This document shows, piece by piece, positions 1 to 64,000 of a DNA stretch of 64,000 nt. The stretch's first letter is position 1. Each line of letters begins with the position of its first letter. The DNA comes from Clostridia bacterium. Lineage in GTDB: Bacteria > Bacillota > Clostridia > Monoglobales > Monoglobaceae. A program made the translations under genes and the position numbers. Location of the stretch: NCBI GenBank assembly GCA_017546145.1, contig JAFYXN010000017.1:1-64000 (forward strand), read 5' to 3'. The notes beneath the pieces were generated by a model. It worked only from the letters and a program-made list of their open reading frames with translations. It was not told where the DNA came from and ran no database searches.

Positions 1-62
1 ATTAATTTGTTGAATTTTAAGCAGACTTTTCAGCCTGTCTTTTTTGCATGCTATTATTTAGA

Positions 63-107
63 AAAACACACCCAACTTAGAATCTTTATCTTCGTTAGGT
101 GTGTTTT
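63..107 (-). terminator. Terminator downstream of the DUF1846 gene
   Basis: A 14 bp inverted repeat (63-76 with 94-107, one C/T mismatch) is flanked by A/T tracts. Read on the minus strand it lies about 64 nt after the DUF1846 stop codon and is followed by a short T run, as expected for an intrinsic terminator. Confidence 0.7.
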
Positions 108-170
108 AAATTTTTATATCATTCTTAACTTAATGATATTGCTATTTTAACATCCTCTTTTTAGTCCGAT

Positions 171-1655
171 TTATTTTTGATAAAGTCTTTTGGTTTCGTA
201 TCTTGGCTCAAAGCTTACGTTTATTCCCAATCGTTTAAGGATTTTCTCGTCTTCTTCACTTAAAATTACAGTAAAGTGTGCGTTGCTGCCCCAAAGGTGC
301 TTAAGCTCTTCTTTTGCGGCTTTTGCAACAGGGTTGGAGAGCGCCGAGATTGTAAGAGCCAGCAAAACCTCGTCTGTGTGAAGTCTTGGGTTTTTGTGCT
401 TGAGGTATGTTGTTTTCAGATTGCATATAGGCTCAAGAACCTCTGCTGCAATCAGGTCAAGCTTGTCATCTATGTTTCCAAGAGTTTTAAGCGCGTTTAA
501 AAGCAGTGCCGATGCTGCGCCAAGAGTGGTGGAGGTTTTTCCGGTGACAATGCGTCCGTCGGGAAGAATCATTGCTCCGGCAGGTGCTCCGGTATCGTCA
601 GCTTTTTTAAGCGAAGCGGTAACGGCAGGACAATATTCAGGCGTAATTCCTGCCTGATTCATAAGAAGCTCAAGCTTTCTTACCTGCGTTTCGTCACATC
701 TTCCGCGAAAGGCGTTTGCACTTGTTGTATAGTATCTGCGGATAATTTCGTATTTTGATGCCTCACAGCAGGCATCATCATCAAATATACAATTGCCTGC
801 CATGTTTACACCCATATCTGTGGGCGATTTATAGGGCGAGCTGCCCTGGATTCTCTCAAAAATGGTATTAAGAACAGGGAAAATTTCCACATCCCTGTTA
901 TAGTTTACTGCGGTTTCGCCGTATGCCTCAAGGTGGAACGGGTCAATCATGTTTACGTCGTCAAGGTCTGCGGTCGCTGCCTCGTAGGCAAGGTTTACAG
1001 GGTGCTTAAGCGGAAGGTTCCAGATGGGGAAGGTTTCAAACTTGGCATAGCCTGCGTTGATTCCACGCTTGTGGTCATGGTAAAGCTGGCTCAGGCAGGT
1101 TGCCATTTTGCCGCTGCCCGGACCGGGCGCTGTGATAACAATAAGTGAACGTGTTGTTTCGATGTAGTCGTTTTTGCCAAGACCGTCCTCGCTGATTATG
1201 TGAGGAATATCTGAAGGATACCCTGCAATAGAGTAATGACGGTAGCATTTGATTCCCATTGTTGTAAGATGCTTCAGAAATGCTGCAGTATTTGGCTGGT
1301 TGTTGTATCTGGTAAATACAACACTTCCAACATAAAGATTCATGTCCCTGAAGGTGTCAATAAGGCGCAGGACGTCGCTGTCATAGGTGATACCAATGTC
1401 ACTTCGGGTTTTGTTGTTTTCAATGTCTTCAGCGTTTATAGTAATTACAATTTCCACAACATCGCGAAGCTGCAAAAGCATGCGGATTTTGCTGTCAGGC
1501 TCAAATCCGGGGAGCACGCGGGAGGCGTGATAATCGTCAAAAAGCTTGCCGCCAAATTCAAGATACAGCTTGCCGCCAAACTGAGCAATTCGGTTGCGGA
1601 TCTGCTCTGATTGCATTGAAAGATATTTTTGATTATCAAACCCTAATTTTCCCAT
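171..1655 (-). CDS. DUF1846 (UPF0371) family protein
   Basis: The 494-residue protein matches the DUF1846/UPF0371 family from its opening (MGKLGFDNQKYLSMQSEQI) through its length. The family is widespread in Clostridia and lactic acid bacteria. A structure has been reported for a streptococcal member, but I know of no established biochemical role. A glycine-rich stretch (APGPGSGKMATCLSQ, about residues 175-190) looks like a nucleotide-binding loop. The start is supported by a GGAG-type ribosome binding site just upstream, and the gene stands alone with its own terminator. The region upstream of its promoter is where the inverted-repeat cassette begins. Family assignment is confident; function is unknown. 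Confidence 0.85.
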   Translation of the reverse strand: MGKLGFDNQKYLSMQSEQIRNRIAQFGGKLYLEFGGKLFDDYHASRVLPGFEPDSKIRMLLQLRDVVEIVITINAEDIENNKTRSDIGITYDSDVLRLIDTFRDMNLYVGSVVFTRYNNQPNTAAFLKHLTTMGIKCYRHYSIAGYPSDIPHIISEDGLGKNDYIETTRSLIVITAPGPGSGKMATCLSQLYHDHKRGINAGYAKFETFPIWNLPLKHPVNLAYEAATADLDDVNMIDPFHLEAYGETAVNYNRDVEIFPVLNTIFERIQGSSPYKSPTDMGVNMAGNCIFDDDACCEASKYEIIRRYYTTSANAFRGRCDETQVRKLELLMNQAGITPEYCPAVTASLKKADDTGAPAGAMILPDGRIVTGKTSTTLGAASALLLNALKTLGNIDDKLDLIAAEVLEPICNLKTTYLKHKNPRLHTDEVLLALTISALSNPVAKAAKEELKHLWGSNAHFTVILSEEDEKILKRLGINVSFEPRYETKRLYQK

Positions 1656-1744
1656 GTTAAATGCACTCCTTTAAAAACTTAAATAATAGTATAACATATT
1701 TTCCGACAATAATAAAGAGTAAAATGAAAAATTTATTAAATATT

Positions 1745-1752
1745 TTATTCAC
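1745..1752. repeat. Left 8 bp direct repeat (candidate target-site duplication)
   Basis: TTATTCAC abuts the left inverted repeat and recurs at 5925-5932 just outside the right inverted repeat. The last C also fits the inverted repeat, so the duplication could be counted as 7 or 8 bp. Confidence 0.65.
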
Positions 1753-1793
1753 AAAAAAGAAACCTCTTATGTGGAGTGTTCTTAAGGACAGTT
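1753..1793 (+). repeat. Left terminal inverted repeat of the cassette
   Basis: This 41 bp arm is the reverse complement of 5882-5922 except at 1766-1767 (CT against TG). It includes the shared core GTGGAGTGTTCTTAAGGACA. Confidence 0.85.
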
Positions 1794-1794
1794 T

Positions 1795-1827
1795 AAAACC
1801 CGAAACAAAACTTTTGTTTCGGGTTTT
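1795..1827 (-). terminator. Hairpin terminator after the cassette AraC gene
   Basis: A perfect 16 bp inverted repeat (1795-1810 with 1812-1827) with A and T runs on its outer ends, able to terminate in either direction. It lies about 60 nt past the minus-strand AraC stop codon and immediately inside the left inverted repeat. Confidence 0.85.
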
Positions 1828-1888
1828 ATCGTATAAGGTCTTAGGATATTCTAAATGTATGGAAGATGGTACACATCTTCCCTGCTTG

Positions 1889-2743
1889 TTACAGTACCGG
1901 ACATAGTTGCTTCATTGTTCGCTCCATATGAGATAAATCATAAAATCCACAATGATATGCAATTTCTGTTTTTGAAAAGTATGTGTTATCTATCATTTCC
2001 AGGGCTTTTTTACAGCGATATCTGTTTACATATTCCATTGGTGTACATTCACATACATCACGAAAGCGACGGAGAAATGTCGAACGTGAAAGAAACGATT
2101 TTTGACATAACAAATCAATAGTTATTTTACTATCGTAGTTTTGATGTATATATTCAAGAATTCTGATGATTTCCATATCATATTTATTCAAAGTCTTTTT
2201 GCTTTTATCATATATTTGATCAAAAAGCAAGGTGGAAAGCCAATACAAGATTTTCCATGTTGTATGTTTTTTAAAAGGCATCATTTCTTTTGTATCATAA
2301 ACACTATTGTCCTCAATAAAGGCTAAGTCCGTTTTTAACTGCAACATTTGTCCGTGAGAAAGATGTAGAAACATTTTCTTTGAAAATTTCTGGCGAAGAA
2401 ATGGTTCAATCTCCGTAAATTGAACAAAACCCGGAATACTTGAGTTTTCCTTTTGATTATTGATAATGAAATCATTATGCAATAAAATATGATATACGTC
2501 TAAATCTTCTGTGTCGTAATATGAATGTACCCTCATGGGAGGTATCATAAAAACATCTCCGGTTTCCGCACTGAAGCATGCCTTCTCAATTTTATGCGTT
2601 CCTTTTCCCCTCATGATAATATTCATCTCATAAAAATCGTGATTATGGGGTTCAATTGAATAATCAGTATATAAAAATGCTCGGACTTGCTGATGTTCGT
2701 TTTTGAAATTTTGTTTTGAATCACAGTGAAATTTTATATCCAT
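1889..2743 (-). CDS. AraC-family transcriptional regulator of the cassette
   Basis: The 284-residue protein has an N-terminal cupin-like sensing domain (HNHDFYEM and DVFMIPPMRVHSY motifs, about residues 33-75) and a C-terminal double helix-turn-helix (about 190-284) with the AraC signature CGFYDLSHMERTMKQ. It diverges from the glycyl radical enzyme gene across about 105 bp, so it is the likely local activator and the enzyme's substrate or a related compound the likely ligand. The C-terminus is odd: it stops eight residues after the signature Arg-Thr (MKQLCPVL), where relatives usually continue through a Gly-x-Ser/Thr-Pro-x-x-Tyr-Arg segment. That could be a natural shortening or a small frameshift. 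Confidence 0.85.
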   Translation of the reverse strand: MDIKFHCDSKQNFKNEHQQVRAFLYTDYSIEPHNHDFYEMNIIMRGKGTHKIEKACFSAETGDVFMIPPMRVHSYYDTEDLDVYHILLHNDFIINNQKENSSIPGFVQFTEIEPFLRQKFSKKMFLHLSHGQMLQLKTDLAFIEDNSVYDTKEMMPFKKHTTWKILYWLSTLLFDQIYDKSKKTLNKYDMEIIRILEYIHQNYDSKITIDLLCQKSFLSRSTFLRRFRDVCECTPMEYVNRYRCKKALEMIDNTYFSKTEIAYHCGFYDLSHMERTMKQLCPVL

Positions 2744-2848
2744 TCCTATACCTCATCTGATACGATTATACATATTTTTGATACTTTTTCACTATTATTA
2801 TATCATAAATCATGTTATAATACAAGAAAAAAGAAAGGATATTTTGTT

Positions 2849-4939
2849 ATGCACAGAATAAGGAAATTGCGCATGATGGCTTTGGAGAATAAAATTTGCT
2901 ATGATGAGTTTTTTTATAAATTCTTCAAGTGTTATAGTAACAGTCCAAAAACATCAAAAGAAGACCGCTATGCAGAAGCCTTTTGTTTTGCATTTTCCAA
3001 CTTGACGCCATCTATATCAGAAGATGAACTTATCGTAGGAAAATGCAATAAAAAGTTGCTTCCCGCCGAGGAATGTGAGTGGTTGAATAAATATTTGACG
3101 ATTGCACAAGAGGAATCGAAAAAAGCAGGGGCCGGTCAGGATTCACATATGGCCGTTGATTACGAACTCATATTAAATTGCGGATTAAATGGTATCATTG
3201 ATAAAATCAATATCTATCTCTTGAATTGTGATGATAGCAAAAAGGAGTTTTATCTTACATGTAAAAAATGCCTTGAAGCAGTAATAGGCTTTTCAGAACG
3301 TTACGCTGACGAAGCAGCAAGGCAGTCGGAAAATTCAACGGATGCAAACAGATGTAAGGAGCTTAAACTAATATCAGAAATATGCAGAAAAGTACCTGCC
3401 AATCCTGCTGAAAGCTTTTACGAAGCAATACAATCTGTGCATTTTATTACTTTTTGTCTTTCTCTTAACCCTTTCCGGTATTGTTCGCAGCAGTTTCAGT
3501 TGGGGCGTCCGGATCGGTATTTATTGCCATATTATCTTAAAGATATAAAAAGTGGTGTTATCACAAAAGAATATGCACAGTTGCTTTTGGATTGTCTTGG
3601 AATACAAATCAACAACCGTGTGCCAAACGGGTTATCGAGCGGTTATATGGTTGGAGGCCGTGACGAAAACAATAACATTGTTGCAAACGAACTTACCGTT
3701 ATGTGTATGCAGGTAGTAGACGACATAAGACTGGTTTATCCCTCCGTTGGACTATGCTATACTGAGGAGATGGACGACATGTATCCGGAAAAAGCCTGTG
3801 AAATCATATCACACGGTTGTTCACACCCGGCAATTTTTAACGATGATATTATAACAAAAGGATTAAAATGCTATGGTATCCCCGAAAAAGAAGCTCACAA
3901 CTATATTCATAGTACTTGTGTTGAGATTACGCCGGTAGCATCTTCAAATGTCTGGGTAGCAAGTCCATATACGAATATGCCTCAGCTTCTGCTTGATATT
4001 CTTGACAAAGAATACACTGATATAGATGAACTTTTAGCGACTCTTTTTGCAAACCTTGATACAAGAATTAAAAGTAACTTCGAAAGTGAAAATGAGGATA
4101 GAAAATATCGCAGTGAAAACTCAATGAATCCTTTTCTCTCCTGTTTTGTGAACGATTGTCTTGAGCGTGGAACAGATATTGAACAGGGCGGTGCACGATA
4201 TAACTGGATTATGCCAAGTTTTGTAGGAATGGCAAACTTAGTAGATTCTCTGTATGCGTTAAAGCAAATTGTATTTGACTTGAAAGAACTCAGCATCAAA
4301 GAGTTTAAGACTATACTTGACAGTAACTTTGAGAATAATGAAATTTTCAGACAGCGTTTATTAAATTCTATCTCGAAATATGGTAACGACATTGACGAAA
4401 TTGACTGCTTGTTCGGGAAAATAACAGAACACATTGTATCGGAATGTAAAAAATATACCGGAATACATACAAACGGAAATCTTATACCAAGCGTTTTTTG
4501 TTGGGTTATGCATGAGAGTTTCGGAAGACAAACAGGAGCAACTCCCGACGGCAGAAAAGCCGGTTTCCCCCTCGGTGACGGCTCGGGTCCGTGTCAGGGC
4601 AGAGAATTAAAAGGCCCTACCGCTTCTATTTTATCTTCCACAAAATGGGCACACCATGAACTCATTGGCGGAGTTGCAGTGAACATGAAGTTTTCAAAGA
4701 AGTCACTGGGCAGGCATTCTCTTGATACCATGAAAAGCCTGATTAAAACATATATCAAAAGAGGCGGATTTGAAATGCAAATCAATGTAATTGATAAAGA
4801 AACACTGGAAAAGGCAGTGATAAATCCAGAGGAATATAAAGACCTTGTTGTAAGAATAGGCGGTTACAGTGATTACTTTGTAAAATTATCTCCTCAAATG
4901 CAGGAAGAGTTGATTTTAAGAACGGAGCATATAATATAA
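2849..4939 (+). CDS. Glycyl radical enzyme of unknown substrate (dehydratase/eliminase-type active site)
   Basis: The 696-residue protein belongs to the pyruvate formate-lyase/glycerol dehydratase superfamily. The C-terminal radical loop RIGGYSDYF places the radical glycine at about residue 672. The thiyl cysteine lies in STCVEITP (Cys357, Glu359). A single Cys-x-Glu, rather than the Cys-Cys pair of pyruvate formate-lyase, is the pattern of eliminating members such as glycerol, propanediol and choline-cleaving enzymes. The conserved GGARYNW and TPDGRKAG segments are present. I chose the ATG at 2849 because AGAAAGGA lies 9-10 nt upstream; a longer in-frame start at 2726 overlaps the divergent regulator. 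The activase gene follows directly. Substrate cannot be read from sequence. No microcompartment genes are nearby, so an encapsulated pathway is unlikely. Confidence 0.9.
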   Translation: MHRIRKLRMMALENKICYDEFFYKFFKCYSNSPKTSKEDRYAEAFCFAFSNLTPSISEDELIVGKCNKKLLPAEECEWLNKYLTIAQEESKKAGAGQDSHMAVDYELILNCGLNGIIDKINIYLLNCDDSKKEFYLTCKKCLEAVIGFSERYADEAARQSENSTDANRCKELKLISEICRKVPANPAESFYEAIQSVHFITFCLSLNPFRYCSQQFQLGRPDRYLLPYYLKDIKSGVITKEYAQLLLDCLGIQINNRVPNGLSSGYMVGGRDENNNIVANELTVMCMQVVDDIRLVYPSVGLCYTEEMDDMYPEKACEIISHGCSHPAIFNDDIITKGLKCYGIPEKEAHNYIHSTCVEITPVASSNVWVASPYTNMPQLLLDILDKEYTDIDELLATLFANLDTRIKSNFESENEDRKYRSENSMNPFLSCFVNDCLERGTDIEQGGARYNWIMPSFVGMANLVDSLYALKQIVFDLKELSIKEFKTILDSNFENNEIFRQRLLNSISKYGNDIDEIDCLFGKITEHIVSECKKYTGIHTNGNLIPSVFCWVMHESFGRQTGATPDGRKAGFPLGDGSGPCQGRELKGPTASILSSTKWAHHELIGGVAVNMKFSKKSLGRHSLDTMKSLIKTYIKRGGFEMQINVIDKETLEKAVINPEEYKDLVVRIGGYSDYFVKLSPQMQEELILRTEHII

Positions 4940-5839
4940 ATGACGGGAAATATATTTAATATTCAGCGCTTTTCGACAAGTGATGGCCCCGGTATACGCA
5001 CGGTGGTCTTTTTAAAGGGATGTGCGCTTTCTTGCATATGGTGTCATAACCCGGAATCAAAATCTGTTCATCCTGAAATTTTTTACGAACCGAAAAAATG
5101 CACAAACTGCAAGCAGTGTGAAAAGGCATGTAGTCACAATCAACATATATTTGATGCAGATAAACATATTTTTCTGCATGATAATTGTAAAAAATGCATG
5201 GAATGTGTCCGAAAATGTCCGGTTAATGCTCTCGAACTCTGTGGAAAAAAGGTAACAGTTGATGAAGTTATGGATGAAATCTTAAGAGACGCAGAATTTT
5301 ATAAACAATCGTGCGGTGGTATTACGCTTTCAGGCGGAGAACCTTTGATGCAATATAATTTTTCTTTGGAAATTCTGAAAAAAACAAAAGCAGCCGGAGT
5401 TCATACTGCAGTTGAAACAAGCGGTTATTGCTATAAGCAATTAAGAAAAATAATTCCATATGTTGATCTGTGGCTTTATGACATAAAGTTGTTTTCTGAA
5501 AAAGAACATATTAAGTATACAGGTGTTTCCAATGAAAAAATATTTAAAAACCTCTTTTATCTTGATAGTATAGGGGCAAAAATTATCTTGCGTTGCCCGA
5601 TAATCCCTGATGTTAATTTTACGGAAAATCATTTTAACAAGATTGCAAATCTCGCAAGTGAACTCAGGAATGTTGTTGCCATACATATCGAGCCGTATCA
5701 TCCTTTGGGGATTCATAAGTCAATTAAACTTGGAAAAACACAGGGATATCAGAACAAAGAGTTTTTATCCGCCGACAGCATAGCACCATTTATTGATTAT
5801 ATGAGAGATAAAACAAGTATAAATATTGAAATTTTGTAA
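4940..5839 (+). CDS. Glycyl radical enzyme activating enzyme (radical SAM)
   Basis: This 299-residue activase installs the glycyl radical on the enzyme encoded immediately upstream, using S-adenosylmethionine and a 4Fe-4S cluster. The radical SAM motif is GCALSCIWCHNPES (CX3CX2C, about residues 26-33). Two further cysteine clusters (CTNCKQCEKAC and CKKCMECVRKCP, about residues 54-94) form the ferredoxin-like insert found in activases of glycerol dehydratase-type enzymes but absent from PflA itself. SGGEPL is the SAM-binding GGE motif. The ATG follows the TAA of the upstream gene with no gap, so the two are translationally coupled. It ends in the bidirectional hairpin at 5851-5883. Confidence 0.92.
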   Translation: MTGNIFNIQRFSTSDGPGIRTVVFLKGCALSCIWCHNPESKSVHPEIFYEPKKCTNCKQCEKACSHNQHIFDADKHIFLHDNCKKCMECVRKCPVNALELCGKKVTVDEVMDEILRDAEFYKQSCGGITLSGGEPLMQYNFSLEILKKTKAAGVHTAVETSGYCYKQLRKIIPYVDLWLYDIKLFSEKEHIKYTGVSNEKIFKNLFYLDSIGAKIILRCPIIPDVNFTENHFNKIANLASELRNVVAIHIEPYHPLGIHKSIKLGKTQGYQNKEFLSADSIAPFIDYMRDKTSINIEIL

Positions 5840-5850
5840 TTCAATAATAA

Positions 5851-5883
5851 TTAAAGGTCGTAGCAATCTGCTACGACCTTTAA
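5851..5883. terminator. Bidirectional hairpin terminator at the cassette right end
   Basis: A perfect 15 bp stem (5851-5865 with 5869-5883, loop ATC) lies 11 nt past the activase stop codon. On the minus strand it would also stop transcripts leaving the ABC transporter operon, which ends at 5925. Confidence 0.85.
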
Positions 5884-5922
5884 CTGTCCTTAAGAACACT
5901 CCACATACAAGGTTTCTTTTTT
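5882..5922 (-). repeat. Right terminal inverted repeat of the cassette
   Basis: Reverse-complement partner of 1753-1793. The match may extend one base further on each side (5923 and 1752). It overlaps the terminator stem by two bases. Confidence 0.85.
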
Positions 5923-5924
5923 GG

Positions 5925-5932
5925 TTATTCAC
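5925..5932. repeat. Right 8 bp direct repeat (candidate target-site duplication)
   Basis: TTATTCAC, identical to 1745-1752. On the minus strand it is GTGAATAA, the last sense codons and stop of the ABC transporter gene, so insertion would have preserved that stop codon. Confidence 0.65.
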
Positions 5933-7844
5933 TTTCTTCTTCAAATGCGCCGGTATAAAGCTGATAGTACTTACCTTTTTCGGCAATAAGGCTTTCGTGG
6001 TTGCCCCTTTCGATTATTCTGCCGCCATCCATTACCATTATTACATCAGAATTCTGAATTGTTGAAAGGCGGTGGGCAATTACAAATACCGTTCTGCCCT
6101 GCATAAGCGAGTCCATGCCCTTTTGGACAATCTGTTCGGTTCTGGTATCAATGCTTGATGTGGCTTCGTCCAGAATCATTACAGGCGGGTCAGCAACCGC
6201 AGCACGCGCAATTGCAAGAAGCTGTCGCTGCCCCTGAGAAAGCCCTTCGCCGCCGTTTTTCAAAACGGTGTTATAGCCGTCGGGGAGGATTTTGATAAAG
6301 CTGTCAGCGTTGGCAAGTTTTGCAGCCGCAAAGACTTCTTCATCGGTTGCGTCAAGTCTTCCGTAACGGATGTTTTCCATAACTGTTCCGGTAAAAAGGT
6401 TTGTGTCCTGAAGAACTATACCAAGCGCCCGACGAAGCTCGGACTTCTTTATTTTGTTAATGTTTATACCGTCATAGCGGATTTTGCCGTCCGCAATGTC
6501 ATAAAACCGATTCAAAAGGTTTGTAATGGTGGTCTTGCCTGCACCGGTTGCACCGACAAACGCAATCTTCTGACCCGGCTCCGCGTATATGGAAATATCG
6601 TGGAGAACGGTTTTTTCTTCGGTGTATCCAAAGTCAACGTCGGTCAGACGCACATCGCCTTCAAGAAGTGTATATGTGGTGGTGCCGTCTGAATGCGGAT
6701 GCTTCCAAGCCCAGATTCCGGTACGTTTTTCAGTTTCACAAAGTTTGCCGTCTTTATATTCGGCGTTGACAAGGGTCACATAGCCATTGTCTTGCTCAGA
6801 GGGCTCATCAATCAGCTCAAAAATTCTTTCCGCACCGGCAAGTGCCATAATAATTGAATTTATTTGCTGAGACATCTGATTGATGGGCATGGTAAAGCTT
6901 TTGCTCAGCTGAAGAAACGATGCAATAACTCCGACTGTTATTCCGGGAACACCGCTTATTGCCAGTGCGCCGCCTGCCACAGCAAGAAGGACGTACTGCA
7001 TGTGTCCCATATTGCCCATGATTGGCATTAGAATATTTGCAAATGTATTTGCTGCGGTTGCGTTATAGCAAAGCTCTTCGTTGATTTTGTCAAATTCATC
7101 CTTGGTGACTTGCTCGTGGCAGAAAACCTTAACAACCTTTTGCCCGTTAATCCGTTCCTCGATAAAGCCGTTAACCTCGCCCAGTGACTTTTGTTGTGCA
7201 ATAAAGAATTTTGAGCTTTTGCCTGTAATATTGCGGCTGACAAACAAGGCCAGTACCACAAGAGCAAGAACAACAATTGTCAGCGGAATGCTGGTTGTAA
7301 GCATAGCAACAAGAACAGAAACAATGGTCACGACGGATGAAAAGGTTTGAGGAATACTTTGAGTTATCATCTGTCTGAGAGTATCAGTATCGTTGGTGTA
7401 TCGGCTCATTGTATCGCCGTGGTGGTGTGTGTCAAAATAGCGTATGGGAAGTGTCTGCATTTTTGTAAACATATCATCCCTGATTTGCTTTAAAACGCCC
7501 TGACCTATAATAATCATAATTCTGTTGTAAAGAAAGCTTGCAACAACACCTGCGGCATATATGACCGCCATATTGCCGATTGCAGTTAAAAGTGGAAGAA
7601 AATCACGTGAGCCGGATGTCAGCATAGGCTCAATATAATCATCAATAAGGGTTTGAATAAACATTGAACCGCGCACGCCTGCAACCGAGCTTATTATTAT
7701 AAAAGCAATTACAACAACAAAGTGCAGCTTAAAGTCCTTAAAAATGCATGAAAGCAGCCTTTTAAGAGTTTTGCCGGTGTTTTTTGGCTTGCGAGTGACG
7801 TGCATATTGCGTCCTCTGCCCCCCGGACCCATGGGTCTACTCAT
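5925..7844 (-). CDS. ABC exporter subunit with canonical ATPase site
   Basis: A 639-residue fused membrane/ATPase half-transporter: six membrane segments in about residues 30-320, then an ATPase domain with Walker A GATGAGKTT, signature LSQGQRQ, Walker B VMILDEATS (catalytic Glu present) and the H-loop IAHRLST. A stretch of about 40 residues before the ATPase (GIWAWKHPHSDGTTTYTLLE) is typical of the larger subunit of BmrCD/LmrCD-type pairs. The ATG at 7844 overlaps the end of the upstream partner by 8 nt, indicating translational coupling; longer in-frame starts would lie inside the partner gene. The likely role is export of drugs or amphipathic compounds as a heterodimer; substrate is unknown. 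Confidence 0.9.
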   Translation of the reverse strand: MSRPMGPGGRGRNMHVTRKPKNTGKTLKRLLSCIFKDFKLHFVVVIAFIIISSVAGVRGSMFIQTLIDDYIEPMLTSGSRDFLPLLTAIGNMAVIYAAGVVASFLYNRIMIIIGQGVLKQIRDDMFTKMQTLPIRYFDTHHHGDTMSRYTNDTDTLRQMITQSIPQTFSSVVTIVSVLVAMLTTSIPLTIVVLALVVLALFVSRNITGKSSKFFIAQQKSLGEVNGFIEERINGQKVVKVFCHEQVTKDEFDKINEELCYNATAANTFANILMPIMGNMGHMQYVLLAVAGGALAISGVPGITVGVIASFLQLSKSFTMPINQMSQQINSIIMALAGAERIFELIDEPSEQDNGYVTLVNAEYKDGKLCETEKRTGIWAWKHPHSDGTTTYTLLEGDVRLTDVDFGYTEEKTVLHDISIYAEPGQKIAFVGATGAGKTTITNLLNRFYDIADGKIRYDGININKIKKSELRRALGIVLQDTNLFTGTVMENIRYGRLDATDEEVFAAAKLANADSFIKILPDGYNTVLKNGGEGLSQGQRQLLAIARAAVADPPVMILDEATSSIDTRTEQIVQKGMDSLMQGRTVFVIAHRLSTIQNSDVIMVMDGGRIIERGNHESLIAEKGKYYQLYTGAFEEESE

Positions 7845-9570
7845 TTGTCTGCGCCCCCTTTTGCTGTGAGTTGTAGATTTCGCGATAAATATTATTTGAA
7901 GCAAGAAGCTCATCGTGGCATCCGATTGCGTCAATCCTGCCGTTTTCCAAAACGATTATGCGGTCAGCGTGCTGAACTGACGAAATGCGCTGCGCTATTA
8001 TAAACTGGGTTGTGCCTGGGATTTCTGCGGCAAACGCACCGCGTATAAGCTTGTCGGTTGCGGTATCAACTGCACTGGTGGAATCGTCAAGAATAAGAAT
8101 TTTAGGCTTTTTAAGAAGTGCCCTTGCAATACAAAGACGTTGCTTCTGACCGCCTGAAACATTTTTTCCGCCCTGCTCGATATGAGTGTCATAGCCATCG
8201 GGGAAGGAGCGGATAAATTCATCTGCCTGAGCCAGCTTGCAGGCGTGAATAAGCTCTTCGTCAGTTGCATCGGGATTTCCCCAGCGAAGATTGTCTTTTA
8301 TGGTGCCTGAAAACAGCTCGTTTTTCTGCAGAACAACAGCGACATTGTTTCTGAGGGCTTCAAGATTGTATTGGCGGACATTTTTGCCGCCTACAAAAAC
8401 TTCACCAACGGTGGGGTCATAAAGACGTGGAATAAGCTGAATAAGCGAGGTCTTTCCACTTCCTGTTCCACCGATAATACCGATTGTCTCGCCCGGCTTT
8501 GCTGAAAAGCTTATGTCGCGAAGGCACAAGGACTCAACGCTTTTGTAATAGCTGAATGACACATTTTTAAATTCAACCGAGCCGTCAGCAACTTCGGTAA
8601 TATTCTCTTTGCCGTCCAAAAGGTCGCAGCTTTCGCTGAGAACCTCTGTGATTCTTTCTGCCGAAGCCTTTGAAATTATAATCATTACAAAAATCATTGA
8701 GAAGTTCATAAGGCTCATAAGTATCTGCATTGCGTATGTTATCATGCTGACCAGCTCGCCCTGCGACATCTGGTCTGTAAGAATCAGCTTTGCACCAAAC
8801 CATGCGATAAGCAGCATAACGGTATACATTGTGCTTTGCATAAGCGGTGCGTTAAAGGCAAGCAGACGTTCTGCACGGCTGAAGTTGTCATAAATATCTT
8901 TTGAAACATTTTTGAACTTTTCTTCTTCATACGATTCACGGACAAATGCCTTTACCACGCGAATGCCGCGCAGGTTTTCCTGTACCACGTTATTCAGGCG
9001 GTCATAAGTGCGGAACACCTTTTCAAAAATCGGGTGTGCCTTTGATGCAATAAGTATAAGACCAAGGCCAAGCAAGGGTGCAACGGCAAGAAAGATAAGA
9101 GCAATTTTTGGATTCACAAAAAATGCCATAGACAGCGAAAAAATAAACATAGCAGGACTTCTTACCGCGATACGGACAATCATCTGATACGCGTGCTGCA
9201 GGTTTGTAACGTCGGTTGTAAGACGTGTTACGAGTCCTGATGTAGAAAACTTATCAATGTTGTTAAATGAAAATTCCTGAATGGAATGAAACATTTTCTT
9301 TCTGAGGTTTTTGGCAAAACCGGCTGATGCACTTGCTGCAAATTTGCCCGACATAGAACCGCAGAACATGGAAAGACACACAAGAAAAACAAGTATAATA
9401 CCGGTAATGGTAACAACATTCATATTGTGCATTTCGATGCCCTTATCTATGATACGTGCCATAAGAATGGGTATAAGAACCTCAAGTATAACCTCGCATG
9501 TGACAAAAAGCGGTGCCAGAATGGAATCTCGCTTGTATTCACCAATGCATTGAGCAAGCTTTTTAAGCAT
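7837..9570 (-). CDS. ABC exporter subunit with degenerate ATPase site
   Basis: A 577-residue half-transporter, first gene of the two-gene exporter operon. Its ATPase domain has Walker A GGTGSGKTS and signature VSGGQKQR, but Walker B reads ILILDDSTS: the catalytic glutamate is replaced by aspartate. That substitution marks the non-hydrolysing site of heterodimeric type IV exporters such as TM287/288, LmrCD and BmrCD. The H-loop position reads IIAQRISS, with Gln where His is usual, which also fits a degenerate site. The partner gene overlaps its 3' end. A canonical promoter lies upstream at 9628-9656, and an AraC-type regulator gene ends just beyond it, on the same strand. Confidence 0.9.
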   Translation of the reverse strand: MLKKLAQCIGEYKRDSILAPLFVTCEVILEVLIPILMARIIDKGIEMHNMNVVTITGIILVFLVCLSMFCGSMSGKFAASASAGFAKNLRKKMFHSIQEFSFNNIDKFSTSGLVTRLTTDVTNLQHAYQMIVRIAVRSPAMFIFSLSMAFFVNPKIALIFLAVAPLLGLGLILIASKAHPIFEKVFRTYDRLNNVVQENLRGIRVVKAFVRESYEEEKFKNVSKDIYDNFSRAERLLAFNAPLMQSTMYTVMLLIAWFGAKLILTDQMSQGELVSMITYAMQILMSLMNFSMIFVMIIISKASAERITEVLSESCDLLDGKENITEVADGSVEFKNVSFSYYKSVESLCLRDISFSAKPGETIGIIGGTGSGKTSLIQLIPRLYDPTVGEVFVGGKNVRQYNLEALRNNVAVVLQKNELFSGTIKDNLRWGNPDATDEELIHACKLAQADEFIRSFPDGYDTHIEQGGKNVSGGQKQRLCIARALLKKPKILILDDSTSAVDTATDKLIRGAFAAEIPGTTQFIIAQRISSVQHADRIIVLENGRIDAIGCHDELLASNNIYREIYNSQQKGAQTNE

Positions 9571-9627
9571 TTTAAGTCAATCCTTTCTGTGTAATGCGAA
9601 ATATATTTTTTATATATCTAAAATTAT

Positions 9628-9656
9628 ATTATAATCCTACAAAAATACTTTGTCAA
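9628..9656 (-). promoter_or_regulatory. Promoter of the ABC exporter operon
   Basis: Minus-strand TTGACA (9656-9651) and TATAAT (9633-9628) are separated by 17 bp, a consensus sigma-A type promoter about 60 nt upstream of the exporter start codon. Confidence 0.8.
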
Positions 9657-9670
9657 TGAAACAAAAAGAA

Positions 9671-9700
9671 AGGAAACAAATTGTTTACAATTTATTTCCT
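9671..9700 (-). terminator. Terminator of the AraC-type regulator gene
   Basis: A 13 bp stem with one mismatch (9671-9683 with 9688-9700) followed on the minus strand by a T-rich run. It separates the regulator from the exporter promoter. Confidence 0.7.
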
Positions 9701-9708
9701 TGTAAAAA

Positions 9709-10545
9709 TTATTCGTTTTTAGGGTTGTGGTTTTTGCGCATTGCGCCGGGTGAAATTCCAAAATGAGCCTTAAAGCTTCTTAAAAAGTTTGGAAGTGAGT
9801 TAAATCCCGATGCAAAACAAATTTCGGTAACAGAAATCTTGCTTGAAAGAACAAGCTTTTTTGCGTGCTCCAGCTTCAGCAGACTAAGATAGTTTTTGTA
9901 GGTCTGCCCGGTTGTCTTGTGAAAAAGTGAGCTGAAGTAGTTTTTGTTAAAGCCGGAAATCTTTGCCGCCTCTGCCATGGTGGGATTGTCGCGGAAGTGG
10001 CTGTGTATATAAAGCAGAGCCTTGCGTACGCCGATTGTCTTTTCGTCGCTTTCGGGTTGTTGCTTAAAGGTGCTTCTTCTGAGCAGAATTATAAAAAGAC
10101 ATTCAAGAAGGTTTTTTATGTATGCTTCGGAATAGTCTTCTCCGTTTCTAAACTCGGTCAGCATTTGAGAAATAAGTGCTGTTGCATTCTCAAATTCTGT
10201 TTTGTTTAAATGAAAGGCAATATTGTTTTCAACATTAAGAATTTTTTGCAACAGCTCGTCATCAAGAAGGTTTTCGCTGAACATAATGTTAAAAACCTCT
10301 GCACCGTCGCTTTTTACACGGTGAAAGTCGGTGGGGTTAAGCAGGTATATGTCGCCGGGGGTCAGGTTATAGGTTTTGCCGTTAAGCTCATGAACGGCAC
10401 TGCCGCTGAGTATAAGCTCAATTTCAAAGCAATCATGCCAGTGCAGGTTATAGTTTTTCAGTTTCTTTTTTCTTATGGACAGATTTTCCTTTGCGTCCTG
10501 ACGGTTTCTTATAAGAAGCCTTGGACATTCGAATGCCTGTTTCAT
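9709..10545 (-). CDS. AraC-family transcriptional regulator
   Basis: The 278-residue protein has an N-terminal cupin domain (HWHDCFEIELILSG, GDIYLLNPTDFHRV, about residues 35-90) and a C-terminal AraC double helix-turn-helix (about 175-275) with ISGFNKNYFSSLFHKTTG and SGFNSLPNFLRSFKAHFGISP. It reads away from the aldolase gene at 10699 and towards the exporter operon but is separated from the latter by a terminator. The target could be either neighbour, or a carbohydrate locus elsewhere. The start at 10545 has an A-rich, G-rich leader (GAGGGGGTGCGCGT) immediately before it. Confidence 0.85.
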   Translation of the reverse strand: MKQAFECPRLLIRNRQDAKENLSIRKKKLKNYNLHWHDCFEIELILSGSAVHELNGKTYNLTPGDIYLLNPTDFHRVKSDGAEVFNIMFSENLLDDELLQKILNVENNIAFHLNKTEFENATALISQMLTEFRNGEDYSEAYIKNLLECLFIILLRRSTFKQQPESDEKTIGVRKALLYIHSHFRDNPTMAEAAKISGFNKNYFSSLFHKTTGQTYKNYLSLLKLEHAKKLVLSSKISVTEICFASGFNSLPNFLRSFKAHFGISPGAMRKNHNPKNE

Positions 10546-10698
10546 ACGCGCACCCCCTCTTTTTTAAAGTATATTTTAAAAAATTTAAAAAGTCAATCGG
10601 GATATTAAATTTTGTCATATATTGGTGATATTATATGAAGTTTTTTTAAAAACGGGGCGGTAAAATCAAAATTATCAAGAGAAAGGAAGTGTTAAATT

Positions 10699-11352
10699 AT
10701 GAAGCTTTTCATAGATACTGCAAATGTTGAGGAAATAAAGGCTGCAAACAATATGGGTGTGATTTGCGGCGTTACCACAAACCCCAGCCTTATTGCAAAG
10801 GAAGGCAGAGATTTCTGCGAGGTGGTTAAAGAAATTACAGAGATAGTTGACGGCCCTATAAGTGCCGAGGTTATCAGCCTTGAAGCGGAGGGAATGGTTA
10901 AAGAGGCTCTTGAGCTTTATGAAAAAATAAACTGCAAGAACCTTGTTATTAAAATCCCCATGACTGCGGACGGTCTTTGTGCTGTAAAAGAGCTTTCAAA
11001 AAGAGGAATAAAAACAAACGTTACGTTGATTTTTTCTGCAGCACAGGCGCTTTTGGCTGCAAGAGCAGGCGCAAGCTTTGTTAGTCCGTTTGTGGGCAGA
11101 CTTGAGGATGTAGGCAAGCAGGGGATTGACCTTATTGCAGAAATAGCCGAAATATTTGACATTCACGCAATTGATACCGAGATTATTTCGGCAAGCATAA
11201 GAACACCAATTCACGCAACCGAGTCCGCAAAGGCAGGCGCACATATTGCAACAATTCCGTATAAGGTGCTTATGCAGATGACAAAGCATCCTTTAACAGA
11301 TGCAGGAATTGAAAGATTTCTTAAGGACTGGGAAACCGTAGAATCAAAATAA
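10699..11352 (+). CDS. fsa: Fructose-6-phosphate aldolase / transaldolase-like protein
   Basis: The 217-residue protein is a short TalC/FSA-type class I aldolase, a cytoplasmic TIM barrel. The opening [14 protein letters not shown], the [13 protein letters not shown] loop and the Schiff-base lysine in NLVIKIPMT (about residue 86) are all present, as is [11 protein letters not shown]. Members either cleave fructose 6-phosphate to dihydroxyacetone and glyceraldehyde 3-phosphate or act as transaldolase in the pentose phosphate pathway; in Clostridia the transaldolase role is common. GAAAGGAAG lies 8-10 nt before the ATG. It stands alone. Confidence 0.9.
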
Positions 11353-11403
11353 GCAATACATATTAAGCAGTAATTAAAAATACGTATAACGCCGGGCAAT
11401 ATT

Positions 11404-11435
11404 TTAACCTTAGTTTAACTTTAGGAATATATAAT
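11404..11435 (+). promoter_or_regulatory. Direct-repeat operator/promoter of the nitroreductase-like lipoprotein gene
   Basis: TTAACC (11404-11409) and TTAACT (11415-11420) are spaced 11 bp start to start, followed after exactly 9 nt by TATAAT (11430-11435). No consensus -35 is present; the repeats occupy its place. The same arrangement with identical spacings occurs at 12295-12326. Direct hexamers on an 11 bp period are how OmpR/PhoB-type response regulators bind, and the Bacillus PhoP box (TTAACA-like repeats) is close to this. Confidence 0.7.
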
Positions 11436-11469
11436 TAACTAAATATATCGTGAAATGAGGAATTGCTAT

Positions 11470-12231
11470 ATGAAAAAAAGGTATTTTATTGTAAGCGCAA
11501 TTTTAATGCTGACAATATCTTTAACGGCGTGCGGTAATAAGACAGCAAATGACAATGTGACTTTAGGGTATAACGATGCTGCAAAACTTCTTACTGAAGT
11601 TAAAACAACTCAATTCTTTACAGAGGAAAAGGTTGCGGACGAGGATGCTGAGAAAATTCTGTCAGCAGGGGTAAATGCTCCAAGCGCTATGAATACTCAG
11701 CCGTGGCATTTTACGGCAGTAACCAATGAAGAGGTTATGCAGAAGCTTGCGGATGCGATGAACAGTATGAAGCCTCCTGCAATGAAAGACGGTGATTCGG
11801 GTATGCCACCTGCAAGGGCTGAAGGTATGGAAGGAAAACAACCTCCGGCAGATGCTCCAAAGGATATGCCGAAGCCACCTGAAGGCGGAGCCGGATTTTC
11901 AAAAATGCCAAATAAAGTAGGTATCGGCGATGCACCTCTTACAATCGTTATTTCCTGCAAGGAAGGCAGTGAGCTTGATGCAGGTCTTGCAGTTCAGAAT
12001 ATGTCCGCAGAAGCTCAGCTTTTGGGATACGGAACAAAGATTATGACTGCTCCCACAATGGCTCTTAACAATGATGAATATAAGGAAATGTTAAGCGTAC
12101 CTGAAGGCCAGAAAATTGCAGCAGTTCTTATCGTCGGAAAGCCTGCAACTGAAGAAGATAATCCCGATGCAGTATCAAGTGCAACCATAAGAAACGACTT
12201 TAGTGAAGTGGTAACAATAATCAGTCAGTAA
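11470..12231 (+). CDS. Nitroreductase-fold lipoprotein with Met/Pro-rich insert
   Basis: The 253-residue protein begins with a lipoprotein signal peptide ending in the lipobox LTAC (Cys at about residue 20), so it should be anchored on the outer face of the membrane. The remainder is nitroreductase-like: NAPSAMNTQPWHF near residue 75 is the FMN-binding motif, and ALNNDEYKEML and KIAAVLIVGKP match the family C-terminus. Between the two halves lies a low-complexity Met/Pro/Gly/Lys stretch (about residues 97-148, with PPADAPKDMPKPPEGG). An extracytoplasmic nitroreductase is unusual. The ATG at 11470 has GAGG 9 nt upstream; the earlier ATG at 11455 overlaps that site. It is monocistronic with a terminator, but shares its operator with the next operon. 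Confidence 0.8.
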   Translation: MKKRYFIVSAILMLTISLTACGNKTANDNVTLGYNDAAKLLTEVKTTQFFTEEKVADEDAEKILSAGVNAPSAMNTQPWHFTAVTNEEVMQKLADAMNSMKPPAMKDGDSGMPPARAEGMEGKQPPADAPKDMPKPPEGGAGFSKMPNKVGIGDAPLTIVISCKEGSELDAGLAVQNMSAEAQLLGYGTKIMTAPTMALNNDEYKEMLSVPEGQKIAAVLIVGKPATEEDNPDAVSSATIRNDFSEVVTIISQ

Positions 12232-12248
12232 AATTACATACCAAGCTA

Positions 12249-12279
12249 ACCTCCGGTGATTTATACCGGAGGTTTTTTG
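12249..12279 (+). terminator. Terminator of the nitroreductase-like lipoprotein gene
   Basis: A 9 bp perfect stem ACCTCCGGT/ACCGGAGGT (12249-12257 with 12265-12273) is followed by TTTTTT, 17 nt after the stop codon. Confidence 0.9.
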
Positions 12280-12294
12280 CAAAAAATTCAGGTA

Positions 12295-12326
12295 TTAACC
12301 TTCTTTTAACTTTGCAATTCTATAAT
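12295..12326 (+). promoter_or_regulatory. Direct-repeat operator/promoter of the VTC-DUF4956-CotH operon
   Basis: TTAACC (12295-12300), TTAACT (12306-12311) and TATAAT (12321-12326) reproduce the spacings of the site at 11404-11435 (5 nt between hexamers, 9 nt to the -10). Confidence 0.7.
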
Positions 12327-12383
12327 TGTTTTAAAGTCAGGTAAATGTTTTGAATGTTATGCGATATATGGAGGTGAAACATA

Positions 12384-13049
12384 ATGAAATTCAGACACGA
12401 ATATAAGCATCAAATCAATCTTTCGGATGTTTACAGACTAAGAACACGGCTGTCGGCGGTTGCAAAGCACGATACACACGCAGACGAGGACGGAACATAT
12501 TTTATCAGAAGCTTATATTTTGATAACTATATGGACAAGGCTCTGCGTGAAAAGATAGACGGAGTGAATAAGCGTGAGAAATTCCGTATCAGGTACTACG
12601 GAACGGACACATCCTTTATCCGTTTAGAAAAGAAAAGCAAAATCAACGGTTTGTGTAATAAAATAAGCTGCAGGATTACCGCAGAGGAATGTCAGAAGAT
12701 AATTGACGGTGATATTGAGTTTTTAATTTCAGGCAAGCATGAACTGATGCGTGAACTTTATGTAAAAATGAAATATCAGCTCCTTCGCCCGAAATGTATC
12801 GTGGCATATACCCGTGAATGCTTCGTGTATCCGCCCGGTAATGTCAGGGTAACTCTTGATATGAATATTTGCGGCAGTAACAATGTGGGTGAGTTTCTAA
12901 ATCCTGATTTGCCTTTTTTGCAGACGTATCGCGACTCAATTTTAGAGGTGAAATGGGATGAATACCTGCCGCAGATTATCAGGGACTGTGTGCAGGTTAA
13001 ATCAAGAAGAAGTGTCGCCTTCTCAAAATATGCGGCAGTAAGAATATAA
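12384..13049 (+). CDS. VTC-domain protein (polyphosphate polymerase-like)
   Basis: The 221-residue protein is a stand-alone VTC domain: MKFRHEYKHQI at the start, SLYFDN, REKFRIRYYG, IRLEKKSK and ILEVKWDEYLP near the end. These supply the basic and acidic residues lining the tunnel of the yeast vacuolar transporter chaperone domain, which makes polyphosphate from ATP. Bacterial homologues are regularly found beside DUF4956 and CotH genes, as here. GGAGGTGAA sits 6-8 nt before the ATG. No membrane segment is seen, so it should act on the cytoplasmic side, perhaps with the DUF4956 membrane protein encoded next. Polymerase activity is inferred from the family. Confidence 0.85.
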   Translation: MKFRHEYKHQINLSDVYRLRTRLSAVAKHDTHADEDGTYFIRSLYFDNYMDKALREKIDGVNKREKFRIRYYGTDTSFIRLEKKSKINGLCNKISCRITAEECQKIIDGDIEFLISGKHELMRELYVKMKYQLLRPKCIVAYTRECFVYPPGNVRVTLDMNICGSNNVGEFLNPDLPFLQTYRDSILEVKWDEYLPQIIRDCVQVKSRRSVAFSKYAAVRI

Positions 13050-13077
13050 ACAAACTAAATGGAAGGAAGTAAAAAAT

Positions 13078-13749
13078 ATGACTTTTTCAGATGTATTTAA
13101 ATCAAGCTTTTTATCAAACATCAATGCTTTTTCAACGGTTGATGTACTTTTGGCACTCGGACTTTCCTTTGTGCTCGGACTCTTTATCTTTTTAATCTAC
13201 AAAAAGACCTACTCCGGTGTTATGTATTCCGATTCATTCGGCATATCACTCATTGCAATGTCAATGATTACAAGCCTTGTAATTATTGCGGTAACCTCTA
13301 ATGTTGTGTTGTCCCTTGGTATGGTCGGTGCTCTTTCTATAGTTCGTTTCAGAACAGCAATTAAAGAGCCTATGGATATAGCATTTCTGTTCTGGGCAAT
13401 CGCAGTTGGTATCGTGCTCGGTGCAGGACTTCTTCCTCTCGCAGTTATCGGCTCTGTAATTATCGGTATCATCATTGTTGTTTTCTCTACAAGAAAAATC
13501 GGCGATACACCGTATATCCTTGTTGTAAACTGTGAAAATGAAGAAACCGAAAACACGGCAAATACACTTATTAAAGAAGAAGCAAAGAAAAGTGTTCTTA
13601 AATCAAAAGCAGTAAACAAATCAGGTATTGAGCTTACTTATGAAGTAAGAATTAAAAACGATAACACAGGATTTGTAAACAGAATATCCGAGTGTAACGG
13701 CGTAACAAATGCGGTTTTGGTTTCCTATAACGGCGAGTATATGTCATAA
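13078..13749 (+). CDS. DUF4956 membrane protein
   Basis: The 223-residue protein has an N-terminal membrane region of about four hydrophobic segments (residues 18-42, 60-80, 83-103 and 113-143) followed by a soluble cytoplasmic domain. The conserved GMVGALSIVRFRTAIKEPMD segment after the second or third helix is the DUF4956 hallmark. The family is uncharacterised but almost always sits beside VTC and CotH genes; a channel, or a partner for the VTC domain, is a reasonable guess. GGAAGGAAG lies upstream and the gap from the VTC gene is 28 nt, so they share a transcript. Confidence 0.85.
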   Translation: MTFSDVFKSSFLSNINAFSTVDVLLALGLSFVLGLFIFLIYKKTYSGVMYSDSFGISLIAMSMITSLVIIAVTSNVVLSLGMVGALSIVRFRTAIKEPMDIAFLFWAIAVGIVLGAGLLPLAVIGSVIIGIIIVVFSTRKIGDTPYILVVNCENEETENTANTLIKEEAKKSVLKSKAVNKSGIELTYEVRIKNDNTGFVNRISECNGVTNAVLVSYNGEYMS

Positions 13750-13767
13750 TCGGAAAGGAGACTTAAA

Positions 13768-14388
13768 ATGCTAAAAAAACTAATTACAGTTATACTTTTG
13801 CTGAGTTTAATGTCTTCTGTATCCGTAATGGCTGAAAATTTAAATACGGCAGAGGAAACGGTTCCCGAAGTATCAAAGGAGATGCCGTTTAAGGGCGGAG
13901 AACGTCCGCAAGGCGGACGCGGCGGTATGGGTATGCCGCAATCCGGTGATATGCAGGGCAGAGGAACGCCTCCTGAAATGCCAAACGGCGAAATGCCTTC
14001 AGGAGACTTTGCACCGCCTCAGAATGCAGGTGAATTTATACCGCCTCAGAATGCAGGTGAATTTACACCGCCTCAAGGTAATGAAAGCAGTAACGCGGAA
14101 ATAACTGCTCCGCAAGCAGATACAGGTGTCGCCGAAGAAAATCAGCAAATGCCTGAAAACAGCGAAGAATCCGGTCAAACACAGAGCGGGAACGTATTGT
14201 TTGGCGGACAAATGCCTGAGGGTATGGGCAGATTTTCCGGTAATATGCAAAACGGACAGAATACTGCGACCGAACAGCCAACAGGATTTTTAGGTTTTGT
14301 TAAAACATATTCTACTCCTATTACTTCCGTAATCCTTTTAGCTTTGGCATTTATCTTTGTTACTTTCTACAGAAGAAAGAATTATTGA
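13768..14388 (+). CDS. Secreted Met/Pro/Gly-rich protein with C-terminal membrane anchor
   Basis: The 206-residue protein has a signal peptide (about residues 1-22, cleavage plausible after VMA), a long low-complexity extracellular region rich in Pro, Met, Gly, Gln, Glu and Asn, and a C-terminal transmembrane helix (about 178-199) ending in RRKNY. There is no LPXTG motif, so anchoring would be by the helix. The extracellular part contains a 27 bp tandem repeat (PPQNAGEF, starting at 14014 and 14041) and several MP/GGM motifs. I do not recognise a family. Its place between DUF4956 and CotH makes it a candidate structural partner or phosphorylation substrate of the CotH kinase; that is inference. 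The start has AAAGGAGA 6-7 nt upstream. Confidence 0.75.
   Translation: MLKKLITVILLLSLMSSVSVMAENLNTAEETVPEVSKEMPFKGGERPQGGRGGMGMPQSGDMQGRGTPPEMPNGEMPSGDFAPPQNAGEFIPPQNAGEFTPPQGNESSNAEITAPQADTGVAEENQQMPENSEESGQTQSGNVLFGGQMPEGMGRFSGNMQNGQNTATEQPTGFLGFVKTYSTPITSVILLALAFIFVTFYRRKNY
14014..14067 (+). repeat. 27 bp tandem repeat in the Met/Pro/Gly-rich protein gene
   Basis: Two adjacent copies starting at 14014 and 14041 encode PPQNAGEFI and PPQNAGEFT and differ at one base near the end. A partial third copy (CCGCCTCA) follows. Confidence 0.8.
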
Positions 14389-14430
14389 TAAAACTGCTAT
14401 TTCAAAATCTCGGAGAAAAGGAGGATGGAT

Positions 14431-16086
14431 ATGCTATCGAGTAAACATATTTCAAAAATAACAATCGCACTTATATCTGCTGTTTTAATTTTATGTATCC
14501 TTGCAATGACCTTTTATGATAAAATTTTGCCCGTTGTGAATACTTCGGGTTACAGTATGGAATATCAGGATAAGTTGTTTGATACAAGTAATGTCCTTGA
14601 TATAAACATTGTTATGGACGATGCAAAATGGAACGAAATGCTTCAAAATGCGCGGCAGGAACAATATTATGAATGTGATGTTGTTATAAACGGCACTACA
14701 TTTAAGCAGGTTGGCATCAGACCGAAGGGTAACACAAGCCTTTCTTCTATTGCAAGCGATCCCAACAATAACAGATACAGTTTCAAACTTGAATTTGACC
14801 AATTTGTTGACGGGCAGACCTGTTTTGGTTTAGATAAACTTATTTTGAATAACAGCTATGCAGATACTACCAATATGAAAGAAGCAATCATTTATGATAT
14901 GTTTCAGTATTTGGATGCGGATGCTTCGCTTTACAATTATGCAAAGATTTCTGTAAACAATGAATATTGGGGTGTGTATCTTGCTCTAGAAGCCGTTGAA
15001 GACAGCTTTATGCTTCGTAACTACGGCATGGAAAAAGGATATTTATATAAACCTGACAGTATGAATTTCGCTGGCAACGATGATGATAAGAAATCATCTG
15101 AAAACAACAACTTTTCAACGCCCCCCGAAGGCGGATTCCGGATGCCTGAAAATTTTGGAAAGTCAGGAGAGAACAGACCGCAAATGCCGGATTATGAAGT
15201 CAGTGCCCAAGAGCAAAAAGCTCAAGGCGAAAGAAAATCTTTTGATAGAGGCAACTTTGGCAGCGTTGAAAGAATGGGGCGTGGCGGTATTCCCGGAGGT
15301 ATGGGTGGCGGTGGCAACCTGAATTATACCGATGATAATACAGACAGTTATCAGACAATATGGAATGGCGAGGTTAACGACAGCACAAAAGCAGACCACG
15401 AAAGAGTTGTTCAGGCTCTTAAGAATGTGAATAACCGAACCAACATTGAAAAATATATTGATGTTGACCAAGTGCTGAAATATATGGCGGTCCATAATTT
15501 CTCGGTAAATGAGGACAGCTTAAGCGGTTCTATGGCTCACAACTATTATCTCTACGAAGCAAACGGACAGATAAGCATTTTGCCCTGGGATTATAACCTT
15601 TCTCTCGGCGGAATGCATGGCGGCGATGCAACAAGCGTTGTAAACGAGCCGATTGACGATTTGTGGCAAGGCACAAAGCTTTTCGATTTCGTTCTGGAAA
15701 ACGAAGAATATAAGGTTCGCTATCATGAATATTATAGTAAACTTGTAAATGAGTATCTGTACGGCGGAAAGTTTGATGAGGTTTACAACAGAATACGCAC
15801 ACGGATTGATGAGCTTGTAAAAACCGACCCCAACGCTATGTATAGCTTTGAAGAATACAGCAAGGGCGTTGAAGTTTTGTATGATGCGGTAATCCTCCGT
15901 GCAGAAAGCATCAAAGGTCAGCTTGACGGTACTATTCCGTCAACTGCAGAAGGTCAGAAATCAGACTCATCAAAACTTGTTGACGCATCTCATATAAATC
16001 TTTCTGATTTAGGACAGTTTATGATGGGTGGCGGAGGCAACCGACAGATGCCCGGAAGAAATAATGCAGCTGCTTTAAAGAAATAA
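14431..16086 (+). CDS. CotH-family secreted protein kinase with Gly/Met/Pro-rich inserts
   Basis: The 551-residue protein has an N-terminal signal anchor (about residues 10-30) and a CotH kinase domain. Family motifs include GIRPKGNTSLSS (about 100), KLILNNSYADTTNMKE, YWGVYLALEAVEDSFMLRNYG and ILPWDYNLSLGG (about 390), whose Asp matches the metal-binding aspartate of CotH. CotH of Bacillus phosphorylates spore-coat proteins; this copy is membrane-tethered and faces outward. An insert at about residues 225-300 and the C-terminus carry the same Pro/Met/Gly-rich sequence seen in neighbouring proteins. I chose the ATG at 14431 because AAAGGAGG (14417-14424) directly abuts the earlier ATG at 14425. 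It is last in the operon. Confidence 0.85.
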   Translation: MLSSKHISKITIALISAVLILCILAMTFYDKILPVVNTSGYSMEYQDKLFDTSNVLDINIVMDDAKWNEMLQNARQEQYYECDVVINGTTFKQVGIRPKGNTSLSSIASDPNNNRYSFKLEFDQFVDGQTCFGLDKLILNNSYADTTNMKEAIIYDMFQYLDADASLYNYAKISVNNEYWGVYLALEAVEDSFMLRNYGMEKGYLYKPDSMNFAGNDDDKKSSENNNFSTPPEGGFRMPENFGKSGENRPQMPDYEVSAQEQKAQGERKSFDRGNFGSVERMGRGGIPGGMGGGGNLNYTDDNTDSYQTIWNGEVNDSTKADHERVVQALKNVNNRTNIEKYIDVDQVLKYMAVHNFSVNEDSLSGSMAHNYYLYEANGQISILPWDYNLSLGGMHGGDATSVVNEPIDDLWQGTKLFDFVLENEEYKVRYHEYYSKLVNEYLYGGKFDEVYNRIRTRIDELVKTDPNAMYSFEEYSKGVEVLYDAVILRAESIKGQLDGTIPSTAEGQKSDSSKLVDASHINLSDLGQFMMGGGGNRQMPGRNNAAALKK

Positions 16087-16091
16087 GTTTC

Positions 16092-16118
16092 AAGGTGTGG
16101 CGGAGTTCGTCACACCTT
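16092..16118 (+). terminator. Hairpin after the CotH gene
   Basis: An 11 bp stem (16092-16102 with 16108-16118, one G-T pair) lies 6 nt after the stop codon. The T run comes only after a further ~15 nt, so termination may be partial and allow read-through into the two-component genes. Confidence 0.55.
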
Positions 16119-16217
16119 GGGCGTTATATGAGGTTGTTTTAATTTCTTGTTTTTGCACTGCAAATATGTTACAATATATCCGAAAATACTTTATTTGAAT
16201 ACAAAAGGGGTGAGTCT

Positions 16218-16889
16218 ATGCGGCTTTTGGTTGTGGAAGATGAAAAGCATCTTAATAAAACATTAACAGAAAGGCTGACAAAAATCGGTTATTCGGTTGA
16301 TAGTTGTTTTGATGGTGAGGATGCGTTGTACTATATAGAAAACACGCAGTATGACGGAATTATTCTTGATGTGATGATGCCGAAAATAAACGGTTTTGAG
16401 GTTTTGCGCATAATGCGTGATAAGAAAATCCTGACTCCTGTTCTGATGCTTACGGCAAAGGACGCAGACGAAGACATTATAACCGGACTTGACACCGGTG
16501 CCAATGATTATCTTACAAAGCCGTTTTCTTTTGATATTCTTTGCGCAAGGATACGGGCAATGCTACGTGTAAAAGAAAATGTAACGGGCAGTGTGCTGGA
16601 AATTGCGGATTTGAGCGTGAATACAACAACAAGGGTTGTTAAGCGCGGCGGAAGAACGATAGAATTATCCTCTAAGGAATATTCAGTTCTTGAATACCTT
16701 ATCCGTAATAAAGGTATTATTGTTTCAAAGGAAAAAATCGAGGAAAATATCCGCAACTATGAATATGATGGAACAAGCGATGTAATAAGGGTTTATATAC
16801 ATCACCTCAGAAAAAAGATTGATGATAATTTTGATAAGAAGCTGCTCCGCACAATAAAAAATGTGGGGTATGCTTTGAAGGAAGATTGA
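16218..16889 (+). CDS. OmpR-family response regulator
   Basis: A 223-residue two-domain regulator: a receiver (about residues 1-115) with the phosphoacceptor Asp51 in ILDVMMPKINGFE, LMLTAKDAD and the Lys of YLTKPF; then a winged-helix DNA-binding domain (about 128-220) with LSSKEYSVLEYLIRN and VIRVYIHHLRKKID. OmpR/PhoB-type regulators bind direct repeats, so the TTAACC/TTAACT sites at 11404 and 12295 are plausible targets. The partner histidine kinase gene overlaps its stop codon region. The upstream region (TTGTTT-17-TACAAT, about 16154-16182) could be a promoter, though read-through from the CotH operon is also possible. Confidence 0.9.
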   Translation: MRLLVVEDEKHLNKTLTERLTKIGYSVDSCFDGEDALYYIENTQYDGIILDVMMPKINGFEVLRIMRDKKILTPVLMLTAKDADEDIITGLDTGANDYLTKPFSFDILCARIRAMLRVKENVTGSVLEIADLSVNTTTRVVKRGGRTIELSSKEYSVLEYLIRNKGIIVSKEKIEENIRNYEYDGTSDVIRVYIHHLRKKIDDNFDKKLLRTIKNVGYALKED

Positions 16890-16891
16890 AA

Positions 16892-18241
16892 ATGAAAAAA
16901 GTCACTTCTATAAAAACACGAATAACAATTTGGTACACCACACTTATGTTTGTTTTAATTGTTGTTGTCCTTTCTCTGGTGGGCGGACTTTCCTATCAGC
17001 TTTCCATAGACGGCATTGAAAAGGATGTAGTTTTGCAGGTTACGCAGGTAACAGAAAAACTGTCTAAAATGCACAGAGATGTTTTTGAGTTGGTTGATAG
17101 CAAAGAAGAATTTAAGAATGTATCCATATACGAGGCAAATGGCAAATATATTGTGGGACAATATATTTACGATGTTGCAAACATATCGTTTGAGGAAGGA
17201 CTTCCGCGAAGAGAAAGTATTGACGGAAAGGAATATATTGTTTACGACACAAAGACACCAACGCCTCCCGGGATGCGCGGCGGCTTTTGGATAAGAGGTG
17301 TGGAATCGGTCAACTCCACAATGCTGTTGGGGCGGTCTGCCATAATTATTATGCTTATCTTAATACCGCTCATTTTGCTTTTAACAGCACTTGGCGGATA
17401 TTATATTACCAAAAGAGCATTCAGACCTGTAAACAATATTATAAAAACTGCAAATAGTATTTCAGCACAGAAGGATATTTCACGCAGAATTGAAATTTCG
17501 CCCCATTCAAAAGAGGACGAGCTTCATCACTTGTCTGTTACACTCAATAAAATGCTTGATAAAATTGAAAATCTTATTATGCAGGAAAAACAATTCACAT
17601 CGGATGCTTCTCACGAACTGAGAACACCAATAAGCGTTATTCTTGCGCAAGGCGAGTATCTTTTGGATATTGCGGAGGACGAGAAGGAAAAAGAGCTTGC
17701 GCAAACTATTGTGGACAAAGCAAAACAGATTTCAAAGCTTGTGTCAAGGCTTTTGCTTCTTGCAAGGATTGACCAGCACAGACAGAAGTTCAATAAAGAA
17801 AAGGTTGACCTTGGCGTGCTTATTGACATAGCTGTTGACAGTATGAGGGAGTTATCCTCTCAAAAGGAGATATTCCTTTTTTCCAATGTATCTGAAGGAC
17901 TTATGGTAGATGCAGACGAAACCTTGCTGCTCAGTGCAATTACCAACCTTGTAAGCAACGGTATTAAATACGGAAATAAGGCAGGCCATGTTGTAATTTC
18001 CGCTTCAGAGTGCGGTGATAAAACAGAAATAGTTGTTGAGGATAACGGCATGGGAATAGCTGAGGAACATATCGACAAAATATGGACTCGTTTTTACAGA
18101 GTTGATGATGTACGCAATGATGAATACGGCAGCAGCGGATTAGGGCTTGCAATGGTAAAGAGCATAGTTGAGCTTCACGGAGGAGAGATAACCGTTAAAA
18201 GCACTCCGGGACACGGAACTCAGTTCAGGATTCTACTCTGA
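16892..18241 (+). CDS. Sensor histidine kinase
   Basis: The 449-residue membrane kinase has two transmembrane helices (about residues 11-34 and 148-172) flanking an extracellular sensor of about 110 residues, then a HAMP region, a HisKA domain with phospho-His241 in ASHELRTP, and an ATPase domain with NGIKYGNK, DNGMGIAEE and GSSGLGLAMV. The sensor contains TPTPPGMRGGFWIRG just before the second helix, echoing the Pro/Met/Gly-rich sequence of the proteins it probably controls. The ATG at 16892 has GAAGGAAG 7 nt upstream; a TTG at 16886 is the alternative. It forms an operon with the response regulator. Confidence 0.9.
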   Translation: MKKVTSIKTRITIWYTTLMFVLIVVVLSLVGGLSYQLSIDGIEKDVVLQVTQVTEKLSKMHRDVFELVDSKEEFKNVSIYEANGKYIVGQYIYDVANISFEEGLPRRESIDGKEYIVYDTKTPTPPGMRGGFWIRGVESVNSTMLLGRSAIIIMLILIPLILLLTALGGYYITKRAFRPVNNIIKTANSISAQKDISRRIEISPHSKEDELHHLSVTLNKMLDKIENLIMQEKQFTSDASHELRTPISVILAQGEYLLDIAEDEKEKELAQTIVDKAKQISKLVSRLLLLARIDQHRQKFNKEKVDLGVLIDIAVDSMRELSSQKEIFLFSNVSEGLMVDADETLLLSAITNLVSNGIKYGNKAGHVVISASECGDKTEIVVEDNGMGIAEEHIDKIWTRFYRVDDVRNDEYGSSGLGLAMVKSIVELHGGEITVKSTPGHGTQFRILL

Positions 18242-18242
18242 A

Positions 18243-18279
18243 AAAAGCCTATTACTTTCAGGTAAAGTAATAGGCTTTT
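18243..18279. terminator. Bidirectional terminator between the histidine kinase and MaoC genes
   Basis: A perfect 16 bp stem (18243-18258 with 18264-18279) with A and T tracts at its outer ends serves both converging genes. Confidence 0.9.
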
Positions 18280-18282
18280 ATA

Positions 18283-18720
18283 TTATTCGGCTTCAGGTTT
18301 GCATTTTACAATCATTTCGGTAACATCGGTAAGTACCAGTTCTTGGTTTTGATTAAATACCTCAAATGTAAGCTCGACTATACCATTTTTTCTGTTTCGT
18401 TTTGTAAGCTTGGAAACGGTACATGTGCTTGTCAGAATATCTTCGGCAAACACGGGCTTTAACCATTCTATTTTTGTGGATTTACCCGCAATAAGCTCGT
18501 TTCCGGCTAAATCATGTTCAAGATATTTTGCCCACACCGACATAAAGGACATAACTCCCGGTGCGATAAGCTTTCCGAATAAGGTGGATTTGGCATATTC
18601 CTCATCGGTGTGAAGCGGAATATGGTCGTATTTTTCGGCAAAATCAATCATATCGTTTTTATGTATTACGGCAGGCTCAATCTGTGTTTTTGAGCCGGAC
18701 ACAAATTCTTCAAAATACAT
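18283..18720 (-). CDS. MaoC-like hot-dog dehydratase domain protein
   Basis: The 145-residue protein is a single hot-dog fold of the MaoC/(R)-specific enoyl-CoA hydratase type. The hydratase motif is recognisable (DFAEKYDHIPLHTDEEYAKSTLFGKLIAPGV, about residues 27-57, in two parts D-x4-N/D-P-x-H and FG-x-x-IAPG); Asp32 and His37 are the likely catalytic pair, although the usual Asn-Pro is replaced by Ile-Pro. The natural substrate is probably an acyl-CoA or acyl thioester. It is monocistronic and convergent with the histidine kinase gene; nothing nearby points to a specific pathway. Confidence 0.8.
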   Translation of the reverse strand: MYFEEFVSGSKTQIEPAVIHKNDMIDFAEKYDHIPLHTDEEYAKSTLFGKLIAPGVMSFMSVWAKYLEHDLAGNELIAGKSTKIEWLKPVFAEDILTSTCTVSKLTKRNRKNGIVELTFEVFNQNQELVLTDVTEMIVKCKPEAE

Positions 18721-18792
18721 TTATAAAACCCCGTTCCCAGATTCAAATTCTAAATATTATATCACAAAGAACGGTAAAAATCAATTAAAAGG

Positions 18793-18821
18793 TTGATTTT
18801 ACGCAAGAATTGGAGTATAAT
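18793..18821 (+). promoter_or_regulatory. Promoter of the ACT/metallo-hydrolase gene
   Basis: TTGATT (18793-18798) and TATAAT (18816-18821) are 17 bp apart. Transcription would start near 18828, which rules out the upstream in-frame ATG at 18793 and supports the TTG start at 18844. Confidence 0.75.
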
Positions 18822-18843
18822 TTTAAAAATAGAGGTGGTCAGA

Positions 18844-20280
18844 TTGAAAAAAACGTATGTAACGTCTATGCCAAATCATATAGGCGCTTTTTTAAAGGCA
18901 AGCAAGTGCTTTTCTGCGTTGGGAATTAATATTACACGCGTAAGTTATAATAAAGCCGTTGATTCGCATACCTTGTTTATTGATGCAGAGGGAACAGAAG
19001 TACAACTGAAAAAGGCGGATGCAGAGCTTGAAAAGATTGGTTATCTTCAGAATAGCAATGCAAAAACAAGTATTGTTTTGCTTGAGTTTTGTCTGAAGGA
19101 TGTTCCCGGAAGTGTAACGGACGTTTTAATGCTTATTGACGAATTTAATTTTAATATATCATATATCAGTTCTCAGGAAAACGGTACGGATTATCAGTAT
19201 TTTAAAATGGGTTTGTACGTTGACGATTCTGATAAAATTTCTGAATTTTTAAAAGAGGCAGAAAAGCTTTGCAAGGTGCGTGTAATAGATTACAACAGTT
19301 CAGAAAAAGTATATGATAACAGTATTTTTTATAACACGTATGTTATGGGCTTATCACAAGTTATGGGACTTTCCGAAAAGGTAAGCCGCGAGCTTTTGGT
19401 TCATGTTAATCTTGCGATGCAAACTCTGGACGAGCAAGGCTTGTCGCCGTACCGCACATTTGACAGTATAAGCAAGTTTGCAGAGCTGCTGGGAGCTTCA
19501 AAAGGCAAAAACTTTAATCCGCGTATAAGCACTCATAAAATAGCGGATAATACCGAAATAACTTTAATTGAACCTCCCTGCGGCAGTAATACAATAATTA
19601 TAAACAGCAACGGCAGGGTGTTATTTGTAGATAGTGGATATGCTTGCTACAGCGAAGAAATGACTGCGATTTTCAAAAAACTCATTCCCCGATTTGAAAC
19701 TATGGAGAAGACGGTGCTTATAACTCATGCAGATGTTGATCACTGCGGACTTTTGCCGATGTTCGATAAAATAATTGCCAGCACAAAAACAGCACGTTGC
19801 CTGCAGAATGAATATAACGGAAAAAACGGATACAGAGAAGAAAATCAGTTGCATAAGCCGTATATAAACATCTGCAAAATTCTTACTTCATACAAATCGG
19901 TGAATCCTGAAAAGATAATTGCCTTATGGAACGATGCTGAGATTTTGACCCAACCTCTTACTCAAATTGGATTTTTTGATTTTGAGGAGCTGCATTTTGA
20001 AGTTTATGAAGGAAAAGGCGGCCATTTGCCCGGAGAAATCGTGCTGATTGATTATGCAAAGCATATTGCAATTACAGGCGATATTTATATCAACACACAT
20101 GGTCTTACATCAGAGCAGGCGGAGTATAACCAATATGCGCCGATACTTATGACTTCGGTAGATACCGATCCAAAACTGTGCCTTGAAGAAAGAAGGGCTG
20201 TTATGCAGCGGCTTGGCGTTGGAGAATGGCAAATCTTTGGTGCTCATGGCTTTAAAAAGGAATATTCTGTCAGTTCATAA
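18844..20280 (+). CDS. Tandem ACT domains fused to a metallo-beta-lactamase-fold hydrolase
   Basis: The 478-residue protein combines two ACT domains (about residues 2-70, with SMPNHIGAFLKASKCFSALGI; and 75-145, with DVPGSVTDVLMLIDEFNFNI) with a C-terminal metallo-beta-lactamase-fold domain (about 225-470). The metal motif reads THADVDHCG, with Asp where the family's second His usually is; later candidate ligands lie in GKGGHLPGE, AITGDIY and FGAHG. ACT domains usually bind amino acids and control the attached enzyme, so this looks like an amino-acid-gated hydrolase of unknown substrate. TTG is chosen as start because GAGGTGG lies 5-6 nt upstream and the promoter lies over the longer ORF. It is monocistronic. 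Confidence 0.8.
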   Translation: MKKTYVTSMPNHIGAFLKASKCFSALGINITRVSYNKAVDSHTLFIDAEGTEVQLKKADAELEKIGYLQNSNAKTSIVLLEFCLKDVPGSVTDVLMLIDEFNFNISYISSQENGTDYQYFKMGLYVDDSDKISEFLKEAEKLCKVRVIDYNSSEKVYDNSIFYNTYVMGLSQVMGLSEKVSRELLVHVNLAMQTLDEQGLSPYRTFDSISKFAELLGASKGKNFNPRISTHKIADNTEITLIEPPCGSNTIIINSNGRVLFVDSGYACYSEEMTAIFKKLIPRFETMEKTVLITHADVDHCGLLPMFDKIIASTKTARCLQNEYNGKNGYREENQLHKPYINICKILTSYKSVNPEKIIALWNDAEILTQPLTQIGFFDFEELHFEVYEGKGGHLPGEIVLIDYAKHIAITGDIYINTHGLTSEQAEYNQYAPILMTSVDTDPKLCLEERRAVMQRLGVGEWQIFGAHGFKKEYSVSS

Positions 20281-20289
20281 GAAACCAAC

Positions 20290-20329
20290 AAAACAGCCTG
20301 TCACTTTGCCGAAAGTGACAGGCTGTTTT
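20290..20329. terminator. Bidirectional terminator between the ACT/MBL and addB genes
   Basis: A perfect 18 bp stem (20290-20307 with 20312-20329, loop GCCG) with A and T runs at its ends serves both converging genes. Confidence 0.95.
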
Positions 20330-20332
20330 GTG

Positions 20333-23300
20333 TTATTCTTCGGTGCATACACTGCTGTACGGGCAGTATGCGCAAGGGTCAAATCCCGGAAGACGTGGCG
20401 GCTGTGCGTCTATATGCCCGTCAAGGATATTGTCGGCGGTCTGTGCGGCACAGCTTTCTGCACCTTTAAGCCGGGCGTTCATGCTCTCGCGGGGGAGCCG
20501 GGATTTTTTGTCACAGTTTACATAGTGTATAGAATTTTTGCTGTCGGGGTCTTTGTCAATTGCCTGAAGCACTTGCGGCTCGTCAAGAAACAGCCCGTGA
20601 ATTTTTATGCCGTCGTTCATTCCTGCCTCCCATTCGTATTCGGTGGGGGGGGAGTCGCATTTTAAAATCGGGTCGTTCATTTGAAGATACATCATTGCGG
20701 CAGCCTCAGCCGATTTGTTCTGATTTGTTACCGCATTTGCATAGATAAGCGGCTGAATGGTAATTCCGGCGTCAATCTCTATGGGGTCAATGCTCTTTTC
20801 AGAGGATTTGTAATCGGTAATGCTGATATATGTTTTGCCGTCAATATCGGCACTGTCCACTCTGTCGATAAACCCTTCAAGATAAGCCTCTCCGTGCTTG
20901 GTGGGAATTGTGTATGCCGGCAGTTTTCCGCGTCTGCCAAAGCTGATTTCAAAGTCTGTCGGGCGGAATTTACTTTGCTCGTAGAACTTAATCATCTTCC
21001 ATGCGGTTGAGGTCGCAATGTTTTTGAGCCTCAGCATCATATAATTATAGTAATTTGAGGTTGCAAAAAGGGAATTTTCCTGACTGCTTGCAACCTTGTC
21101 AACAAGAGCCGCAATTTCAGAAAAACAATCACTTCTGTTTATTTTGCTGTAATCCGCGTTTGTTTTTTCTTTAAAATAATCGCAAAGTACGCTGTGAAGG
21201 ATGCTTCCGGTGTCGGTAGCTTTAAGACCGCCAAGCAATCTCTCTTCGGCATAAAGTCCGTATTTCATAAAAAACGAAAATGCGCATGAATTATACTTTT
21301 CAAGCTTTGACACACTGAGTATCAAAGGCTTTCCATAAAGCCTTTCAGCGGTCTTTTTTGAGATGCTTTGCGCTTCTCCCTTGCGGCTGTACATTTCATT
21401 AAAATGCTCAAGACGCTCACAGTATTTTGTGTCCTTTTCAAAGATATGGTAAATCTGCCGCCACAGCGGTTTAAGGCTGTCAACATTCCAGCCTGATTCA
21501 AAAAGACGTGCCGAAAGCTCTGAAAATGTGTTTTCTTTGCCTTCAACAGAGTCAAAATCCGAAGAATTTCCTTGTGACTGTATGTCAGGAAACAGTTCCT
21601 TAATCCGTTTTATTACTTCAGACGTGCCAAGGCTTTTGCCGTCACGGTCACTAAGCGGCGAAAACAGATAAAGCTGCTCGCAGGCGGTGGTCAGTGCCGA
21701 GTACACAAGAAATTGCTCCTCTTTTTGACGGTTGTATGCGTCAGGGGCAAGGGTAAGTCCAATGTCAAAAAGTGCATGCCGCTCGGCATCCGAAATCAAG
21801 CCTTCTGCATTGTGGCTTTTAGGAAACGCCGAGTCTGACACCCCAAGCACAATTACAACCTTTGTGCCGGTGCTTCTGAATCTTGATGCCTCGCTTATCA
21901 GAACCTTGTCTTGAGTAGGAGGAACAATGCCCACTGAAAGCTCGCCGCAGGCGGCGGTAAACAGTTCATAAAAGTCGGTGAAGGTGGCATAGGTATCTGA
22001 CATGCAGTCTGAAATCTGATTTACAAGCGAAACAAAGCTGTTCCATACCCTGTGCAGTTGTTCTGCAAGTTCAAGACGTCCGGTGTTTATATATTCATCA
22101 ATTTTTACGCTGACAGCTTCGTGAAGCCCCATTGTGTTAAGGCTTGCGCACAGATTTTTGCATATTTCGCCCACCGTTTTTTTGCCGCGGAACATTTTTA
22201 TAAGGTTAAGAATGGGGCTAACAACAGCTTCCTTTGCAGCATTTACTGTTTCCATATTAAAGGCTGAAGGGCGTGGATTATAAACCCACGGCTCGGGACT
22301 GTTCCATTGCTTGTGGGTTATATCAGCCGCAAGAAGATAGTTTTCAAATATGTCAGCGTCTTCTCTTGAGATGTTCCAGAATCCTGAACGGATAATGGTC
22401 ATGATACGCTCATAAGAAAAGCCGTATGCCAGTATCTCAAGAGCAGCAATTATCATCCGCATCAGCGGACTTTCGGTCAGCGTGATTTTCTGGTCAAGAA
22501 AATAGTTTATATCAAATTCTTCAAAGATCGAGGGAATTATCAGTTCATATTCTTCTAAGCTTCCGGTAAGGATAAGAATGTCATTCAGGGAGTATCCGCG
22601 TGTTCTGCAAAGACGTCGGATAAGCCTTGCACATTCAAGGACTTCACCGTATCGGTTGTCAGGAGTTAAAATGTGAACCGACTTGGGGTTTCCGTTTATA
22701 ACAGGGGTCTTGTATGAGAAAAAGTTATCACGTATATGCCGAAGCTCGGCGTTTGCCTTAAACCGGTTTTCTTCAAAAAGAAAGACCGGCTTTTTAACCT
22801 CTGTGCCAAGCTCCTCGCCAATTTGCTTCAGCTTGCTGTAAACGTAAAACTGAGATGAAAATAAAACTGATTTTTCTGAAAGTGTATCACAGCAAAGGGC
22901 GATGCATAAATCAGCTTTTTTCATGATTTCGGTCAGCGCATGGTATTCTGTCGGGGTAAAGCTTCTGAAAAAGTTCACATACACCGAGCCATGGATAAAA
23001 TCGCATTCGGGTATTTTGGTGACGGAAAGCGCAAGGCTGTCCTCGGAGTTTGAATGATTTTCGCAGACAAGCTCGTCAAACTTTTCAAAAATTACGGCAA
23101 AATCCTCAAGCTTCATCTGAAGTACAGCGTCGTCTGTATTTTTTGAAGCGGTCAGAAGTCCATCCGGCGTAACGCCGTAACGTTTGAACTCTGAAATGGC
23201 GGAAACAATAAGATTTACAAAGCCTGCCTGATTAATATTCCGCACAAAAAATTTCAGCTTTTTTTCCGAAAGCTGCATGGCACGACATGCCATAAGATAC

Positions 23301-23563
23301 TTGCCTGCTTTGTCAATATATTTGGTGCGAAGCGGCCCAAGCTTTGAGAAAATCATGTTTGAAAGACGAGAGAAAGTAATAATCTGAATTTTATTCTGTG
23401 CTGAAAGCCCAAGCTTTGAAATTAGCTCTTGCTCTGCAAACATGGAATACTGGTCGGGCACAAGAATAAAGACGGTTTTGCCCATAGCGGCGTCTGCTTG
23501 TGCCCGTCTGTAAATTTCTTCAGTTTTTCCTGAGCCTGCCGCTCCGCAGAGAAATTCAAGCAT
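20333..23563 (-). CDS. addB: AddB-type helicase-nuclease subunit
   Basis: The 1076-residue protein fits AddB of the Bacillota AddAB recombination nuclease: an N-terminal Walker A GAAGSGKTEEIYRRA, VPDQYSMFAEQEL and QIITFSRL; a long inactivated helicase body; and a C-terminal PD-(D/E)XK nuclease domain with SITDYKSSEKSIDP. Cysteines in FDPCAYCPYSSVC with an upstream Cys (YNSCAFSFF) form the 4Fe-4S clasp typical of AddB. AddAB processes double-strand breaks. Normally addA follows addB, but here the next gene is convergent and unrelated, so addA is not adjacent. The start has AAGGAG; the gene lies 17 nt after the HAD gene and is probably cotranscribed with it. Confidence 0.9.
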   Translation of the reverse strand: MLEFLCGAAGSGKTEEIYRRAQADAAMGKTVFILVPDQYSMFAEQELISKLGLSAQNKIQIITFSRLSNMIFSKLGPLRTKYIDKAGKYLMACRAMQLSEKKLKFFVRNINQAGFVNLIVSAISEFKRYGVTPDGLLTASKNTDDAVLQMKLEDFAVIFEKFDELVCENHSNSEDSLALSVTKIPECDFIHGSVYVNFFRSFTPTEYHALTEIMKKADLCIALCCDTLSEKSVLFSSQFYVYSKLKQIGEELGTEVKKPVFLFEENRFKANAELRHIRDNFFSYKTPVINGNPKSVHILTPDNRYGEVLECARLIRRLCRTRGYSLNDILILTGSLEEYELIIPSIFEEFDINYFLDQKITLTESPLMRMIIAALEILAYGFSYERIMTIIRSGFWNISREDADIFENYLLAADITHKQWNSPEPWVYNPRPSAFNMETVNAAKEAVVSPILNLIKMFRGKKTVGEICKNLCASLNTMGLHEAVSVKIDEYINTGRLELAEQLHRVWNSFVSLVNQISDCMSDTYATFTDFYELFTAACGELSVGIVPPTQDKVLISEASRFRSTGTKVVIVLGVSDSAFPKSHNAEGLISDAERHALFDIGLTLAPDAYNRQKEEQFLVYSALTTACEQLYLFSPLSDRDGKSLGTSEVIKRIKELFPDIQSQGNSSDFDSVEGKENTFSELSARLFESGWNVDSLKPLWRQIYHIFEKDTKYCERLEHFNEMYSRKGEAQSISKKTAERLYGKPLILSVSKLEKYNSCAFSFFMKYGLYAEERLLGGLKATDTGSILHSVLCDYFKEKTNADYSKINRSDCFSEIAALVDKVASSQENSLFATSNYYNYMMLRLKNIATSTAWKMIKFYEQSKFRPTDFEISFGRRGKLPAYTIPTKHGEAYLEGFIDRVDSADIDGKTYISITDYKSSEKSIDPIEIDAGITIQPLIYANAVTNQNKSAEAAAMMYLQMNDPILKCDSPPTEYEWEAGMNDGIKIHGLFLDEPQVLQAIDKDPDSKNSIHYVNCDKKSRLPRESMNARLKGAESCAAQTADNILDGHIDAQPPRLPGFDPCAYCPYSSVCTEE

Positions 23564-23580
23564 TTCTTATCTCCTTGTAA

Positions 23581-24249
23581 TTACAAAATATCCAAAACTT
23601 CAATTATATCGCTTCCCAAAAAGTCTGCACCTGCGTCAATCAGCTGTTCCTTTGTGAATGAGGTTGTTACCGCAAAACAACGGCACAAAGCCGACTTTGC
23701 GGCACATACACCCGAAATTGCATCTTCGACAACAAGGCAATTGTGCGGATTTGCACCTAAACGGCTGATTGCTGTCATATATATTTCAGGAGAAGGCTTT
23801 TTTTCGGTTACGTCGTCTCCCGAGATTATTACATCAAAAAGGTCTTTTGAGATGTTGGCTGCGGCAAGGGACTGAGCAAGCTTTTCTGCCGCCGAGCTGC
23901 TGGCAATTGCAAGCTTTAGTGAGCGTTTTTTCAGCTCATCTAACAGACGGTGAACCGACTCAAACACCTTAAACTCCGAGTTGACGTATTCGCCAAATAA
24001 CTCATAAAACCGTTTTATTCCGGCGTCAATACAATCTTCTTTGCCATGAAGCGTACATGGACCGATAATAAAATTCTTTTCACCTGTTCCTATATACGGA
24101 ACAAATGCTGTATCCTCAACAAAAATTCCAATTTCTGAAAGGGCAGTTTTGCCGGCTTTGACCGAAACGGGTTCAGAGTCAATAAGAACACCGTCCATAT
24201 CAAAGATTATGTATTTTATGGGATTATCCAAAAAGTTTTTGTCAGGCAT
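23581..24249 (-). CDS. HAD-superfamily phosphatase / phosphomutase-like protein
   Basis: The 222-residue protein is a subclass I HAD hydrolase of the beta-phosphoglucomutase-like group. Motif I is IIFDMDGVLIDSEP (nucleophile and acid Asp near residues 17 and 19), motif II LAIASSSAAEK, motif III in KKPSPEIY and motif IV CLVVEDAISGVCAAKSA. The substrate is unknown; sugar phosphates are likely. It is the first gene of a pair with addB, probably without functional connection. It diverges from the GH13 gene across a palindromic region that could serve both promoters. Confidence 0.85.
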   Translation of the reverse strand: MPDKNFLDNPIKYIIFDMDGVLIDSEPVSVKAGKTALSEIGIFVEDTAFVPYIGTGEKNFIIGPCTLHGKEDCIDAGIKRFYELFGEYVNSEFKVFESVHRLLDELKKRSLKLAIASSSAAEKLAQSLAAANISKDLFDVIISGDDVTEKKPSPEIYMTAISRLGANPHNCLVVEDAISGVCAAKSALCRCFAVTTSFTKEQLIDAGADFLGSDIIEVLDIL

Positions 24250-24268
24250 TTACGAGTTCTCCTTTTTG

Positions 24269-24299
24269 TGATATACTGTATATATTAAACAGTATATCA
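24269..24299. promoter_or_regulatory. Palindrome in the HAD/GH13 divergent promoter region
   Basis: Arms TGATATACTGT (24269-24279) and ACAGTATATCA (24289-24299) are perfect reverse complements separated by 9 nt. Each arm contains a TATACT that could be a -10 box, one for each direction. It may be an operator for a dimeric repressor or simply two divergent -10 elements. Confidence 0.55.
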
Positions 24300-24354
24300 T
24301 GTCCGGCAGGGCAATGCAATAACAAAAAATAAAAACATTTGAAAGAGGAATAAA

Positions 24355-26289
24355 ATGGAAGTATATCACAATTCACGCGAAGAAAAATACAGATTTCCCA
24401 AGGGGGCCGTTCCAGGCGGGGCTGCAGTACGGCTGTCTGTTGAGGTAAAGTGCCAAACTCAACCCCAAGCTGTTATTCTCAGGCTTTGGGACGGTGAAGA
24501 ACACCTGATTTCCATGGAGCAAACATCTGGGGAGAATGGTGTTTTTTTGTATTCTGCTAAGGTAGATATGCCTCAAAGTGCAGGGCTTGTGTGGTATTAT
24601 TTTATAGTGAAGGCTGATGGCAAATCAAGTTATTATTCCAACAATAACAACCGTCTTGGCGGTGTGGGTCAGCAGAGTGATTATCCGACCGATATATCGT
24701 ATCAGATTACGGTGTATGACAAGGATTTCAAGACTCCCGACTGGTTTAAAAAGTCCATAATGTATCAGATATTCCCCGACAGATTTTTTAAAGAGGATAT
24801 TGAGATAAAGAATAAACTTAACCAGTACCGTATGCACGATGATTGGTATGAGCCAATGTTTTTTGACAAACACCCTTATGAAAACGGCCCTGCCTGCAAC
24901 GATTTTTATGGCGGAAATTTAAAAGGAATTATGTCAAAGCTTGATTACCTTAAAAAGCTTGGTATAAGCGTCATTTACCTTAACCCTGTGTTTGAAGCGT
25001 TCTCAAACCATCGGTATGATACCGGTGATTACAGCAAAATTGACCCAATCTTAGGCAGCGAGAAGGATTTTAAAGAATTATGCATAAAAGCAGAGGGTAT
25101 GGGCATAAGAATTATTCTTGACGGCGTTTTCAGCCATACCGGCAGTGACAGTATTTACTTTAACAAGTACAAAACATACGGCGATGGTGTGGGGGCAAGT
25201 CAAAGCTATGATTCTCCGTACGGAAAATGGTTTCAGTGGAATGATGACGGCAGCTATAACAGCTGGTGGGGCTGCTCAAATCTACCCAATGTAAATGAAC
25301 TTGAGCCGACATATATCGACTACATTATGAACGGCGAAAATGCTATAATAAAAAAGTGGCTGAAGTTGGGTGCAAGCGGCTGGAGACTTGATGTTGCGGA
25401 TGAATTGCCCGATGAGTTTATAAAAATTCTTCGGCGTGAGGTGAAGTCCCAAAAGGATGATGCAGTTGTAATCGGCGAGGTCTGGGAGGATGCGTCAAAC
25501 AAGGTCAGCTACAGCCGGCAAAGAGAATATCTTTTTGGCGATGAGCTCGACAGCGTTATGAACTATCCGTTCAAGGACGGAGTAATCGGCTTTCTTACAG
25601 GCGGGATAGATGCAGAGGTATTTTCGGACAAAATGCAAAGCATAATGGAAAATTACCCCAAAGAAGTGCTGTATTCAAACATGAATCTTTTAGGAACTCA
25701 CGACACGCGCAGAGTAAAAACCGTTCTTAGCGGACAGTATATAAGTGACGAAATGAGCCGCGAAGAAAAATCAAGATTCTGCCTTGACGCGGCAAACGAA
25801 ACCCTTGCCATAAAACGTCTTAAGCTTGCGGTGTTTATCCAGATGACATTTGTGGGAGTGCCGTGTATATATTATGGCGACGAAATAGGAATGCAGGGCC
25901 TTGAGGACCCGTTTAACCGCAGACCCTATACATGGAGATGCGTGGATACTGAGCTTCTTGACTTCTATAAAGCTGCAGCAGGATTTAGAAACAGCTTCGA
26001 CTCTTTGAAAACAGGAGGGTTTGAAGTTTTGTATGCAAAAGACGGGGTTTTGGTTTATCTCAGACGTATTTCAGGGGGCAGGGACGAGTTTGGCGCTAAA
26101 GCAAAAAATTCAGTGGTTTTGTGTGCTGTAAATCGCAGTGCAACGGACTGCACTGTGGAAATTCCGACAGTAAGTGATATTCCGGCAGAACTTACGGGAT
26201 ATTTTGGCGGCGAAATTATAAATCAAACAGATAAAGGAACCTTTGTCTTGAATTTAAATGCGTTCAGTGCGGAAGGATATGTTGGATAA
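24355..26289 (+). CDS. GH13 alpha-amylase family enzyme (neopullulanase/maltogenic amylase-like)
   Basis: The 644-residue intracellular enzyme (no signal peptide) has an N-terminal beta-sandwich (about residues 1-120) and a GH13 barrel beginning with IMYQIFPDRFF. Catalytic motifs are DGVFSHTGSD (region I), GWRLDVADEL (nucleophile Asp in region II), VIGEVWEDA (acid/base Glu in region III) and LLGTHDTRR (transition-state Asp in region IV). Such enzymes cut alpha-1,4 or alpha-1,6 bonds in short glucans and limit dextrins. It leads the glycogen gene region and probably works with the phosphorylase at its end. The next gene starts 182 nt downstream behind its own promoter, so the two may be transcribed separately. 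Confidence 0.88.
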   Translation: MEVYHNSREEKYRFPKGAVPGGAAVRLSVEVKCQTQPQAVILRLWDGEEHLISMEQTSGENGVFLYSAKVDMPQSAGLVWYYFIVKADGKSSYYSNNNNRLGGVGQQSDYPTDISYQITVYDKDFKTPDWFKKSIMYQIFPDRFFKEDIEIKNKLNQYRMHDDWYEPMFFDKHPYENGPACNDFYGGNLKGIMSKLDYLKKLGISVIYLNPVFEAFSNHRYDTGDYSKIDPILGSEKDFKELCIKAEGMGIRIILDGVFSHTGSDSIYFNKYKTYGDGVGASQSYDSPYGKWFQWNDDGSYNSWWGCSNLPNVNELEPTYIDYIMNGENAIIKKWLKLGASGWRLDVADELPDEFIKILRREVKSQKDDAVVIGEVWEDASNKVSYSRQREYLFGDELDSVMNYPFKDGVIGFLTGGIDAEVFSDKMQSIMENYPKEVLYSNMNLLGTHDTRRVKTVLSGQYISDEMSREEKSRFCLDAANETLAIKRLKLAVFIQMTFVGVPCIYYGDEIGMQGLEDPFNRRPYTWRCVDTELLDFYKAAAGFRNSFDSLKTGGFEVLYAKDGVLVYLRRISGGRDEFGAKAKNSVVLCAVNRSATDCTVEIPTVSDIPAELTGYFGGEIINQTDKGTFVLNLNAFSAEGYVG

Positions 26290-26357
26290 ACTTTATAAAA
26301 GCCCTTTAAATAGCTATTTAAGTGAATTTTTGGAAAAAAGTTTATGCAAAATATACA

Positions 26358-26386
26358 TAGACAAAGGGTATTTATTGTGATAAAAT
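26358..26386 (+). promoter_or_regulatory. Promoter of the glg operon
   Basis: TAGACA (26358-26363) and TAAAAT (26381-26386) are spaced 17 bp, about 86 nt before glgB. Confidence 0.6.
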
Positions 26387-26471
26387 ATATTTGTGAATAT
26401 TATACGGAAAACGACCGGATTTTGTATGTATATTTGAAAATTTTTTACAAAAAAGGAAAGGACAGGATACC

Positions 26472-28388
26472 ATGAGAGAAAACAACAGCATAATACGCGG
26501 CGATTCAGAAATTTCAAAAGAGCTGATGTTTCTCTTCAACGAGGGGAAAAACTTTCAGAGCTATAACATTCTTGGGGCACACAAGGCAAATGGCGGTTAT
26601 ATGTTTGCGGTATGGGCGCCCAATGCAGTATCGGTATCGGTGGTGTGCGACCAAAATGGCTGGGACAGAACCAAAAATCCAATGCGGCTTTATTTTGATA
26701 CCGGGATATGGACAGCGTTTGTTGAGGGAGTAATGCCGGGAGAAAAATATAAATACAGCATAGAAACGGTTCGCGGAGAACTGCTGATGAAGGCAGACCC
26801 CTTTGCTTTTGAAAGCGAGACAAGACCTGATACTGCATCTGTTGCTGCGGATATGGACTATTCGTGGAAGGATGCAAAATGGCTTAAGACGAGAGAAACA
26901 ACTGCACCATACGACAAACCAATAAATATATACGAATTACATTTCGGGTCATGGAAGCAGCATGACGACGGAAGCTTTTACACCTATACAGAAATGGCGG
27001 ATGCCCTTATTCCGTATATAAAGGAAATGGGCTATACACATATTGAGCTTATGCCTATATGTGAGTATCCGTTTGACGGGTCGTGGGGGTATCAGATAGG
27101 CGGCTACTTCTCTGCAAACAGCAGATACGGAAAGCCGGCTGAGCTGAAAGCCTTTATTGACAAATGTCATGGCGCGGGGATAAGTGTTATAATGGACTGG
27201 GTTCCGGCACATTTCCCAAGGGATGCCCACGGTCTTGCCCGATTTGACGGGTCATGCCTTTATGAGCATCCGGATTCGCGTCTTGGGGAGCATAAAGAGT
27301 GGGGAACGCTGGTGTTTAACTGGGAAAGATACGAAATTCATTCGTTCCTGATTTCCAACGCGGTGTTCTGGCTTGATGAGTATCACATTGACGGACTTCG
27401 TGTCGATGCGGTTTCAAGCATGCTGTACCTTGACTATAACCGCCGCGACGGAGAATGGATTCCAAACAAATACGGCGGCAAAGAAAATCTGGCGGCAATA
27501 GACTTTTTGCAAAAGCTTAATGTTGAAATATTTAACAGATTTCCAAATGTAATGATGATTGCAGAGGAATCCACTGCGTGGGGCGGCGTTACCGTGCCGG
27601 TGCATGAAGGCGGACTTGGTTTTAATTTTAAATGGAATATGGGATGGATGAATGATATTCTTCGGTATATGAGCATGGACCCGTATTTCCGCGGCTCCAA
27701 CCACAATATGCTTACATTTTCGATGATGTACGCATATTCAGAGAACTATATTCTTCCGCTTTCGCATGATGAGGTGGTGCATGGCAAGGGTTCACTGATA
27801 AATAAGATGTACGGAAGCTATGAGCAAAAATTTAAAAGCCTGAAGCTTCTGTATGCATATATGTATGCACATCCGGGCAAAAAGCTTTTGTTTATGGGCG
27901 GCGAGATTGCACAGTTCATTGAATGGCGTTTTGCCGAGGGTCTTGAATGGAAGCTGTTGGATTTTGACACACACAGAGGCGTGCAGAATTTTGTAAAGGC
28001 ACTTAACACATACTATAAAACAAACAAATCAATGCACGAAAATGATACCGACTGGAGCGGATTTGAATGGATAAACGCAGAAGACGGAGAGCACAGTGTT
28101 GTTTCCTTTATCAGAACAAGCCTAAGCAAGAGAGATAAAACCATTGTTGTCGCAAACTTTGCAGCACAGAGGCACGAGGGTTACGAGGTTGAGGTTCCCG
28201 CTTCGGGGGATTATGAGATTGTACTCAATACGGAAGACAAAAGCTTTGGCGGAGAGGAAAACGGCAAAAAGATATTCCGCGCAAAGAAAAAGAAAAACGG
28301 GAAGCTTGCATACAGCATCAGTGTTGACCTTCCCGAGCTTTCGGCAGTTTATATAAAAAAGAAACCAAAAACAAAAATAAAAAACTGA
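26472..28388 (+). CDS. glgB: 1,4-alpha-glucan branching enzyme GlgB
   Basis: The 638-residue enzyme introduces alpha-1,6 branches into glycogen. Domain order is a CBM48 module (about residues 25-115, with FAVWAPNAVSVSVVCDQNGW), a GH13 barrel and a C-terminal beta domain. Key motifs are DWVPAHFPRD (region I), DGLRVDAVSSML (nucleophile Asp), MMIAEESTAWG (Glu) and LPLSHDEVVHGKGSL (Asp). The extra N-terminal module of long GlgB forms is missing, as in most Bacillota enzymes. It is the first gene of glgB-C-D-A-P; AAAGGAAAGG lies upstream of the start. Confidence 0.95.
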   Translation: MRENNSIIRGDSEISKELMFLFNEGKNFQSYNILGAHKANGGYMFAVWAPNAVSVSVVCDQNGWDRTKNPMRLYFDTGIWTAFVEGVMPGEKYKYSIETVRGELLMKADPFAFESETRPDTASVAADMDYSWKDAKWLKTRETTAPYDKPINIYELHFGSWKQHDDGSFYTYTEMADALIPYIKEMGYTHIELMPICEYPFDGSWGYQIGGYFSANSRYGKPAELKAFIDKCHGAGISVIMDWVPAHFPRDAHGLARFDGSCLYEHPDSRLGEHKEWGTLVFNWERYEIHSFLISNAVFWLDEYHIDGLRVDAVSSMLYLDYNRRDGEWIPNKYGGKENLAAIDFLQKLNVEIFNRFPNVMMIAEESTAWGGVTVPVHEGGLGFNFKWNMGWMNDILRYMSMDPYFRGSNHNMLTFSMMYAYSENYILPLSHDEVVHGKGSLINKMYGSYEQKFKSLKLLYAYMYAHPGKKLLFMGGEIAQFIEWRFAEGLEWKLLDFDTHRGVQNFVKALNTYYKTNKSMHENDTDWSGFEWINAEDGEHSVVSFIRTSLSKRDKTIVVANFAAQRHEGYEVEVPASGDYEIVLNTEDKSFGGEENGKKIFRAKKKKNGKLAYSISVDLPELSAVYIKKKPKTKIKN

Positions 28389-28439
28389 CACAGACTTTAG
28401 TGTGAATCAGTTTTGATATATGAACGGAGGTTTTTAGGT

Positions 28440-29702
28440 ATGAAATCAAAAGAATGTGTTGCAATGATACTTGCAGGAGGACAGGGAAGCCGACTTGGGA
28501 TTCTTACCAAGGACGTTGCAAAGCCTGCGGTGCCCTTTGGTGGTAAGTACCGCATAATCGACTTTCCTCTCAGTAACTGTACGCATTCGGGAATTACAAC
28601 AGTTGGGGTTCTTACACAGTATCAGCCCCTTGAACTCAATACCTATATAGGTAACGGACAGCCATGGGACCTTGACAGAAACGACGGCGGTGTTTATGTA
28701 CTTCCGCCTTATGTGTCGGCAGAGAAGGGCGAATGGTACAAGGGTACAGCAAACGCTATTTACCAGAACATAGGCTTTATAAGCCGGTTTGACCCTGAAT
28801 ATGTTGTTATCCTTTCGGGCGACCATATTTATAAAATGGATTATTCCAAAATGATAAAAGCCCACAAAAAAGCAAATGCCGCAGCGACTATTGCGGTTAT
28901 TGAGGTTCCGTGGGAGGAAGCGCCGCGATTTGGCATAATGAATACCGACGATGAAATGAACATTGTGGAATTTGAAGAAAAGCCGCAGAACCCCAAAAGC
29001 AACCTTGCTTCAATGGGTGTTTATGTATTTAACTGGGCGCTTCTTAAAAAGTATCTTATTGCAGACGAGAACGACCCCAAGTCTGACAATGATTTCGGTA
29101 AAAATATTATCCCTAAAATGCTTGGTGACGGCAACCGTATGCTTGCGTATAAGTTTGACGGCTACTGGAAGGACGTCGGAACAATCCAAAGCCTTTGGGA
29201 GGCAAATATGAATTTGCTTTCGGATAACCCAGGGTATATGCTGGATGATGATGACTGGAAGATTTTCAGCCGTAATCCGGCGATGCCTCCGCACTATCTT
29301 GCACCTGAGGCAAGAGTGAAGAACTGTTACATCACAGAAGGCTGCGAAATCATGGGCGATGTTGAAAACTCGGTTATTTTTGAAGGAGTAATCATCGAAG
29401 AAGGAGCGGTTGTTCGTGATTCGGTTATCTTCCCTTGTGCGCATATCGGCAAGGGCGCAGTTGTCAGCAAAACTATGATTGGCACCAATGCGTTTATCGG
29501 TGAAGGAGCAGAGATAGGGTCAGAGAGCGATGATGCTGTAACAGACTTTTACAATACAAAAATCTGTTCGGACGGTATAACTCTTATTGCACCTGAAATA
29601 ACAATCGAAAACGGCGTTAAGATTGGAGTTTGCTCTATGGTTACACAGAATGTAAAGCAAGGCACTGGGAAAAAAGCAGACACCGATACGGCAACAGCCT
29701 GA
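28440..29702 (+). CDS. glgC: Glucose-1-phosphate adenylyltransferase GlgC
   Basis: The 420-residue enzyme makes ADP-glucose, the committed step of glycogen synthesis. The N-terminal nucleotidyltransferase has [20 protein letters not shown] and the metal-binding GDHIYKMDY; a left-handed beta-helix with hexapeptide repeats (about residues 290-400) follows. It is accompanied by the non-catalytic paralogue GlgD, matching the GlgC-GlgD heterotetramer known in Bacillota. The start at 28440 has GGAGG 9 nt upstream. Confidence 0.96.
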
Positions 29703-29726
29703 GACTGCGGATTGGAGGAATAAGTT

Positions 29727-30860
29727 ATGGAAAACAACAATACAATGGGATTGATTTTTTCGGGCAATCCGGAGGTTAATCTGGGTGAGCTTATGAAGGT
29801 TCGTTCACTTGCGGCTGTTCCTGTCGGCGGCAGGTACCGTATTATAGACTTCATGCTGTCAAATATGGTGAATTCAGGTATAGTTAATGTGGGTATTACC
29901 ACAGGCTACAAGCACCGCTCGTTAAGCGACCATCTGGGCAGCGGAAAAGCGTGGGATATGGCAAGAAAGCAAAATGGTCTGTTTATTCTGTCACCTCCCG
30001 AAAATCTTGATATTACACCGCGGACTCTTGAGGGTATTGATTTTATTGATTCGGCAATGAGCTATCTTAACCGCAGCCGTCAGGAATATGTAATGCTTAG
30101 TGACTGCAATACTATATGCAATATAGATTTTGACGAGGTTATAAAGTTCCATTTTGAAAAGGAAGCCGACATAACAGTTGTTTGTGCTGAGGCAGGTGAG
30201 CTTACACCCAAGGAACTCAGCAAGAATATCATGCTTGAAACCGAAGAAGACGGCAGAGTGTCGGATATTCAGGTTTATCCCAAAAAGCAAAATTCAAATC
30301 TTGCATATATGCATATCTTCTTTATCAAGAAGGATTTCCTTATTGACCTTGTGGGCGATTGTCTTGCACATGACAAGCACTCAATATCCAAGGATATTCT
30401 CCTTGCAAACGTGGAAAAACGCAGAATTTATGCATATAAGTACGAAGGCTACAGAAAAACAATAGACAGCATCAAATCATTCTATCAGTTCAATCTGGAG
30501 CTTTTAAACAGCGATATTCGTCACGAGGTTTTTGGTACTGACGATTCAAGAAGCATCCATACAAAGGTTAAGGACAGTGTTCCTACCAAGTATGGACGAG
30601 ATGCAGAGGTTAAAAACTCGTTTGTGGCAGACGGCTGCTGCATTGAAGGAAGAGTGGAAAACTGCATTATATTCCGTGGAGTGAAAATTGGCAAGAACTC
30701 GGTTGTAAAGAATTCTATAATTATGCAGAATTCGCGCATAATGGACGGTTGCTGTGTTGAAAATGCGATTTTTGACAAGGAAGTTATTCTTTGCAACGGC
30801 AAAAAGCTGGTAGGTCAGATAACATATCCGCTTTGCATCGGTAAGAGAACAATAGTTTAA
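29727..30860 (+). CDS. glgD: GlgD, regulatory subunit of ADP-glucose pyrophosphorylase
   Basis: The 377-residue GlgC paralogue keeps the nucleotidyltransferase fold (AAVPVGGRYRIIDFMLSNMVNSGI) and the C-terminal beta-helix. The glycine-rich catalytic loop GGxGxRL is gone, replaced by GLIFSGNPEVNLGELMKVRS, and the metal-binding site reads SDCNTICNIDF. It is therefore expected to be catalytically weak and to modulate GlgC, as shown for clostridial and bacillary GlgCD. GGAGGAA lies upstream; the gap from glgC is 24 nt. Confidence 0.93.
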   Translation: MENNNTMGLIFSGNPEVNLGELMKVRSLAAVPVGGRYRIIDFMLSNMVNSGIVNVGITTGYKHRSLSDHLGSGKAWDMARKQNGLFILSPPENLDITPRTLEGIDFIDSAMSYLNRSRQEYVMLSDCNTICNIDFDEVIKFHFEKEADITVVCAEAGELTPKELSKNIMLETEEDGRVSDIQVYPKKQNSNLAYMHIFFIKKDFLIDLVGDCLAHDKHSISKDILLANVEKRRIYAYKYEGYRKTIDSIKSFYQFNLELLNSDIRHEVFGTDDSRSIHTKVKDSVPTKYGRDAEVKNSFVADGCCIEGRVENCIIFRGVKIGKNSVVKNSIIMQNSRIMDGCCVENAIFDKEVILCNGKKLVGQITYPLCIGKRTIV

Positions 30861-30896
30861 GAAATCACAATAAAAAATGAAAGGAAGTGCAGACAA

Positions 30897-32318
30897 ATGA
30901 GTAAAATTTTGATGCTTACGTCAGAAGCCGCACCGTTTGCAAAAACAGGTGGACTTGGTGACGTTTTAGGTGCACTGCCTCAGGCTTTGGCAAAGCTGGG
31001 CCACGATGTGAGGGTCGTTATGCCCAAGTACGGAGCGATTGCCGAAAAGTTTGTTTCGGCAATGAATTTTCAGTTTTATATGTACATTCCCCTTGGCTGG
31101 CGCAATAAATACTGCGGTGTATTTTCGTTGGAACAAAAAGGCGTGACATATTATTTTATTGACAATGAGTATTATTTTGGAGACCAGACCCTTTACAGAT
31201 GGGATGACCTTGAACGCTTTGCGTTTTTTGACAAGGCGGCGCTTGAAATTCTGACGCGCATAGAGTTTAAGCCGGATGTTATTCATTGTAACGACTGGCA
31301 GACCGGCATGGTGCCTGTTGTGCTCAAGGCTTATTATGAGCAGAATGAGTTTTACAGAGGCATCAAGACGGTGTTTACCATTCACAACCTTAAATATCAG
31401 GGAATATATTCTGTGGATGCGGTTAAGGACTTCTTCTCACTTGACTCATCATATTTTACAGATGATAAGCTGGAGTTTCACGGTTGTGCCAACCTTCTAA
31501 AGGCAGGTATTGTATATTCGGACGTGGTTACAACGGTAAGTCCTACTTATGCCGGCGAAATAAAAACACCTTTGGGAGGAGAGGGTCTTGATGGACTTCT
31601 CAGTGCAAGAGAAAACTCCCTTTTTGGAATCCTTAACGGTATTGACTATGACGAGTACAGCCCCAAAACCGACCCGTATATTGCGTGCAACTATGGACTT
31701 CGCGATTGTATTGAGGGCAAGCGAAAAAACAAGATTGCACTGCAGACCGAGCTGGGACTTCCGGTTGACGGCGACAAGGTGATGATAGGCTTGGTTTCAA
31801 GACTGGTTGACCAAAAGGGTCTTGATATAATTGCTGATGCAATGGGCTCGCTTATGGAAATGGATATTCAGTTTGTGATTTTGGGCACCGGTGAAGAAAA
31901 ATATGAGAATATGTTCCGACACAATGCGTGGTGTAACAGCGGCAAGGTTTCGGCAAACATTACCTTCAGCAATGAAATGGCACACAAAATATATGCTGCA
32001 TGTGACATGTTTCTGATGCCGTCGCTTTTTGAACCCTGCGGTTTAGGTCAGATAATTGCAATGGCTTACGGAACAATTCCCGTTGTAAGGGAAACAGGCG
32101 GACTTAAGGATACGGTAAAGGCGTATAACGAATTTACCGGCGAGGGCAACGGCTTCAGCTTTTATCCGGCTGATGCTCATGATATGGTGTTTACCATAAG
32201 ACGTGCTCTTGGCTTCTTTGCGGACAAAACGGTGTGGAATAAGCTGGTTAAGAATGCAATGAAGGAGGATTTCTCATGGGAGGAATCCGCAAAGGAATAC
32301 GAAAAACTATACAATTAA
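30897..32318 (+). CDS. glgA: Glycogen synthase GlgA
   Basis: The 473-residue GT5 enzyme transfers glucose from ADP-glucose to growing alpha-1,4 glucan. It opens with the ADP-glucose binding motif KTGGLGDVLGALPQAL, keeps IHCNDWQTGMVP and FTIHNLKYQG, and ends with the GT-B signature FLMPSLFEPCGLGQIIAMAYGTIPVVRETGGLKDTV. AAAGGAAG precedes the ATG. The phosphorylase gene follows 23 nt downstream, as is common in Bacillota glg operons. Confidence 0.96.
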   Translation: MSKILMLTSEAAPFAKTGGLGDVLGALPQALAKLGHDVRVVMPKYGAIAEKFVSAMNFQFYMYIPLGWRNKYCGVFSLEQKGVTYYFIDNEYYFGDQTLYRWDDLERFAFFDKAALEILTRIEFKPDVIHCNDWQTGMVPVVLKAYYEQNEFYRGIKTVFTIHNLKYQGIYSVDAVKDFFSLDSSYFTDDKLEFHGCANLLKAGIVYSDVVTTVSPTYAGEIKTPLGGEGLDGLLSARENSLFGILNGIDYDEYSPKTDPYIACNYGLRDCIEGKRKNKIALQTELGLPVDGDKVMIGLVSRLVDQKGLDIIADAMGSLMEMDIQFVILGTGEEKYENMFRHNAWCNSGKVSANITFSNEMAHKIYAACDMFLMPSLFEPCGLGQIIAMAYGTIPVVRETGGLKDTVKAYNEFTGEGNGFSFYPADAHDMVFTIRRALGFFADKTVWNKLVKNAMKEDFSWEESAKEYEKLYN

Positions 32319-32341
32319 AAGATAGGCTTTTGGAGGAAAAA

Positions 32342-34804
32342 ATGGCAGTAAGTAAAAAACAGGCAGAATTTAACGCAAAAAAAGAACAGATTAAAAGCAA
32401 CATTACGGGCAAGCTAAGACGTTACTATGCAAAAACGGTAGAGAAGGCGACCCCTGAACAGATTTACAAGGCTTGTGCTTTGACAGTCCGCGACGAGCTG
32501 ATGGACGAATGGGCAAAATCCAGAGAATTGCTTGAAAACGGCAACAAAAAAGAGCTGTATTATCTTTCGTTTGAGTTCCTTATGGGAAGAGCATTGGGCA
32601 ACAATATAATGAACATAATGAAAACCAAGCTTTACACAGAGGCTCTTTCGGAACTTGGGCTTGACCTTTCGGATGTAGAAGAGGTAGAAAATGATGCAGG
32701 TCTTGGAAACGGCGGCCTTGGCCGTCTTGCTGCGTGCTTTTTGGATTCACTTTCCACACTGGAGCTTCCGGCGTTTGGCTGCGGAATCAGATATGAGTAC
32801 GGTCTTTTCAGACAAAAAATAGTTGACGGCTATCAGATTGAGATGCCTGACCCGTGGCTTGAAGACGGAAATGCATGGGAGATTGAGCGTCCCGAAGACA
32901 GCGTTGAAATTCACTACAACGGACGAGTTGAGGAGTACTTTGAGGATAACCGCATGAAGTTCCGTCATGTGGACTATAATACCGTTATAGGCGAGCCTTA
33001 TGATATGCCTATATCGGGATATAATTCAAAATTGGTAAACACATTAAGACTTTGGCGCGCACGCTCGCCTCAGGTTATAAATATGAGTGAATTTAACCGC
33101 GGTGACTACACAATGGCGGTAAAGGACAAAGAACTTGCCGAGGTTGTTTCTCAGGTTCTTTATCCCGAGGACAATCATTATGAAGGTAAGCTTTTAAGAC
33201 TCAAACAGCAGTATTTCTTTGTGTCAGCGACCATTCAGTGGATTCTGGCAAAACAAAAGCGCCGCGGTCATGGGCTTCACGAGCTTCCAAAGTATGTTCA
33301 GATTCACATAAATGATACACACCCGACCATAGCAATCCCTGAATTTATGAGGATTATGGTGGACGAAGAAGGCTTTGGCTGGGACGAAGCGTGGGGTATA
33401 GCACAGCAGATTTTTGCATACACCAACCATACTATTATGAGTGAAGCTTTGGAAAAATGGCCTATGTCAATGGTTGAGGCGCTTCTGCCCAGAGTTGCAA
33501 TGATTATAAAGGAAATTGATCGCAGACAACGCCTTTATCTTGCAGAAAGATTTGGCAATGACCATGGCAAGATTGAGTATATGGCGGTTATTTCAAACGG
33601 CAACGTAAATATGGCAAATCTTTGCCTGACGGCGTGCCACAGTATCAACGGCGTTGCGGCATTGCATACTGAGATTCTTAAATCAGAAACCTTCCGTGAT
33701 TATTACAGTGTTTATCCCGAGAAGTTTAAGAATGTTACAAACGGTGTAACACCAAGACGCTGGTTGCTTAAGGCAAATCCGCAGCTTGCAGAGCTTATTA
33801 CCGGTGCAATCGGTGACGGCTGGATAAAGAACGCTGAAAAGCTTGATGATTTGGGCAAGTTTGCAGATGACGCGGCATTCCGTGAAAACTTTGCAAAAAT
33901 TAAAAATCAAAACAAGGTAAAGCTTGCAAAATACATTATGGATAACAACGGAATTGCGGTTGACCCCGAATCGTTGTTTGACGTACAGATTAAAAGACTT
34001 CATGAATATAAGCGTCAGCTGATGAAGGCAATGCACATAATCTACAGATACAAAATGATAACCGAAAACCCAAGTCAGGCAAGTATGCTGCCCGAAACCT
34101 TTATCTTCGGGGCAAAGGCGGCACCCGGTTATTATACGGCAAAGCTTATTATCAAGCTGATAAATAACATTGCCAATGTCGTGAACAACGACCCAAGAAC
34201 AAAGGATATTCTAAAGGTTGTATTTATAGAAAATTACAGCGTTTCTATTGCTGAAAAGATTGTTGCAGCCGCAAACCTCAGTGAGCAGATTTCGACTGCA
34301 AGCAAGGAGGCATCCGGCACAGGCAACATGAAGCTTATGCTCAACGGTGCGCTTACAATCGGTACAATGGATGGTGCAAATGTTGAGATTGCCGAGCGTG
34401 TGGGCGAGGATAATATTTACATCTTCGGCCTTACATCTCAGGAGGTACTCAATATTTACCAGTCAGGATATTCCGGCAGTGCGGATGTTTATTCTCAGAA
34501 CATGGTAATAAAGTCGATTGTGGACAGCTTTATTGACGGAAGCTTTACCACAGACAATCAAAACCTCTTCCGCGACCTTTACTACGATTTGGTGTTTGGA
34601 AAGAGCGGTTTTGCAGACCCGTATCTTTTGCTTCGGGACTTTGAATCATACCTTGACGCAGGTCACAGAATGGCAAAAGACTTCATGGCACCTGATGTAT
34701 GGAACAAAAAGGCTATTATTAATGTATCAAAAGCCGGATTTTTCTCAAGTGACCGTTCAATTCTGGATTATAATGAAAGAATATGGGGACTTGAAAAGAT
34801 TTAA
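32342..34804 (+). CDS. glgP: Glycogen/starch phosphorylase GlgP
   Basis: The 820-residue GT35 enzyme releases glucose 1-phosphate from glycogen. Signatures include NDAGLGNGGLGRLAACFLDS, NDTHPTIAIPE, RLHEYKRQLMKA and the pyridoxal phosphate lysine in EASGTGNMKLMLNGA. The ATG at 32342 is preceded by TGGAGG; a longer in-frame start at 32276 overlaps glgA and lacks such a site. It is the last gene of the operon and ends at a strong terminator. Confidence 0.96.
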   Translation: MAVSKKQAEFNAKKEQIKSNITGKLRRYYAKTVEKATPEQIYKACALTVRDELMDEWAKSRELLENGNKKELYYLSFEFLMGRALGNNIMNIMKTKLYTEALSELGLDLSDVEEVENDAGLGNGGLGRLAACFLDSLSTLELPAFGCGIRYEYGLFRQKIVDGYQIEMPDPWLEDGNAWEIERPEDSVEIHYNGRVEEYFEDNRMKFRHVDYNTVIGEPYDMPISGYNSKLVNTLRLWRARSPQVINMSEFNRGDYTMAVKDKELAEVVSQVLYPEDNHYEGKLLRLKQQYFFVSATIQWILAKQKRRGHGLHELPKYVQIHINDTHPTIAIPEFMRIMVDEEGFGWDEAWGIAQQIFAYTNHTIMSEALEKWPMSMVEALLPRVAMIIKEIDRRQRLYLAERFGNDHGKIEYMAVISNGNVNMANLCLTACHSINGVAALHTEILKSETFRDYYSVYPEKFKNVTNGVTPRRWLLKANPQLAELITGAIGDGWIKNAEKLDDLGKFADDAAFRENFAKIKNQNKVKLAKYIMDNNGIAVDPESLFDVQIKRLHEYKRQLMKAMHIIYRYKMITENPSQASMLPETFIFGAKAAPGYYTAKLIIKLINNIANVVNNDPRTKDILKVVFIENYSVSIAEKIVAAANLSEQISTASKEASGTGNMKLMLNGALTIGTMDGANVEIAERVGEDNIYIFGLTSQEVLNIYQSGYSGSADVYSQNMVIKSIVDSFIDGSFTTDNQNLFRDLYYDLVFGKSGFADPYLLLRDFESYLDAGHRMAKDFMAPDVWNKKAIINVSKAGFFSSDRSILDYNERIWGLEKI

Positions 34805-34815
34805 CAGCAAAGAAC

Positions 34816-34852
34816 AAACCCCTTCAACAGCATTCGGCTGTTGAAGGGGTTT
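34816..34852. terminator. Bidirectional terminator after glgP
   Basis: A perfect 16 bp stem (34816-34831 with 34837-34852, loop ATTCG) with a T run follows glgP by 12 nt and also serves the convergent kinase gene at 34869. Confidence 0.95.
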
Positions 34853-34868
34853 TTAATGTTAAGAGATG

Positions 34869-36443
34869 TTATTGCGCTGCGGCATATTCTGCCTTTAAAT
34901 TTTTGTTATAGTTCTTCATAAATTCTTCGTAGCCGTCTGCCACCTTTGCGTCGGGGCTTGAAATGGCCATTTCAGCATCCTTGAAGATGATATTATCAAG
35001 AAAATCGTCCAGAGTGGTTTCCTTTGCCTTTTCGAGATACGCAGCAAGGACAGCGATTCCCCATGCACCGCCCTCGCCTGCAGCAGCATTTACTGCAACA
35101 GGTGTATTGATGGCAGCAGCCAATATATCCTGTGCAACACCTTTTGTTTTAAAGATTCCGCCGTGGCCTGTTATTTTGTCTAAAGTAACATTTTCGTTGT
35201 TCTTCAAAAGGTCAAGACCTGACTTTAACACACCAAAAGAGGTGTAGATTTGAGTTCTCATAAAGTTTGCAAGGTTAAAGCTTGACTCAGGGTTATGCAG
35301 GAACATAGGACAGCCCTTTGAAAGCCCAAGAAGATGCTCGCCCGAATGGAAGCAGTATGCCATAAGACCACCACAGTCAGCGTCACCTTCGATTGCTTTT
35401 TTAAATAAAGTTTCGTAAAGCTCTCCGGTGCTGACGTTGGCACCAAACTCCTTTAAAACTTCGGCAAATAAAGATACCCATGAATTTATTTCTGTAGTGC
35501 AGTTGTTGGAGTGAACCATTGCACAAGCACTTCCGTCGGGTGTGTGAACAATATCAAACTCCTCATATACCTTTGATAATTCCTTTTCAAGAACAATCAT
35601 TGCAAATGCGGATGTACCTGCAGAAATGTTACCTGTTTTCTGCCTGATGCTGTTTGTTGCAACCATACCTGTGCCGGCATCACCCTCAGGCGGGCAGAAT
35701 ACAGCTCCCGGTTCAAGATTGCCCGAAGCATCCATAAATGCAGCGCCCTCTTTTGTAAGAGTTCCGGCAACTTCACCGGCACACAGCACCTTTGGCAGAA
35801 TGTTTTCAAGCAATAAAGGACAATTATTTTCCTTCATTACATTGTTAAACTTAGCCATCATTTGACTGTTAAAGCTGTGTGTTTTGGGGTCAATGGGGAA
35901 CATTCCTGATGCCTCGCAAATTCCAAGAACCTTTTCGCCTGTCAGAAGATAATGAATATATCCTGCCAATGTTGTAAGATAATCGACATCCTTTAAATGA
36001 CTTTCTTTGTTCCAAACCGTCTGGCAAAGATGTGCAATGCTCCATCTTTGGGGGATATTAAAATCAAAAATGTCGGTAAGAAAAGCCGCCTCTTTTGCGG
36101 TGATGTTATTGCGCCAGGTGCGGAAGGGGGCAAGGATATTTTTATCCTTGTCAAGAGCTATGTAGCCGTGCATCATACCGCTGATGCCAAAGGATTTTAC
36201 TTTTTTTATAACAGTGTTATATTTGGCTTTTACATCGGTCAGAAGGTCTGCATAGCATTCCTGCAATCCGTTGTGGATTTGTTCGGGGGTATAAATCCAC
36301 ATACCGTTTTCAAGTCTGTTTTCCCAGTTTTTACCGCCGCTTGCTAAAACGCTGCCATTGGCATCTGTCATTACGGCCTTTATTCTTGTTGAGCCAAATT
36401 CAATGCCGATATAAATGTTTCCCTGCTCGATTAAAGTTTTCAT
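34869..36443 (-). CDS. FGGY-family carbohydrate kinase
   Basis: The 524-residue protein has both actin-like domains of FGGY kinases: the N-terminal phosphate motif GIEFGSTRIKAVMTD (about residues 13-27), SFGISGMMHGYIALD, and the C-terminal ATP site around ITGHGGIFKTKGVAQDILAAA. It resembles xylulokinase and ribulokinase relatives but is clearly different from the xylB product encoded nearby. It lies downstream of an AraC-type regulator on the same strand (153 nt gap) in a pentose locus, so a pentulose or related sugar is the likely substrate. Confidence 0.85.
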   Translation of the reverse strand: MKTLIEQGNIYIGIEFGSTRIKAVMTDANGSVLASGGKNWENRLENGMWIYTPEQIHNGLQECYADLLTDVKAKYNTVIKKVKSFGISGMMHGYIALDKDKNILAPFRTWRNNITAKEAAFLTDIFDFNIPQRWSIAHLCQTVWNKESHLKDVDYLTTLAGYIHYLLTGEKVLGICEASGMFPIDPKTHSFNSQMMAKFNNVMKENNCPLLLENILPKVLCAGEVAGTLTKEGAAFMDASGNLEPGAVFCPPEGDAGTGMVATNSIRQKTGNISAGTSAFAMIVLEKELSKVYEEFDIVHTPDGSACAMVHSNNCTTEINSWVSLFAEVLKEFGANVSTGELYETLFKKAIEGDADCGGLMAYCFHSGEHLLGLSKGCPMFLHNPESSFNLANFMRTQIYTSFGVLKSGLDLLKNNENVTLDKITGHGGIFKTKGVAQDILAAAINTPVAVNAAAGEGGAWGIAVLAAYLEKAKETTLDDFLDNIIFKDAEMAISSPDAKVADGYEEFMKNYNKNLKAEYAAAQ

Positions 36444-36595
36444 TTTCTGTTCCTTCCCTCAAAAATTGTAAAATTAAATTTAAAAAGACCAATAAAATTC
36501 TAATTAAAGAATAACATTATTCCCCATAATTGTCAATGCAAAGGCCAGTATTCTATGCAAAATAAATTAAGAAATTAAGGTATATTACACAAGCG

Positions 36596-37381
36596 TTAAA
36601 TACTCTTATCTGCAATGGCTTTCAGCTTCTTTCTATATTCCTTTGGCGTAATATCAAGAACACCCATAAAATTTCTGTTAAAGCTGCGTACGGATTTGTA
36701 GCCGCTGTCTAAGGCGCACTGAAGAATTGAACAGTTTGAGTTATTCAGCAGGTAACATGCGTTGCTTATTCGGTATCTGTTGACGTATGTATTGAATGAA
36801 ATTCCGGTTATCTTTTTAAAGCATCGTGAAAGATATGAATAGCTGTATCCGGTTTTTTGGGAAAGGTTTTGAAGCTCGCAGTCGCCGCTGTAGTTTTCTT
36901 CTACAAATTCAAAGATATTCAGTAAAAGACTTTCGTCACATGAAAGTCTTTTTGTATATTCGGCTGTTTTGTCAAATTCAGCGCAAATTGAGTAAAGAAT
37001 ACCCTTTTTTTCAAAAGATGACGAGTTATCTAAAAGATTGTCCAGTTCGTCAAACAAATATTTGTTAAGGCAAACGGTGTTTAAAATGGGTTTTTTGTTT
37101 AAAATCTTGGAAGAATATGCCTTTACAAGCTCGGGCGAAAAAATACAAAGCATGTGCTTGCTGTTTTGACTTGATATTGAGTGCAGCTGATGCGGAAAAA
37201 CAAGCACAGATTCACCTTTTTTAAGGTGATAGAGTTTGTCATCAACTGTTATCTTCATCTCACCGGATGTCACACAAATTAACTCAAATGACTGATGCAA
37301 ATGTGTGGGGAAATTAAAATTTTCACCATATTCCTTACAAAAATATTCGGATATACCAAAATGTTGAAACTGATAAAACAT
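36596..37381 (-). CDS. AraC-family regulator of the xylose locus
   Basis: The 261-residue protein has an N-terminal cupin domain (FPTHLHQSFELICVTSGE, GESVLVFPHQLHSI, about residues 24-70) and a C-terminal double helix-turn-helix (about 160-258) with TGYSYSYLSRCFKKITGISF and SGYKSVRSFNRNFMGVLDITPKEYR. It is divergent from xylB across 109 bp and is the likely activator of xylBA and possibly of the kinase gene behind it; the inducer may be xylose. This is a different solution from the ROK-type XylR repressor common in Bacillota. Confidence 0.87.
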   Translation of the reverse strand: MFYQFQHFGISEYFCKEYGENFNFPTHLHQSFELICVTSGEMKITVDDKLYHLKKGESVLVFPHQLHSISSQNSKHMLCIFSPELVKAYSSKILNKKPILNTVCLNKYLFDELDNLLDNSSSFEKKGILYSICAEFDKTAEYTKRLSCDESLLLNIFEFVEENYSGDCELQNLSQKTGYSYSYLSRCFKKITGISFNTYVNRYRISNACYLLNNSNCSILQCALDSGYKSVRSFNRNFMGVLDITPKEYRKKLKAIADKSI

Positions 37382-37413
37382 AAAATCACCAAAAAGTCAA
37401 ATTTTGTCTATTA

Positions 37414-37442
37414 ATTATATAATTTTTTGCGAGAAATGTCAA
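37414..37442 (-). promoter_or_regulatory. Promoter of the xylose-locus AraC gene
   Basis: Minus-strand TTGACA (37442-37437) and TATAAT (37419-37414) are spaced 17 bp, about 33 nt upstream of the regulator start. Confidence 0.75.
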
Positions 37443-37490
37443 GGATGTTGTGGTACTATTTAAACAGAAGGGTCAAAGGAGTGAGATAAT

Positions 37491-38969
37491 ATGAACTGCT
37501 ACATAGGCGCAGACCTTGGAACATCAGGCTTAAAATTATTGCTTGTTGATGCCAAGGGCACGATTTTGAATTCAGTTACAAAAAATTATGAAGTATATTA
37601 CCCAAACCCCGGTTGGAGTGAACAAAACCCTGAGGATTGGTGGAATGCATTTGTCAGCGGCACTCAGGAATTGCTTTCAGGCTTTGATGCGAAATTGGTT
37701 AAAGGCCTGTCTGTTGCAGGGCAAATGCACGGCCTTGTAATTTTGGACGAAAATGATGAGGTTATCCGGCCGGCAATACTATGGAACGACGGCAGATGCG
37801 ATAAGGAAACCGAATATCTGAACACTGTGGTAGGTAAACAAAAACTGTCTGATTGTACAGCAAATATAGCTTTTGCAGGATTTACCGCACCAAAGATTTT
37901 GTGGCTCAAAAATAACGAGAAAGAAAACTTTGACAAGATATCAAAAATAATGCTCCCCAAAGACTATATAGCATACCGTCTTACAGGAGTACATTCAATA
38001 GACTATTCAGATGCGTCGGGTATGCTTTTGCTTGATGTAAAGAATAAATGCTGGTCAAAGGAAATGCTCAGAATTTGTGATGTTAAGGAAAAACAACTTC
38101 CCAAACTTTACGAAAGCTTTGACACAACAGATGAAGTTCTCTCTGAAATGGCAAAGCTCCTTGGTTTCAGTGATGGAGTAAAGGTCGCAGCAGGTGCAGG
38201 GGATAACGCAGGTTCTGCAATCGGTACTGCAACTGTGGGCGAGGGTAAATGTAATATATCCCTTGGTACATCGGGTACAATCTTCATTTCATCAGAAAAA
38301 TTCGGCGTGGATAAGTTTAATGCACTTCATTCATTCTGCCATTCAGACGGCAGCTATCACCTTATGGGCTGTATCTTGTCTGCAGCATCCTGCAACAAGT
38401 GGTTCTATGAAGAAATACTTAAAACCAATGACTACAGCGGCGAACAAGCACGAATTACAGATGATGACCTTGGCAAAAACCATATATATTTTTTGCCTTA
38501 CCTTATGGGCGAAAGAAGCCCCATAAATGATACCGATGCCAGAGGTTTGTTTATAGGTATGCGACCTGATACTCGCAGGCAGGATATGGTTCAGGCAGTT
38601 TTGGAGGGCGTAGCCTTTGCTTTCCGTGATAATCTTGAGATTGCAAAAAGTCTTGGTATTGATGTAGGCGTCAGCACAATCTGTGGTGGTGGCGCAAAAT
38701 CAAAGCTGTGGCGGAAGATTATTGCAAACATACTCAATATTGAGCTTGAAATCCCCGCAGTTGAAGAGGGTCCCGGCCTTGGTGCCGCAATGCTTGCAAT
38801 GGTTACTTGCGGCGAATATGCATCAGTATCGGAATGTGCCGAAAAACTGGTTGTAAAGAAAGAAAGAATTAAACCAGATGCCAAAATCGTAGCAAGATAC
38901 GAAGAAAGTTATCAGAAGTACAGAAAAATATACCCAAGAGTAAAAGAATTATATAAAGAACTTATATAG
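37491..38969 (+). CDS. xylB: Xylulokinase XylB
   Basis: The 492-residue FGGY kinase phosphorylates D-xylulose to xylulose 5-phosphate. It has GADLGTSGLKLLLVDAKG (phosphate loop), LSVAGQMHGLVILD, the substrate segment ILWNDGRCDKE, SLGTSGTIFISSE and the signature GVAFAFRDNLEIAKSLG. AAGGAG lies upstream of the ATG and xylA follows after 12 nt. No -35/-10 pair is obvious, as expected for an AraC-activated promoter. Confidence 0.95.
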   Translation: MNCYIGADLGTSGLKLLLVDAKGTILNSVTKNYEVYYPNPGWSEQNPEDWWNAFVSGTQELLSGFDAKLVKGLSVAGQMHGLVILDENDEVIRPAILWNDGRCDKETEYLNTVVGKQKLSDCTANIAFAGFTAPKILWLKNNEKENFDKISKIMLPKDYIAYRLTGVHSIDYSDASGMLLLDVKNKCWSKEMLRICDVKEKQLPKLYESFDTTDEVLSEMAKLLGFSDGVKVAAGAGDNAGSAIGTATVGEGKCNISLGTSGTIFISSEKFGVDKFNALHSFCHSDGSYHLMGCILSAASCNKWFYEEILKTNDYSGEQARITDDDLGKNHIYFLPYLMGERSPINDTDARGLFIGMRPDTRRQDMVQAVLEGVAFAFRDNLEIAKSLGIDVGVSTICGGGAKSKLWRKIIANILNIELEIPAVEEGPGLGAAMLAMVTCGEYASVSECAEKLVVKKERIKPDAKIVARYEESYQKYRKIYPRVKELYKELI

Positions 38970-38981
38970 GAGGAAAAGAAA

Positions 38982-40298
38982 ATGAGCGAAATTTTTTCAA
39001 ACATCCCACAAATCAGATATGAGGGTAAAGACAGCAAGAATCCCTTTGCATTTAAATACTATGATGCAGAAAGAGTAATTATGGGCAAAACAATGAAAGA
39101 ACACCTGCCCTTTGCAATGGCTTGGTGGCATAACCTTTGTGCAGCAGGCACAGATATGTTCGGCAGAGATACCGCTGATAAATCTTTCGGTGCAGAAAAA
39201 GGAACGATGGCACACGCAAAAGCAAAGGTTGATGCAGGTTTTGAATTTATGAAGAAACTCGGCATCGAATACTTCTGTTTCCACGATGTTGACCTTGTGC
39301 CTGAAGCAGACGATATCAAAGAAACAAACCGTAGACTTGACGAAATCACAGACTACATACTCGAAAAAATGCAGGGTACAAACATTAAGTGTCTCTGGGG
39401 TACAGCAAATATGTTCTCAAACCCCAGATTTATGAGTGGTGCAGGAAGTACAAATTCGGCAGAGGTTTATTGCTTCGCAGCAGCGCAGGTTAAAAAGGCT
39501 TTAGAGCTTACCGTGAAGCTTGGTGGCAGAGGATATGTATTCTGGGGCGGAAGAGAAGGCTATGAAACACTTCTCAACACCGATATGAAGTTTGAACAGG
39601 ACAACATCGCAAGACTTATGAAGATGGCGGTTGAATACGGCCGTTCAATAGGATTCGAGGGCGATTTCTATATTGAACCAAAACCAAAGGAACCAATGAA
39701 GCATCAGTATGATTTTGACGCTGCAACAGCTATCGGATTTTTGAAACAACACGGTCTTGATAAAGACTTCAAGATGAATATCGAAGCAAACCACGCAACC
39801 CTTGCAGGTCATACCTTCCAGCATGAACTCAGGGTTTCTGCAATCAATGGTATGCTTGGCTCAATTGATGCAAATCAGGGAGATATGCTTCTTGGTTGGG
39901 ATACAGACGAATTTCCGTCGGATGTATACAGTGCAACACTTTGTATGTATGAGGTGCTTAAAGCAGGCGGACTTACAGGCGGTTTCAACTTTGACTCAAA
40001 GAACCGCAGACCAAGTAACACTCCTGAGGATATGTTCCACGCATTTATTTTAGCTATGGATACCTTCGCCCTTGGACTTATCAAGGCTGCGGCTTTGATT
40101 GAGGACGGCAGAGTTGACGAGTTTGTAAAAGAAAAATATTCAAGCTTTACAAATACCGAAATCGGCAAAAAGATTTTAAACGGCACAACGCTTCATGAAC
40201 TTGCAGCTTATGCTGAAAACTTAGGCAGTACATCTGAACCCCAAAGTGGCGGACAGGAATACCTTGAAAGTGTACTGAACAACATAATGTTTGGGTAA
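38982..40298 (+). CDS. xylA: Xylose isomerase XylA
   Basis: The 438-residue class II enzyme converts D-xylose to D-xylulose. The active-site sequence [15 protein letters not shown] holds the catalytic His and Asp, and [28 protein letters not shown] and [12 protein letters not shown] hold the metal ligands. It is preceded by GGAGGAAAAG and cotranscribed with xylB. No xylose transporter is in the window. Confidence 0.97.
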
Positions 40299-40304
40299 AA
40301 TACA

Positions 40305-40340
40305 AATAAGAAAAGCACTCAATTGAGTGCTTTTCTTATT
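40305..40340. terminator. 36 bp perfect palindrome shared by xylA and the tRNA operon
   Basis: A fully symmetrical palindrome ends in TTTTCTTATT on the plus strand and has the same sequence on the minus strand, so it can terminate xylA and the converging tRNA transcript. Its last base is also the encoded 3' A of the tRNA-Gln CCA end. Confidence 0.9.
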
Positions 40341-40413
40341 GGCTGCCGGACTAGGATTCGAACCCAGACAAACAGAGTCAGAGTCTGCTGTGCTACCTTT
40401 ACACAATCCGGCA
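40340..40413 (-). tRNA. tRNA-Gln (anticodon CTG)
   Basis: A complete cloverleaf on the minus strand: 7 bp acceptor TGCCGGA/TCCGGCA starting with the U1-A72 pair typical of tRNA-Gln, D stem GTGT/GCAC, anticodon loop CTCTGAC with CTG, T loop TTCGAAT, discriminator G and an encoded CCA. It reads the CAG codon. Confidence 0.93.
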
Positions 40414-40444
40414 ATATTAATTTGTTTTTAAATAAAAAAGTATT

Positions 40445-40529
40445 TGGTGCGAGCAGTGGGACTTGAACCCACACGTCGGTTGACACACGCCCCTCAAACG
40501 TGCCTGTCTGCCTATTCCAGCATGCTCGC
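40445..40529 (-). tRNA. tRNA-Leu (anticodon GAG)
   Basis: An 85 nt minus-strand cloverleaf with acceptor GCGAGCA/TGCTCGC, anticodon loop TTGAGGG with GAG, a long variable arm (class II) and TTCAAGT T loop, followed by an encoded CCA. It is first in a two-tRNA transcript with tRNA-Gln. Confidence 0.93.
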
Positions 40530-40548
40530 ATTTCCAAACAGCTTTTAT

Positions 40549-40577
40549 AGTATAATACTATTTTAGACATTTGTCAA
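40549..40577 (-). promoter_or_regulatory. Promoter of the tRNA-Leu/tRNA-Gln operon
   Basis: Minus-strand TTGACA (40577-40572), a 17 bp spacer and TATACT (40554-40549), 19 nt before the tRNA-Leu 5' end. Confidence 0.85.
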
Positions 40578-40639
40578 TACTTTTTTGAAAAATTATATAA
40601 AAATTTTGGGAAATGCAAAACACCTTGCGGGGTATGTAC

Positions 40640-40659
40640 GGGACGGACAAAACCGTCCC
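40640..40659. repeat. GC-rich hairpin after the PTS operon
   Basis: A 7 bp stem GGGACGG/CCGTCCC with loop ACAAAA lies 8 nt beyond the EIICB stop codon. There is no U tract, so it looks more like a REP-type dispersed hairpin or RNA stabiliser than an intrinsic terminator. Confidence 0.55.
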
Positions 40660-40667
40660 TGTGGAGT

Positions 40668-42251
40668 TTAAGAAATAGAGTCAATATAATCCTCCAAGTT
40701 ACTTTTTATAACAGTAACTCTTGGACCGTAAATTACCTGAACGCCGGAGCCGCTTTTAATAATTCCTGAAGCACCGCTTTGCTTCAATGCGGCATCATCT
40801 ACAAGCGAGCTGTCTTTTACCGTAACACGAAGTCTTGTTGCACAGCAGTCAACGTTTACAAGGTTGTCCTTACCTCCCAAGCCCTCCAGAATAAGAGCAG
40901 ACTTGTCTTCTTTTGACGCGTTAAGGTCTTTTCTGGTGTAAAGCTTGGTATCTGCCTCGTCATCTTCGCGACCGGGTGTAACAAAGTTAAACTTTCTGAT
41001 AAGTGTGCGGAAAAGGAAGTAGTATACCGCAAAATAGATTGCACCGACCCAGATGATGTTTATCCAGTTTGTTTTGTCATTGCCCTGCAGAATCCCAAAT
41101 AAAAACAGGTCAATCACGCCGCCCGAGAAGGTCATGCCAACGCCGACATTTAAAATATGCATCAGCATAAACGATATTCCGGCAAGCACGCTGTGGATTG
41201 CGTAAAGTATAGGTGCTACAAACAAGAATGTGAATTCAAGTGGCTCGGTTATACCGGTCAGAATGGATGTGAGTGCTGCTGAAAGCAAAAGACCGCCGGC
41301 AACCTTCTTTTTGGTAGGCTTTGCCACGCTGTACATTGCCAAAGCTGCACCCGGAAGACCAAATATCATAAACGGGAACTTACCGCTCATAAAGCGTGTT
41401 GCCTCAACCGAGAACTGAGTTGTATTTGGAGATGCCAGCTGCGCAAAAAAGATGTTCTGTGCACCCTGAACGGTTGTGCCGTCAATAACCATACTTCCGC
41501 CAAGTCCTGTCTGCCAGAATGGAATATAAAATACATGGTGCAGACCAAACGGAATAAGACCTCTTTCAATAGTTCCGTAAATAAGTGTACCAAAGTATCC
41601 TGAGTTAAGAACAAGACCGCCAAGCGAATATATTGCTCTTTGGATATACGGCCAGATAAAGTACATTGCAATACCCACAAGGATATAAACAAAGGTAGAT
41701 ATAATGGGGATAAATCTTACCCCGCCAAAAAACGAAATAACCGTGGGAAGCTGAATTTTGTAAAAACGGTTATGCAGAGCCGCAACACCAAGTCCGACAA
41801 TTATACCGCCAAACACACCCATTTGCAGGGATTGTATGCCGACAACATTGGCAACAGTTCCCTCAAGCATTACACCCTCTGCAAGCTGACCGTTAATTTT
41901 AAGCAGTGTAGATATGGTCTGATGCATAACAAAAAATGCTATTGCAGCCGAAAGAACGGCAGTGCCGTGTTCTTTTTCTGCCATACCGAGTGCTACGCCC
42001 AAAGCAAAAATAAGGGGTAGATTTCCAAATATAATATCACCGGTCTGGGCAAGAATTTGCATTACAGAATTGAGGAAGGTTCCGGGGCCAAGTATTGTGC
42101 CAAGGTTGTATGCCTCAATAGTGGTTGTGTTGGTAAGTGATGCACCTACACCCAGCAAAAGTCCTGCAATGGGCAAAAGCGCAATGGGGAGCATAAAGGA
42201 ACGGCCGACTCTTTGAAGTACGCTAAAAAGACCGCTTTCTTTTTTCTTCAT
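40668..42251 (-). CDS. PTS glucose/N-acetylglucosamine-type EIICB component
   Basis: The 527-residue membrane permease of the phosphotransferase system has a glucose-superfamily EIIC domain of about ten hydrophobic segments (residues 15-420, with GLIPFGLHHVFYIPFWQTG and GITEPLEFTFLFVAP) and a C-terminal EIIB domain (about 445-525). The phosphorylated cysteine is the second in VNVDCCATRLRVTV. The EIIA domain is encoded separately by the preceding gene. Substrate could be glucose, N-acetylglucosamine or an alpha-glucoside. It is last in ptsI-crr-EIICB. Confidence 0.92.
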   Translation of the reverse strand: MKKKESGLFSVLQRVGRSFMLPIALLPIAGLLLGVGASLTNTTTIEAYNLGTILGPGTFLNSVMQILAQTGDIIFGNLPLIFALGVALGMAEKEHGTAVLSAAIAFFVMHQTISTLLKINGQLAEGVMLEGTVANVVGIQSLQMGVFGGIIVGLGVAALHNRFYKIQLPTVISFFGGVRFIPIISTFVYILVGIAMYFIWPYIQRAIYSLGGLVLNSGYFGTLIYGTIERGLIPFGLHHVFYIPFWQTGLGGSMVIDGTTVQGAQNIFFAQLASPNTTQFSVEATRFMSGKFPFMIFGLPGAALAMYSVAKPTKKKVAGGLLLSAALTSILTGITEPLEFTFLFVAPILYAIHSVLAGISFMLMHILNVGVGMTFSGGVIDLFLFGILQGNDKTNWINIIWVGAIYFAVYYFLFRTLIRKFNFVTPGREDDEADTKLYTRKDLNASKEDKSALILEGLGGKDNLVNVDCCATRLRVTVKDSSLVDDAALKQSGASGIIKSGSGVQVIYGPRVTVIKSNLEDYIDSIS

Positions 42252-42269
42252 AAAAATTTCATTCCTTTC

Positions 42270-42743
42270 TTAAATTTTATATGTCAATGCTTTGTCACCC
42301 GACTTGGCAGATGGGTTTTCAAGCACACTGAAGCTTTTTAGTTTATCTGTGTTTGTTATAACTACTACCGTTGTGGTGTTATAGCCTGCAGCCTCAATTT
42401 CTTTTAAGTCTGCGTGTGCAAGAGCGCCGCCGCGCTCTATACGGTCGCCTGCCTTGACAAGAGGTGTAAAACCCTTGCCTTTAAGCTCGACTGTGTCAAT
42501 GCCTATATGGACAAGAATTTCAAGACCGTCATCAGATGTTATGCAGTAGGCATGAAGGGTTTCGGTTACATCGGATACGGTGCCGCTTGCAGGGCTGAAA
42601 ATGTCGCCATGCTCGGGAATAACCGCAAACCCATCACCCAGTATTTTTTGAGAAAAAACCTGGTCAGGAACACTTGAAATGCTGATTATACCGCCATCTG
42701 CAACTGTTGCAAGGTATTTTTCCTTTTTAAAAAAATCAAACAT
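42270..42743 (-). CDS. crr: PTS glucose-type EIIA component
   Basis: The 157-residue protein is a stand-alone glucose-family EIIA. The phospho-histidine lies in LEILVHIGIDTVELKG and a second conserved His in ETLHAYCITSDDG. It carries phosphate from EI/HPr to the EIIB domain encoded next and, in some bacteria, regulates carbon use. Starts are ambiguous: the ATG at 42743 gives the usual family N-terminus but has AAAGGA 12 nt away, whereas a GTG at 42752 is only 3 nt from it. The gene lies 12-21 nt after ptsI. Confidence 0.9.
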   Translation of the reverse strand: MFDFFKKEKYLATVADGGIISISSVPDQVFSQKILGDGFAVIPEHGDIFSPASGTVSDVTETLHAYCITSDDGLEILVHIGIDTVELKGKGFTPLVKAGDRIERGGALAHADLKEIEAAGYNTTTVVVITNTDKLKSFSVLENPSAKSGDKALTYKI

Positions 42744-42764
42744 AATTTGCACAAATCCTTTCTT

Positions 42765-44381
42765 TTAATCTATTTCACGGATTTTTTCCCTTACCTTAAG
42801 AACAAACGCGGGAGAGACCGAAAGCTCGTCTGCCCCCATATTCACAAAAGCCTCCGCAGCCGAAAGGTCAGCCGCCAGCTCGCCGCAGATTCCTGCCCAC
42901 TTGCCGTGCTTGTGTGCGTTTTGGATTACTGTTTCGATAAGCCTTAAAATTGCAGGATGCTTTACATCAACAAACGGCTCAAGAGCCGAGTTCTGGCGGT
43001 CAACAGCAAGCGTGTACTGGGTCAGGTCGTTTGTACCTATGCTGAAGAAATCCACCTCGGGGGCAAGCAAGTCGCTGATGATGGCTGCCGCAGGCGTTTC
43101 AATCATTATGCCAAGCTCTATATCTTTCTTAAACGGGATTCCATCTTGCTGAAGCTCGCGTTTTATTTCCTCCACAAGACTTTTTATCTGTGTAACCTCG
43201 CAAAGCGACGTTATCATAGGAAACATAATAGAAATGTTTCCAAAAGCCGAGGCACGAAGAAGAGCGCGAAGCTGCGTTTTGAAAATCTTTGTATCGGTAA
43301 GACAAATTCTGATTGCACGATAGCCAAGAGCGGGGTTTTCTTCGTGAGGAAGGTTAAAGTACCCTATTTTTTTATCTGCACCAATATCCATTGTGCGGAC
43401 AATCACCTTTTTGCCGCACATTCCCTCTGCAACCTCTTTGTATTTGGCAAATTGCTCGTCCTCGGAAGGAAAGTCCTTTGCTTCAAGATACAAAAATTCA
43501 CTGCGGAAAAGCCCTATGCCCTCGGCATCGTTCTGCAGAGCAGAAGCAAGGTCGCGGGGGCTTCCTATATTTGCATAAAGATTAACTTTTTTGCCCGAGC
43601 GCGTTTCAGTGGGCTTGCCCTTAAGCTCTGCAAGAAGGGTTGAACGTTCATCCTCCAATGCCTTGCGCCTTTTGTAGTCCTCAATTTTCAATTCATCAGG
43701 GTCGATGTAAAGTGTACCGCTGAATCCGTCTAATATAGCCATTTTACCGTGATGCTCGGCGCTGATTTCGCCTGTGTTAATTACAGCAGGGATATTCATA
43801 GTACGTGCAAGGATTGCAGTGTGGGAGGTTTGTGACCCCTGAAATGTAACAAACCCTAAAATTTTGTCCTTGTCCATCTGTACGGTTTCGCTGGGGGTCA
43901 GGTCACCTGCAATTATTATGGAGGGCTCTGTGATTTCGTCTGCGTCCTTGCTGTCCGAAAGCAGCTTTATAAGTCTGTCGGAAATATCGCACACGTCCGA
44001 GGCGCGAGCCTGCATATATTCATCGTCCATCTCTCTGAAGTTTTTTGCAAAAATATCCGATGTATAGCTGACAGCGTATTCCGCATTAACCGACATATTG
44101 TTTATCATACTGGTGATTGCGCCGAAGTAGTCCTCGTCGTCAAGCATCATTATATGAATCTGAAATATTTGTGCATTATCTTCGCCAACCTGACGCAAAG
44201 CCTTTTCGTAAAGCTCTCTAAGCTCGGTCTTTGCAGCGGCTCGCGCGTTTTGAAAGCGCAGGATTTCTTCTCGGGGATTTTCAATTTTAACGCGCTTGAT
44301 AGTTTTTTTATCTCTGCCGTAAAAATGCAATTTTCCCATGCACAGAGAGTTGTATACACTTTTTCCGTTAATCTCAATCAT
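42765..44381 (-). CDS. ptsI: PTS enzyme I
   Basis: The 538-residue phosphoenolpyruvate-protein phosphotransferase starts the PTS phosphate relay. The phospho-His is in GSQTSHTAILARTMNIPA (about residue 190), and the C-terminal PEP-binding domain has GIGLFRSEFLY, NPALGYRAIRICL, MFPMITSLCE, ELGIMIETPAA and the catalytic Cys of WAGICGELAAD. It is slightly shorter than typical EI (~570) at the N-terminus. It leads ptsI-crr-EIICB; HPr is not in the window. Confidence 0.95.
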   Translation of the reverse strand: MIEINGKSVYNSLCMGKLHFYGRDKKTIKRVKIENPREEILRFQNARAAAKTELRELYEKALRQVGEDNAQIFQIHIMMLDDEDYFGAITSMINNMSVNAEYAVSYTSDIFAKNFREMDDEYMQARASDVCDISDRLIKLLSDSKDADEITEPSIIIAGDLTPSETVQMDKDKILGFVTFQGSQTSHTAILARTMNIPAVINTGEISAEHHGKMAILDGFSGTLYIDPDELKIEDYKRRKALEDERSTLLAELKGKPTETRSGKKVNLYANIGSPRDLASALQNDAEGIGLFRSEFLYLEAKDFPSEDEQFAKYKEVAEGMCGKKVIVRTMDIGADKKIGYFNLPHEENPALGYRAIRICLTDTKIFKTQLRALLRASAFGNISIMFPMITSLCEVTQIKSLVEEIKRELQQDGIPFKKDIELGIMIETPAAAIISDLLAPEVDFFSIGTNDLTQYTLAVDRQNSALEPFVDVKHPAILRLIETVIQNAHKHGKWAGICGELAADLSAAEAFVNMGADELSVSPAFVLKVREKIREID

Positions 44382-44436
44382 CGGAGCATATCACTTCCTC
44401 AAACTTTGGTATTCTTTGAGTTAGTATAAACAAAAA

Positions 44437-44473
44437 AACCACAAAAATACCTGATTTAAGTATTTTTGTGGTT
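44437..44473 (-). terminator. Terminator of the EamA transporter gene
   Basis: A perfect 14 bp stem (44437-44450 with 44460-44473) is followed on the minus strand by seven T residues, 17 nt after the EamA stop codon. Confidence 0.92.
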
Positions 44474-44490
44474 AGCTGGATTTTTTTGTA

Positions 44491-45366
44491 TTATTGTTTT
44501 TTAAACTGCAACAGTATGCAGGCGGTAAGAATCATAACTATGCCAAGAAGCTGAAACAGGGTGAACGGCTCGTTCATAAAAAAGGTGCCGACAATTGCTG
44601 ATGTCATAGGCTCTACGCATGCAATCACCGCAACTCGCGTCGCGCGGCTGAATTTAAGACCAAGTGTGTAAAGCGTGTACGGTGCAATGGTCATAAGAAT
44701 TACCAAAGCTGCAAGCGGCATCAGCGATTTGGGGTTGTTTTGTATAAGGTTGGCTGCTTCGGGGAAATTGATAATAAAAAGTGACCCTATCCCTGCGAAG
44801 ATAACGGTGTAGAGCGTTACGGTTACAGAATCGTATTTTTTAAGTGCAATCTTGCCAAATACACTGTAAAGTCCGTAAAAAAGTCCCGAACCAAGCCCCG
44901 TCAAAATTCCAAGGGGTGTAAATCTCAGATTTCCTGTGCTGATAATCCCCGTCGCAAATGCACAGCCAAAGAATGCAAGTGCAATACAGATAAGTTTTTT
45001 TGCAGTAATTTTTTCATTTAAAAATATAATTGAAAAAATCAGTATCCATACAGGTGAGGTATACATCAGGATGTTTGCAACAGCAACAGTGGTAAGCGGC
45101 ATTGTTACAAAATACAAGGTCGAGCTTAAAAGTATACACATAATACCTGTAAGAGGAAAAATCCATATATCCTTTAATCTTATTTTAAGCAGATTTCTGT
45201 TAAAAATAAGTACAAGAATAAACATTATAAAAGCAGAAAAAACCCAGCGCAGTGCCGAAATCTGAATTGAGGAAAACCCAATCCTGCCCAAGGCTTGAAC
45301 AGGCGGCCCTACAAGCCCCCATAAAAGTCCCGAAAGCAGGACAAATATATCTGCGTATTTTTTCAT
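44491..45366 (-). CDS. EamA/DMT-superfamily transporter
   Basis: The 291-residue integral membrane protein has ten predicted helices in two EamA repeats, the usual 10-TMS drug/metabolite transporter plan. The first repeat begins ADIFVLLSGLLWGLVGP and the second is marked by GILTGLGSGLFYGLYSVFGKIAL; VIACVEPMTSAIVGTFFMNEP is the typical end of the second. Substrate cannot be inferred. It is monocistronic. Confidence 0.88.
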   Translation of the reverse strand: MKKYADIFVLLSGLLWGLVGPPVQALGRIGFSSIQISALRWVFSAFIMFILVLIFNRNLLKIRLKDIWIFPLTGIMCILLSSTLYFVTMPLTTVAVANILMYTSPVWILIFSIIFLNEKITAKKLICIALAFFGCAFATGIISTGNLRFTPLGILTGLGSGLFYGLYSVFGKIALKKYDSVTVTLYTVIFAGIGSLFIINFPEAANLIQNNPKSLMPLAALVILMTIAPYTLYTLGLKFSRATRVAVIACVEPMTSAIVGTFFMNEPFTLFQLLGIVMILTACILLQFKKQ

Positions 45367-45438
45367 CTGTTAAACCGGCTTTCTTTATTGAAATATAATA
45401 GACAGTATACCATACCAAAATCTAAAAAACAATAATTA

Positions 45439-45467
45439 TTGACAAATTTTACTAAAAAGGGTATTCT
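45439..45467 (+). promoter_or_regulatory. Promoter of the M16 peptidase gene
   Basis: TTGACA (45439-45444), a 17 bp spacer and TATTCT (45462-45467), about 30 nt upstream of the start codon. Confidence 0.75.
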
Positions 45468-45497
45468 GTAAGAAAAGATGTCCAAGGAGGATTTCAG

Positions 45498-46760
45498 GTG
45501 TATAATATATCAACCTTAAGCAACGGAATAAGAGTTGTAACCGAGAATATAAGCTATGTCAAATCTGTGTCTGTGGGTGTTTGGATAGGCGCAGGCTCTG
45601 CAATGGAGGAGTATCAGAACAACGGCGTGTCGCACTTTATTGAACACATGCTGTTTAAGGGTACACAAAACCGCACCGCCAAAGAGATAGCAGAGTACAT
45701 GGACCGCGTCGGCGGTCAGCTTAATGCGGTCACATCAAAGGAATATACCTGCTATTACGCCAAAACACTGAGCGAGCATTTTGAAATGGCGTTTGAAATC
45801 CTTTCTGATATGATAAAAAACTCAATTTTTTCGGAAGACAGTATTGCAACCGAGCGCAAGGTTATTGCAGAGGAAATAAATATGTCGGACGACACCCCCG
45901 AGGATTATATCCACGACTGCCTGAGTGGACTTGTGTGGAGAAACCATGCCTTGGGATTTCCTATTGCGGGTACAGCAGAGAGCATCAGGGGTATTGACCG
46001 CGGCGCGCTTCTTTCTTATCGAGACGGCCTTTACTGCGGAGAAAACATGGTTATATCGGTTGTCGGAAATTTTGACCAAGCAATGGTTATGGCGTCGCTT
46101 GAGGATAAGTTTGGCAGAATAAAAAAGAGCGGCGCTTTGCGCAAGGCACAGGCAAAGCTTGAGGTTGTTCGGGGCGCGGATATTGTCAAAAAGGATATAG
46201 AGCAGTGTCATGTTTGCCTTGGTCTTGAAGGCTTTTCAAGAAGCGACAAAAGACTGTATGACCTGTTGGTTGTAAACTCGATTTTGGGTGGAAACATGAG
46301 TTCAAGGCTGTTTCAAAGGGTAAGAGAGGAAATGGGTCTTGCATACTCTATATACTCTTATGCAAATACCTATCAGAATAACGGCTCCATGGTTATCTAT
46401 GCAGGACTTAATACCGACAGCCTGTGTGGTGCCTTGGGGATAATAGGTGACGAAATTAAAACGCTGAAACAAAACAAGCTTACAGCCGAGGAAGTAAGCG
46501 TTGCAAAGGAGCAAATGAAGGCTTCGGCTATAATGGGTCTTGAAGGAATGTCAAGCCGCATGAGCAGCTATGGAAAGTCAATGCTTTTTGAAAACAGAGT
46601 ATACAGCATGGACGATACAGTAAGCCTGATAGACCGGGTAAACCGCGACTCTGTAGCAGACGTAATTGACACCGTTTTTGATATAAACCGTCTTAATCTT
46701 GCGGTATTGGGTAGAATTGAAGGCGAAGGAAAGAATATTATTGATGCGGTAGAATTTTAA
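45498..46760 (+). CDS. M16-family zinc peptidase
   Basis: The 420-residue protein is a pitrilysin/mitochondrial-processing-peptidase-like M16B enzyme. The inverted zinc motif HFIEH (about residues 46-50) in SHFIEHMLFKGT and the downstream Glu region (EDSIATERKVIAEEINM) are present, so it should be the active form. In Bacillota these are homologous to Bacillus MlpA/YmxG, of unclear physiological role. The GTG start has AAGGAGG 9 nt upstream. It ends at a hairpin terminator. Confidence 0.9.
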   Translation: MYNISTLSNGIRVVTENISYVKSVSVGVWIGAGSAMEEYQNNGVSHFIEHMLFKGTQNRTAKEIAEYMDRVGGQLNAVTSKEYTCYYAKTLSEHFEMAFEILSDMIKNSIFSEDSIATERKVIAEEINMSDDTPEDYIHDCLSGLVWRNHALGFPIAGTAESIRGIDRGALLSYRDGLYCGENMVISVVGNFDQAMVMASLEDKFGRIKKSGALRKAQAKLEVVRGADIVKKDIEQCHVCLGLEGFSRSDKRLYDLLVVNSILGGNMSSRLFQRVREEMGLAYSIYSYANTYQNNGSMVIYAGLNTDSLCGALGIIGDEIKTLKQNKLTAEEVSVAKEQMKASAIMGLEGMSSRMSSYGKSMLFENRVYSMDDTVSLIDRVNRDSVADVIDTVFDINRLNLAVLGRIEGEGKNIIDAVEF

Positions 46761-46766
46761 AATTAT

Positions 46767-46793
46767 GGCGGGTGCATATCCTTTGCATCCGCC
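46767..46793 (+). terminator. Terminator of the M16 peptidase gene
   Basis: A 10 bp stem with one G-T pair (46767-46776 with 46784-46793) followed by TGTTTTATTTG, 7 nt after the stop codon. Confidence 0.8.
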
Positions 46794-46965
46794 TGTTTTA
46801 TTTGTCAAAATTAGATGACAAAATGCTTAAAACTTTTTAGCAGTAGGTATTATGCGCATTAGAAACGGGCTTACCTTGCGGGATGCATCGGAACCGCTGC
46901 TTTTTTGTTATAAATTTACCCTTGTCCGCATACATATATCTTAGACCAAAGACACAAAGGAGAGA

Positions 46966-49593
46966 GTGCGTGTGGAGGAAATAAAAGGTTTAAGCGGACA
47001 AGAGGTTACAAAATCACGTGAGCTGTATGGCAGCAACCGACTTGCAGAAAAAGAACGCCCTACTTTTTTAAAAAAGTTTGCCGAAAAGTTTGATGACCCT
47101 ATCATTATCATACTGCTTGCGGCACTTGGCATCAATATAGTATTCACTTTTTTGGGAAAGGTGGATTGGTTTGAGTGTGCAGGGATATTTCTGTCGGTAA
47201 TGATAGCCACGCTGGTGGGGGCATTTTCGGAATTTAAAAATGAAGAGGCTTTTCAGCGGATTCAGGCAGAGGCGTCAAAGATAAAATGCAAGGTATACCG
47301 CGACTTTGCTTTAACAGAGGTGCTGATTGACGAGGTTGTTGCAGGGGATTTTGTCCTGCTTCAGGCAGGGGATATGGTTCCTGCTGACGGCAGAGTATAT
47401 TCGGGCAGTGTAAAGGTTGACCAATCTGCTCTTAACGGCGAGAACAAAGAAACAGAAAAATCCATGTCAAGGGCAAAATCAAGCAAGGCGTCTGAAACAA
47501 TAGATTTTTGGGACAAGAGTACACTTTTTCGCGGTACAGTTGTGTGTTCGGGACAGTGCGTTATGCAGGTAGAGCAGGTAGGGGAGAAAACAGTTTACGG
47601 AAGATTCAGCGGTGAGGAGCATGACGGACAGCGCAAAAGTCCGCTTCAGGTAAAGCTTTCTGCACTTGCAAAAAAAATCAGTTATTTTGGATATGCAGGT
47701 GCAGGTACGGTTGCGCTTGTGTGTATGCTTGAAAATATCTTCGCAAACGGAATAAGCGGTGCAGCGCATTACTTTGCTGACAAAATGCAGCTTGTGTCGG
47801 ATTTGGTAAGCTCTGCAATCATGGGGATTACCGTAATTGTGGTTGCCGTACCCGAAGGACTTCCGCTGATGGTGGCAATAGTGTGTTCGTTAAATATGAA
47901 GAAGATGCTTAAAAGCAATGTCTTGGTACGCAAGCTCATAGGTATTGAAACGGCAGGCAGTATAAATATTTTGTTTTCGGACAAGACGGGAACAATTACC
48001 TGCGGAAAGCTGAAGGCGGTAAGCTTTACCGACGGCAGCGGAAAAACCTGCGGCAGCTTTGCAGGGATTAAAGAGCCGTTAAGAAAGCTCTTACATACCT
48101 CGGTGATATATAACTCTGCGGCACATATTTCGGGGGAGCGGATTTTAGGCGGCAATGCCACAGAAAAGGCTCTTTTGAAATTTGTAAGATACGGAGGACG
48201 CGGAAAGTTAAATGTAAAAAAACATCGTGAGCTTTTGTTTTCCAGTGAGAAGAAGTTCTCGGCAACAGAGTTAAGAGGCGAGTTTTCGGGTGTGCTTGTA
48301 AAGGGAGCGCCTGAGCGCATTCTCAGAAATTGCACAGGGTACTATGACGAAAACGGAGAAAGGCAAAGCCTTGAATCCGCACACAACCTCGAAAAATGCA
48401 TTGAGGATATGGCAAAACGCTGTATAAGGGTGCTGGCGGTAGCAATTGCTGAAAGCTTTGACGGTGAACACCTCCCTTCGCAAATGACACTTGTAGGCCT
48501 TGTGGGTATACGCGATGATTTAAGACCTGACGTCAGGACGGCGGTTAGTGAAATGAAGCGCGCAGGGATACAGACGGTAATGATAACGGGCGACAAAAAA
48601 GAAACTGCAACCGCCATTGCACGTGAAGCAGGGATAATAGACAATACAGGTGATGTTGTTATTACGTCAGACGAGATGCAAAAAATGACCGATTCACAGC
48701 TTGAAGAGCTGCTGCCAAGGCTCAGGGTGGTTGCAAGGGCGTTGCCCACAGATAAAAGCAGGCTGGTAAGGATTGCACAAGGTATGGGACTTGTTGCAGG
48801 CATGACGGGCGACGGAGTAAATGACCTTTCTGCTTTGAGAATGGCAGATGTCGGCTTTGCAATGGGCGGCGGCACAGATATTGCAAAGGAGGCAGGGGAT
48901 ATTGTTATAATGGATGACAACTTTGCCTCAATAAAAAAAGCCGTCCTTTACGGACGGACGATATACAAAAGCATAAAGAAGTTTGTTGCCTTTCAGATGA
49001 CAATAAATATTGCCGCAATGTCGGTTCTGGTGCTTGGACCGATAATCGGCATAGAAAAGCCGCTTGGCGTAATTCAGATGCTTTGGGTCAATCTTGTTAT
49101 GGATACCCTTGCCGCAATTGCCTTTGGCGGTGAGGGCGCGTTGGCGCGGTATATGCTTGAAAAACCAAAACGCCGTGATGAGGATATTATCGACAAAAAG
49201 ATGTGGAGCGCAATTACTGTAAACAGCTTTTTTATATGCGCTGTAAGTGTGTTTATGTTTATATCGCAGGATATGCATTATGCTTTTCATGCCTCGGGAG
49301 CGGACGTTGTATTTTATACAGGGTACTTTAATTATTTTGTGTTCTCCTGCATTTTTAATGCGTTCAACACAAGGACAGACAGCATAGATTTGGCAGAGCA
49401 TATTTCGCTGAACAAACCGTTTCTGATAATAATACTGCTGATATGTGCAGTTCAGATAGCAATGACCTGCTTCGGCGGCGCAATTATAGGCACAGCCAAT
49501 CTTGCCGCCAATGAATGGGCGCTGGTAATTGTAATGGCGCTTTTGATTATACCTGTCGATATAATCAGAAAGCTTCTTGTAAGAAAAATATAG
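46966..49593 (+). CDS. P2-type calcium-transporting ATPase
   Basis: The 875-residue cation pump has the full P-type order: actuator domain with ALNGEN (TGES-like), M4 VPEGLPLMVAI, phosphorylation site SDKTGTITCG, nucleotide domain with KGAPE, hinge MTGDGVNDLSALR, and M6 NLVMDTLAAIAFGGE with the Ca-binding Asn and Asp. M5 reads QMTINIAAMSV, lacking the acidic residue of SERCA site I, so a PMCA-like single Ca2+ site is likely. It exports Ca2+ using ATP. Start is GTG preceded by AGGAGAG; another GTG two codons later is possible. Confidence 0.9.
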   Translation: MRVEEIKGLSGQEVTKSRELYGSNRLAEKERPTFLKKFAEKFDDPIIIILLAALGINIVFTFLGKVDWFECAGIFLSVMIATLVGAFSEFKNEEAFQRIQAEASKIKCKVYRDFALTEVLIDEVVAGDFVLLQAGDMVPADGRVYSGSVKVDQSALNGENKETEKSMSRAKSSKASETIDFWDKSTLFRGTVVCSGQCVMQVEQVGEKTVYGRFSGEEHDGQRKSPLQVKLSALAKKISYFGYAGAGTVALVCMLENIFANGISGAAHYFADKMQLVSDLVSSAIMGITVIVVAVPEGLPLMVAIVCSLNMKKMLKSNVLVRKLIGIETAGSINILFSDKTGTITCGKLKAVSFTDGSGKTCGSFAGIKEPLRKLLHTSVIYNSAAHISGERILGGNATEKALLKFVRYGGRGKLNVKKHRELLFSSEKKFSATELRGEFSGVLVKGAPERILRNCTGYYDENGERQSLESAHNLEKCIEDMAKRCIRVLAVAIAESFDGEHLPSQMTLVGLVGIRDDLRPDVRTAVSEMKRAGIQTVMITGDKKETATAIAREAGIIDNTGDVVITSDEMQKMTDSQLEELLPRLRVVARALPTDKSRLVRIAQGMGLVAGMTGDGVNDLSALRMADVGFAMGGGTDIAKEAGDIVIMDDNFASIKKAVLYGRTIYKSIKKFVAFQMTINIAAMSVLVLGPIIGIEKPLGVIQMLWVNLVMDTLAAIAFGGEGALARYMLEKPKRRDEDIIDKKMWSAITVNSFFICAVSVFMFISQDMHYAFHASGADVVFYTGYFNYFVFSCIFNAFNTRTDSIDLAEHISLNKPFLIIILLICAVQIAMTCFGGAIIGTANLAANEWALVIVMALLIIPVDIIRKLLVRKI

Positions 49594-49597
49594 TGTT

Positions 49598-50494
49598 TTA
49601 TACTCCGCTCAAATCAAAGGGCGGAGTATATTTTTGCTCGGCGCTTGAACGCTGCTGCATATACCCTTGTGTGAAGCCAAGCTGTATTGCGGTGTCGGTG
49701 ACGAAGCTGTACTCAAAGGTGGTGACTTTTCGGCAAAGCTCGGGAAACTTTTCGGCAAGGCGGTTGCTTGGCGTAAACTGGCTCATAATGCTTAAAATAA
49801 AATCATCGGGCGAAAAACGCTGTGCAAGGGTATTTAGTATTTTTTCAGAATCTTTTCGGCAGCCGGGCAATACAAGATGCCGTATAATTACCCCTGATTT
49901 CATAATGCCGTCATCCAAAAATTTTGGAGCGCCTGTCTGCTTTATCATTTCTTCGGCTGCAGAAATGGCAACATTAAAATAATTTTCAGCACCGCTGTAC
50001 TTTTTTGCCAATTCACCGCTAAAGTATTTTATATCGGTAAGATATATATCCACATAGCCCTTTAAAAGCCTTAAAGACCCGGGCTTTTCATACCCCCCGG
50101 TATTGTATACAAACGGAATGTGCATTTTGTCGCGTACAAGGTCAATTGCCGCGCAAATCTGTGGAATGTACGGAGTGGGCGAAACAAGGTTTATATTGTG
50201 TGCGTTCTGTGCCTGAAGCTCAAGAAAAATCTCCGCAAGACGGTTGACGGAAATCTCTTTGCCAAAGCACTGACTGCTTATTTCATAATTCTGGCAGTAT
50301 ACGCAATTAAGGTTACATCCGCTGAAAAAGACAGTTCCGCTGCCGTTGTTTCCGCTTATGCACGGCTCTTCCCAATAATGGAGCGCCGCTCTTGCAATTT
50401 TAGGGGCTTCACCTGCTTTGCAAAAGCCCTTGCCGAGCCTGCGGTCTGCGTGGCAGTTGCGCGGACAAAGACTGCAGTTTTTTAAATGCTTCAT
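49598..50494 (-). CDS. PflX-like radical SAM protein
   Basis: The 298-residue protein has the radical SAM motif GCNLNCVYCQNYEIS (CX3CX2C, about residues 59-66) preceded by an N-terminal cysteine set CSLCPRNCHADRRLGKGFC. It resembles PflX and other PflA-related proteins of unassigned activity. No glycyl radical enzyme is adjacent, and the one in this window already has its own activase. It is convergent with the Ca2+ ATPase gene; a hairpin overlapping its 3' coding end may terminate both. Confidence 0.85.
   Translation of the reverse strand: MKHLKNCSLCPRNCHADRRLGKGFCKAGEAPKIARAALHYWEEPCISGNNGSGTVFFSGCNLNCVYCQNYEISSQCFGKEISVNRLAEIFLELQAQNAHNINLVSPTPYIPQICAAIDLVRDKMHIPFVYNTGGYEKPGSLRLLKGYVDIYLTDIKYFSGELAKKYSGAENYFNVAISAAEEMIKQTGAPKFLDDGIMKSGVIIRHLVLPGCRKDSEKILNTLAQRFSPDDFILSIMSQFTPSNRLAEKFPELCRKVTTFEYSFVTDTAIQLGFTQGYMQQRSSAEQKYTPPFDLSGV
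49599..49630. terminator. Bidirectional terminator between the Ca2+ ATPase and PflX-like genes
   Basis: A 10 bp stem TATACTCCGC/GCGGAGTATA (49599-49608 with 49621-49630) is followed by TTTTT on the plus strand, 6 nt after the ATPase stop. It lies inside the last codons of the PflX-like gene. Confidence 0.75.
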
Positions 50495-50581
50495 AAAATG
50501 TTCTCCTGAATATTTTGTAACTTCAGTATATTTTAAATTTTATGCTCTGTCAACAACCAAAAGAAAATTTTGGGAAACGTA

Positions 50582-50610
50582 TTGACAAAATTACAGTAAT
50601 ATGTTATTTT
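50582..50610 (+). promoter_or_regulatory. Promoter of the MarR/acyl-CoA synthetase operon
   Basis: TTGACA (50582-50587), a 17 bp spacer and TATTTT (50605-50610). A small palindrome TTTGA-ATA-TCAAA (50629-50641) downstream could be the regulator's own operator. Confidence 0.65.
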
Positions 50611-50662
50611 ATTTTTATATTAAAATAGTTTGAATATCAAAGTATTTTTCAGGGGTGAGAAA

Positions 50663-51130
50663 ATGGATAACAAACAAGGGGAAAGACTTAATTATTTTCT
50701 TGTTCATGTGTTCAATCATATCCTGTCATGGGAGGAAGGCAGCTTTAAGGAAATGGGGATTTCGGATTTGTCCCTTAGAGAGCTTCATGTGATTGAGGCG
50801 GTTTGCAATCTTAAAGATGTAGGGAAAAACCGTATGTCGGATATTGCAGGGTATCTTTCCATTACACCCGGCTCGCTGACCACATCGGTAAACACGCTTG
50901 TTAAAAAGGGGTATCTGGTGCGTGAAAATCACAACGACGACAGACGTGTGGTTTTGATTGTGCCAACTGTTGAGGCAGAAAAAGTAAACGCGCTTCATGC
51001 GCGGTTTCATTCTGAGATGATACAAGGCATAGCAAATGCGTTGGATGCAGATGAGGTTGAAGTTTTGGTTAAAGCCTTAGATAATTTAAGTGTATTTTTT
51101 GCAGAAAAATTAAAAGTGAGGAGAAGGTAA
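50663..51130 (+). CDS. MarR-family transcriptional regulator
   Basis: The 155-residue winged-helix protein has the MarR core (about residues 30-125): LSLRELHVIEAV, MSDIAGYLSITPGSLTTSVNTLVKKGYL and the wing NHNDDRRVVLIVPT. Such regulators often respond to acyl or phenolic ligands. Its stop codon overlaps the start of the acyl-CoA synthetase gene by one base, so it probably controls lipid-related functions; Bacillota FabT, which regulates fatty acid synthesis, is also a MarR protein. The ATG at 50663 has GGGGTGAG 6-7 nt upstream; a longer ORF from 50630 lacks such a site. Confidence 0.88.
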   Translation: MDNKQGERLNYFLVHVFNHILSWEEGSFKEMGISDLSLRELHVIEAVCNLKDVGKNRMSDIAGYLSITPGSLTTSVNTLVKKGYLVRENHNDDRRVVLIVPTVEAEKVNALHARFHSEMIQGIANALDADEVEVLVKALDNLSVFFAEKLKVRRR

Positions 51131-52803
51131 TGAAAAAAGAATTTAAGCAGTATGAGGTTGAAGAATTTAAAAGCCTGCGTCAGGCAGTAAAAAGACATGT
51201 TGACCGCCATGGCGACAGAGCCGCATTTAAATTTCGCGAGAAGAAAGAGATTAAGACAGTTACATACCGTGGGTTTTACAATGATTCACTGTATCTTGGC
51301 AATGTTTTGTTAAAGCGTGGGTTTATTGACCGTCACGTTGCCTGCATAGGCGAAAACTGTTACCGCTGGCTTGTGGTACACAGCACAATGATGAACTCAA
51401 ACGGCGTGTATGTTCCTCTTGACAGACAGCTTCCCAAGCAGGATATTGTCACAGTGCTTAACCACAGTGATTCTGAAGTGCTGTTTTTTACAAAAAAATA
51501 TATTAAGGTGCTTGACGAAATAAGAGAGGAGCTGCCCAACATTAAAATGTTTGTATGCCTTGATGCAGAGGCAGAAGACGGAAAATTCCTTTCATACAAC
51601 GATTTAATGGCAGAAGGCAGGGCGCTTGTGGAAGGCGGCTTCAACGAATACGAAGAAATCAAGGGTGACACCGATGCATTAAGACTGTTGGTGTATACCT
51701 CGGGTACAACAGGTATGGCAAAGGGTGTTATGCTTTCTGAACGAAATGTTATGACCTGCATAAACACAGGTCTTAGACTTACAAGACTTTATGACAGAGC
51801 GATTTCTCTGCTTCCTTATCATCACACCTATGAAGGAATCGGTCTTATTGCAGAGCTTGCCTGCGGAGTTACTGTTTTTATAAATGACAGTATGAAGAAT
51901 ATTCTTAAAAATTTTGAGGAGTTTAAGCCTGAAACTGCGTTCTTAGTGCCTGCACACCTTGAGGCATTTTACAAAAGAATACAAAAGGCGATTGGCAAAA
52001 AGAAGCCGCTTATTGACGGAATGATTGCGCTCAGCAATGGACTTCGCAAGTGCGGAATTGATTTAAGACGCAAGATGTTCGGTATGATACTTGAGCCGTT
52101 TGGCGGCGAGCTTCGCAAGGTTATTAGTGGCGGTGCGCCAATCCGTCCCGAAATTGCAGATTTCTTTGAGGCAATTGGCGTTACGGTTGTTAATGGATAC
52201 GGTATTACCGAATGTTCACCGCTTGTTGCAATCACTCGCGAGGGTTATGACGATTGCTATACCGCAGGTGTTCCTATAGGTTCTGTAAAGGTAAAAATCA
52301 AAGACCCTGATGAAAACGGCATTGGTGAGGTTTGTGTAAAAGGAACATCGGTTATGCTTGGATACTACAAAAATCAGGAAGCAACCGACCGTGTAATGGA
52401 AGACGGATGGTTCAATACCGAGGATTTGGGAATGATTGACGAGTGCGGAAGACTTAAAATTACAGGTCGATCAAAGAATCTGATTGTTTTAAGAAACGGA
52501 AAGAATATCTTCCCTGAGGAAATCGAAAATTACATTTTGTCACTTCCCTATGTGGCAGAGGCGGCAGTTACAGCATGGCACGACGAAAGCGGCGAAGAAA
52601 CAGGTCTTTGTGCGCACATTTACCTTGACCCGCAAAGCGAGATGGCACAGGATGCACAGCGTGAAGCAAAAATACGTGAGGATGTATCAAGGGTTACCAA
52701 GGAGCTACCGCTTTACAAACAGGTAAGCCGAATAAATATTAGAAAAGAAGAATTTATCAAGACAACCACCAACAAAATCAAGCGCAACGAGATTGTCGGC
52801 TAA
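51130..52803 (+). CDS. AMP-forming acyl-CoA synthetase
   Basis: The 557-residue adenylate-forming enzyme activates a carboxylic acid, probably a medium- or long-chain fatty acid, to acyl-CoA or a related thioester. Core motifs are VYTSGTTGMAKGVMLSE, LLPYHHTYEG, NGYGITECSPLVAI, DGWFNTEDLGMID and KITGRSKNLIVLRNGKNIFPEEIE, with the C-terminal lysine region TTTNKIKRNEI. It is translationally coupled to the MarR regulator (ATG overlaps its TAA). It has no membrane segments. Confidence 0.92.
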   Translation: MKKEFKQYEVEEFKSLRQAVKRHVDRHGDRAAFKFREKKEIKTVTYRGFYNDSLYLGNVLLKRGFIDRHVACIGENCYRWLVVHSTMMNSNGVYVPLDRQLPKQDIVTVLNHSDSEVLFFTKKYIKVLDEIREELPNIKMFVCLDAEAEDGKFLSYNDLMAEGRALVEGGFNEYEEIKGDTDALRLLVYTSGTTGMAKGVMLSERNVMTCINTGLRLTRLYDRAISLLPYHHTYEGIGLIAELACGVTVFINDSMKNILKNFEEFKPETAFLVPAHLEAFYKRIQKAIGKKKPLIDGMIALSNGLRKCGIDLRRKMFGMILEPFGGELRKVISGGAPIRPEIADFFEAIGVTVVNGYGITECSPLVAITREGYDDCYTAGVPIGSVKVKIKDPDENGIGEVCVKGTSVMLGYYKNQEATDRVMEDGWFNTEDLGMIDECGRLKITGRSKNLIVLRNGKNIFPEEIENYILSLPYVAEAAVTAWHDESGEETGLCAHIYLDPQSEMAQDAQREAKIREDVSRVTKELPLYKQVSRINIRKEEFIKTTTNKIKRNEIVG

Positions 52804-52950
52804 ATTTATTCATCTTGAGCATTTTCTGCTCGCTCGCATACACCAAGAATAGCCTCGCTTGCGAAAATACACAATCTAAACAAATTTACCTCAACAATGG
52901 CGTTGCAGACGGTTTATTCACTCTGTGCGTTTTCTGCACAATATAAAAAT

Positions 52951-52983
52951 AAAAGACAATCTTCGTTAAGAAGATTGTCTTTT
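52951..52983 (-). terminator. Terminator of the tRNA-Ala gene
   Basis: A perfect 14 bp stem (52951-52964 with 52970-52983) lies 6 nt from the tRNA 3' end and is followed by T residues on the minus strand. The 150 nt between the acyl-CoA synthetase stop and this hairpin contain nothing I can identify. Confidence 0.88.
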
Positions 52984-52988
52984 ATTTT

Positions 52989-53064
52989 TGGTGGAGATGA
53001 GGAGAGTCGAACTCCTGACCCCCTGCTTGCAAGGCAGGTGCTCTCCCAACTGAGCTACACCCCC
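52989..53064 (-). tRNA. tRNA-Ala (anticodon TGC)
   Basis: A complete minus-strand cloverleaf: acceptor GGGGGTG/CATCTCC including the G3-U70 alanine identity pair, D arm GCTC/GAGC, anticodon loop CTTGCAA with TGC, T loop TTCGACT and an encoded CCA. Confidence 0.96.
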
Positions 53065-53077
53065 AAAAACAAGTTAT

Positions 53078-53106
53078 ATTTTAACATAAAAGTTTTGATT
53101 TGTAAA
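53078..53106 (-). promoter_or_regulatory. Promoter of tRNA-Ala
   Basis: Minus-strand TTTACA (53106-53101) and TAAAAT (53083-53078) with 17 bp spacing, 13 nt before the tRNA 5' end. Confidence 0.65.
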
Positions 53107-53129
53107 GACCTAAATTGAAAAAATTTAAA

Positions 53130-53164
53130 AAAATATGGGACAAATACTATTTGCCCCATATTTT
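53130..53164 (-). terminator. Terminator of galK
   Basis: A long stem (53130-53143 with 53150/51-53164, one mismatch) starts 8 nt after the galK stop and ends in a T-rich run on the minus strand. Confidence 0.85.
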
Positions 53165-53171
53165 ATACCGA

Positions 53172-54359
53172 TTAAAGGATTTCCATTCCGCCGTCGCCGA
53201 TTTCTGTTACATAGAATGATGCCTCGTGACCAAACTTTTCAATATAAGCCTTGCCAACGGTTTCAATATATGTATCAACAGCGTCGTCAGAAATTATAGC
53301 AACAGTGCATCCGCCAAAGCCTGCACCGGTCATTCTGATGCCCAAAACACCGTCAATTTTTCTGCCGGCAGTTGCAACAAAATCAAGCTCAGGACAGGTA
53401 ACCTCATAGTCATACTGAAGCGAATCATGTGACAGATTCATCAGCTTTCCAAACTCGGCAAGGTTGCCCTTTTTCAGTTCTTCAGCACTCTTTTTAACCC
53501 TTGCACACTCGCCTACAACGTGCTTAATGCGTTTTCTGGTGGTCTCGTTTTCTATAAGATATGAGTGCTCGTTAAACTGCTCTTCGGTTATATCTGCAAG
53601 ACAGGTAGCACCGGGCAGAGCTGTTTTAAGCGCTGCAAGACCTTCCTCGCACTCGCCGCGTCTTTCGTTGTATTTGGAGCTGCCAAGCGAATGCTTAACA
53701 TTTGTGTTGGTAAGCACCAGCTTATGTGCACCAAGATTAAGTGGAATATGTTCGTAATCCAGTGTTGAGCAGTTAAGATGTATAGCGTGGTCAGCTTTGC
53801 CCATAGCCGAAGCAAACTGATCCATAATTCCGCATTTTACACCAACAAAGTTGTGTTCTGCACGCTGCGAGATAAGTGCCATTTCAATCATGTCGATTTT
53901 CTTGTCAATGCCTTTAGCCTCGTTTGCCAAGGTCGCAAAGCAAAGCGCAGTAGAAACTTCAATTGCAGCAGAGGAAGAAAGACCGCCGCCGTGAGGAACT
54001 GTGTCATCATACAAAAGGTCACATCCGCATACTTCGTAGCCGTCCTTTATAAGCTCAAGAGCAACCCCAAGCTGATAGTCACCCCATTTAAGCTTGCCCT
54101 TAAGAGATTCTGCGTCTGAGATTTTTGTTTCAACAATAATGTCAAGGTCGGTTGCCTTAAGTCTTAAAATATCGTCGTTACGCTTTCTTGCAACAAGTGT
54201 GGTCTTCATGGTAAGTGCCGCAGGCATTACGGGACCGCCGCAGTAATCAATGTGTTCGCCGATAAGATTTACACGTCCTGGAGATGCAAAAACTCTAAGC
54301 TCTTCACCGTTATCGCCGAAAACTTCTAAAAATTGCTTTTTGATTTCACTAACTGTCAT
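53172..54359 (-). CDS. galK: Galactokinase GalK
   Basis: The 395-residue GHMP kinase phosphorylates galactose at C1, first step of the Leloir pathway. The galactokinase signature PGRVNLIGEHIDYCGG (about residues 28-43), the ATP loop VPHGGGLSSSAAIEV and the C-terminal RMTGAGFGGCTVAI are present. galT and galE are not in the window. It follows the PHP gene by 14 nt with GGAGGTAAT before the ATG, so the two are probably cotranscribed. Confidence 0.95.
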   Translation of the reverse strand: MTVSEIKKQFLEVFGDNGEELRVFASPGRVNLIGEHIDYCGGPVMPAALTMKTTLVARKRNDDILRLKATDLDIIVETKISDAESLKGKLKWGDYQLGVALELIKDGYEVCGCDLLYDDTVPHGGGLSSSAAIEVSTALCFATLANEAKGIDKKIDMIEMALISQRAEHNFVGVKCGIMDQFASAMGKADHAIHLNCSTLDYEHIPLNLGAHKLVLTNTNVKHSLGSSKYNERRGECEEGLAALKTALPGATCLADITEEQFNEHSYLIENETTRKRIKHVVGECARVKKSAEELKKGNLAEFGKLMNLSHDSLQYDYEVTCPELDFVATAGRKIDGVLGIRMTGAGFGGCTVAIISDDAVDTYIETVGKAYIEKFGHEASFYVTEIGDGGMEIL

Positions 54360-54373
54360 TGGATTACCTCCGT

Positions 54374-55186
54374 TTATATATATTCTTTTTGTGGTTTTCT
54401 GTTTTTGTAATATGTATAATATTTAAAGCCACATTCCTTTAGGGTTTCTGCAGCTACTCTGAAACCATGGACGATTTTTTCGGGAATATGCGCATCGGTA
54501 CCAATGGTGACAAGCTCGCCGCCCATAGCCTTGTAGCGCATAAGGATTTCCTTGTCAGGAATAAGTCCAATGTTTGATACCTCCGAGGTGTTAACCTCAA
54601 GGCTTTTGCCGCGGCTTATCAGGACCTTCAAAACTTCGTCTGTTATGGGCGCAAATCGCGATAAATCAAGACTGCGACCATACTTTCCGCAAATATACCG
54701 CGCAATTATGGTAAGATGTGCCAAAACATCAAAGTCACATTTTTTTGCGGTTTCAAGCACATCTTCAAAGTACCATCCGGCGTATGTATATATATCCTCT
54801 TCCGAAAGCTTTGAAAAATCAATTCTTGAAAAATGCTGTCCGGTGGGACATTTTCTGACCTTGTGAACCGAGGCAAGGACAACATCAAAATCCATAGATT
54901 CGATAATTCGTTTTGCGTAATCATTGCACCATATCATTTCGTCAAATTCAATGCCGCAAAAGATTTCAAGCTGACCGGTATATTGATTTTTAAGACGTTT
55001 TACATCGGCAACTGAAGCTTTTGCGATGTTATATGTATCAAACGAGATGAAGTTGCTTGCCGTGCAGTGGTCGGTGATGGAAATTCCCGAAGCTCCCTCA
55101 TGGTAAGCTGCCTGTGCCATAACATCAGCAGAATAGTGGCAGTCAGGCGAGTTGCTTGTGTGAACGTGGGAATTGAAAATTTTCAT
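54374..55186 (-). CDS. PHP-domain phosphoesterase (histidinol phosphatase-like)
   Basis: The 270-residue protein has the PHP metal-binding motifs: FNSHVHTSNSPDCHYS near the N-terminus, ISITDHC, the Glu of EIFCGIEFDEM, VLASVHKV and GTDAHIPE near the end. It resembles histidinol-phosphate phosphatase HisK, but no histidine genes are nearby and its position upstream of galK suggests another phosphate ester, possibly a sugar phosphate. ATG at 55186 or GTG at 55189 are equivalent starts. Confidence 0.85.
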   Translation of the reverse strand: MKIFNSHVHTSNSPDCHYSADVMAQAAYHEGASGISITDHCTASNFISFDTYNIAKASVADVKRLKNQYTGQLEIFCGIEFDEMIWCNDYAKRIIESMDFDVVLASVHKVRKCPTGQHFSRIDFSKLSEEDIYTYAGWYFEDVLETAKKCDFDVLAHLTIIARYICGKYGRSLDLSRFAPITDEVLKVLISRGKSLEVNTSEVSNIGLIPDKEILMRYKAMGGELVTIGTDAHIPEKIVHGFRVAAETLKECGFKYYTYYKNRKPQKEYI

Positions 55187-55243
55187 CACAGATTTGTCCT
55201 TTCGGTGGGTTAGGTATATAGCTTTATATTAACTCTGATTATG

Positions 55244-55274
55244 AAAATAGTCAAGCCTTTGGCTTGACTATTTT
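55244..55274 (-). terminator. Terminator of rpmE
   Basis: A perfect 14 bp stem (55244-55257 with 55261-55274, loop TTT) with A/T runs, about 75 nt after the rpmE stop. Confidence 0.9.
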
Positions 55275-55348
55275 TGTGTAGAATTTTTTGAATTAGTTGA
55301 AATATCGACAAAACGACATTTCCTGAAAAATTGAATCGGTCAATGAGA

Positions 55349-55558
55349 TTATTTCTCCTCTGTAAGACCGAAACGCTTTCTGAACTTGTCAACACGACCG
55401 CCGGTGTCAACTAACTTCTGCTTACCTGTGTAGAAAGGATGGCAAGCTGAGCAAATTTCGATAGAAACATTTTCCTTTGTTGAGCCTGTTTCAATAACGT
55501 TGCCGCAAGCGCACTTAATGGTTGTTTCTTTATAATCGGGATGTATTCCTGCTTTCAT
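55349..55558 (-). CDS. rpmE: 50S ribosomal protein L31 (zinc-binding form)
   Basis: The 69-residue protein is a complete L31: [20 protein letters not shown] at the start, then [34 protein letters not shown]. Two CxxC-type pairs (CACG and CSACH) make it the C+ zinc-binding type. A strong promoter lies upstream (55612-55640) with AAAGAGGTG as ribosome binding site. Confidence 0.97.
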
Positions 55559-55611
55559 CTCTATATTTCACCTCTTTCTTTAGAGAGTTGCATCATAAAT
55601 CAGCAGACTAT

Positions 55612-55640
55612 ATTATAACATACGATTTTTATAAATGCAA
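55612..55640 (-). promoter_or_regulatory. Promoter of rpmE
   Basis: Minus-strand TTGCAT (55640-55635) and TATAAT (55617-55612), 17 bp apart, about 54 nt before the start codon and just past the aroE stop. No terminator hairpin is visible between aroE and rpmE, so some aro operon read-through is possible. Confidence 0.75.
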
Positions 55641-55647
55641 GATATTT

Positions 55648-56511
55648 TTAAAAATTTTTAAAGTTTTTGAGCTTATTCTCTATTTTTTCCTTTAACAGAG
55701 CCAGTTCAAGCCGATTGTCAAGAAAGATTTCATCTGCTAAAAGCCCCTGATAGATAAGCATTCCAAAGCCGTTCAGAGTGTTAAATCCTCGTAAATGGGC
55801 CTCTTTTAACAGATTGGTCATCTCAGGATTATAAATCAGGTCATAAACCAGCGAGTCCTTTTTTAAAGAGTTAAGAAATGAAAAATCTTCAAAGTCTGAA
55901 TCAATTCCCTCCATGCCGAGAGGGGTGCCGTTTATAAGAATATCACAGTCTTTTGCGGCAGCTGCCATGCTTTGAGTGGTTAGCTCGCCTGTTTTTACTG
56001 TTTTGCCTGTCCGCAAAAGCACATTTTCGGCAAGTGCGTTTGCAGAAGCCGGGGTGCGGTTGAGAACGGTAATAGAGCTTGCTTCCTCCAAAGCCATTTT
56101 AAGGGCTACGGTTGAAACAACACCGCCGGCGCCTAAAATAACAATGTTTTTATCCTTGCAGGAGCAGCCCTTTTCCTTAATAGCCCATATACAGCCTTGA
56201 CCGTCGGTGTTGTAGCCCAAAAGCTTTCCGCCCTTTACTTTTACAGTGTTGACCGAATTAAAAACAAGCGCTTCGTTGTCGATGTAATCAAGGTATGGCA
56301 AAATGTCCTGCTTGTGAGGCATGGTAAGGTTAAAGCCGCAAATTTCTTTTTGGCGGACTTCGGCTAAGTATTGCTCAAGCTGCCCCTTTTCAACACGTAC
56401 CTTTCTGTATTCATGGTCAAGCTTTAATTCCTCAAGAACGGTTTGGTGAATAACAGGTGACTTGCTGTGGCCGATAGGGTCACCCACGACGTCAAGCTTT
56501 ATTTTAGTCAC
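55648..56511 (-). CDS. aroE: Shikimate dehydrogenase AroE
   Basis: The 287-residue enzyme reduces 3-dehydroshikimate to shikimate with NADPH. The substrate site VVGDPIGHSKSPVIHQT (about residues 6-22), NLTMPHKQDILPYLD with the catalytic Lys, the dinucleotide loop VILGAGGVVSTVALKMA and NGTPLGMEG are present. The GTG at 56511 has GAGGAGG about 9 nt upstream and overlaps the end of aroQ by 8 nt. It is the last gene of the aromatic operon. Confidence 0.93.
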   Translation of the reverse strand: MTKIKLDVVGDPIGHSKSPVIHQTVLEELKLDHEYRKVRVEKGQLEQYLAEVRQKEICGFNLTMPHKQDILPYLDYIDNEALVFNSVNTVKVKGGKLLGYNTDGQGCIWAIKEKGCSCKDKNIVILGAGGVVSTVALKMALEEASSITVLNRTPASANALAENVLLRTGKTVKTGELTTQSMAAAAKDCDILINGTPLGMEGIDSDFEDFSFLNSLKKDSLVYDLIYNPEMTNLLKEAHLRGFNTLNGFGMLIYQGLLADEIFLDNRLELALLKEKIENKLKNFKNF

Positions 56512-56944
56512 GGCACGAAGCCTCCTCTGAAAGAAAGTCGATTGCAAGCAGGTAGCCGCGGAAGCCAAGACCTGCAATCTGCCCTGTACATGCCGGAGCA
56601 GTCACCGACTTGTGACGAAATTCCTCGCGCTTGTGTATGTTGCTGAGATGTACCTCGATTGCCGGAATATCAACCGAAGCAAGTGCGTCATGGATTGCAT
56701 AGCTGTAATGAGTATATGCGCCCGGATTAATAACAATACCGTCGTATGCGCCAAGGGAATGGTGGATGAAGTCAATAAGCTCGCCTTCGCTGTTGCTCTG
56801 CAAAACAGTGACTTCAATACCTTTTTTGGTGCAGTAGTCCTCAATGTAATTTTCAAGGTCTGAATATGTTTTGCTTCCGTAAACATCAGGTTCACGGATT
56901 CCAAGCATATTAAGATTCGGGCCGTTTAAAACCATAATTTTCAT
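56504..56944 (-). CDS. aroQ: Type II 3-dehydroquinate dehydratase AroQ
   Basis: The 146-residue enzyme converts 3-dehydroquinate to 3-dehydroshikimate. It has GPNLNMLGIREPDVYG, the active-site loop, QSNSEGELIDFIH, INPGAYTHYSYAIHDAL and VEVHLSNIHKREEFRHKS with the catalytic His. Length is typical of the dodecameric type II family. It overlaps aroK by 4 nt. Confidence 0.96.
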   Translation of the reverse strand: MKIMVLNGPNLNMLGIREPDVYGSKTYSDLENYIEDYCTKKGIEVTVLQSNSEGELIDFIHHSLGAYDGIVINPGAYTHYSYAIHDALASVDIPAIEVHLSNIHKREEFRHKSVTAPACTGQIAGLGFRGYLLAIDFLSEEASCRD

Positions 56945-57435
56945 AATTTCACCTCGTCTATAATTTTTTCTGCCAATTTCTGCGGCGGAAGAATATTTTT
57001 AATTTCAATATCGCAAGCCTCCAGATAAAGAGGAAGTCTTCTTTCGTAAAGCCGGTAAAGCCTGTTTTTGCCGTCGGCAAGCAAGGGCCGCTTTGAGGTG
57101 TCAATGTCCCCCAAAATGTCTTCAAGGGGTCTGTTGATAAAAATGACTGTGCCGCAGTCCTTCAGTATTTCAAAGTTTTCACGGCGCTCAACACAACCGC
57201 CGCCTGTGGCTATTACTGAATTTTTTGCAGCGGAGAGCTTTTTCAGGGCTTGTGTTTCCAGCTTGCGAAAATACTCCTCGCCGTGCTCGTTGAAAATTTT
57301 TGAAATTTCAGTACCTTCGGTTTGTTCAATAACGCTGTCGCAATCAACAAAGTCAACCCCTAAAGCCTTTGCCAGATACCTGCCCACAGTGCTTTTGCCG
57401 CAACCGGGCATACCTATAAGAACAATATTTTTCAT
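56941..57435 (-). CDS. aroK: Shikimate kinase AroK
   Basis: The 164-residue enzyme phosphorylates shikimate with ATP. Walker A GMPGCGKSTVGRYLAKALG, the shikimate-binding Asp in FVDCDSVIE, IATGGGCVERRENFEIL and the lid Arg in SKRPLLA are present. I placed the start at 57435 (MKNIVLIG); AAAGGA lies 10-12 nt upstream. It follows pheA after 20 nt. Confidence 0.94.
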   Translation of the reverse strand: MKNIVLIGMPGCGKSTVGRYLAKALGVDFVDCDSVIEQTEGTEISKIFNEHGEEYFRKLETQALKKLSAAKNSVIATGGGCVERRENFEILKDCGTVIFINRPLEDILGDIDTSKRPLLADGKNRLYRLYERRLPLYLEACDIEIKNILPPQKLAEKIIDEVKL

Positions 57436-57455
57436 ATATACAAATCCTTTCCGCA

Positions 57456-58592
57456 CTATTCTGAAACGCTGTAGTTGCCCAGTATTTTAAGTGAAGATGT
57501 GGATGCGGAGATTTCTGCCATAATTCCGTTTACGGTGTTATCAAGCAGGCTGCCTTCAAAGTCAACAAAGAACAGGTATTCAAAGTTTCCGTCATGGCTG
57601 GGTCTGGATTCAATCTTAACAAGGTTAAGTCCGTTATCGGCAAAAACCGAAAGCACGTGCGAAAGCGCACCGCTTTCGTCGGGGAGGGTAAACAAAATAC
57701 TGATTTTACGGCAGCTTTTGTTAAGGATTCCGCGTTTTGCAATAACAGCAAAGCGTGTTGTGTTGCCACCGATTGTGCTTATATTCTCGGCAAGAACCTT
57801 AAGGTTGTAAATCTCGGTTGTGCGCTTGCTTGCAATTGCCGCCTTGTCTATATCATCGGTTTCCACAATCATTTTTGCTGCCATTGCGGTGTTGTGGTAC
57901 GGATGAAATTCCATTTTGGGGTATTTGTCAAAGAACTCCTTGCATTGCATATATCCTTGTTCGTGTGAGTATACTGTGCGGATATATTCAAGCTTGGCAT
58001 CGGGAAGCCCTACAAGACAATGGTCAATGGGTACTGCAACCTCGGCTACAATAAAGGCATCCCGTTTTTCAAGCAAATCGTATGCACTTGAAATAACGCC
58101 TGTGGATGAATTTTCGAGGGGCAGTATGCCGTAATCCGCTTCGCCGTTTTCAACAGCGTCGACTACCTTGCCAAAGGTTGAGGTGTTTATGCGTTTGCAA
58201 TCCTTTCCAAAAAATTGAATAAGCGCAGTTTCGCTGTTTGCACCGGGAACGCCCTGATATGCGACTGTCGGGTCACTTTTCAGCTCGCCCTCGTCAAAGT
58301 CTTTAAGCCACGGAGTTCTACCTTCTTCTGATACCAAAGCCTTTGCTTGTGCTACGCGGCTGATTTTCATAATTGTTGAAAAAAAGTCGTAGACAGGAAT
58401 TTTAAGCTCGTTGCTGACTTTTTCAATCTTGTTTTCAAGGATTTGCTTCTCTCTCTGCTTGTCCAGTACCGGCATATTGTTTGCACGCTTGTATTCGGCA
58501 ACGCCTGCACTGCATTCCATGCGACTTAGGAATAATGGTAAAAGCTGAGAGTCTATTTCGTCAATTTTTTTTCTGAGAATTTCCAAGTCATT
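57456..58592 (-). CDS. pheA: Bifunctional chorismate mutase / prephenate dehydratase
   Basis: The 378-residue protein has an AroQ-type chorismate mutase domain (about residues 1-85, NDLEILRKKIDEIDSQLLPLF), a prephenate dehydratase domain (about 105-285, VAYQGVPGANSETA, ENSSTGVI, TTRFAVI) and an ACT regulatory domain (about 295-370, DESGALSHVLSVFADNGLNLVKIESRPS). The GAL and ESRP motifs are those used for phenylalanine feedback inhibition. It makes phenylpyruvate. The ATG at 58592 has AAAGGA upstream; longer in-frame starts run into aroC. Confidence 0.95.
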   Translation of the reverse strand, partial: NDLEILRKKIDEIDSQLLPLFLSRMECSAGVAEYKRANNMPVLDKQREKQILENKIEKVSNELKIPVYDFFSTIMKISRVAQAKALVSEEGRTPWLKDFDEGELKSDPTVAYQGVPGANSETALIQFFGKDCKRINTSTFGKVVDAVENGEADYGILPLENSSTGVISSAYDLLEKRDAFIVAEVAVPIDHCLVGLPDAKLEYIRTVYSHEQGYMQCKEFFDKYPKMEFHPYHNTAMAAKMIVETDDIDKAAIASKRTTEIYNLKVLAENISTIGGNTTRFAVIAKRGILNKSCRKISILFTLPDESGALSHVLSVFADNGLNLVKIESRPSHDGNFEYLFFVDFEGSLLDNTVNGIMAEISASTSSLKILGNYSVSE

Positions 58593-58614
58593 CATTTTGA
58601 TATTCCTTTCAAAG

Positions 58615-59685
58615 CTAAATGAGACCGGCGTCAAGCAAAGCCAGAGCTGCTGCACATTCAACAACAACTGCCGCTCTTTGGACAATGCAGGGGTCGTGCC
58701 TGCCGATTATTTCAATTGTTGTGTTTTCCATTTTTTCAATATCTACGGTGTTTTGTACTTTTGCAATAGAGGGGGTGGGTTTTACTGCAACCGAGAAGAC
58801 AATGGGCATTCCGTTGGTTATGCCGCCGTTTATGCCGCCGTTATTGTTGGTTGCTGTAAAAATTTTATTTCCGTCGGTTGCAAATGGGTCGTTTGCTGTG
58901 CTGCCGTACATTTCGGCAAAGTCAAAGCCACGTCCGAATTCAATTCCCTTAACTGCCGGAATTGAGAACATAATCGACGAAATCTGGCTTTCAACAGCTG
59001 AGAAGAATGGTGAACCCCAGCCCTCTGGAGTGCCAATTGCTGCACATTCGATTATTCCTCCGACAGAGTCCTTATCTGCTGCAGCATTTAGAATTTCTTG
59101 CTGCATTTTTTCGCCTATGGTATCGTCAATAACCGGAAACGCCTTGCTTGTAAGCTCTGCAAGCAAGTCTTTTTGCAGATTGTCTATGTCAAGAAAGGAG
59201 TTTTCTTTGACGTTATGTATCTGTTTGATGTGCGAGCCGATGGTAATTCCCTGCTCCTTTAAAACCTGTTTTGCAATAGCTCCGGCAAAAACCAGACCTG
59301 CAGCAATTCTGCCCGAGAAATGTCCGCCGCCGCGAAAATCATGGCTGTCACCATATTTTAAAAGGCCTGTGAGGTCGGCATGACCCGGTCTTAAAAGATT
59401 TTTTCTGTAGTCCTTTGATTGGGTGTTGGTGTTTCTGATTATACCAATAATAGGTGTGCCGCAGGTTTTGCCGTCAAATATACCTGACAGAATTTCAACT
59501 TCGTCAGCTTCCTTTCGTGGAGTTGACAGCTTATTCTGACCCGGTGCGCGACGCTGCATTTCGCGTTTGATAAAGTCTGTGTCAATAGTAAGCCCTGACG
59601 GAATACCGTCAATCACAGCGCCGATTCCGCCGCCGTGGGATTCTCCGAATATACTGATTTTTATTTTATTTCCCCAAACATTCAT
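58615..59685 (-). CDS. aroC: Chorismate synthase AroC
   Basis: The 356-residue FMN-dependent enzyme makes chorismate from EPSP. It has FGESHGGGIGAVIDGIPSG, RRAPGQNKLSTPRKEADEVEILSG, RPGHADLTGLLKYG and the FSGRIAAG region. The ATG at 59685 has GGAGGTGA 7-8 nt upstream and overlaps the end of aroA by 20 nt. Confidence 0.96.
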   Translation of the reverse strand: MNVWGNKIKISIFGESHGGGIGAVIDGIPSGLTIDTDFIKREMQRRAPGQNKLSTPRKEADEVEILSGIFDGKTCGTPIIGIIRNTNTQSKDYRKNLLRPGHADLTGLLKYGDSHDFRGGGHFSGRIAAGLVFAGAIAKQVLKEQGITIGSHIKQIHNVKENSFLDIDNLQKDLLAELTSKAFPVIDDTIGEKMQQEILNAAADKDSVGGIIECAAIGTPEGWGSPFFSAVESQISSIMFSIPAVKGIEFGRGFDFAEMYGSTANDPFATDGNKIFTATNNNGGINGGITNGMPIVFSVAVKPTPSIAKVQNTVDIEKMENTTIEIIGRHDPCIVQRAAVVVECAAALALLDAGLI

Positions 59686-60955
59686 TTGCGTCACCTCCAA
59701 GTTTTATATAATCCTCAAAAAAGTCTGGATATGATTTTGCAACTGACTTTTTTGCGCCTTCAATTATGACATCGCCCTCGCATCGGCAAGCGGCAATTGC
59801 GGCTGCCATTGCGATGCGGTGGTCGTTGAAGGATGATACGGTGCTGCCGCTTAGCACCTGTGTACCTTTTATAATAAGGAAGTCTTCGCCTTCGGTAATG
59901 TCAGCACCAAGTGATTTAAGAACGGAGCAGATTGCCGAAAGTCGGTCGCTTTCTTTGATTCTCAGCCTTCCTGCATTTACAATCCGGCTTTCGCCCTTGC
60001 AAAATGCAAGCAATACTGCCAGAATCGGAACAAGGTCAGGTATCTCGTCTGCGTCAACCGTGATTCCGTGCATGTTTGCCGAACAAGCAGCACGCAAAGT
60101 AGATGCCGACGATTTTTCAACCAAAGCACCTGTGCTTCTGATAATGTCTATTATCTTTTTGTCGCCTTGCAGGCTGTTTTCTTTCAGCCCCGAGCAGGTG
60201 ATGTTACATCCGATTGCTCCTGCGGTAAGAAAGAATGCGGCTTGAGAAAAATCACCTTCAACAGTGTAGTTTCTTGCCTTGTAGGTCTGCTTCCCTTTAA
60301 CAATAAAGCATTCGTAATTATCGTTAGTTATTTTTATGCCGTATTTTTTCAGTACGTCAAGTGTGATATCTATATATCCTCTTGAGGTAAGAGTTCCTTC
60401 GATTATAATACGGCTGTCACCGTCAAGCAACGGAAGTGCAAAAAGAAGACCGGTAATAAACTGCGAACTGACACTGCCGTCAATTTTAAAGTCGCCGGCA
60501 CAAAGCTTGCCGTTGATTGAAAGTGCGGATTTTTTCTGCTTGTATAAAATGCCTTTTTCGTCAAAAATTTTAAAGTATGGCGTCATGGGCCGCTCCATAA
60601 GTCTGCCGCGTCCTGTAAATTCAAGCTTTTCGGCAAAGCACAGCGCAATGGGGATTAAAAACCGCAAAGTCGAGCCGCTTTCACCGCAGTCAAGCTTAAT
60701 TTTTTTGGTTGACCTGTCCTTGCTGCTCTTCAAAATGCTTACTGAAGCCTTTTTTTCGTCAAAGATATATTCTGCACCCAATGCATCAATGCAGCCAAGA
60801 GTTGCTTTTATGTCGTCTGATAGCTTAATATTGTTTATTTTACATTCATCGCCCGATAAGAATGCGGCAAGAAGCGCGCGATGGGCATAGCTTTTTGATG
60901 GTGGAACCTTTACCTTTCCTGAAAGAACGGCAGGGGAAATTTTTATTGAGTCCAT
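59666..60955 (-). CDS. aroA: EPSP synthase AroA
   Basis: The 429-residue enzyme (3-phosphoshikimate 1-carboxyvinyltransferase) has VKVPPSKSYAHRALLAAFLS, LDCGESGSTLRFLIPIAL, the RPMTPYFKIF segment and KESDRLSAICSVLKSLGAD. The LDCGESGSTLRF loop with Ser rather than Asn-Ala-Gly-Thr-Ala is the pattern of class II-like bacterial enzymes, though class assignment needs an alignment. It overlaps aroB by 13 nt and aroC by 20 nt. Confidence 0.95.
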   Translation of the reverse strand: MDSIKISPAVLSGKVKVPPSKSYAHRALLAAFLSGDECKINNIKLSDDIKATLGCIDALGAEYIFDEKKASVSILKSSKDRSTKKIKLDCGESGSTLRFLIPIALCFAEKLEFTGRGRLMERPMTPYFKIFDEKGILYKQKKSALSINGKLCAGDFKIDGSVSSQFITGLLFALPLLDGDSRIIIEGTLTSRGYIDITLDVLKKYGIKITNDNYECFIVKGKQTYKARNYTVEGDFSQAAFFLTAGAIGCNITCSGLKENSLQGDKKIIDIIRSTGALVEKSSASTLRAACSANMHGITVDADEIPDLVPILAVLLAFCKGESRIVNAGRLRIKESDRLSAICSVLKSLGADITEGEDFLIIKGTQVLSGSTVSSFNDHRIAMAAAIAACRCEGDVIIEGAKKSVAKSYPDFFEDYIKLGGDANECLGK

Positions 60956-61998
60956 ATACTGTTTTTCTCCGTATCTTTTATAATAACCTTTCCGATTTTT
61001 TCGGGGACAATCAAAGCAACCGTATTGCCCTTGCCCTTTTTGTCAACAGCCACAGCGTCGGCAAGGGACTGCTTGTCTATCGCGACCCTGTCGGGAAGAT
61101 TGTATTTTTTGATAAGCCTTCGTATACGCTCTGATGAATTGTCAAGGGTGATGCCCCATTTTTCACCAAGCTCGGCTGCCATAACCATCCCTGCGGCAAC
61201 TGCTTCGCCGTGAGTATAATCTGTAAAGTTATATTTCTTTTCGATTGCATGACCAAAGGTGTGACCAAAGTTAAGTATCATACGTCCGCCTGTATCGGTT
61301 TCGTCATCTTCAACCACCATTCGTTTAAGGTCACAGCAGCGCAGTACAACATCGTCTATAATTTCCATCATATCTGTTCGCGAGGAGGTCTTTTCAAGTT
61401 GGCAAAAGAGGTGTTCGTCCAAAATTACGCCGTATTTAATCACCTCTGCCATGCCGTCGCTGAAGTTGCGGTCAGAAAGAGTTTCAAGACATAATGGGTC
61501 AATAATTACCATTTTGGGCTGATAGAATGCTCCGACCAGATTTTTGCCGTGAGGCAGATTAACTGCAACCTTCCCGCCGACACTGCTGTCAACCTGTGCC
61601 AAAAGCGTGGTAGGAATTTGTATAAACGGGATTCCGCGAAGCAAGGTTGCGGCGCAAAATCCGGTCAGGTCACCAACTACACCGCCGCCAAGAGCGATAA
61701 TCAGGTCTGTTCGGGTAATACCCTGTTTAAGCAATTCGCTATAAAGAAATTCAAGCATCTCGATTGATTTTGAACTTTCGCCTGCAGGAACAGTGACTAA
61801 AAACGGACTAAAGCCTGAATTTTCAAGCGAGTCAATAAGCCTTTTTGCATAAAGCGGACCAACATTGCTGTCGGTGATTATTGCTGCTTTGCATTTTGGG
61901 TGAATTTTGGCAATAAGGCTGCCGCTTTCATCAAAAATTCCCTTTTCAATTTTTATGTCATATTCCCTGCCGGGAAGATTAACTCTTAATGTTTTCAT
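60943..61998 (-). CDS. aroB: 3-dehydroquinate synthase AroB
   Basis: The 351-residue NAD- and metal-dependent enzyme makes 3-dehydroquinate. It has IIALGGGVVGDLTGFCAATLLRG, PTTLLAQVDSSVGGKVAVN, the metal ligand segment and LNFGHTFGHAIEK. The ATG at 61998 is preceded by TTGGAGGACAC; a longer ORF from 62019 overlaps tyrA. It is second in the operon, 14 nt after tyrA. Confidence 0.96.
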   Translation of the reverse strand: MKTLRVNLPGREYDIKIEKGIFDESGSLIAKIHPKCKAAIITDSNVGPLYAKRLIDSLENSGFSPFLVTVPAGESSKSIEMLEFLYSELLKQGITRTDLIIALGGGVVGDLTGFCAATLLRGIPFIQIPTTLLAQVDSSVGGKVAVNLPHGKNLVGAFYQPKMVIIDPLCLETLSDRNFSDGMAEVIKYGVILDEHLFCQLEKTSSRTDMMEIIDDVVLRCCDLKRMVVEDDETDTGGRMILNFGHTFGHAIEKKYNFTDYTHGEAVAAGMVMAAELGEKWGITLDNSSERIRRLIKKYNLPDRVAIDKQSLADAVAVDKKGKGNTVALIVPEKIGKVIIKDTEKNSIWTQ

Positions 61999-62012
61999 TT
62001 TGTGTCCTCCAA

Positions 62013-62882
62013 TCAGCAACTTTCAGGCTCTTTGCCCTGCATGGTAAGCTTGTTTTCTTTTACCTTTGCAAGAAGTGCGAAAAGCTCTTTATCATTTCGG
62101 GTTTCAATTGCGGCTCTTACTTTGTTAAGTGAGCCTATATAGCTGTCAATTTCGTCAAGCAAAAATTTACGGTTTTCCAAAAAAAGCTGTGTCCAAAGCC
62201 CGGGGTTTATGTTTGCAATTCTGGTGCAGTCGCGGAATGCTCCGGCTGTGTAGGCTCTGTTCATTTTATCGTTGTAGTCAAGACAAAGACATGCCGCCGA
62301 AACGTGCATCAAATCACTGGTGTATGCAATGACGCTGTCGTGCTCTTCGGGGGTGCTTTGTGTAATTCGGGTTGCACCTATGTATCTTGCCATATCACGT
62401 ATCATTTTTATTCCGTTTTCGGTTGAGGACTTTGCAGGAGTGATAATAAATCCGCACATACCAAAAAGCTCGGGAGCCGCGCTGTCAAAACCATCGGTTT
62501 CTTTGCCTGCCATGGGATGTCCGCCTACATATTCGCAGCCTTCGGGAAGAATCTCTTCAATCTCTTTTGCAAGCTTCGATTTAACACCGCAAACATCGGT
62601 TATAATCGCGCCCGGCTTAAAGCTTTTACGGTTTTTCCGAATAATTTTAACAATCAGTTCAGGATATGTACAAAGGATAACCAAATCTGCATTTTCGATA
62701 GCCGAAGCAGCCTCTGCTGAAACCTCATCTACCGCACCGCGGTCAAGCGCCTTTCGCCTTGTTTCGGGGTCAATATCGCAACCAAAAATTGTGGCGTTTT
62801 TGAAGCCTTTTAAGGCATAAGCCATTGAACCACCGATTATACCAAGTCCTATAATTGCAATTTTAAAGTCGGAATTCTCCAT
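62013..62882 (-). CDS. tyrA: Prephenate dehydrogenase TyrA
   Basis: The 289-residue NAD-dependent enzyme makes 4-hydroxyphenylpyruvate for tyrosine. The dinucleotide loop IIGLGIIGGSMAYALK, GCDIDPETRRKALDRG, YVGGHPMAGKETDGFDSA and the catalytic-domain TPEEHDSVIAYTSDLMHV are present. No ACT domain follows, so tyrosine feedback, if any, acts elsewhere. It is the first structural gene after the Phe/Tyr attenuator; AAAGG lies about 14 nt upstream, a longer spacing than usual. Confidence 0.94.
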   Translation of the reverse strand: MENSDFKIAIIGLGIIGGSMAYALKGFKNATIFGCDIDPETRRKALDRGAVDEVSAEAASAIENADLVILCTYPELIVKIIRKNRKSFKPGAIITDVCGVKSKLAKEIEEILPEGCEYVGGHPMAGKETDGFDSAAPELFGMCGFIITPAKSSTENGIKMIRDMARYIGATRITQSTPEEHDSVIAYTSDLMHVSAACLCLDYNDKMNRAYTAGAFRDCTRIANINPGLWTQLFLENRKFLLDEIDSYIGSLNKVRAAIETRNDKELFALLAKVKENKLTMQGKEPESC

Positions 62883-62907
62883 ATCTTAAATCGTCGCCTT
62901 TCTAAAC

Positions 62908-62939
62908 AAAAAAGAGAGCCCGCAGTATAACGAACTCTC
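62908..62939 (-). terminator. Attenuator terminator of the aromatic operon
   Basis: On the minus strand GAGAGTTCG (62939-62931) pairs with CGGGCTCTC (62922-62914) as a 9 bp stem with two G-U pairs, followed by six U residues (62913-62908), ending 26 nt before tyrA. Confidence 0.85.
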
Positions 62940-62962
62940 AAAAAATCAGTATTTTTTGTTCG
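62931..62962 (-). promoter_or_regulatory. Candidate antiterminator hairpin of the aromatic attenuator
   Basis: CGAAC (62962-62958) plus AAAAAAT (62957-62951) can pair with ATTTTTT (62946-62940) and, past a four-base bulge, GTTCG (62935-62931). GTTCG is half of the terminator's 5' arm, so this fold and the terminator exclude one another. A second hairpin, TCGGTT/AACCGA (62975-62970 with 62965-62960), competes for the CGA of the antiterminator and holds the leader stop codon at its loop and 3' arm. Confidence 0.7.
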
Positions 62963-62963
62963 G

Positions 62964-63104
62964 TTATGCAACCGACATTGTTTTAAGCTCATTATACTTA
63001 TTTGTTTTTGCCAAGTAAAAATAACCGTAGCTAAAGTAAAAGCTAAGGCTGATAAAGTAAAAATAATATTTAACTGCTTGTTTTAGTAAATTCACCAGTC
63101 TCAT
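62964..63104 (-). CDS. Phe/Tyr-rich leader peptide of the aromatic operon
   Basis: A 46-codon ORF starts at ATG 63104, with AAGAGG at a good distance, and ends at TAA 62966-62964. Residues 13-30 contain 12 aromatic residues out of 18 (YYFYF, FYF, Y, YFY); in all there are 8 Tyr and 5 Phe codons and no Trp. It lies between a strong promoter and the attenuator terminator, upstream of an operon containing both tyrA and pheA. The known parallels are the pheA and pheST leader peptides of enteric bacteria, where ribosome stalling at Phe codons lets the antiterminator form. Here shortage of charged Phe- or Tyr-tRNA would stall the ribosome well before the hairpins; completing translation would place it at the UAA, masking the antiterminator's CGAAC and leaving the terminator to form. 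No similarity to a functional protein is expected. Confidence 0.85.
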   Translation of the reverse strand: MRLVNLLKQAVKYYFYFISLSFYFSYGYFYLAKTNKYNELKTMSVA

Positions 63105-63149
63105 ATCTTTATACCTCTTGGGTTATTTTAATTGAACCTAATTGAAGAA

Positions 63150-63178
63150 AGTATATCACTTTAAAGCGTTAAAGTCAA
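63150..63178 (-). promoter_or_regulatory. Promoter of the aromatic amino acid operon
   Basis: Minus-strand TTGACT (63178-63173), a 17 bp spacer and TATACT (63155-63150). Transcription would begin near 63143, giving about 39 nt before the leader ATG. Confidence 0.85.
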
Positions 63179-63315
63179 GGTTTTTTGAAAAATAATTTCC
63201 CCGCAGGGGTGATATGCATTTCATTGTTTTTTTTGCATAAAGTGATAAACTAAAAACGACAATAAAATATTTAAAACTACACAAAGTATTAAAAAATCAA
63301 AACGGAGGACAAGCT

Positions 63316-64000
63316 ATGAGAAAAATATTTATACTTTCGGTAATGATAACAGCTATTTTGGCAGCAAAAACTACACTGGCAAATAGCTATGTTGAATGCA
63401 GCGCGAATATACACGGACAACAGGTGAACATTTCAGGATGTATATTAAACGTAAACCAAAGTCATCAGGTGAGTTTGCTGGTTGGTGATGTAAACAATAT
63501 TTTGTATATTGACCAAAAATCAAGTGACTCAAACGGAGCGTTCAGTTTTGACTTCAGACTGCCTGACACGTTGGAGGCAGGTACGTATGCTTTTGGAATA
63601 GGAACAACAGCAGGTACGGAAAAGTACAGTGGAATACTGATATATGAACCGGAGGAGTCGTCAACTGTATATGTGGAATGTACTGCAACAGTAACTGGAC
63701 AACAGGTGAACATTTCAGGACGTATATTAAACGTAAACCAAAGTCATCAGGTGAGTTTGCTGGTTGGTGATGTAAACAATATTTTGTATATTGACCAGAA
63801 ATCAAGTGATTCAAACGGAGAGTTCAGCTTTGACTTCAGACTGCCTGACTCGTTGGAGGCAGGTATATATGATTTTGGAATTGGTACAACAGCGGGTACG
63901 GAAAAGTATAGCGGAACAATCACGTATGTGCCTGTTATTGAGACGGTTGAAAGGCAGTTTTTTGACGCAGATGTAACGGTTTCAATATCAAATTTTGTTC
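63316..64000 (+). CDS. Secreted protein with near-identical tandem repeats (3' end outside window)
   Basis: The ORF opens with ATG 63316 after GGAGG (63304-63308) and stays open to the window edge (228 codons). Residues 1-22 are a signal peptide (IFILSVMITAILAAK, cleavage near LANS). Two copies of a 94-residue unit follow (DNA period 282 bp, from 63415 and 63697), each containing GQQVNISG, NVNQSHQVSLLVGDVNNILY, FDFRLPD and GIGTTAGTEKYSG. The predicted beta-rich pattern suggests an immunoglobulin-like surface domain, but I do not recognise the family. Near-identity at DNA level, including silent positions, points to a recent duplication. It is divergent from the aromatic operon and is probably an exported surface protein. 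Confidence 0.85.
   Translation, partial: MRKIFILSVMITAILAAKTTLANSYVECSANIHGQQVNISGCILNVNQSHQVSLLVGDVNNILYIDQKSSDSNGAFSFDFRLPDTLEAGTYAFGIGTTAGTEKYSGILIYEPEESSTVYVECTATVTGQQVNISGRILNVNQSHQVSLLVGDVNNILYIDQKSSDSNGEFSFDFRLPDSLEAGIYDFGIGTTAGTEKYSGTITYVPVIETVERQFFDADVTVSISNFV
63415..63978 (+). repeat. Two 282 bp tandem repeat units
   Basis: Unit 1 (from 63415) and unit 2 (from 63697) begin with the same 24 bases bar one nearby change, and differ at only a small number of scattered positions over the first ~225 nt; they diverge toward the end of each unit. Confidence 0.85.

Follow-up and report, generated by a model that had tools for sequence, protein, structure and literature searches.

A very likely Phe/Tyr leader-peptide attenuator in front of aromatic amino acid biosynthesis genes of Clostridia

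The tyrA-aroBAC-pheA-aroKQE operon described here, from a gut bacterium of the Clostridia, is preceded by a leader that is very likely a ribosome-mediated Phe/Tyr transcription attenuator, an assignment that has no expression, ribosome footprint or transcript 3'-end data behind it. The leader meets the criteria for such a device: an ORF with a Shine-Dalgarno sequence, a run of Phe and Tyr codons, an intrinsic terminator, an exclusive antiterminator that shares the 5' arm of the terminator, and the geometry among them. Leader-peptide attenuation is a kind of control that was already known, and what would be new is the dual Phe/Tyr reading, a layout predicted to be ON by default and the spread across the class Clostridia. 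The earlier note had also interpreted the region as an attenuator, which is supported here with the antiterminator corrected.

The leader locus and its operon

The window (the whole 64-kb stretch of DNA that was analysed) contains the leader and the operon on the minus strand, to which all coordinates refer unless indicated. The whole promoter, TTGACT-17-TATACT at 63178-63150, was seen directly in the sequence and consists of a -35 hexamer TTGACT (63173..63178) and, after a 17-nt spacer, a -10 hexamer TATACT (63150..63155) preceded by TG. The sequence TTGACTTTA at the -35 is unchanged across all nine genomes of the genus. Downstream, the Shine-Dalgarno AAGAGG (63114..63119, AAAGG-type in the relatives) precedes an ORF of 46 codons plus TAA that starts with the ATG at 63104 (62964..63104), encodes the peptide MRLVNLLKQAVKYYFYFISLSFYFSYGYFYLAKTNKYNELKTMSVA and is conserved both within the genus (9/9 genomes) and across the family. 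The start codon and the Shine-Dalgarno are kept in the relatives, and the translation of the ORF is itself inferred. Codons 13-30 of this ORF form the regulatory run YYFYFISLSFYFSYGYFY (63015..63068) with 12 Phe/Tyr codons. A scan of 64,431 windows of 18 residues, covering every stop-free frame of the 64 kb, placed this run first with its 12 Phe/Tyr; the best value elsewhere was 9. No Trp codons are present in this leader.

The intrinsic terminator GAGAGTTCGTTATACTGCGGGCTCTC (62914..62939), supported by folding and covariation, is a hairpin of 10 bp followed by the U-tract UUUUUU (62908..62913, six T in the DNA), which ends 25 nt before the ATG of tyrA (62882). The 3' part of the leader folds with a z of -4.1 and the whole leader with a z of -3.3 when compared with dinucleotide shuffles. 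Annotation by Pfam gave the gene order tyrA-aroB-aroA-aroC-pheA-aroK-aroQ-aroE, that is, prephenate dehydrogenase (tyrA, the first structural gene, 62013..62882, PF02153 and PF20463), 3-dehydroquinate synthase (aroB, 60943..62019), EPSP synthase (aroA, 59666..60955), chorismate synthase (aroC, 58615..59700), chorismate mutase-prephenate dehydratase-ACT (pheA, CM-PDT-ACT, 57456..58685), shikimate kinase (aroK, 56941..57456), type II 3-dehydroquinase (aroQ, 56504..56944) and shikimate dehydrogenase (aroE, 55648..56577). The parts of the device are thus shown, and the promoter, the 46-codon ORF, the run with 12 aromatic residues, the terminator with its six U and the operon, all proposed in the earlier note, held where it had placed them. 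On the other side of the leader, at 63316-64000 of the plus strand, a divergent gene codes for a secreted protein with near-identical internal repeats and runs past the end of the window.

No T-box or other Rfam element was found in the leader at the gathering cut-off, and lowering the stringency to E values of up to 10 gave only chance hits, so that the absence of a T-box claimed in the earlier note held with the covariance models. The scan covered the whole of Rfam, and the enteric Phe_leader model did not match the leader either. No Pfam or NCBIfam family was found for 17 leader peptides.

Conservation in the genus and the family

The same leader is encoded in 9/9 genomes of the genus, among which the identity of tyrA is only 71-81%. 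It lies directly before tyrA in three of them, the window genome (G000), G002 and G004, and in the other six the order is leader, aroF-type DAHP synthase and then tyrA. An aroF of that type was not found in G000, G002 and G004, where the leader abuts tyrA; the position of the leader before tyrA in the window genome is explained by the lack of aroF in the genome assembly. The leader was seemingly retained when aroF was lost, with the caveat that the assemblies are incomplete. In these three genomes, all missing the clostridial aroF-type DAHP synthase, the sole PF00793 match belongs to the AroG type (in G000 it lies on a separate contig). No leader was found before the AroG-type DAHP synthase of G000, G002, G004, G005 and G007.

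The core of the peptide in the genus is K-Y-[FY]-[FY]-Y-F-I-S-L-S-F-Y-F-S-Y-G-Y-F, with F<->Y exchanges and silent changes. Across the family as a whole, aromatic leaders precede aroF, tyrA or a pheA-like gene in 33 of the 38 genomes. They were located by a peptide profile, searches for aroF and reading of the upstream DNA, and comprise 31 leaders studied in detail (before aroF or tyrA), one before aroF in G032, found by reading the locus, and one before a chorismate mutase gene in G028, found by a second peptide profile. The leader was absent at the loci examined in five family genomes (g3, g5 and G031). The matches that the first peptide profile gave in L044-L049 had weak E-values and no operon context and were rejected as chance. 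The core of every one of the 31 detailed leaders contains 7 or more Phe/Tyr, and F<->Y exchanges occur there along with silent changes between TTT and TTC and between TAT and TAC; each leader contains both amino acids (5-10 F and 3-8 Y per peptide, totalling 209 Phe and 152 Tyr codons). The conservation of the run is thereby shown. It had been proposed beforehand that the Phe/Tyr run should be preserved in relatives through synonymous changes, a check that was passed, and no relatives were found that keep the hairpins and lose the aromatic codons, which would have spoken against the attenuator.

Two mutually exclusive stems

The antiterminator is formed by AGTATAATGAGCTT (62998-62985) paired with GAGTTCGTTATACT (62937-62924) and uses the GTTCG of the terminator arm. 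Its 5' arm (arm 2, AGUAUAAUGAGCUU, 62985..62998), supported by covariation and duplex swaps, lies inside the ORF directly 3' of the aromatic run and starts 16 nt after the final aromatic codon there; in most leaders it starts 15-20 nt past the conserved GYF motif. The 3' arm (arm 3, GAGUUCGUUAUACU, 62924..62937) overlaps the 5' arm and the loop of the terminator. The earlier note had also proposed an antiterminator that used GTTCG, which held only in part, as the supported arm is at 62985-62998 and not beside the stop codon. A 5-bp CGAAC:GTTCG pairing, our reconstruction of the one it had in mind, was rejected because it was only 56% paired, no better than shuffles. The competing hairpin at the stop codon, CGGTT-GCAT-AACCG, is present in the sequence, but it is not conserved, with 38% of the cells paired over 9 relatives.

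Covariation of both stems is shown, so that the compensatory changes expected in the two alternative stems were indeed found. Within the genus the antiterminator is 94% paired over the 13 pairs tested, with 2 compensatory pairs and a covariation score reached by 1 of 500 shuffles, whereas sliding the helix by 1-3 columns left only 32-47% paired. The terminator is 98.9% paired within the genus and has 3 pairs changed on both sides. Over the family, the duplex of arm 2 and arm 3 has a mean of -19.1 kcal/mol for the cognate arms versus -11.0 for swaps between genera, and only 0.03% of random re-pairings of genera reach the total of the cognate arms. The arm sequences differ by genus and yet fit their partner, as in AAAGCCC/GGGCUUU (g4), AAAGCUCGCUU/AAGGCGAGCUUU (g6) and GAACCUG/CAGGUUC (g7). 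In G003 (L009 276-439) a one-base deletion just before arm 2 shifts the frame, truncates the peptide, with the stop now falling on the antiterminator arm, and AUAAUGAGCU is retained despite the shift. Since the arm was kept when the frame was lost, this stretch is kept for RNA pairing and not for the peptide.

The aromatic run contains a further hairpin, with its 5' arm AGCCUUAGC at 63042..63050 pairing 8 of 9 positions with the 3' arm GCUACGGUU at 63023..63031. An equivalent hairpin, AGCnnnAGC...GCUnnGGYU, has 7-9 of 9 positions paired in 30/31 family leaders and is lost in G009. The Ser codons of this stretch are AGC in 80 of 90 cases versus 29% in the operon genes of the window; within the genus its covariation was uninformative. 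The hairpin could possibly be a pause site for RNA polymerase, which is only inferred.

Predicted switching and proposed mechanism

The alternative structures were modelled for different ribosome positions by masking the RNA under the ribosome, with an assumed footprint of 13 nt downstream of the A-site, and folding the rest. With A-site codons 1-32, and before arm 4 is made, the probability of the antiterminator was 0.97-0.98, and from codon 36 on it was 0 and that of the terminator 0.92-0.99. In the model, the predicted fold thus flips where the aromatic run ends; the exact switch point, between codons 33 and 36, depends on the assumed footprint. Equilibrium folding of the full leader, arm 4 included, favours the terminator in many relatives even with a stalled ribosome, and therefore the choice must be kinetic and co-transcriptional, as in trp.

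A conserved protector (1:2) arm was not found in the relatives, only a minority of which have arm 2 paired upstream. In a fold of the single sequence the 5' UTR seemed to protect arm 2 by pairing with it, a possibility that was rejected as it is not conserved in relatives. As no conserved arm sequesters arm 2, read-through would be expected without translation, and folding alone predicts it (ON) as the default in most leaders. The protector hairpin belongs to the trp-type layout and is not general to leader-peptide attenuation.

We propose that RNA polymerase would start near 63143 and a ribosome would begin the leader of 46 codons. Scarcity of Phe or Tyr would stall it in codons 13-30 and leave arm 2 free to pair with arm 3 once the latter is made; arm 3 would then be unavailable to the terminator and the tyrA-aroBAC-pheA-aroKQE genes would be read. 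With Phe and Tyr plentiful, the ribosome would pass the run and cover arm 2, or would already have melted it, so that with arm 2 blocked arm 3 would pair with the 3' arm of the terminator and transcription would end at the U-tract. The attenuator would in this way read how much charged tRNA-Phe and tRNA-Tyr is available. A coupling that is tight enough and an in-vivo response to starvation are inferred.

Leaders across the class Clostridia

The device is not peculiar to the tyrA operon described in the earlier note: similar leaders are found across Clostridia, usually before aroF. We analyzed 97 aroF upstream regions from 37 families outside that of the window, a sample made of the genomes most similar to the family's aroF, so that the counts are not class-wide frequencies. 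Of these regions, 51/97 had a stretch with at least 8 F/Y/W in 16 residues, a density that the opposite strand reached in 0/97 and dinucleotide shuffles in 0.7%. Lowering the threshold to at least 7 gave 62/97 regions (opposite strand 10/97), in 32/37 families. Among the class leaders found by profile, all 17 loci inspected were located before aroF, another DAHP synthase gene or a chorismate mutase gene and had a terminator. Cognate arms again paired better (-15.3 vs -9.8, permutation z -12.7, uncorrected for relatedness). Two types of arm 3 recur, CTCRT in 14 sampled families and CAG in 9; the genus of the window, with CTCGTTAT, is near the CTCRT type. Rfam detected a T-box in 3 of 40 mostly leader-less aroF regions, 2 of them on the strand opposite to the stored locus, and in none of 20 leader-bearing ones.

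Several variants deserve mention. In several families, chorismate mutase/pheA-like operons are preceded by a sub-family of leaders with the peptide K-Y-F-F-x-F-S-V-x-F-Y-F-G-Y-A-Y-F-A-M-K-K-L (L123, L128, L111, L119 and L110). In family f70, the leaders before aroF at L214, L215, L212 and L227 mix Trp with Phe/Tyr (RFTSFGYPRFFWAWDF) and could conceivably read all three aromatic amino acids. In family f12, L146 and L158 have strongly aromatic leader ORFs before aroF for which a simple scan finds no terminator; they might act through another output.

A candidate operator overlapping the promoter

Between the -35 and the -10 there is a candidate operator ACTTTAACGCTTTAAAGTG (63157..63175), an exact match to the core TTTAnnnnnnTAAAgtg of the HisR consensus (cacTTTAnnnnnnTAAAgtg, PMC9413887), for which there are no binding data. 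Site ACTTTAN6TAAAGTG at the leader promoter is the sole exact match in the genome, and the -35/-10 spacer in the genus holds a TTTAnnnnnnTAAA-type sequence. Only exact sites and promoter position were counted, as with one mismatch the background was as high as the signal. A matching promoter-operator pattern precedes a TrpR-family gene that is found with his genes (G000:C14). Similar patterns were seen before a symporter (G000:C1) and, in G005, before an ABC transporter adjoining a second TrpR-family gene. The operator was absent from the other genera and is confined to that of the window. The promoter of this genus bears a match to a HisR-type (TrpR-family) operator, binding being inferred from sequence alone, and it is possible that operator and attenuator coexist as two layers of control.

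Alternative explanations

The rival that survives best, though it is unlikely, is a sensor for a single amino acid, with either Phe or Tyr alone being read and the other aromatics tolerated. In its favor, Phe and Tyr codons are one base apart and swap freely at several positions. Against it, both amino acids are present in 31/31 leaders, and the loss of one would be expected in some lineages.

It is very unlikely that the peptide itself acts, as an arrest peptide of the TnaC/SecM type or a small membrane protein. The invariance within the genus of I-S-L-S, with its non-aromatic residues, and S-Y-G-Y-F would support this possibility. However, the invariant residues fall on both arms of the hairpin in the coding run, and this overlap together with the biased use of AGC for Ser is why RNA pairing explains them. 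Furthermore, the peptides of the class diverge widely except in their aromaticity, unlike known arrest peptides, and they belong to no Pfam or NCBIfam family.

Equally improbable is a constitutive partial terminator combined with control only at the promoter by a HisR/TrpR-type repressor, the ORF being a by-product of AT-rich DNA. In its favor, the promoter is overlapped by a site that fits the HisR operator consensus perfectly. Nevertheless, the run is the densest of all the windows scanned and is kept in most of the family, the antiterminator co-varies, and the operator is confined to one genus while the attenuator is not.

Finally, control of the terminator by a T-box or another RNA that binds uncharged tRNA or a metabolite, with an incidental ORF, is all but excluded: T-boxes are the usual device for amino acid genes in Bacillota and a few sampled aroF regions carry one, but the leader has no Rfam match beyond chance hits, none of the 20 leader-bearing aroF regions scanned had a T-box, and what is conserved is the aromatic coding run and the arms, with F/Y kept through silent and F<->Y changes.

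Relation to known attenuators and significance

The enteric pheA and pheST attenuators (PheL; Phe_leader in Rfam) consist of a short Phe-rich ORF with an exclusive antiterminator and terminator. Like them, the ribosome-mediated attenuator favored here combines an ORF of regulatory codons with an exclusive antiterminator/intrinsic terminator before Phe biosynthesis genes; unlike them, it mixes Phe and Tyr, has no conserved 1:2 protector and no Rfam match, its operon spans the common pathway plus both branches, and its host belongs to the Clostridia. E. coli trp with TrpR is similar in its leader peptide attenuation and, as regards this genus, in having a promoter site for a TrpR-family repressor (here a HisR-type match), whereas the leader described here would sense Phe/Tyr, has no Trp codons in the window and, in most of its relatives too, has the antiterminator as the predicted default in the absence of a ribosome. 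The T-box (RF00230) also relieves termination under amino acid starvation, but by direct binding of tRNA, while here the sensor would be the ribosome.

A close precedent is the uORFC-13-1 motif (PMC8632094), located upstream of aroF in Acholeplasma, with a Phe uORF next to an intrinsic terminator and for which attenuation was proposed. It was described from 24 sequences, only from Acholeplasma and environmental DNA, with at least one Phe codon and without any antiterminator or Tyr being described. The Clostridia leaders share with it the Phe-containing uORF before aroF beside an intrinsic terminator, and differ in their dense Phe/Tyr run and their presence in many families. Classical leader-peptide attenuators that replace T-boxes are also known elsewhere in Bacillota, for hisS/hisZ in Bacillus (PMC2965389), the his operon in Firmicutes (PMC9413887) and ilv in S. 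aureus, with a Leu-rich peptide (PMC5794164). They concern other amino acids in few lineages and none is for the aromatic pathway. No description of a Phe/Tyr attenuator in Clostridia was found in the open-access literature searched, which does not cover subscription papers, so that this absence is not proof.

T-boxes are thought to dominate such control in Clostridia. A bolder reading would be that much of the class controls the first step of the aromatic pathway mainly through a single ancient Phe/Tyr attenuator with two arm-3 types (CTCRT and CAG), whose antiterminator is the default and in which the translating ribosome brings about termination; in the genus of the window a TrpR-family site would be added to it. 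We are slightly more inclined to doubt than to accept all these parts taken together.

The leaders described here raise the mechanistic question of how a leader behaves without a protector arm. The peptide profile and the alternative stems supply a family definition that was missing from Rfam, Pfam and NCBIfam. Leader-peptide attenuation, long seen as mainly proteobacterial and actinobacterial, would be common in the aromatic pathway of Clostridia, where a single leader may report on both of the amino acids that its operon feeds. For the many Clostridia, from the gut and from industry, that have no T-box according to Rfam, this gives a testable account of how aroF is controlled.
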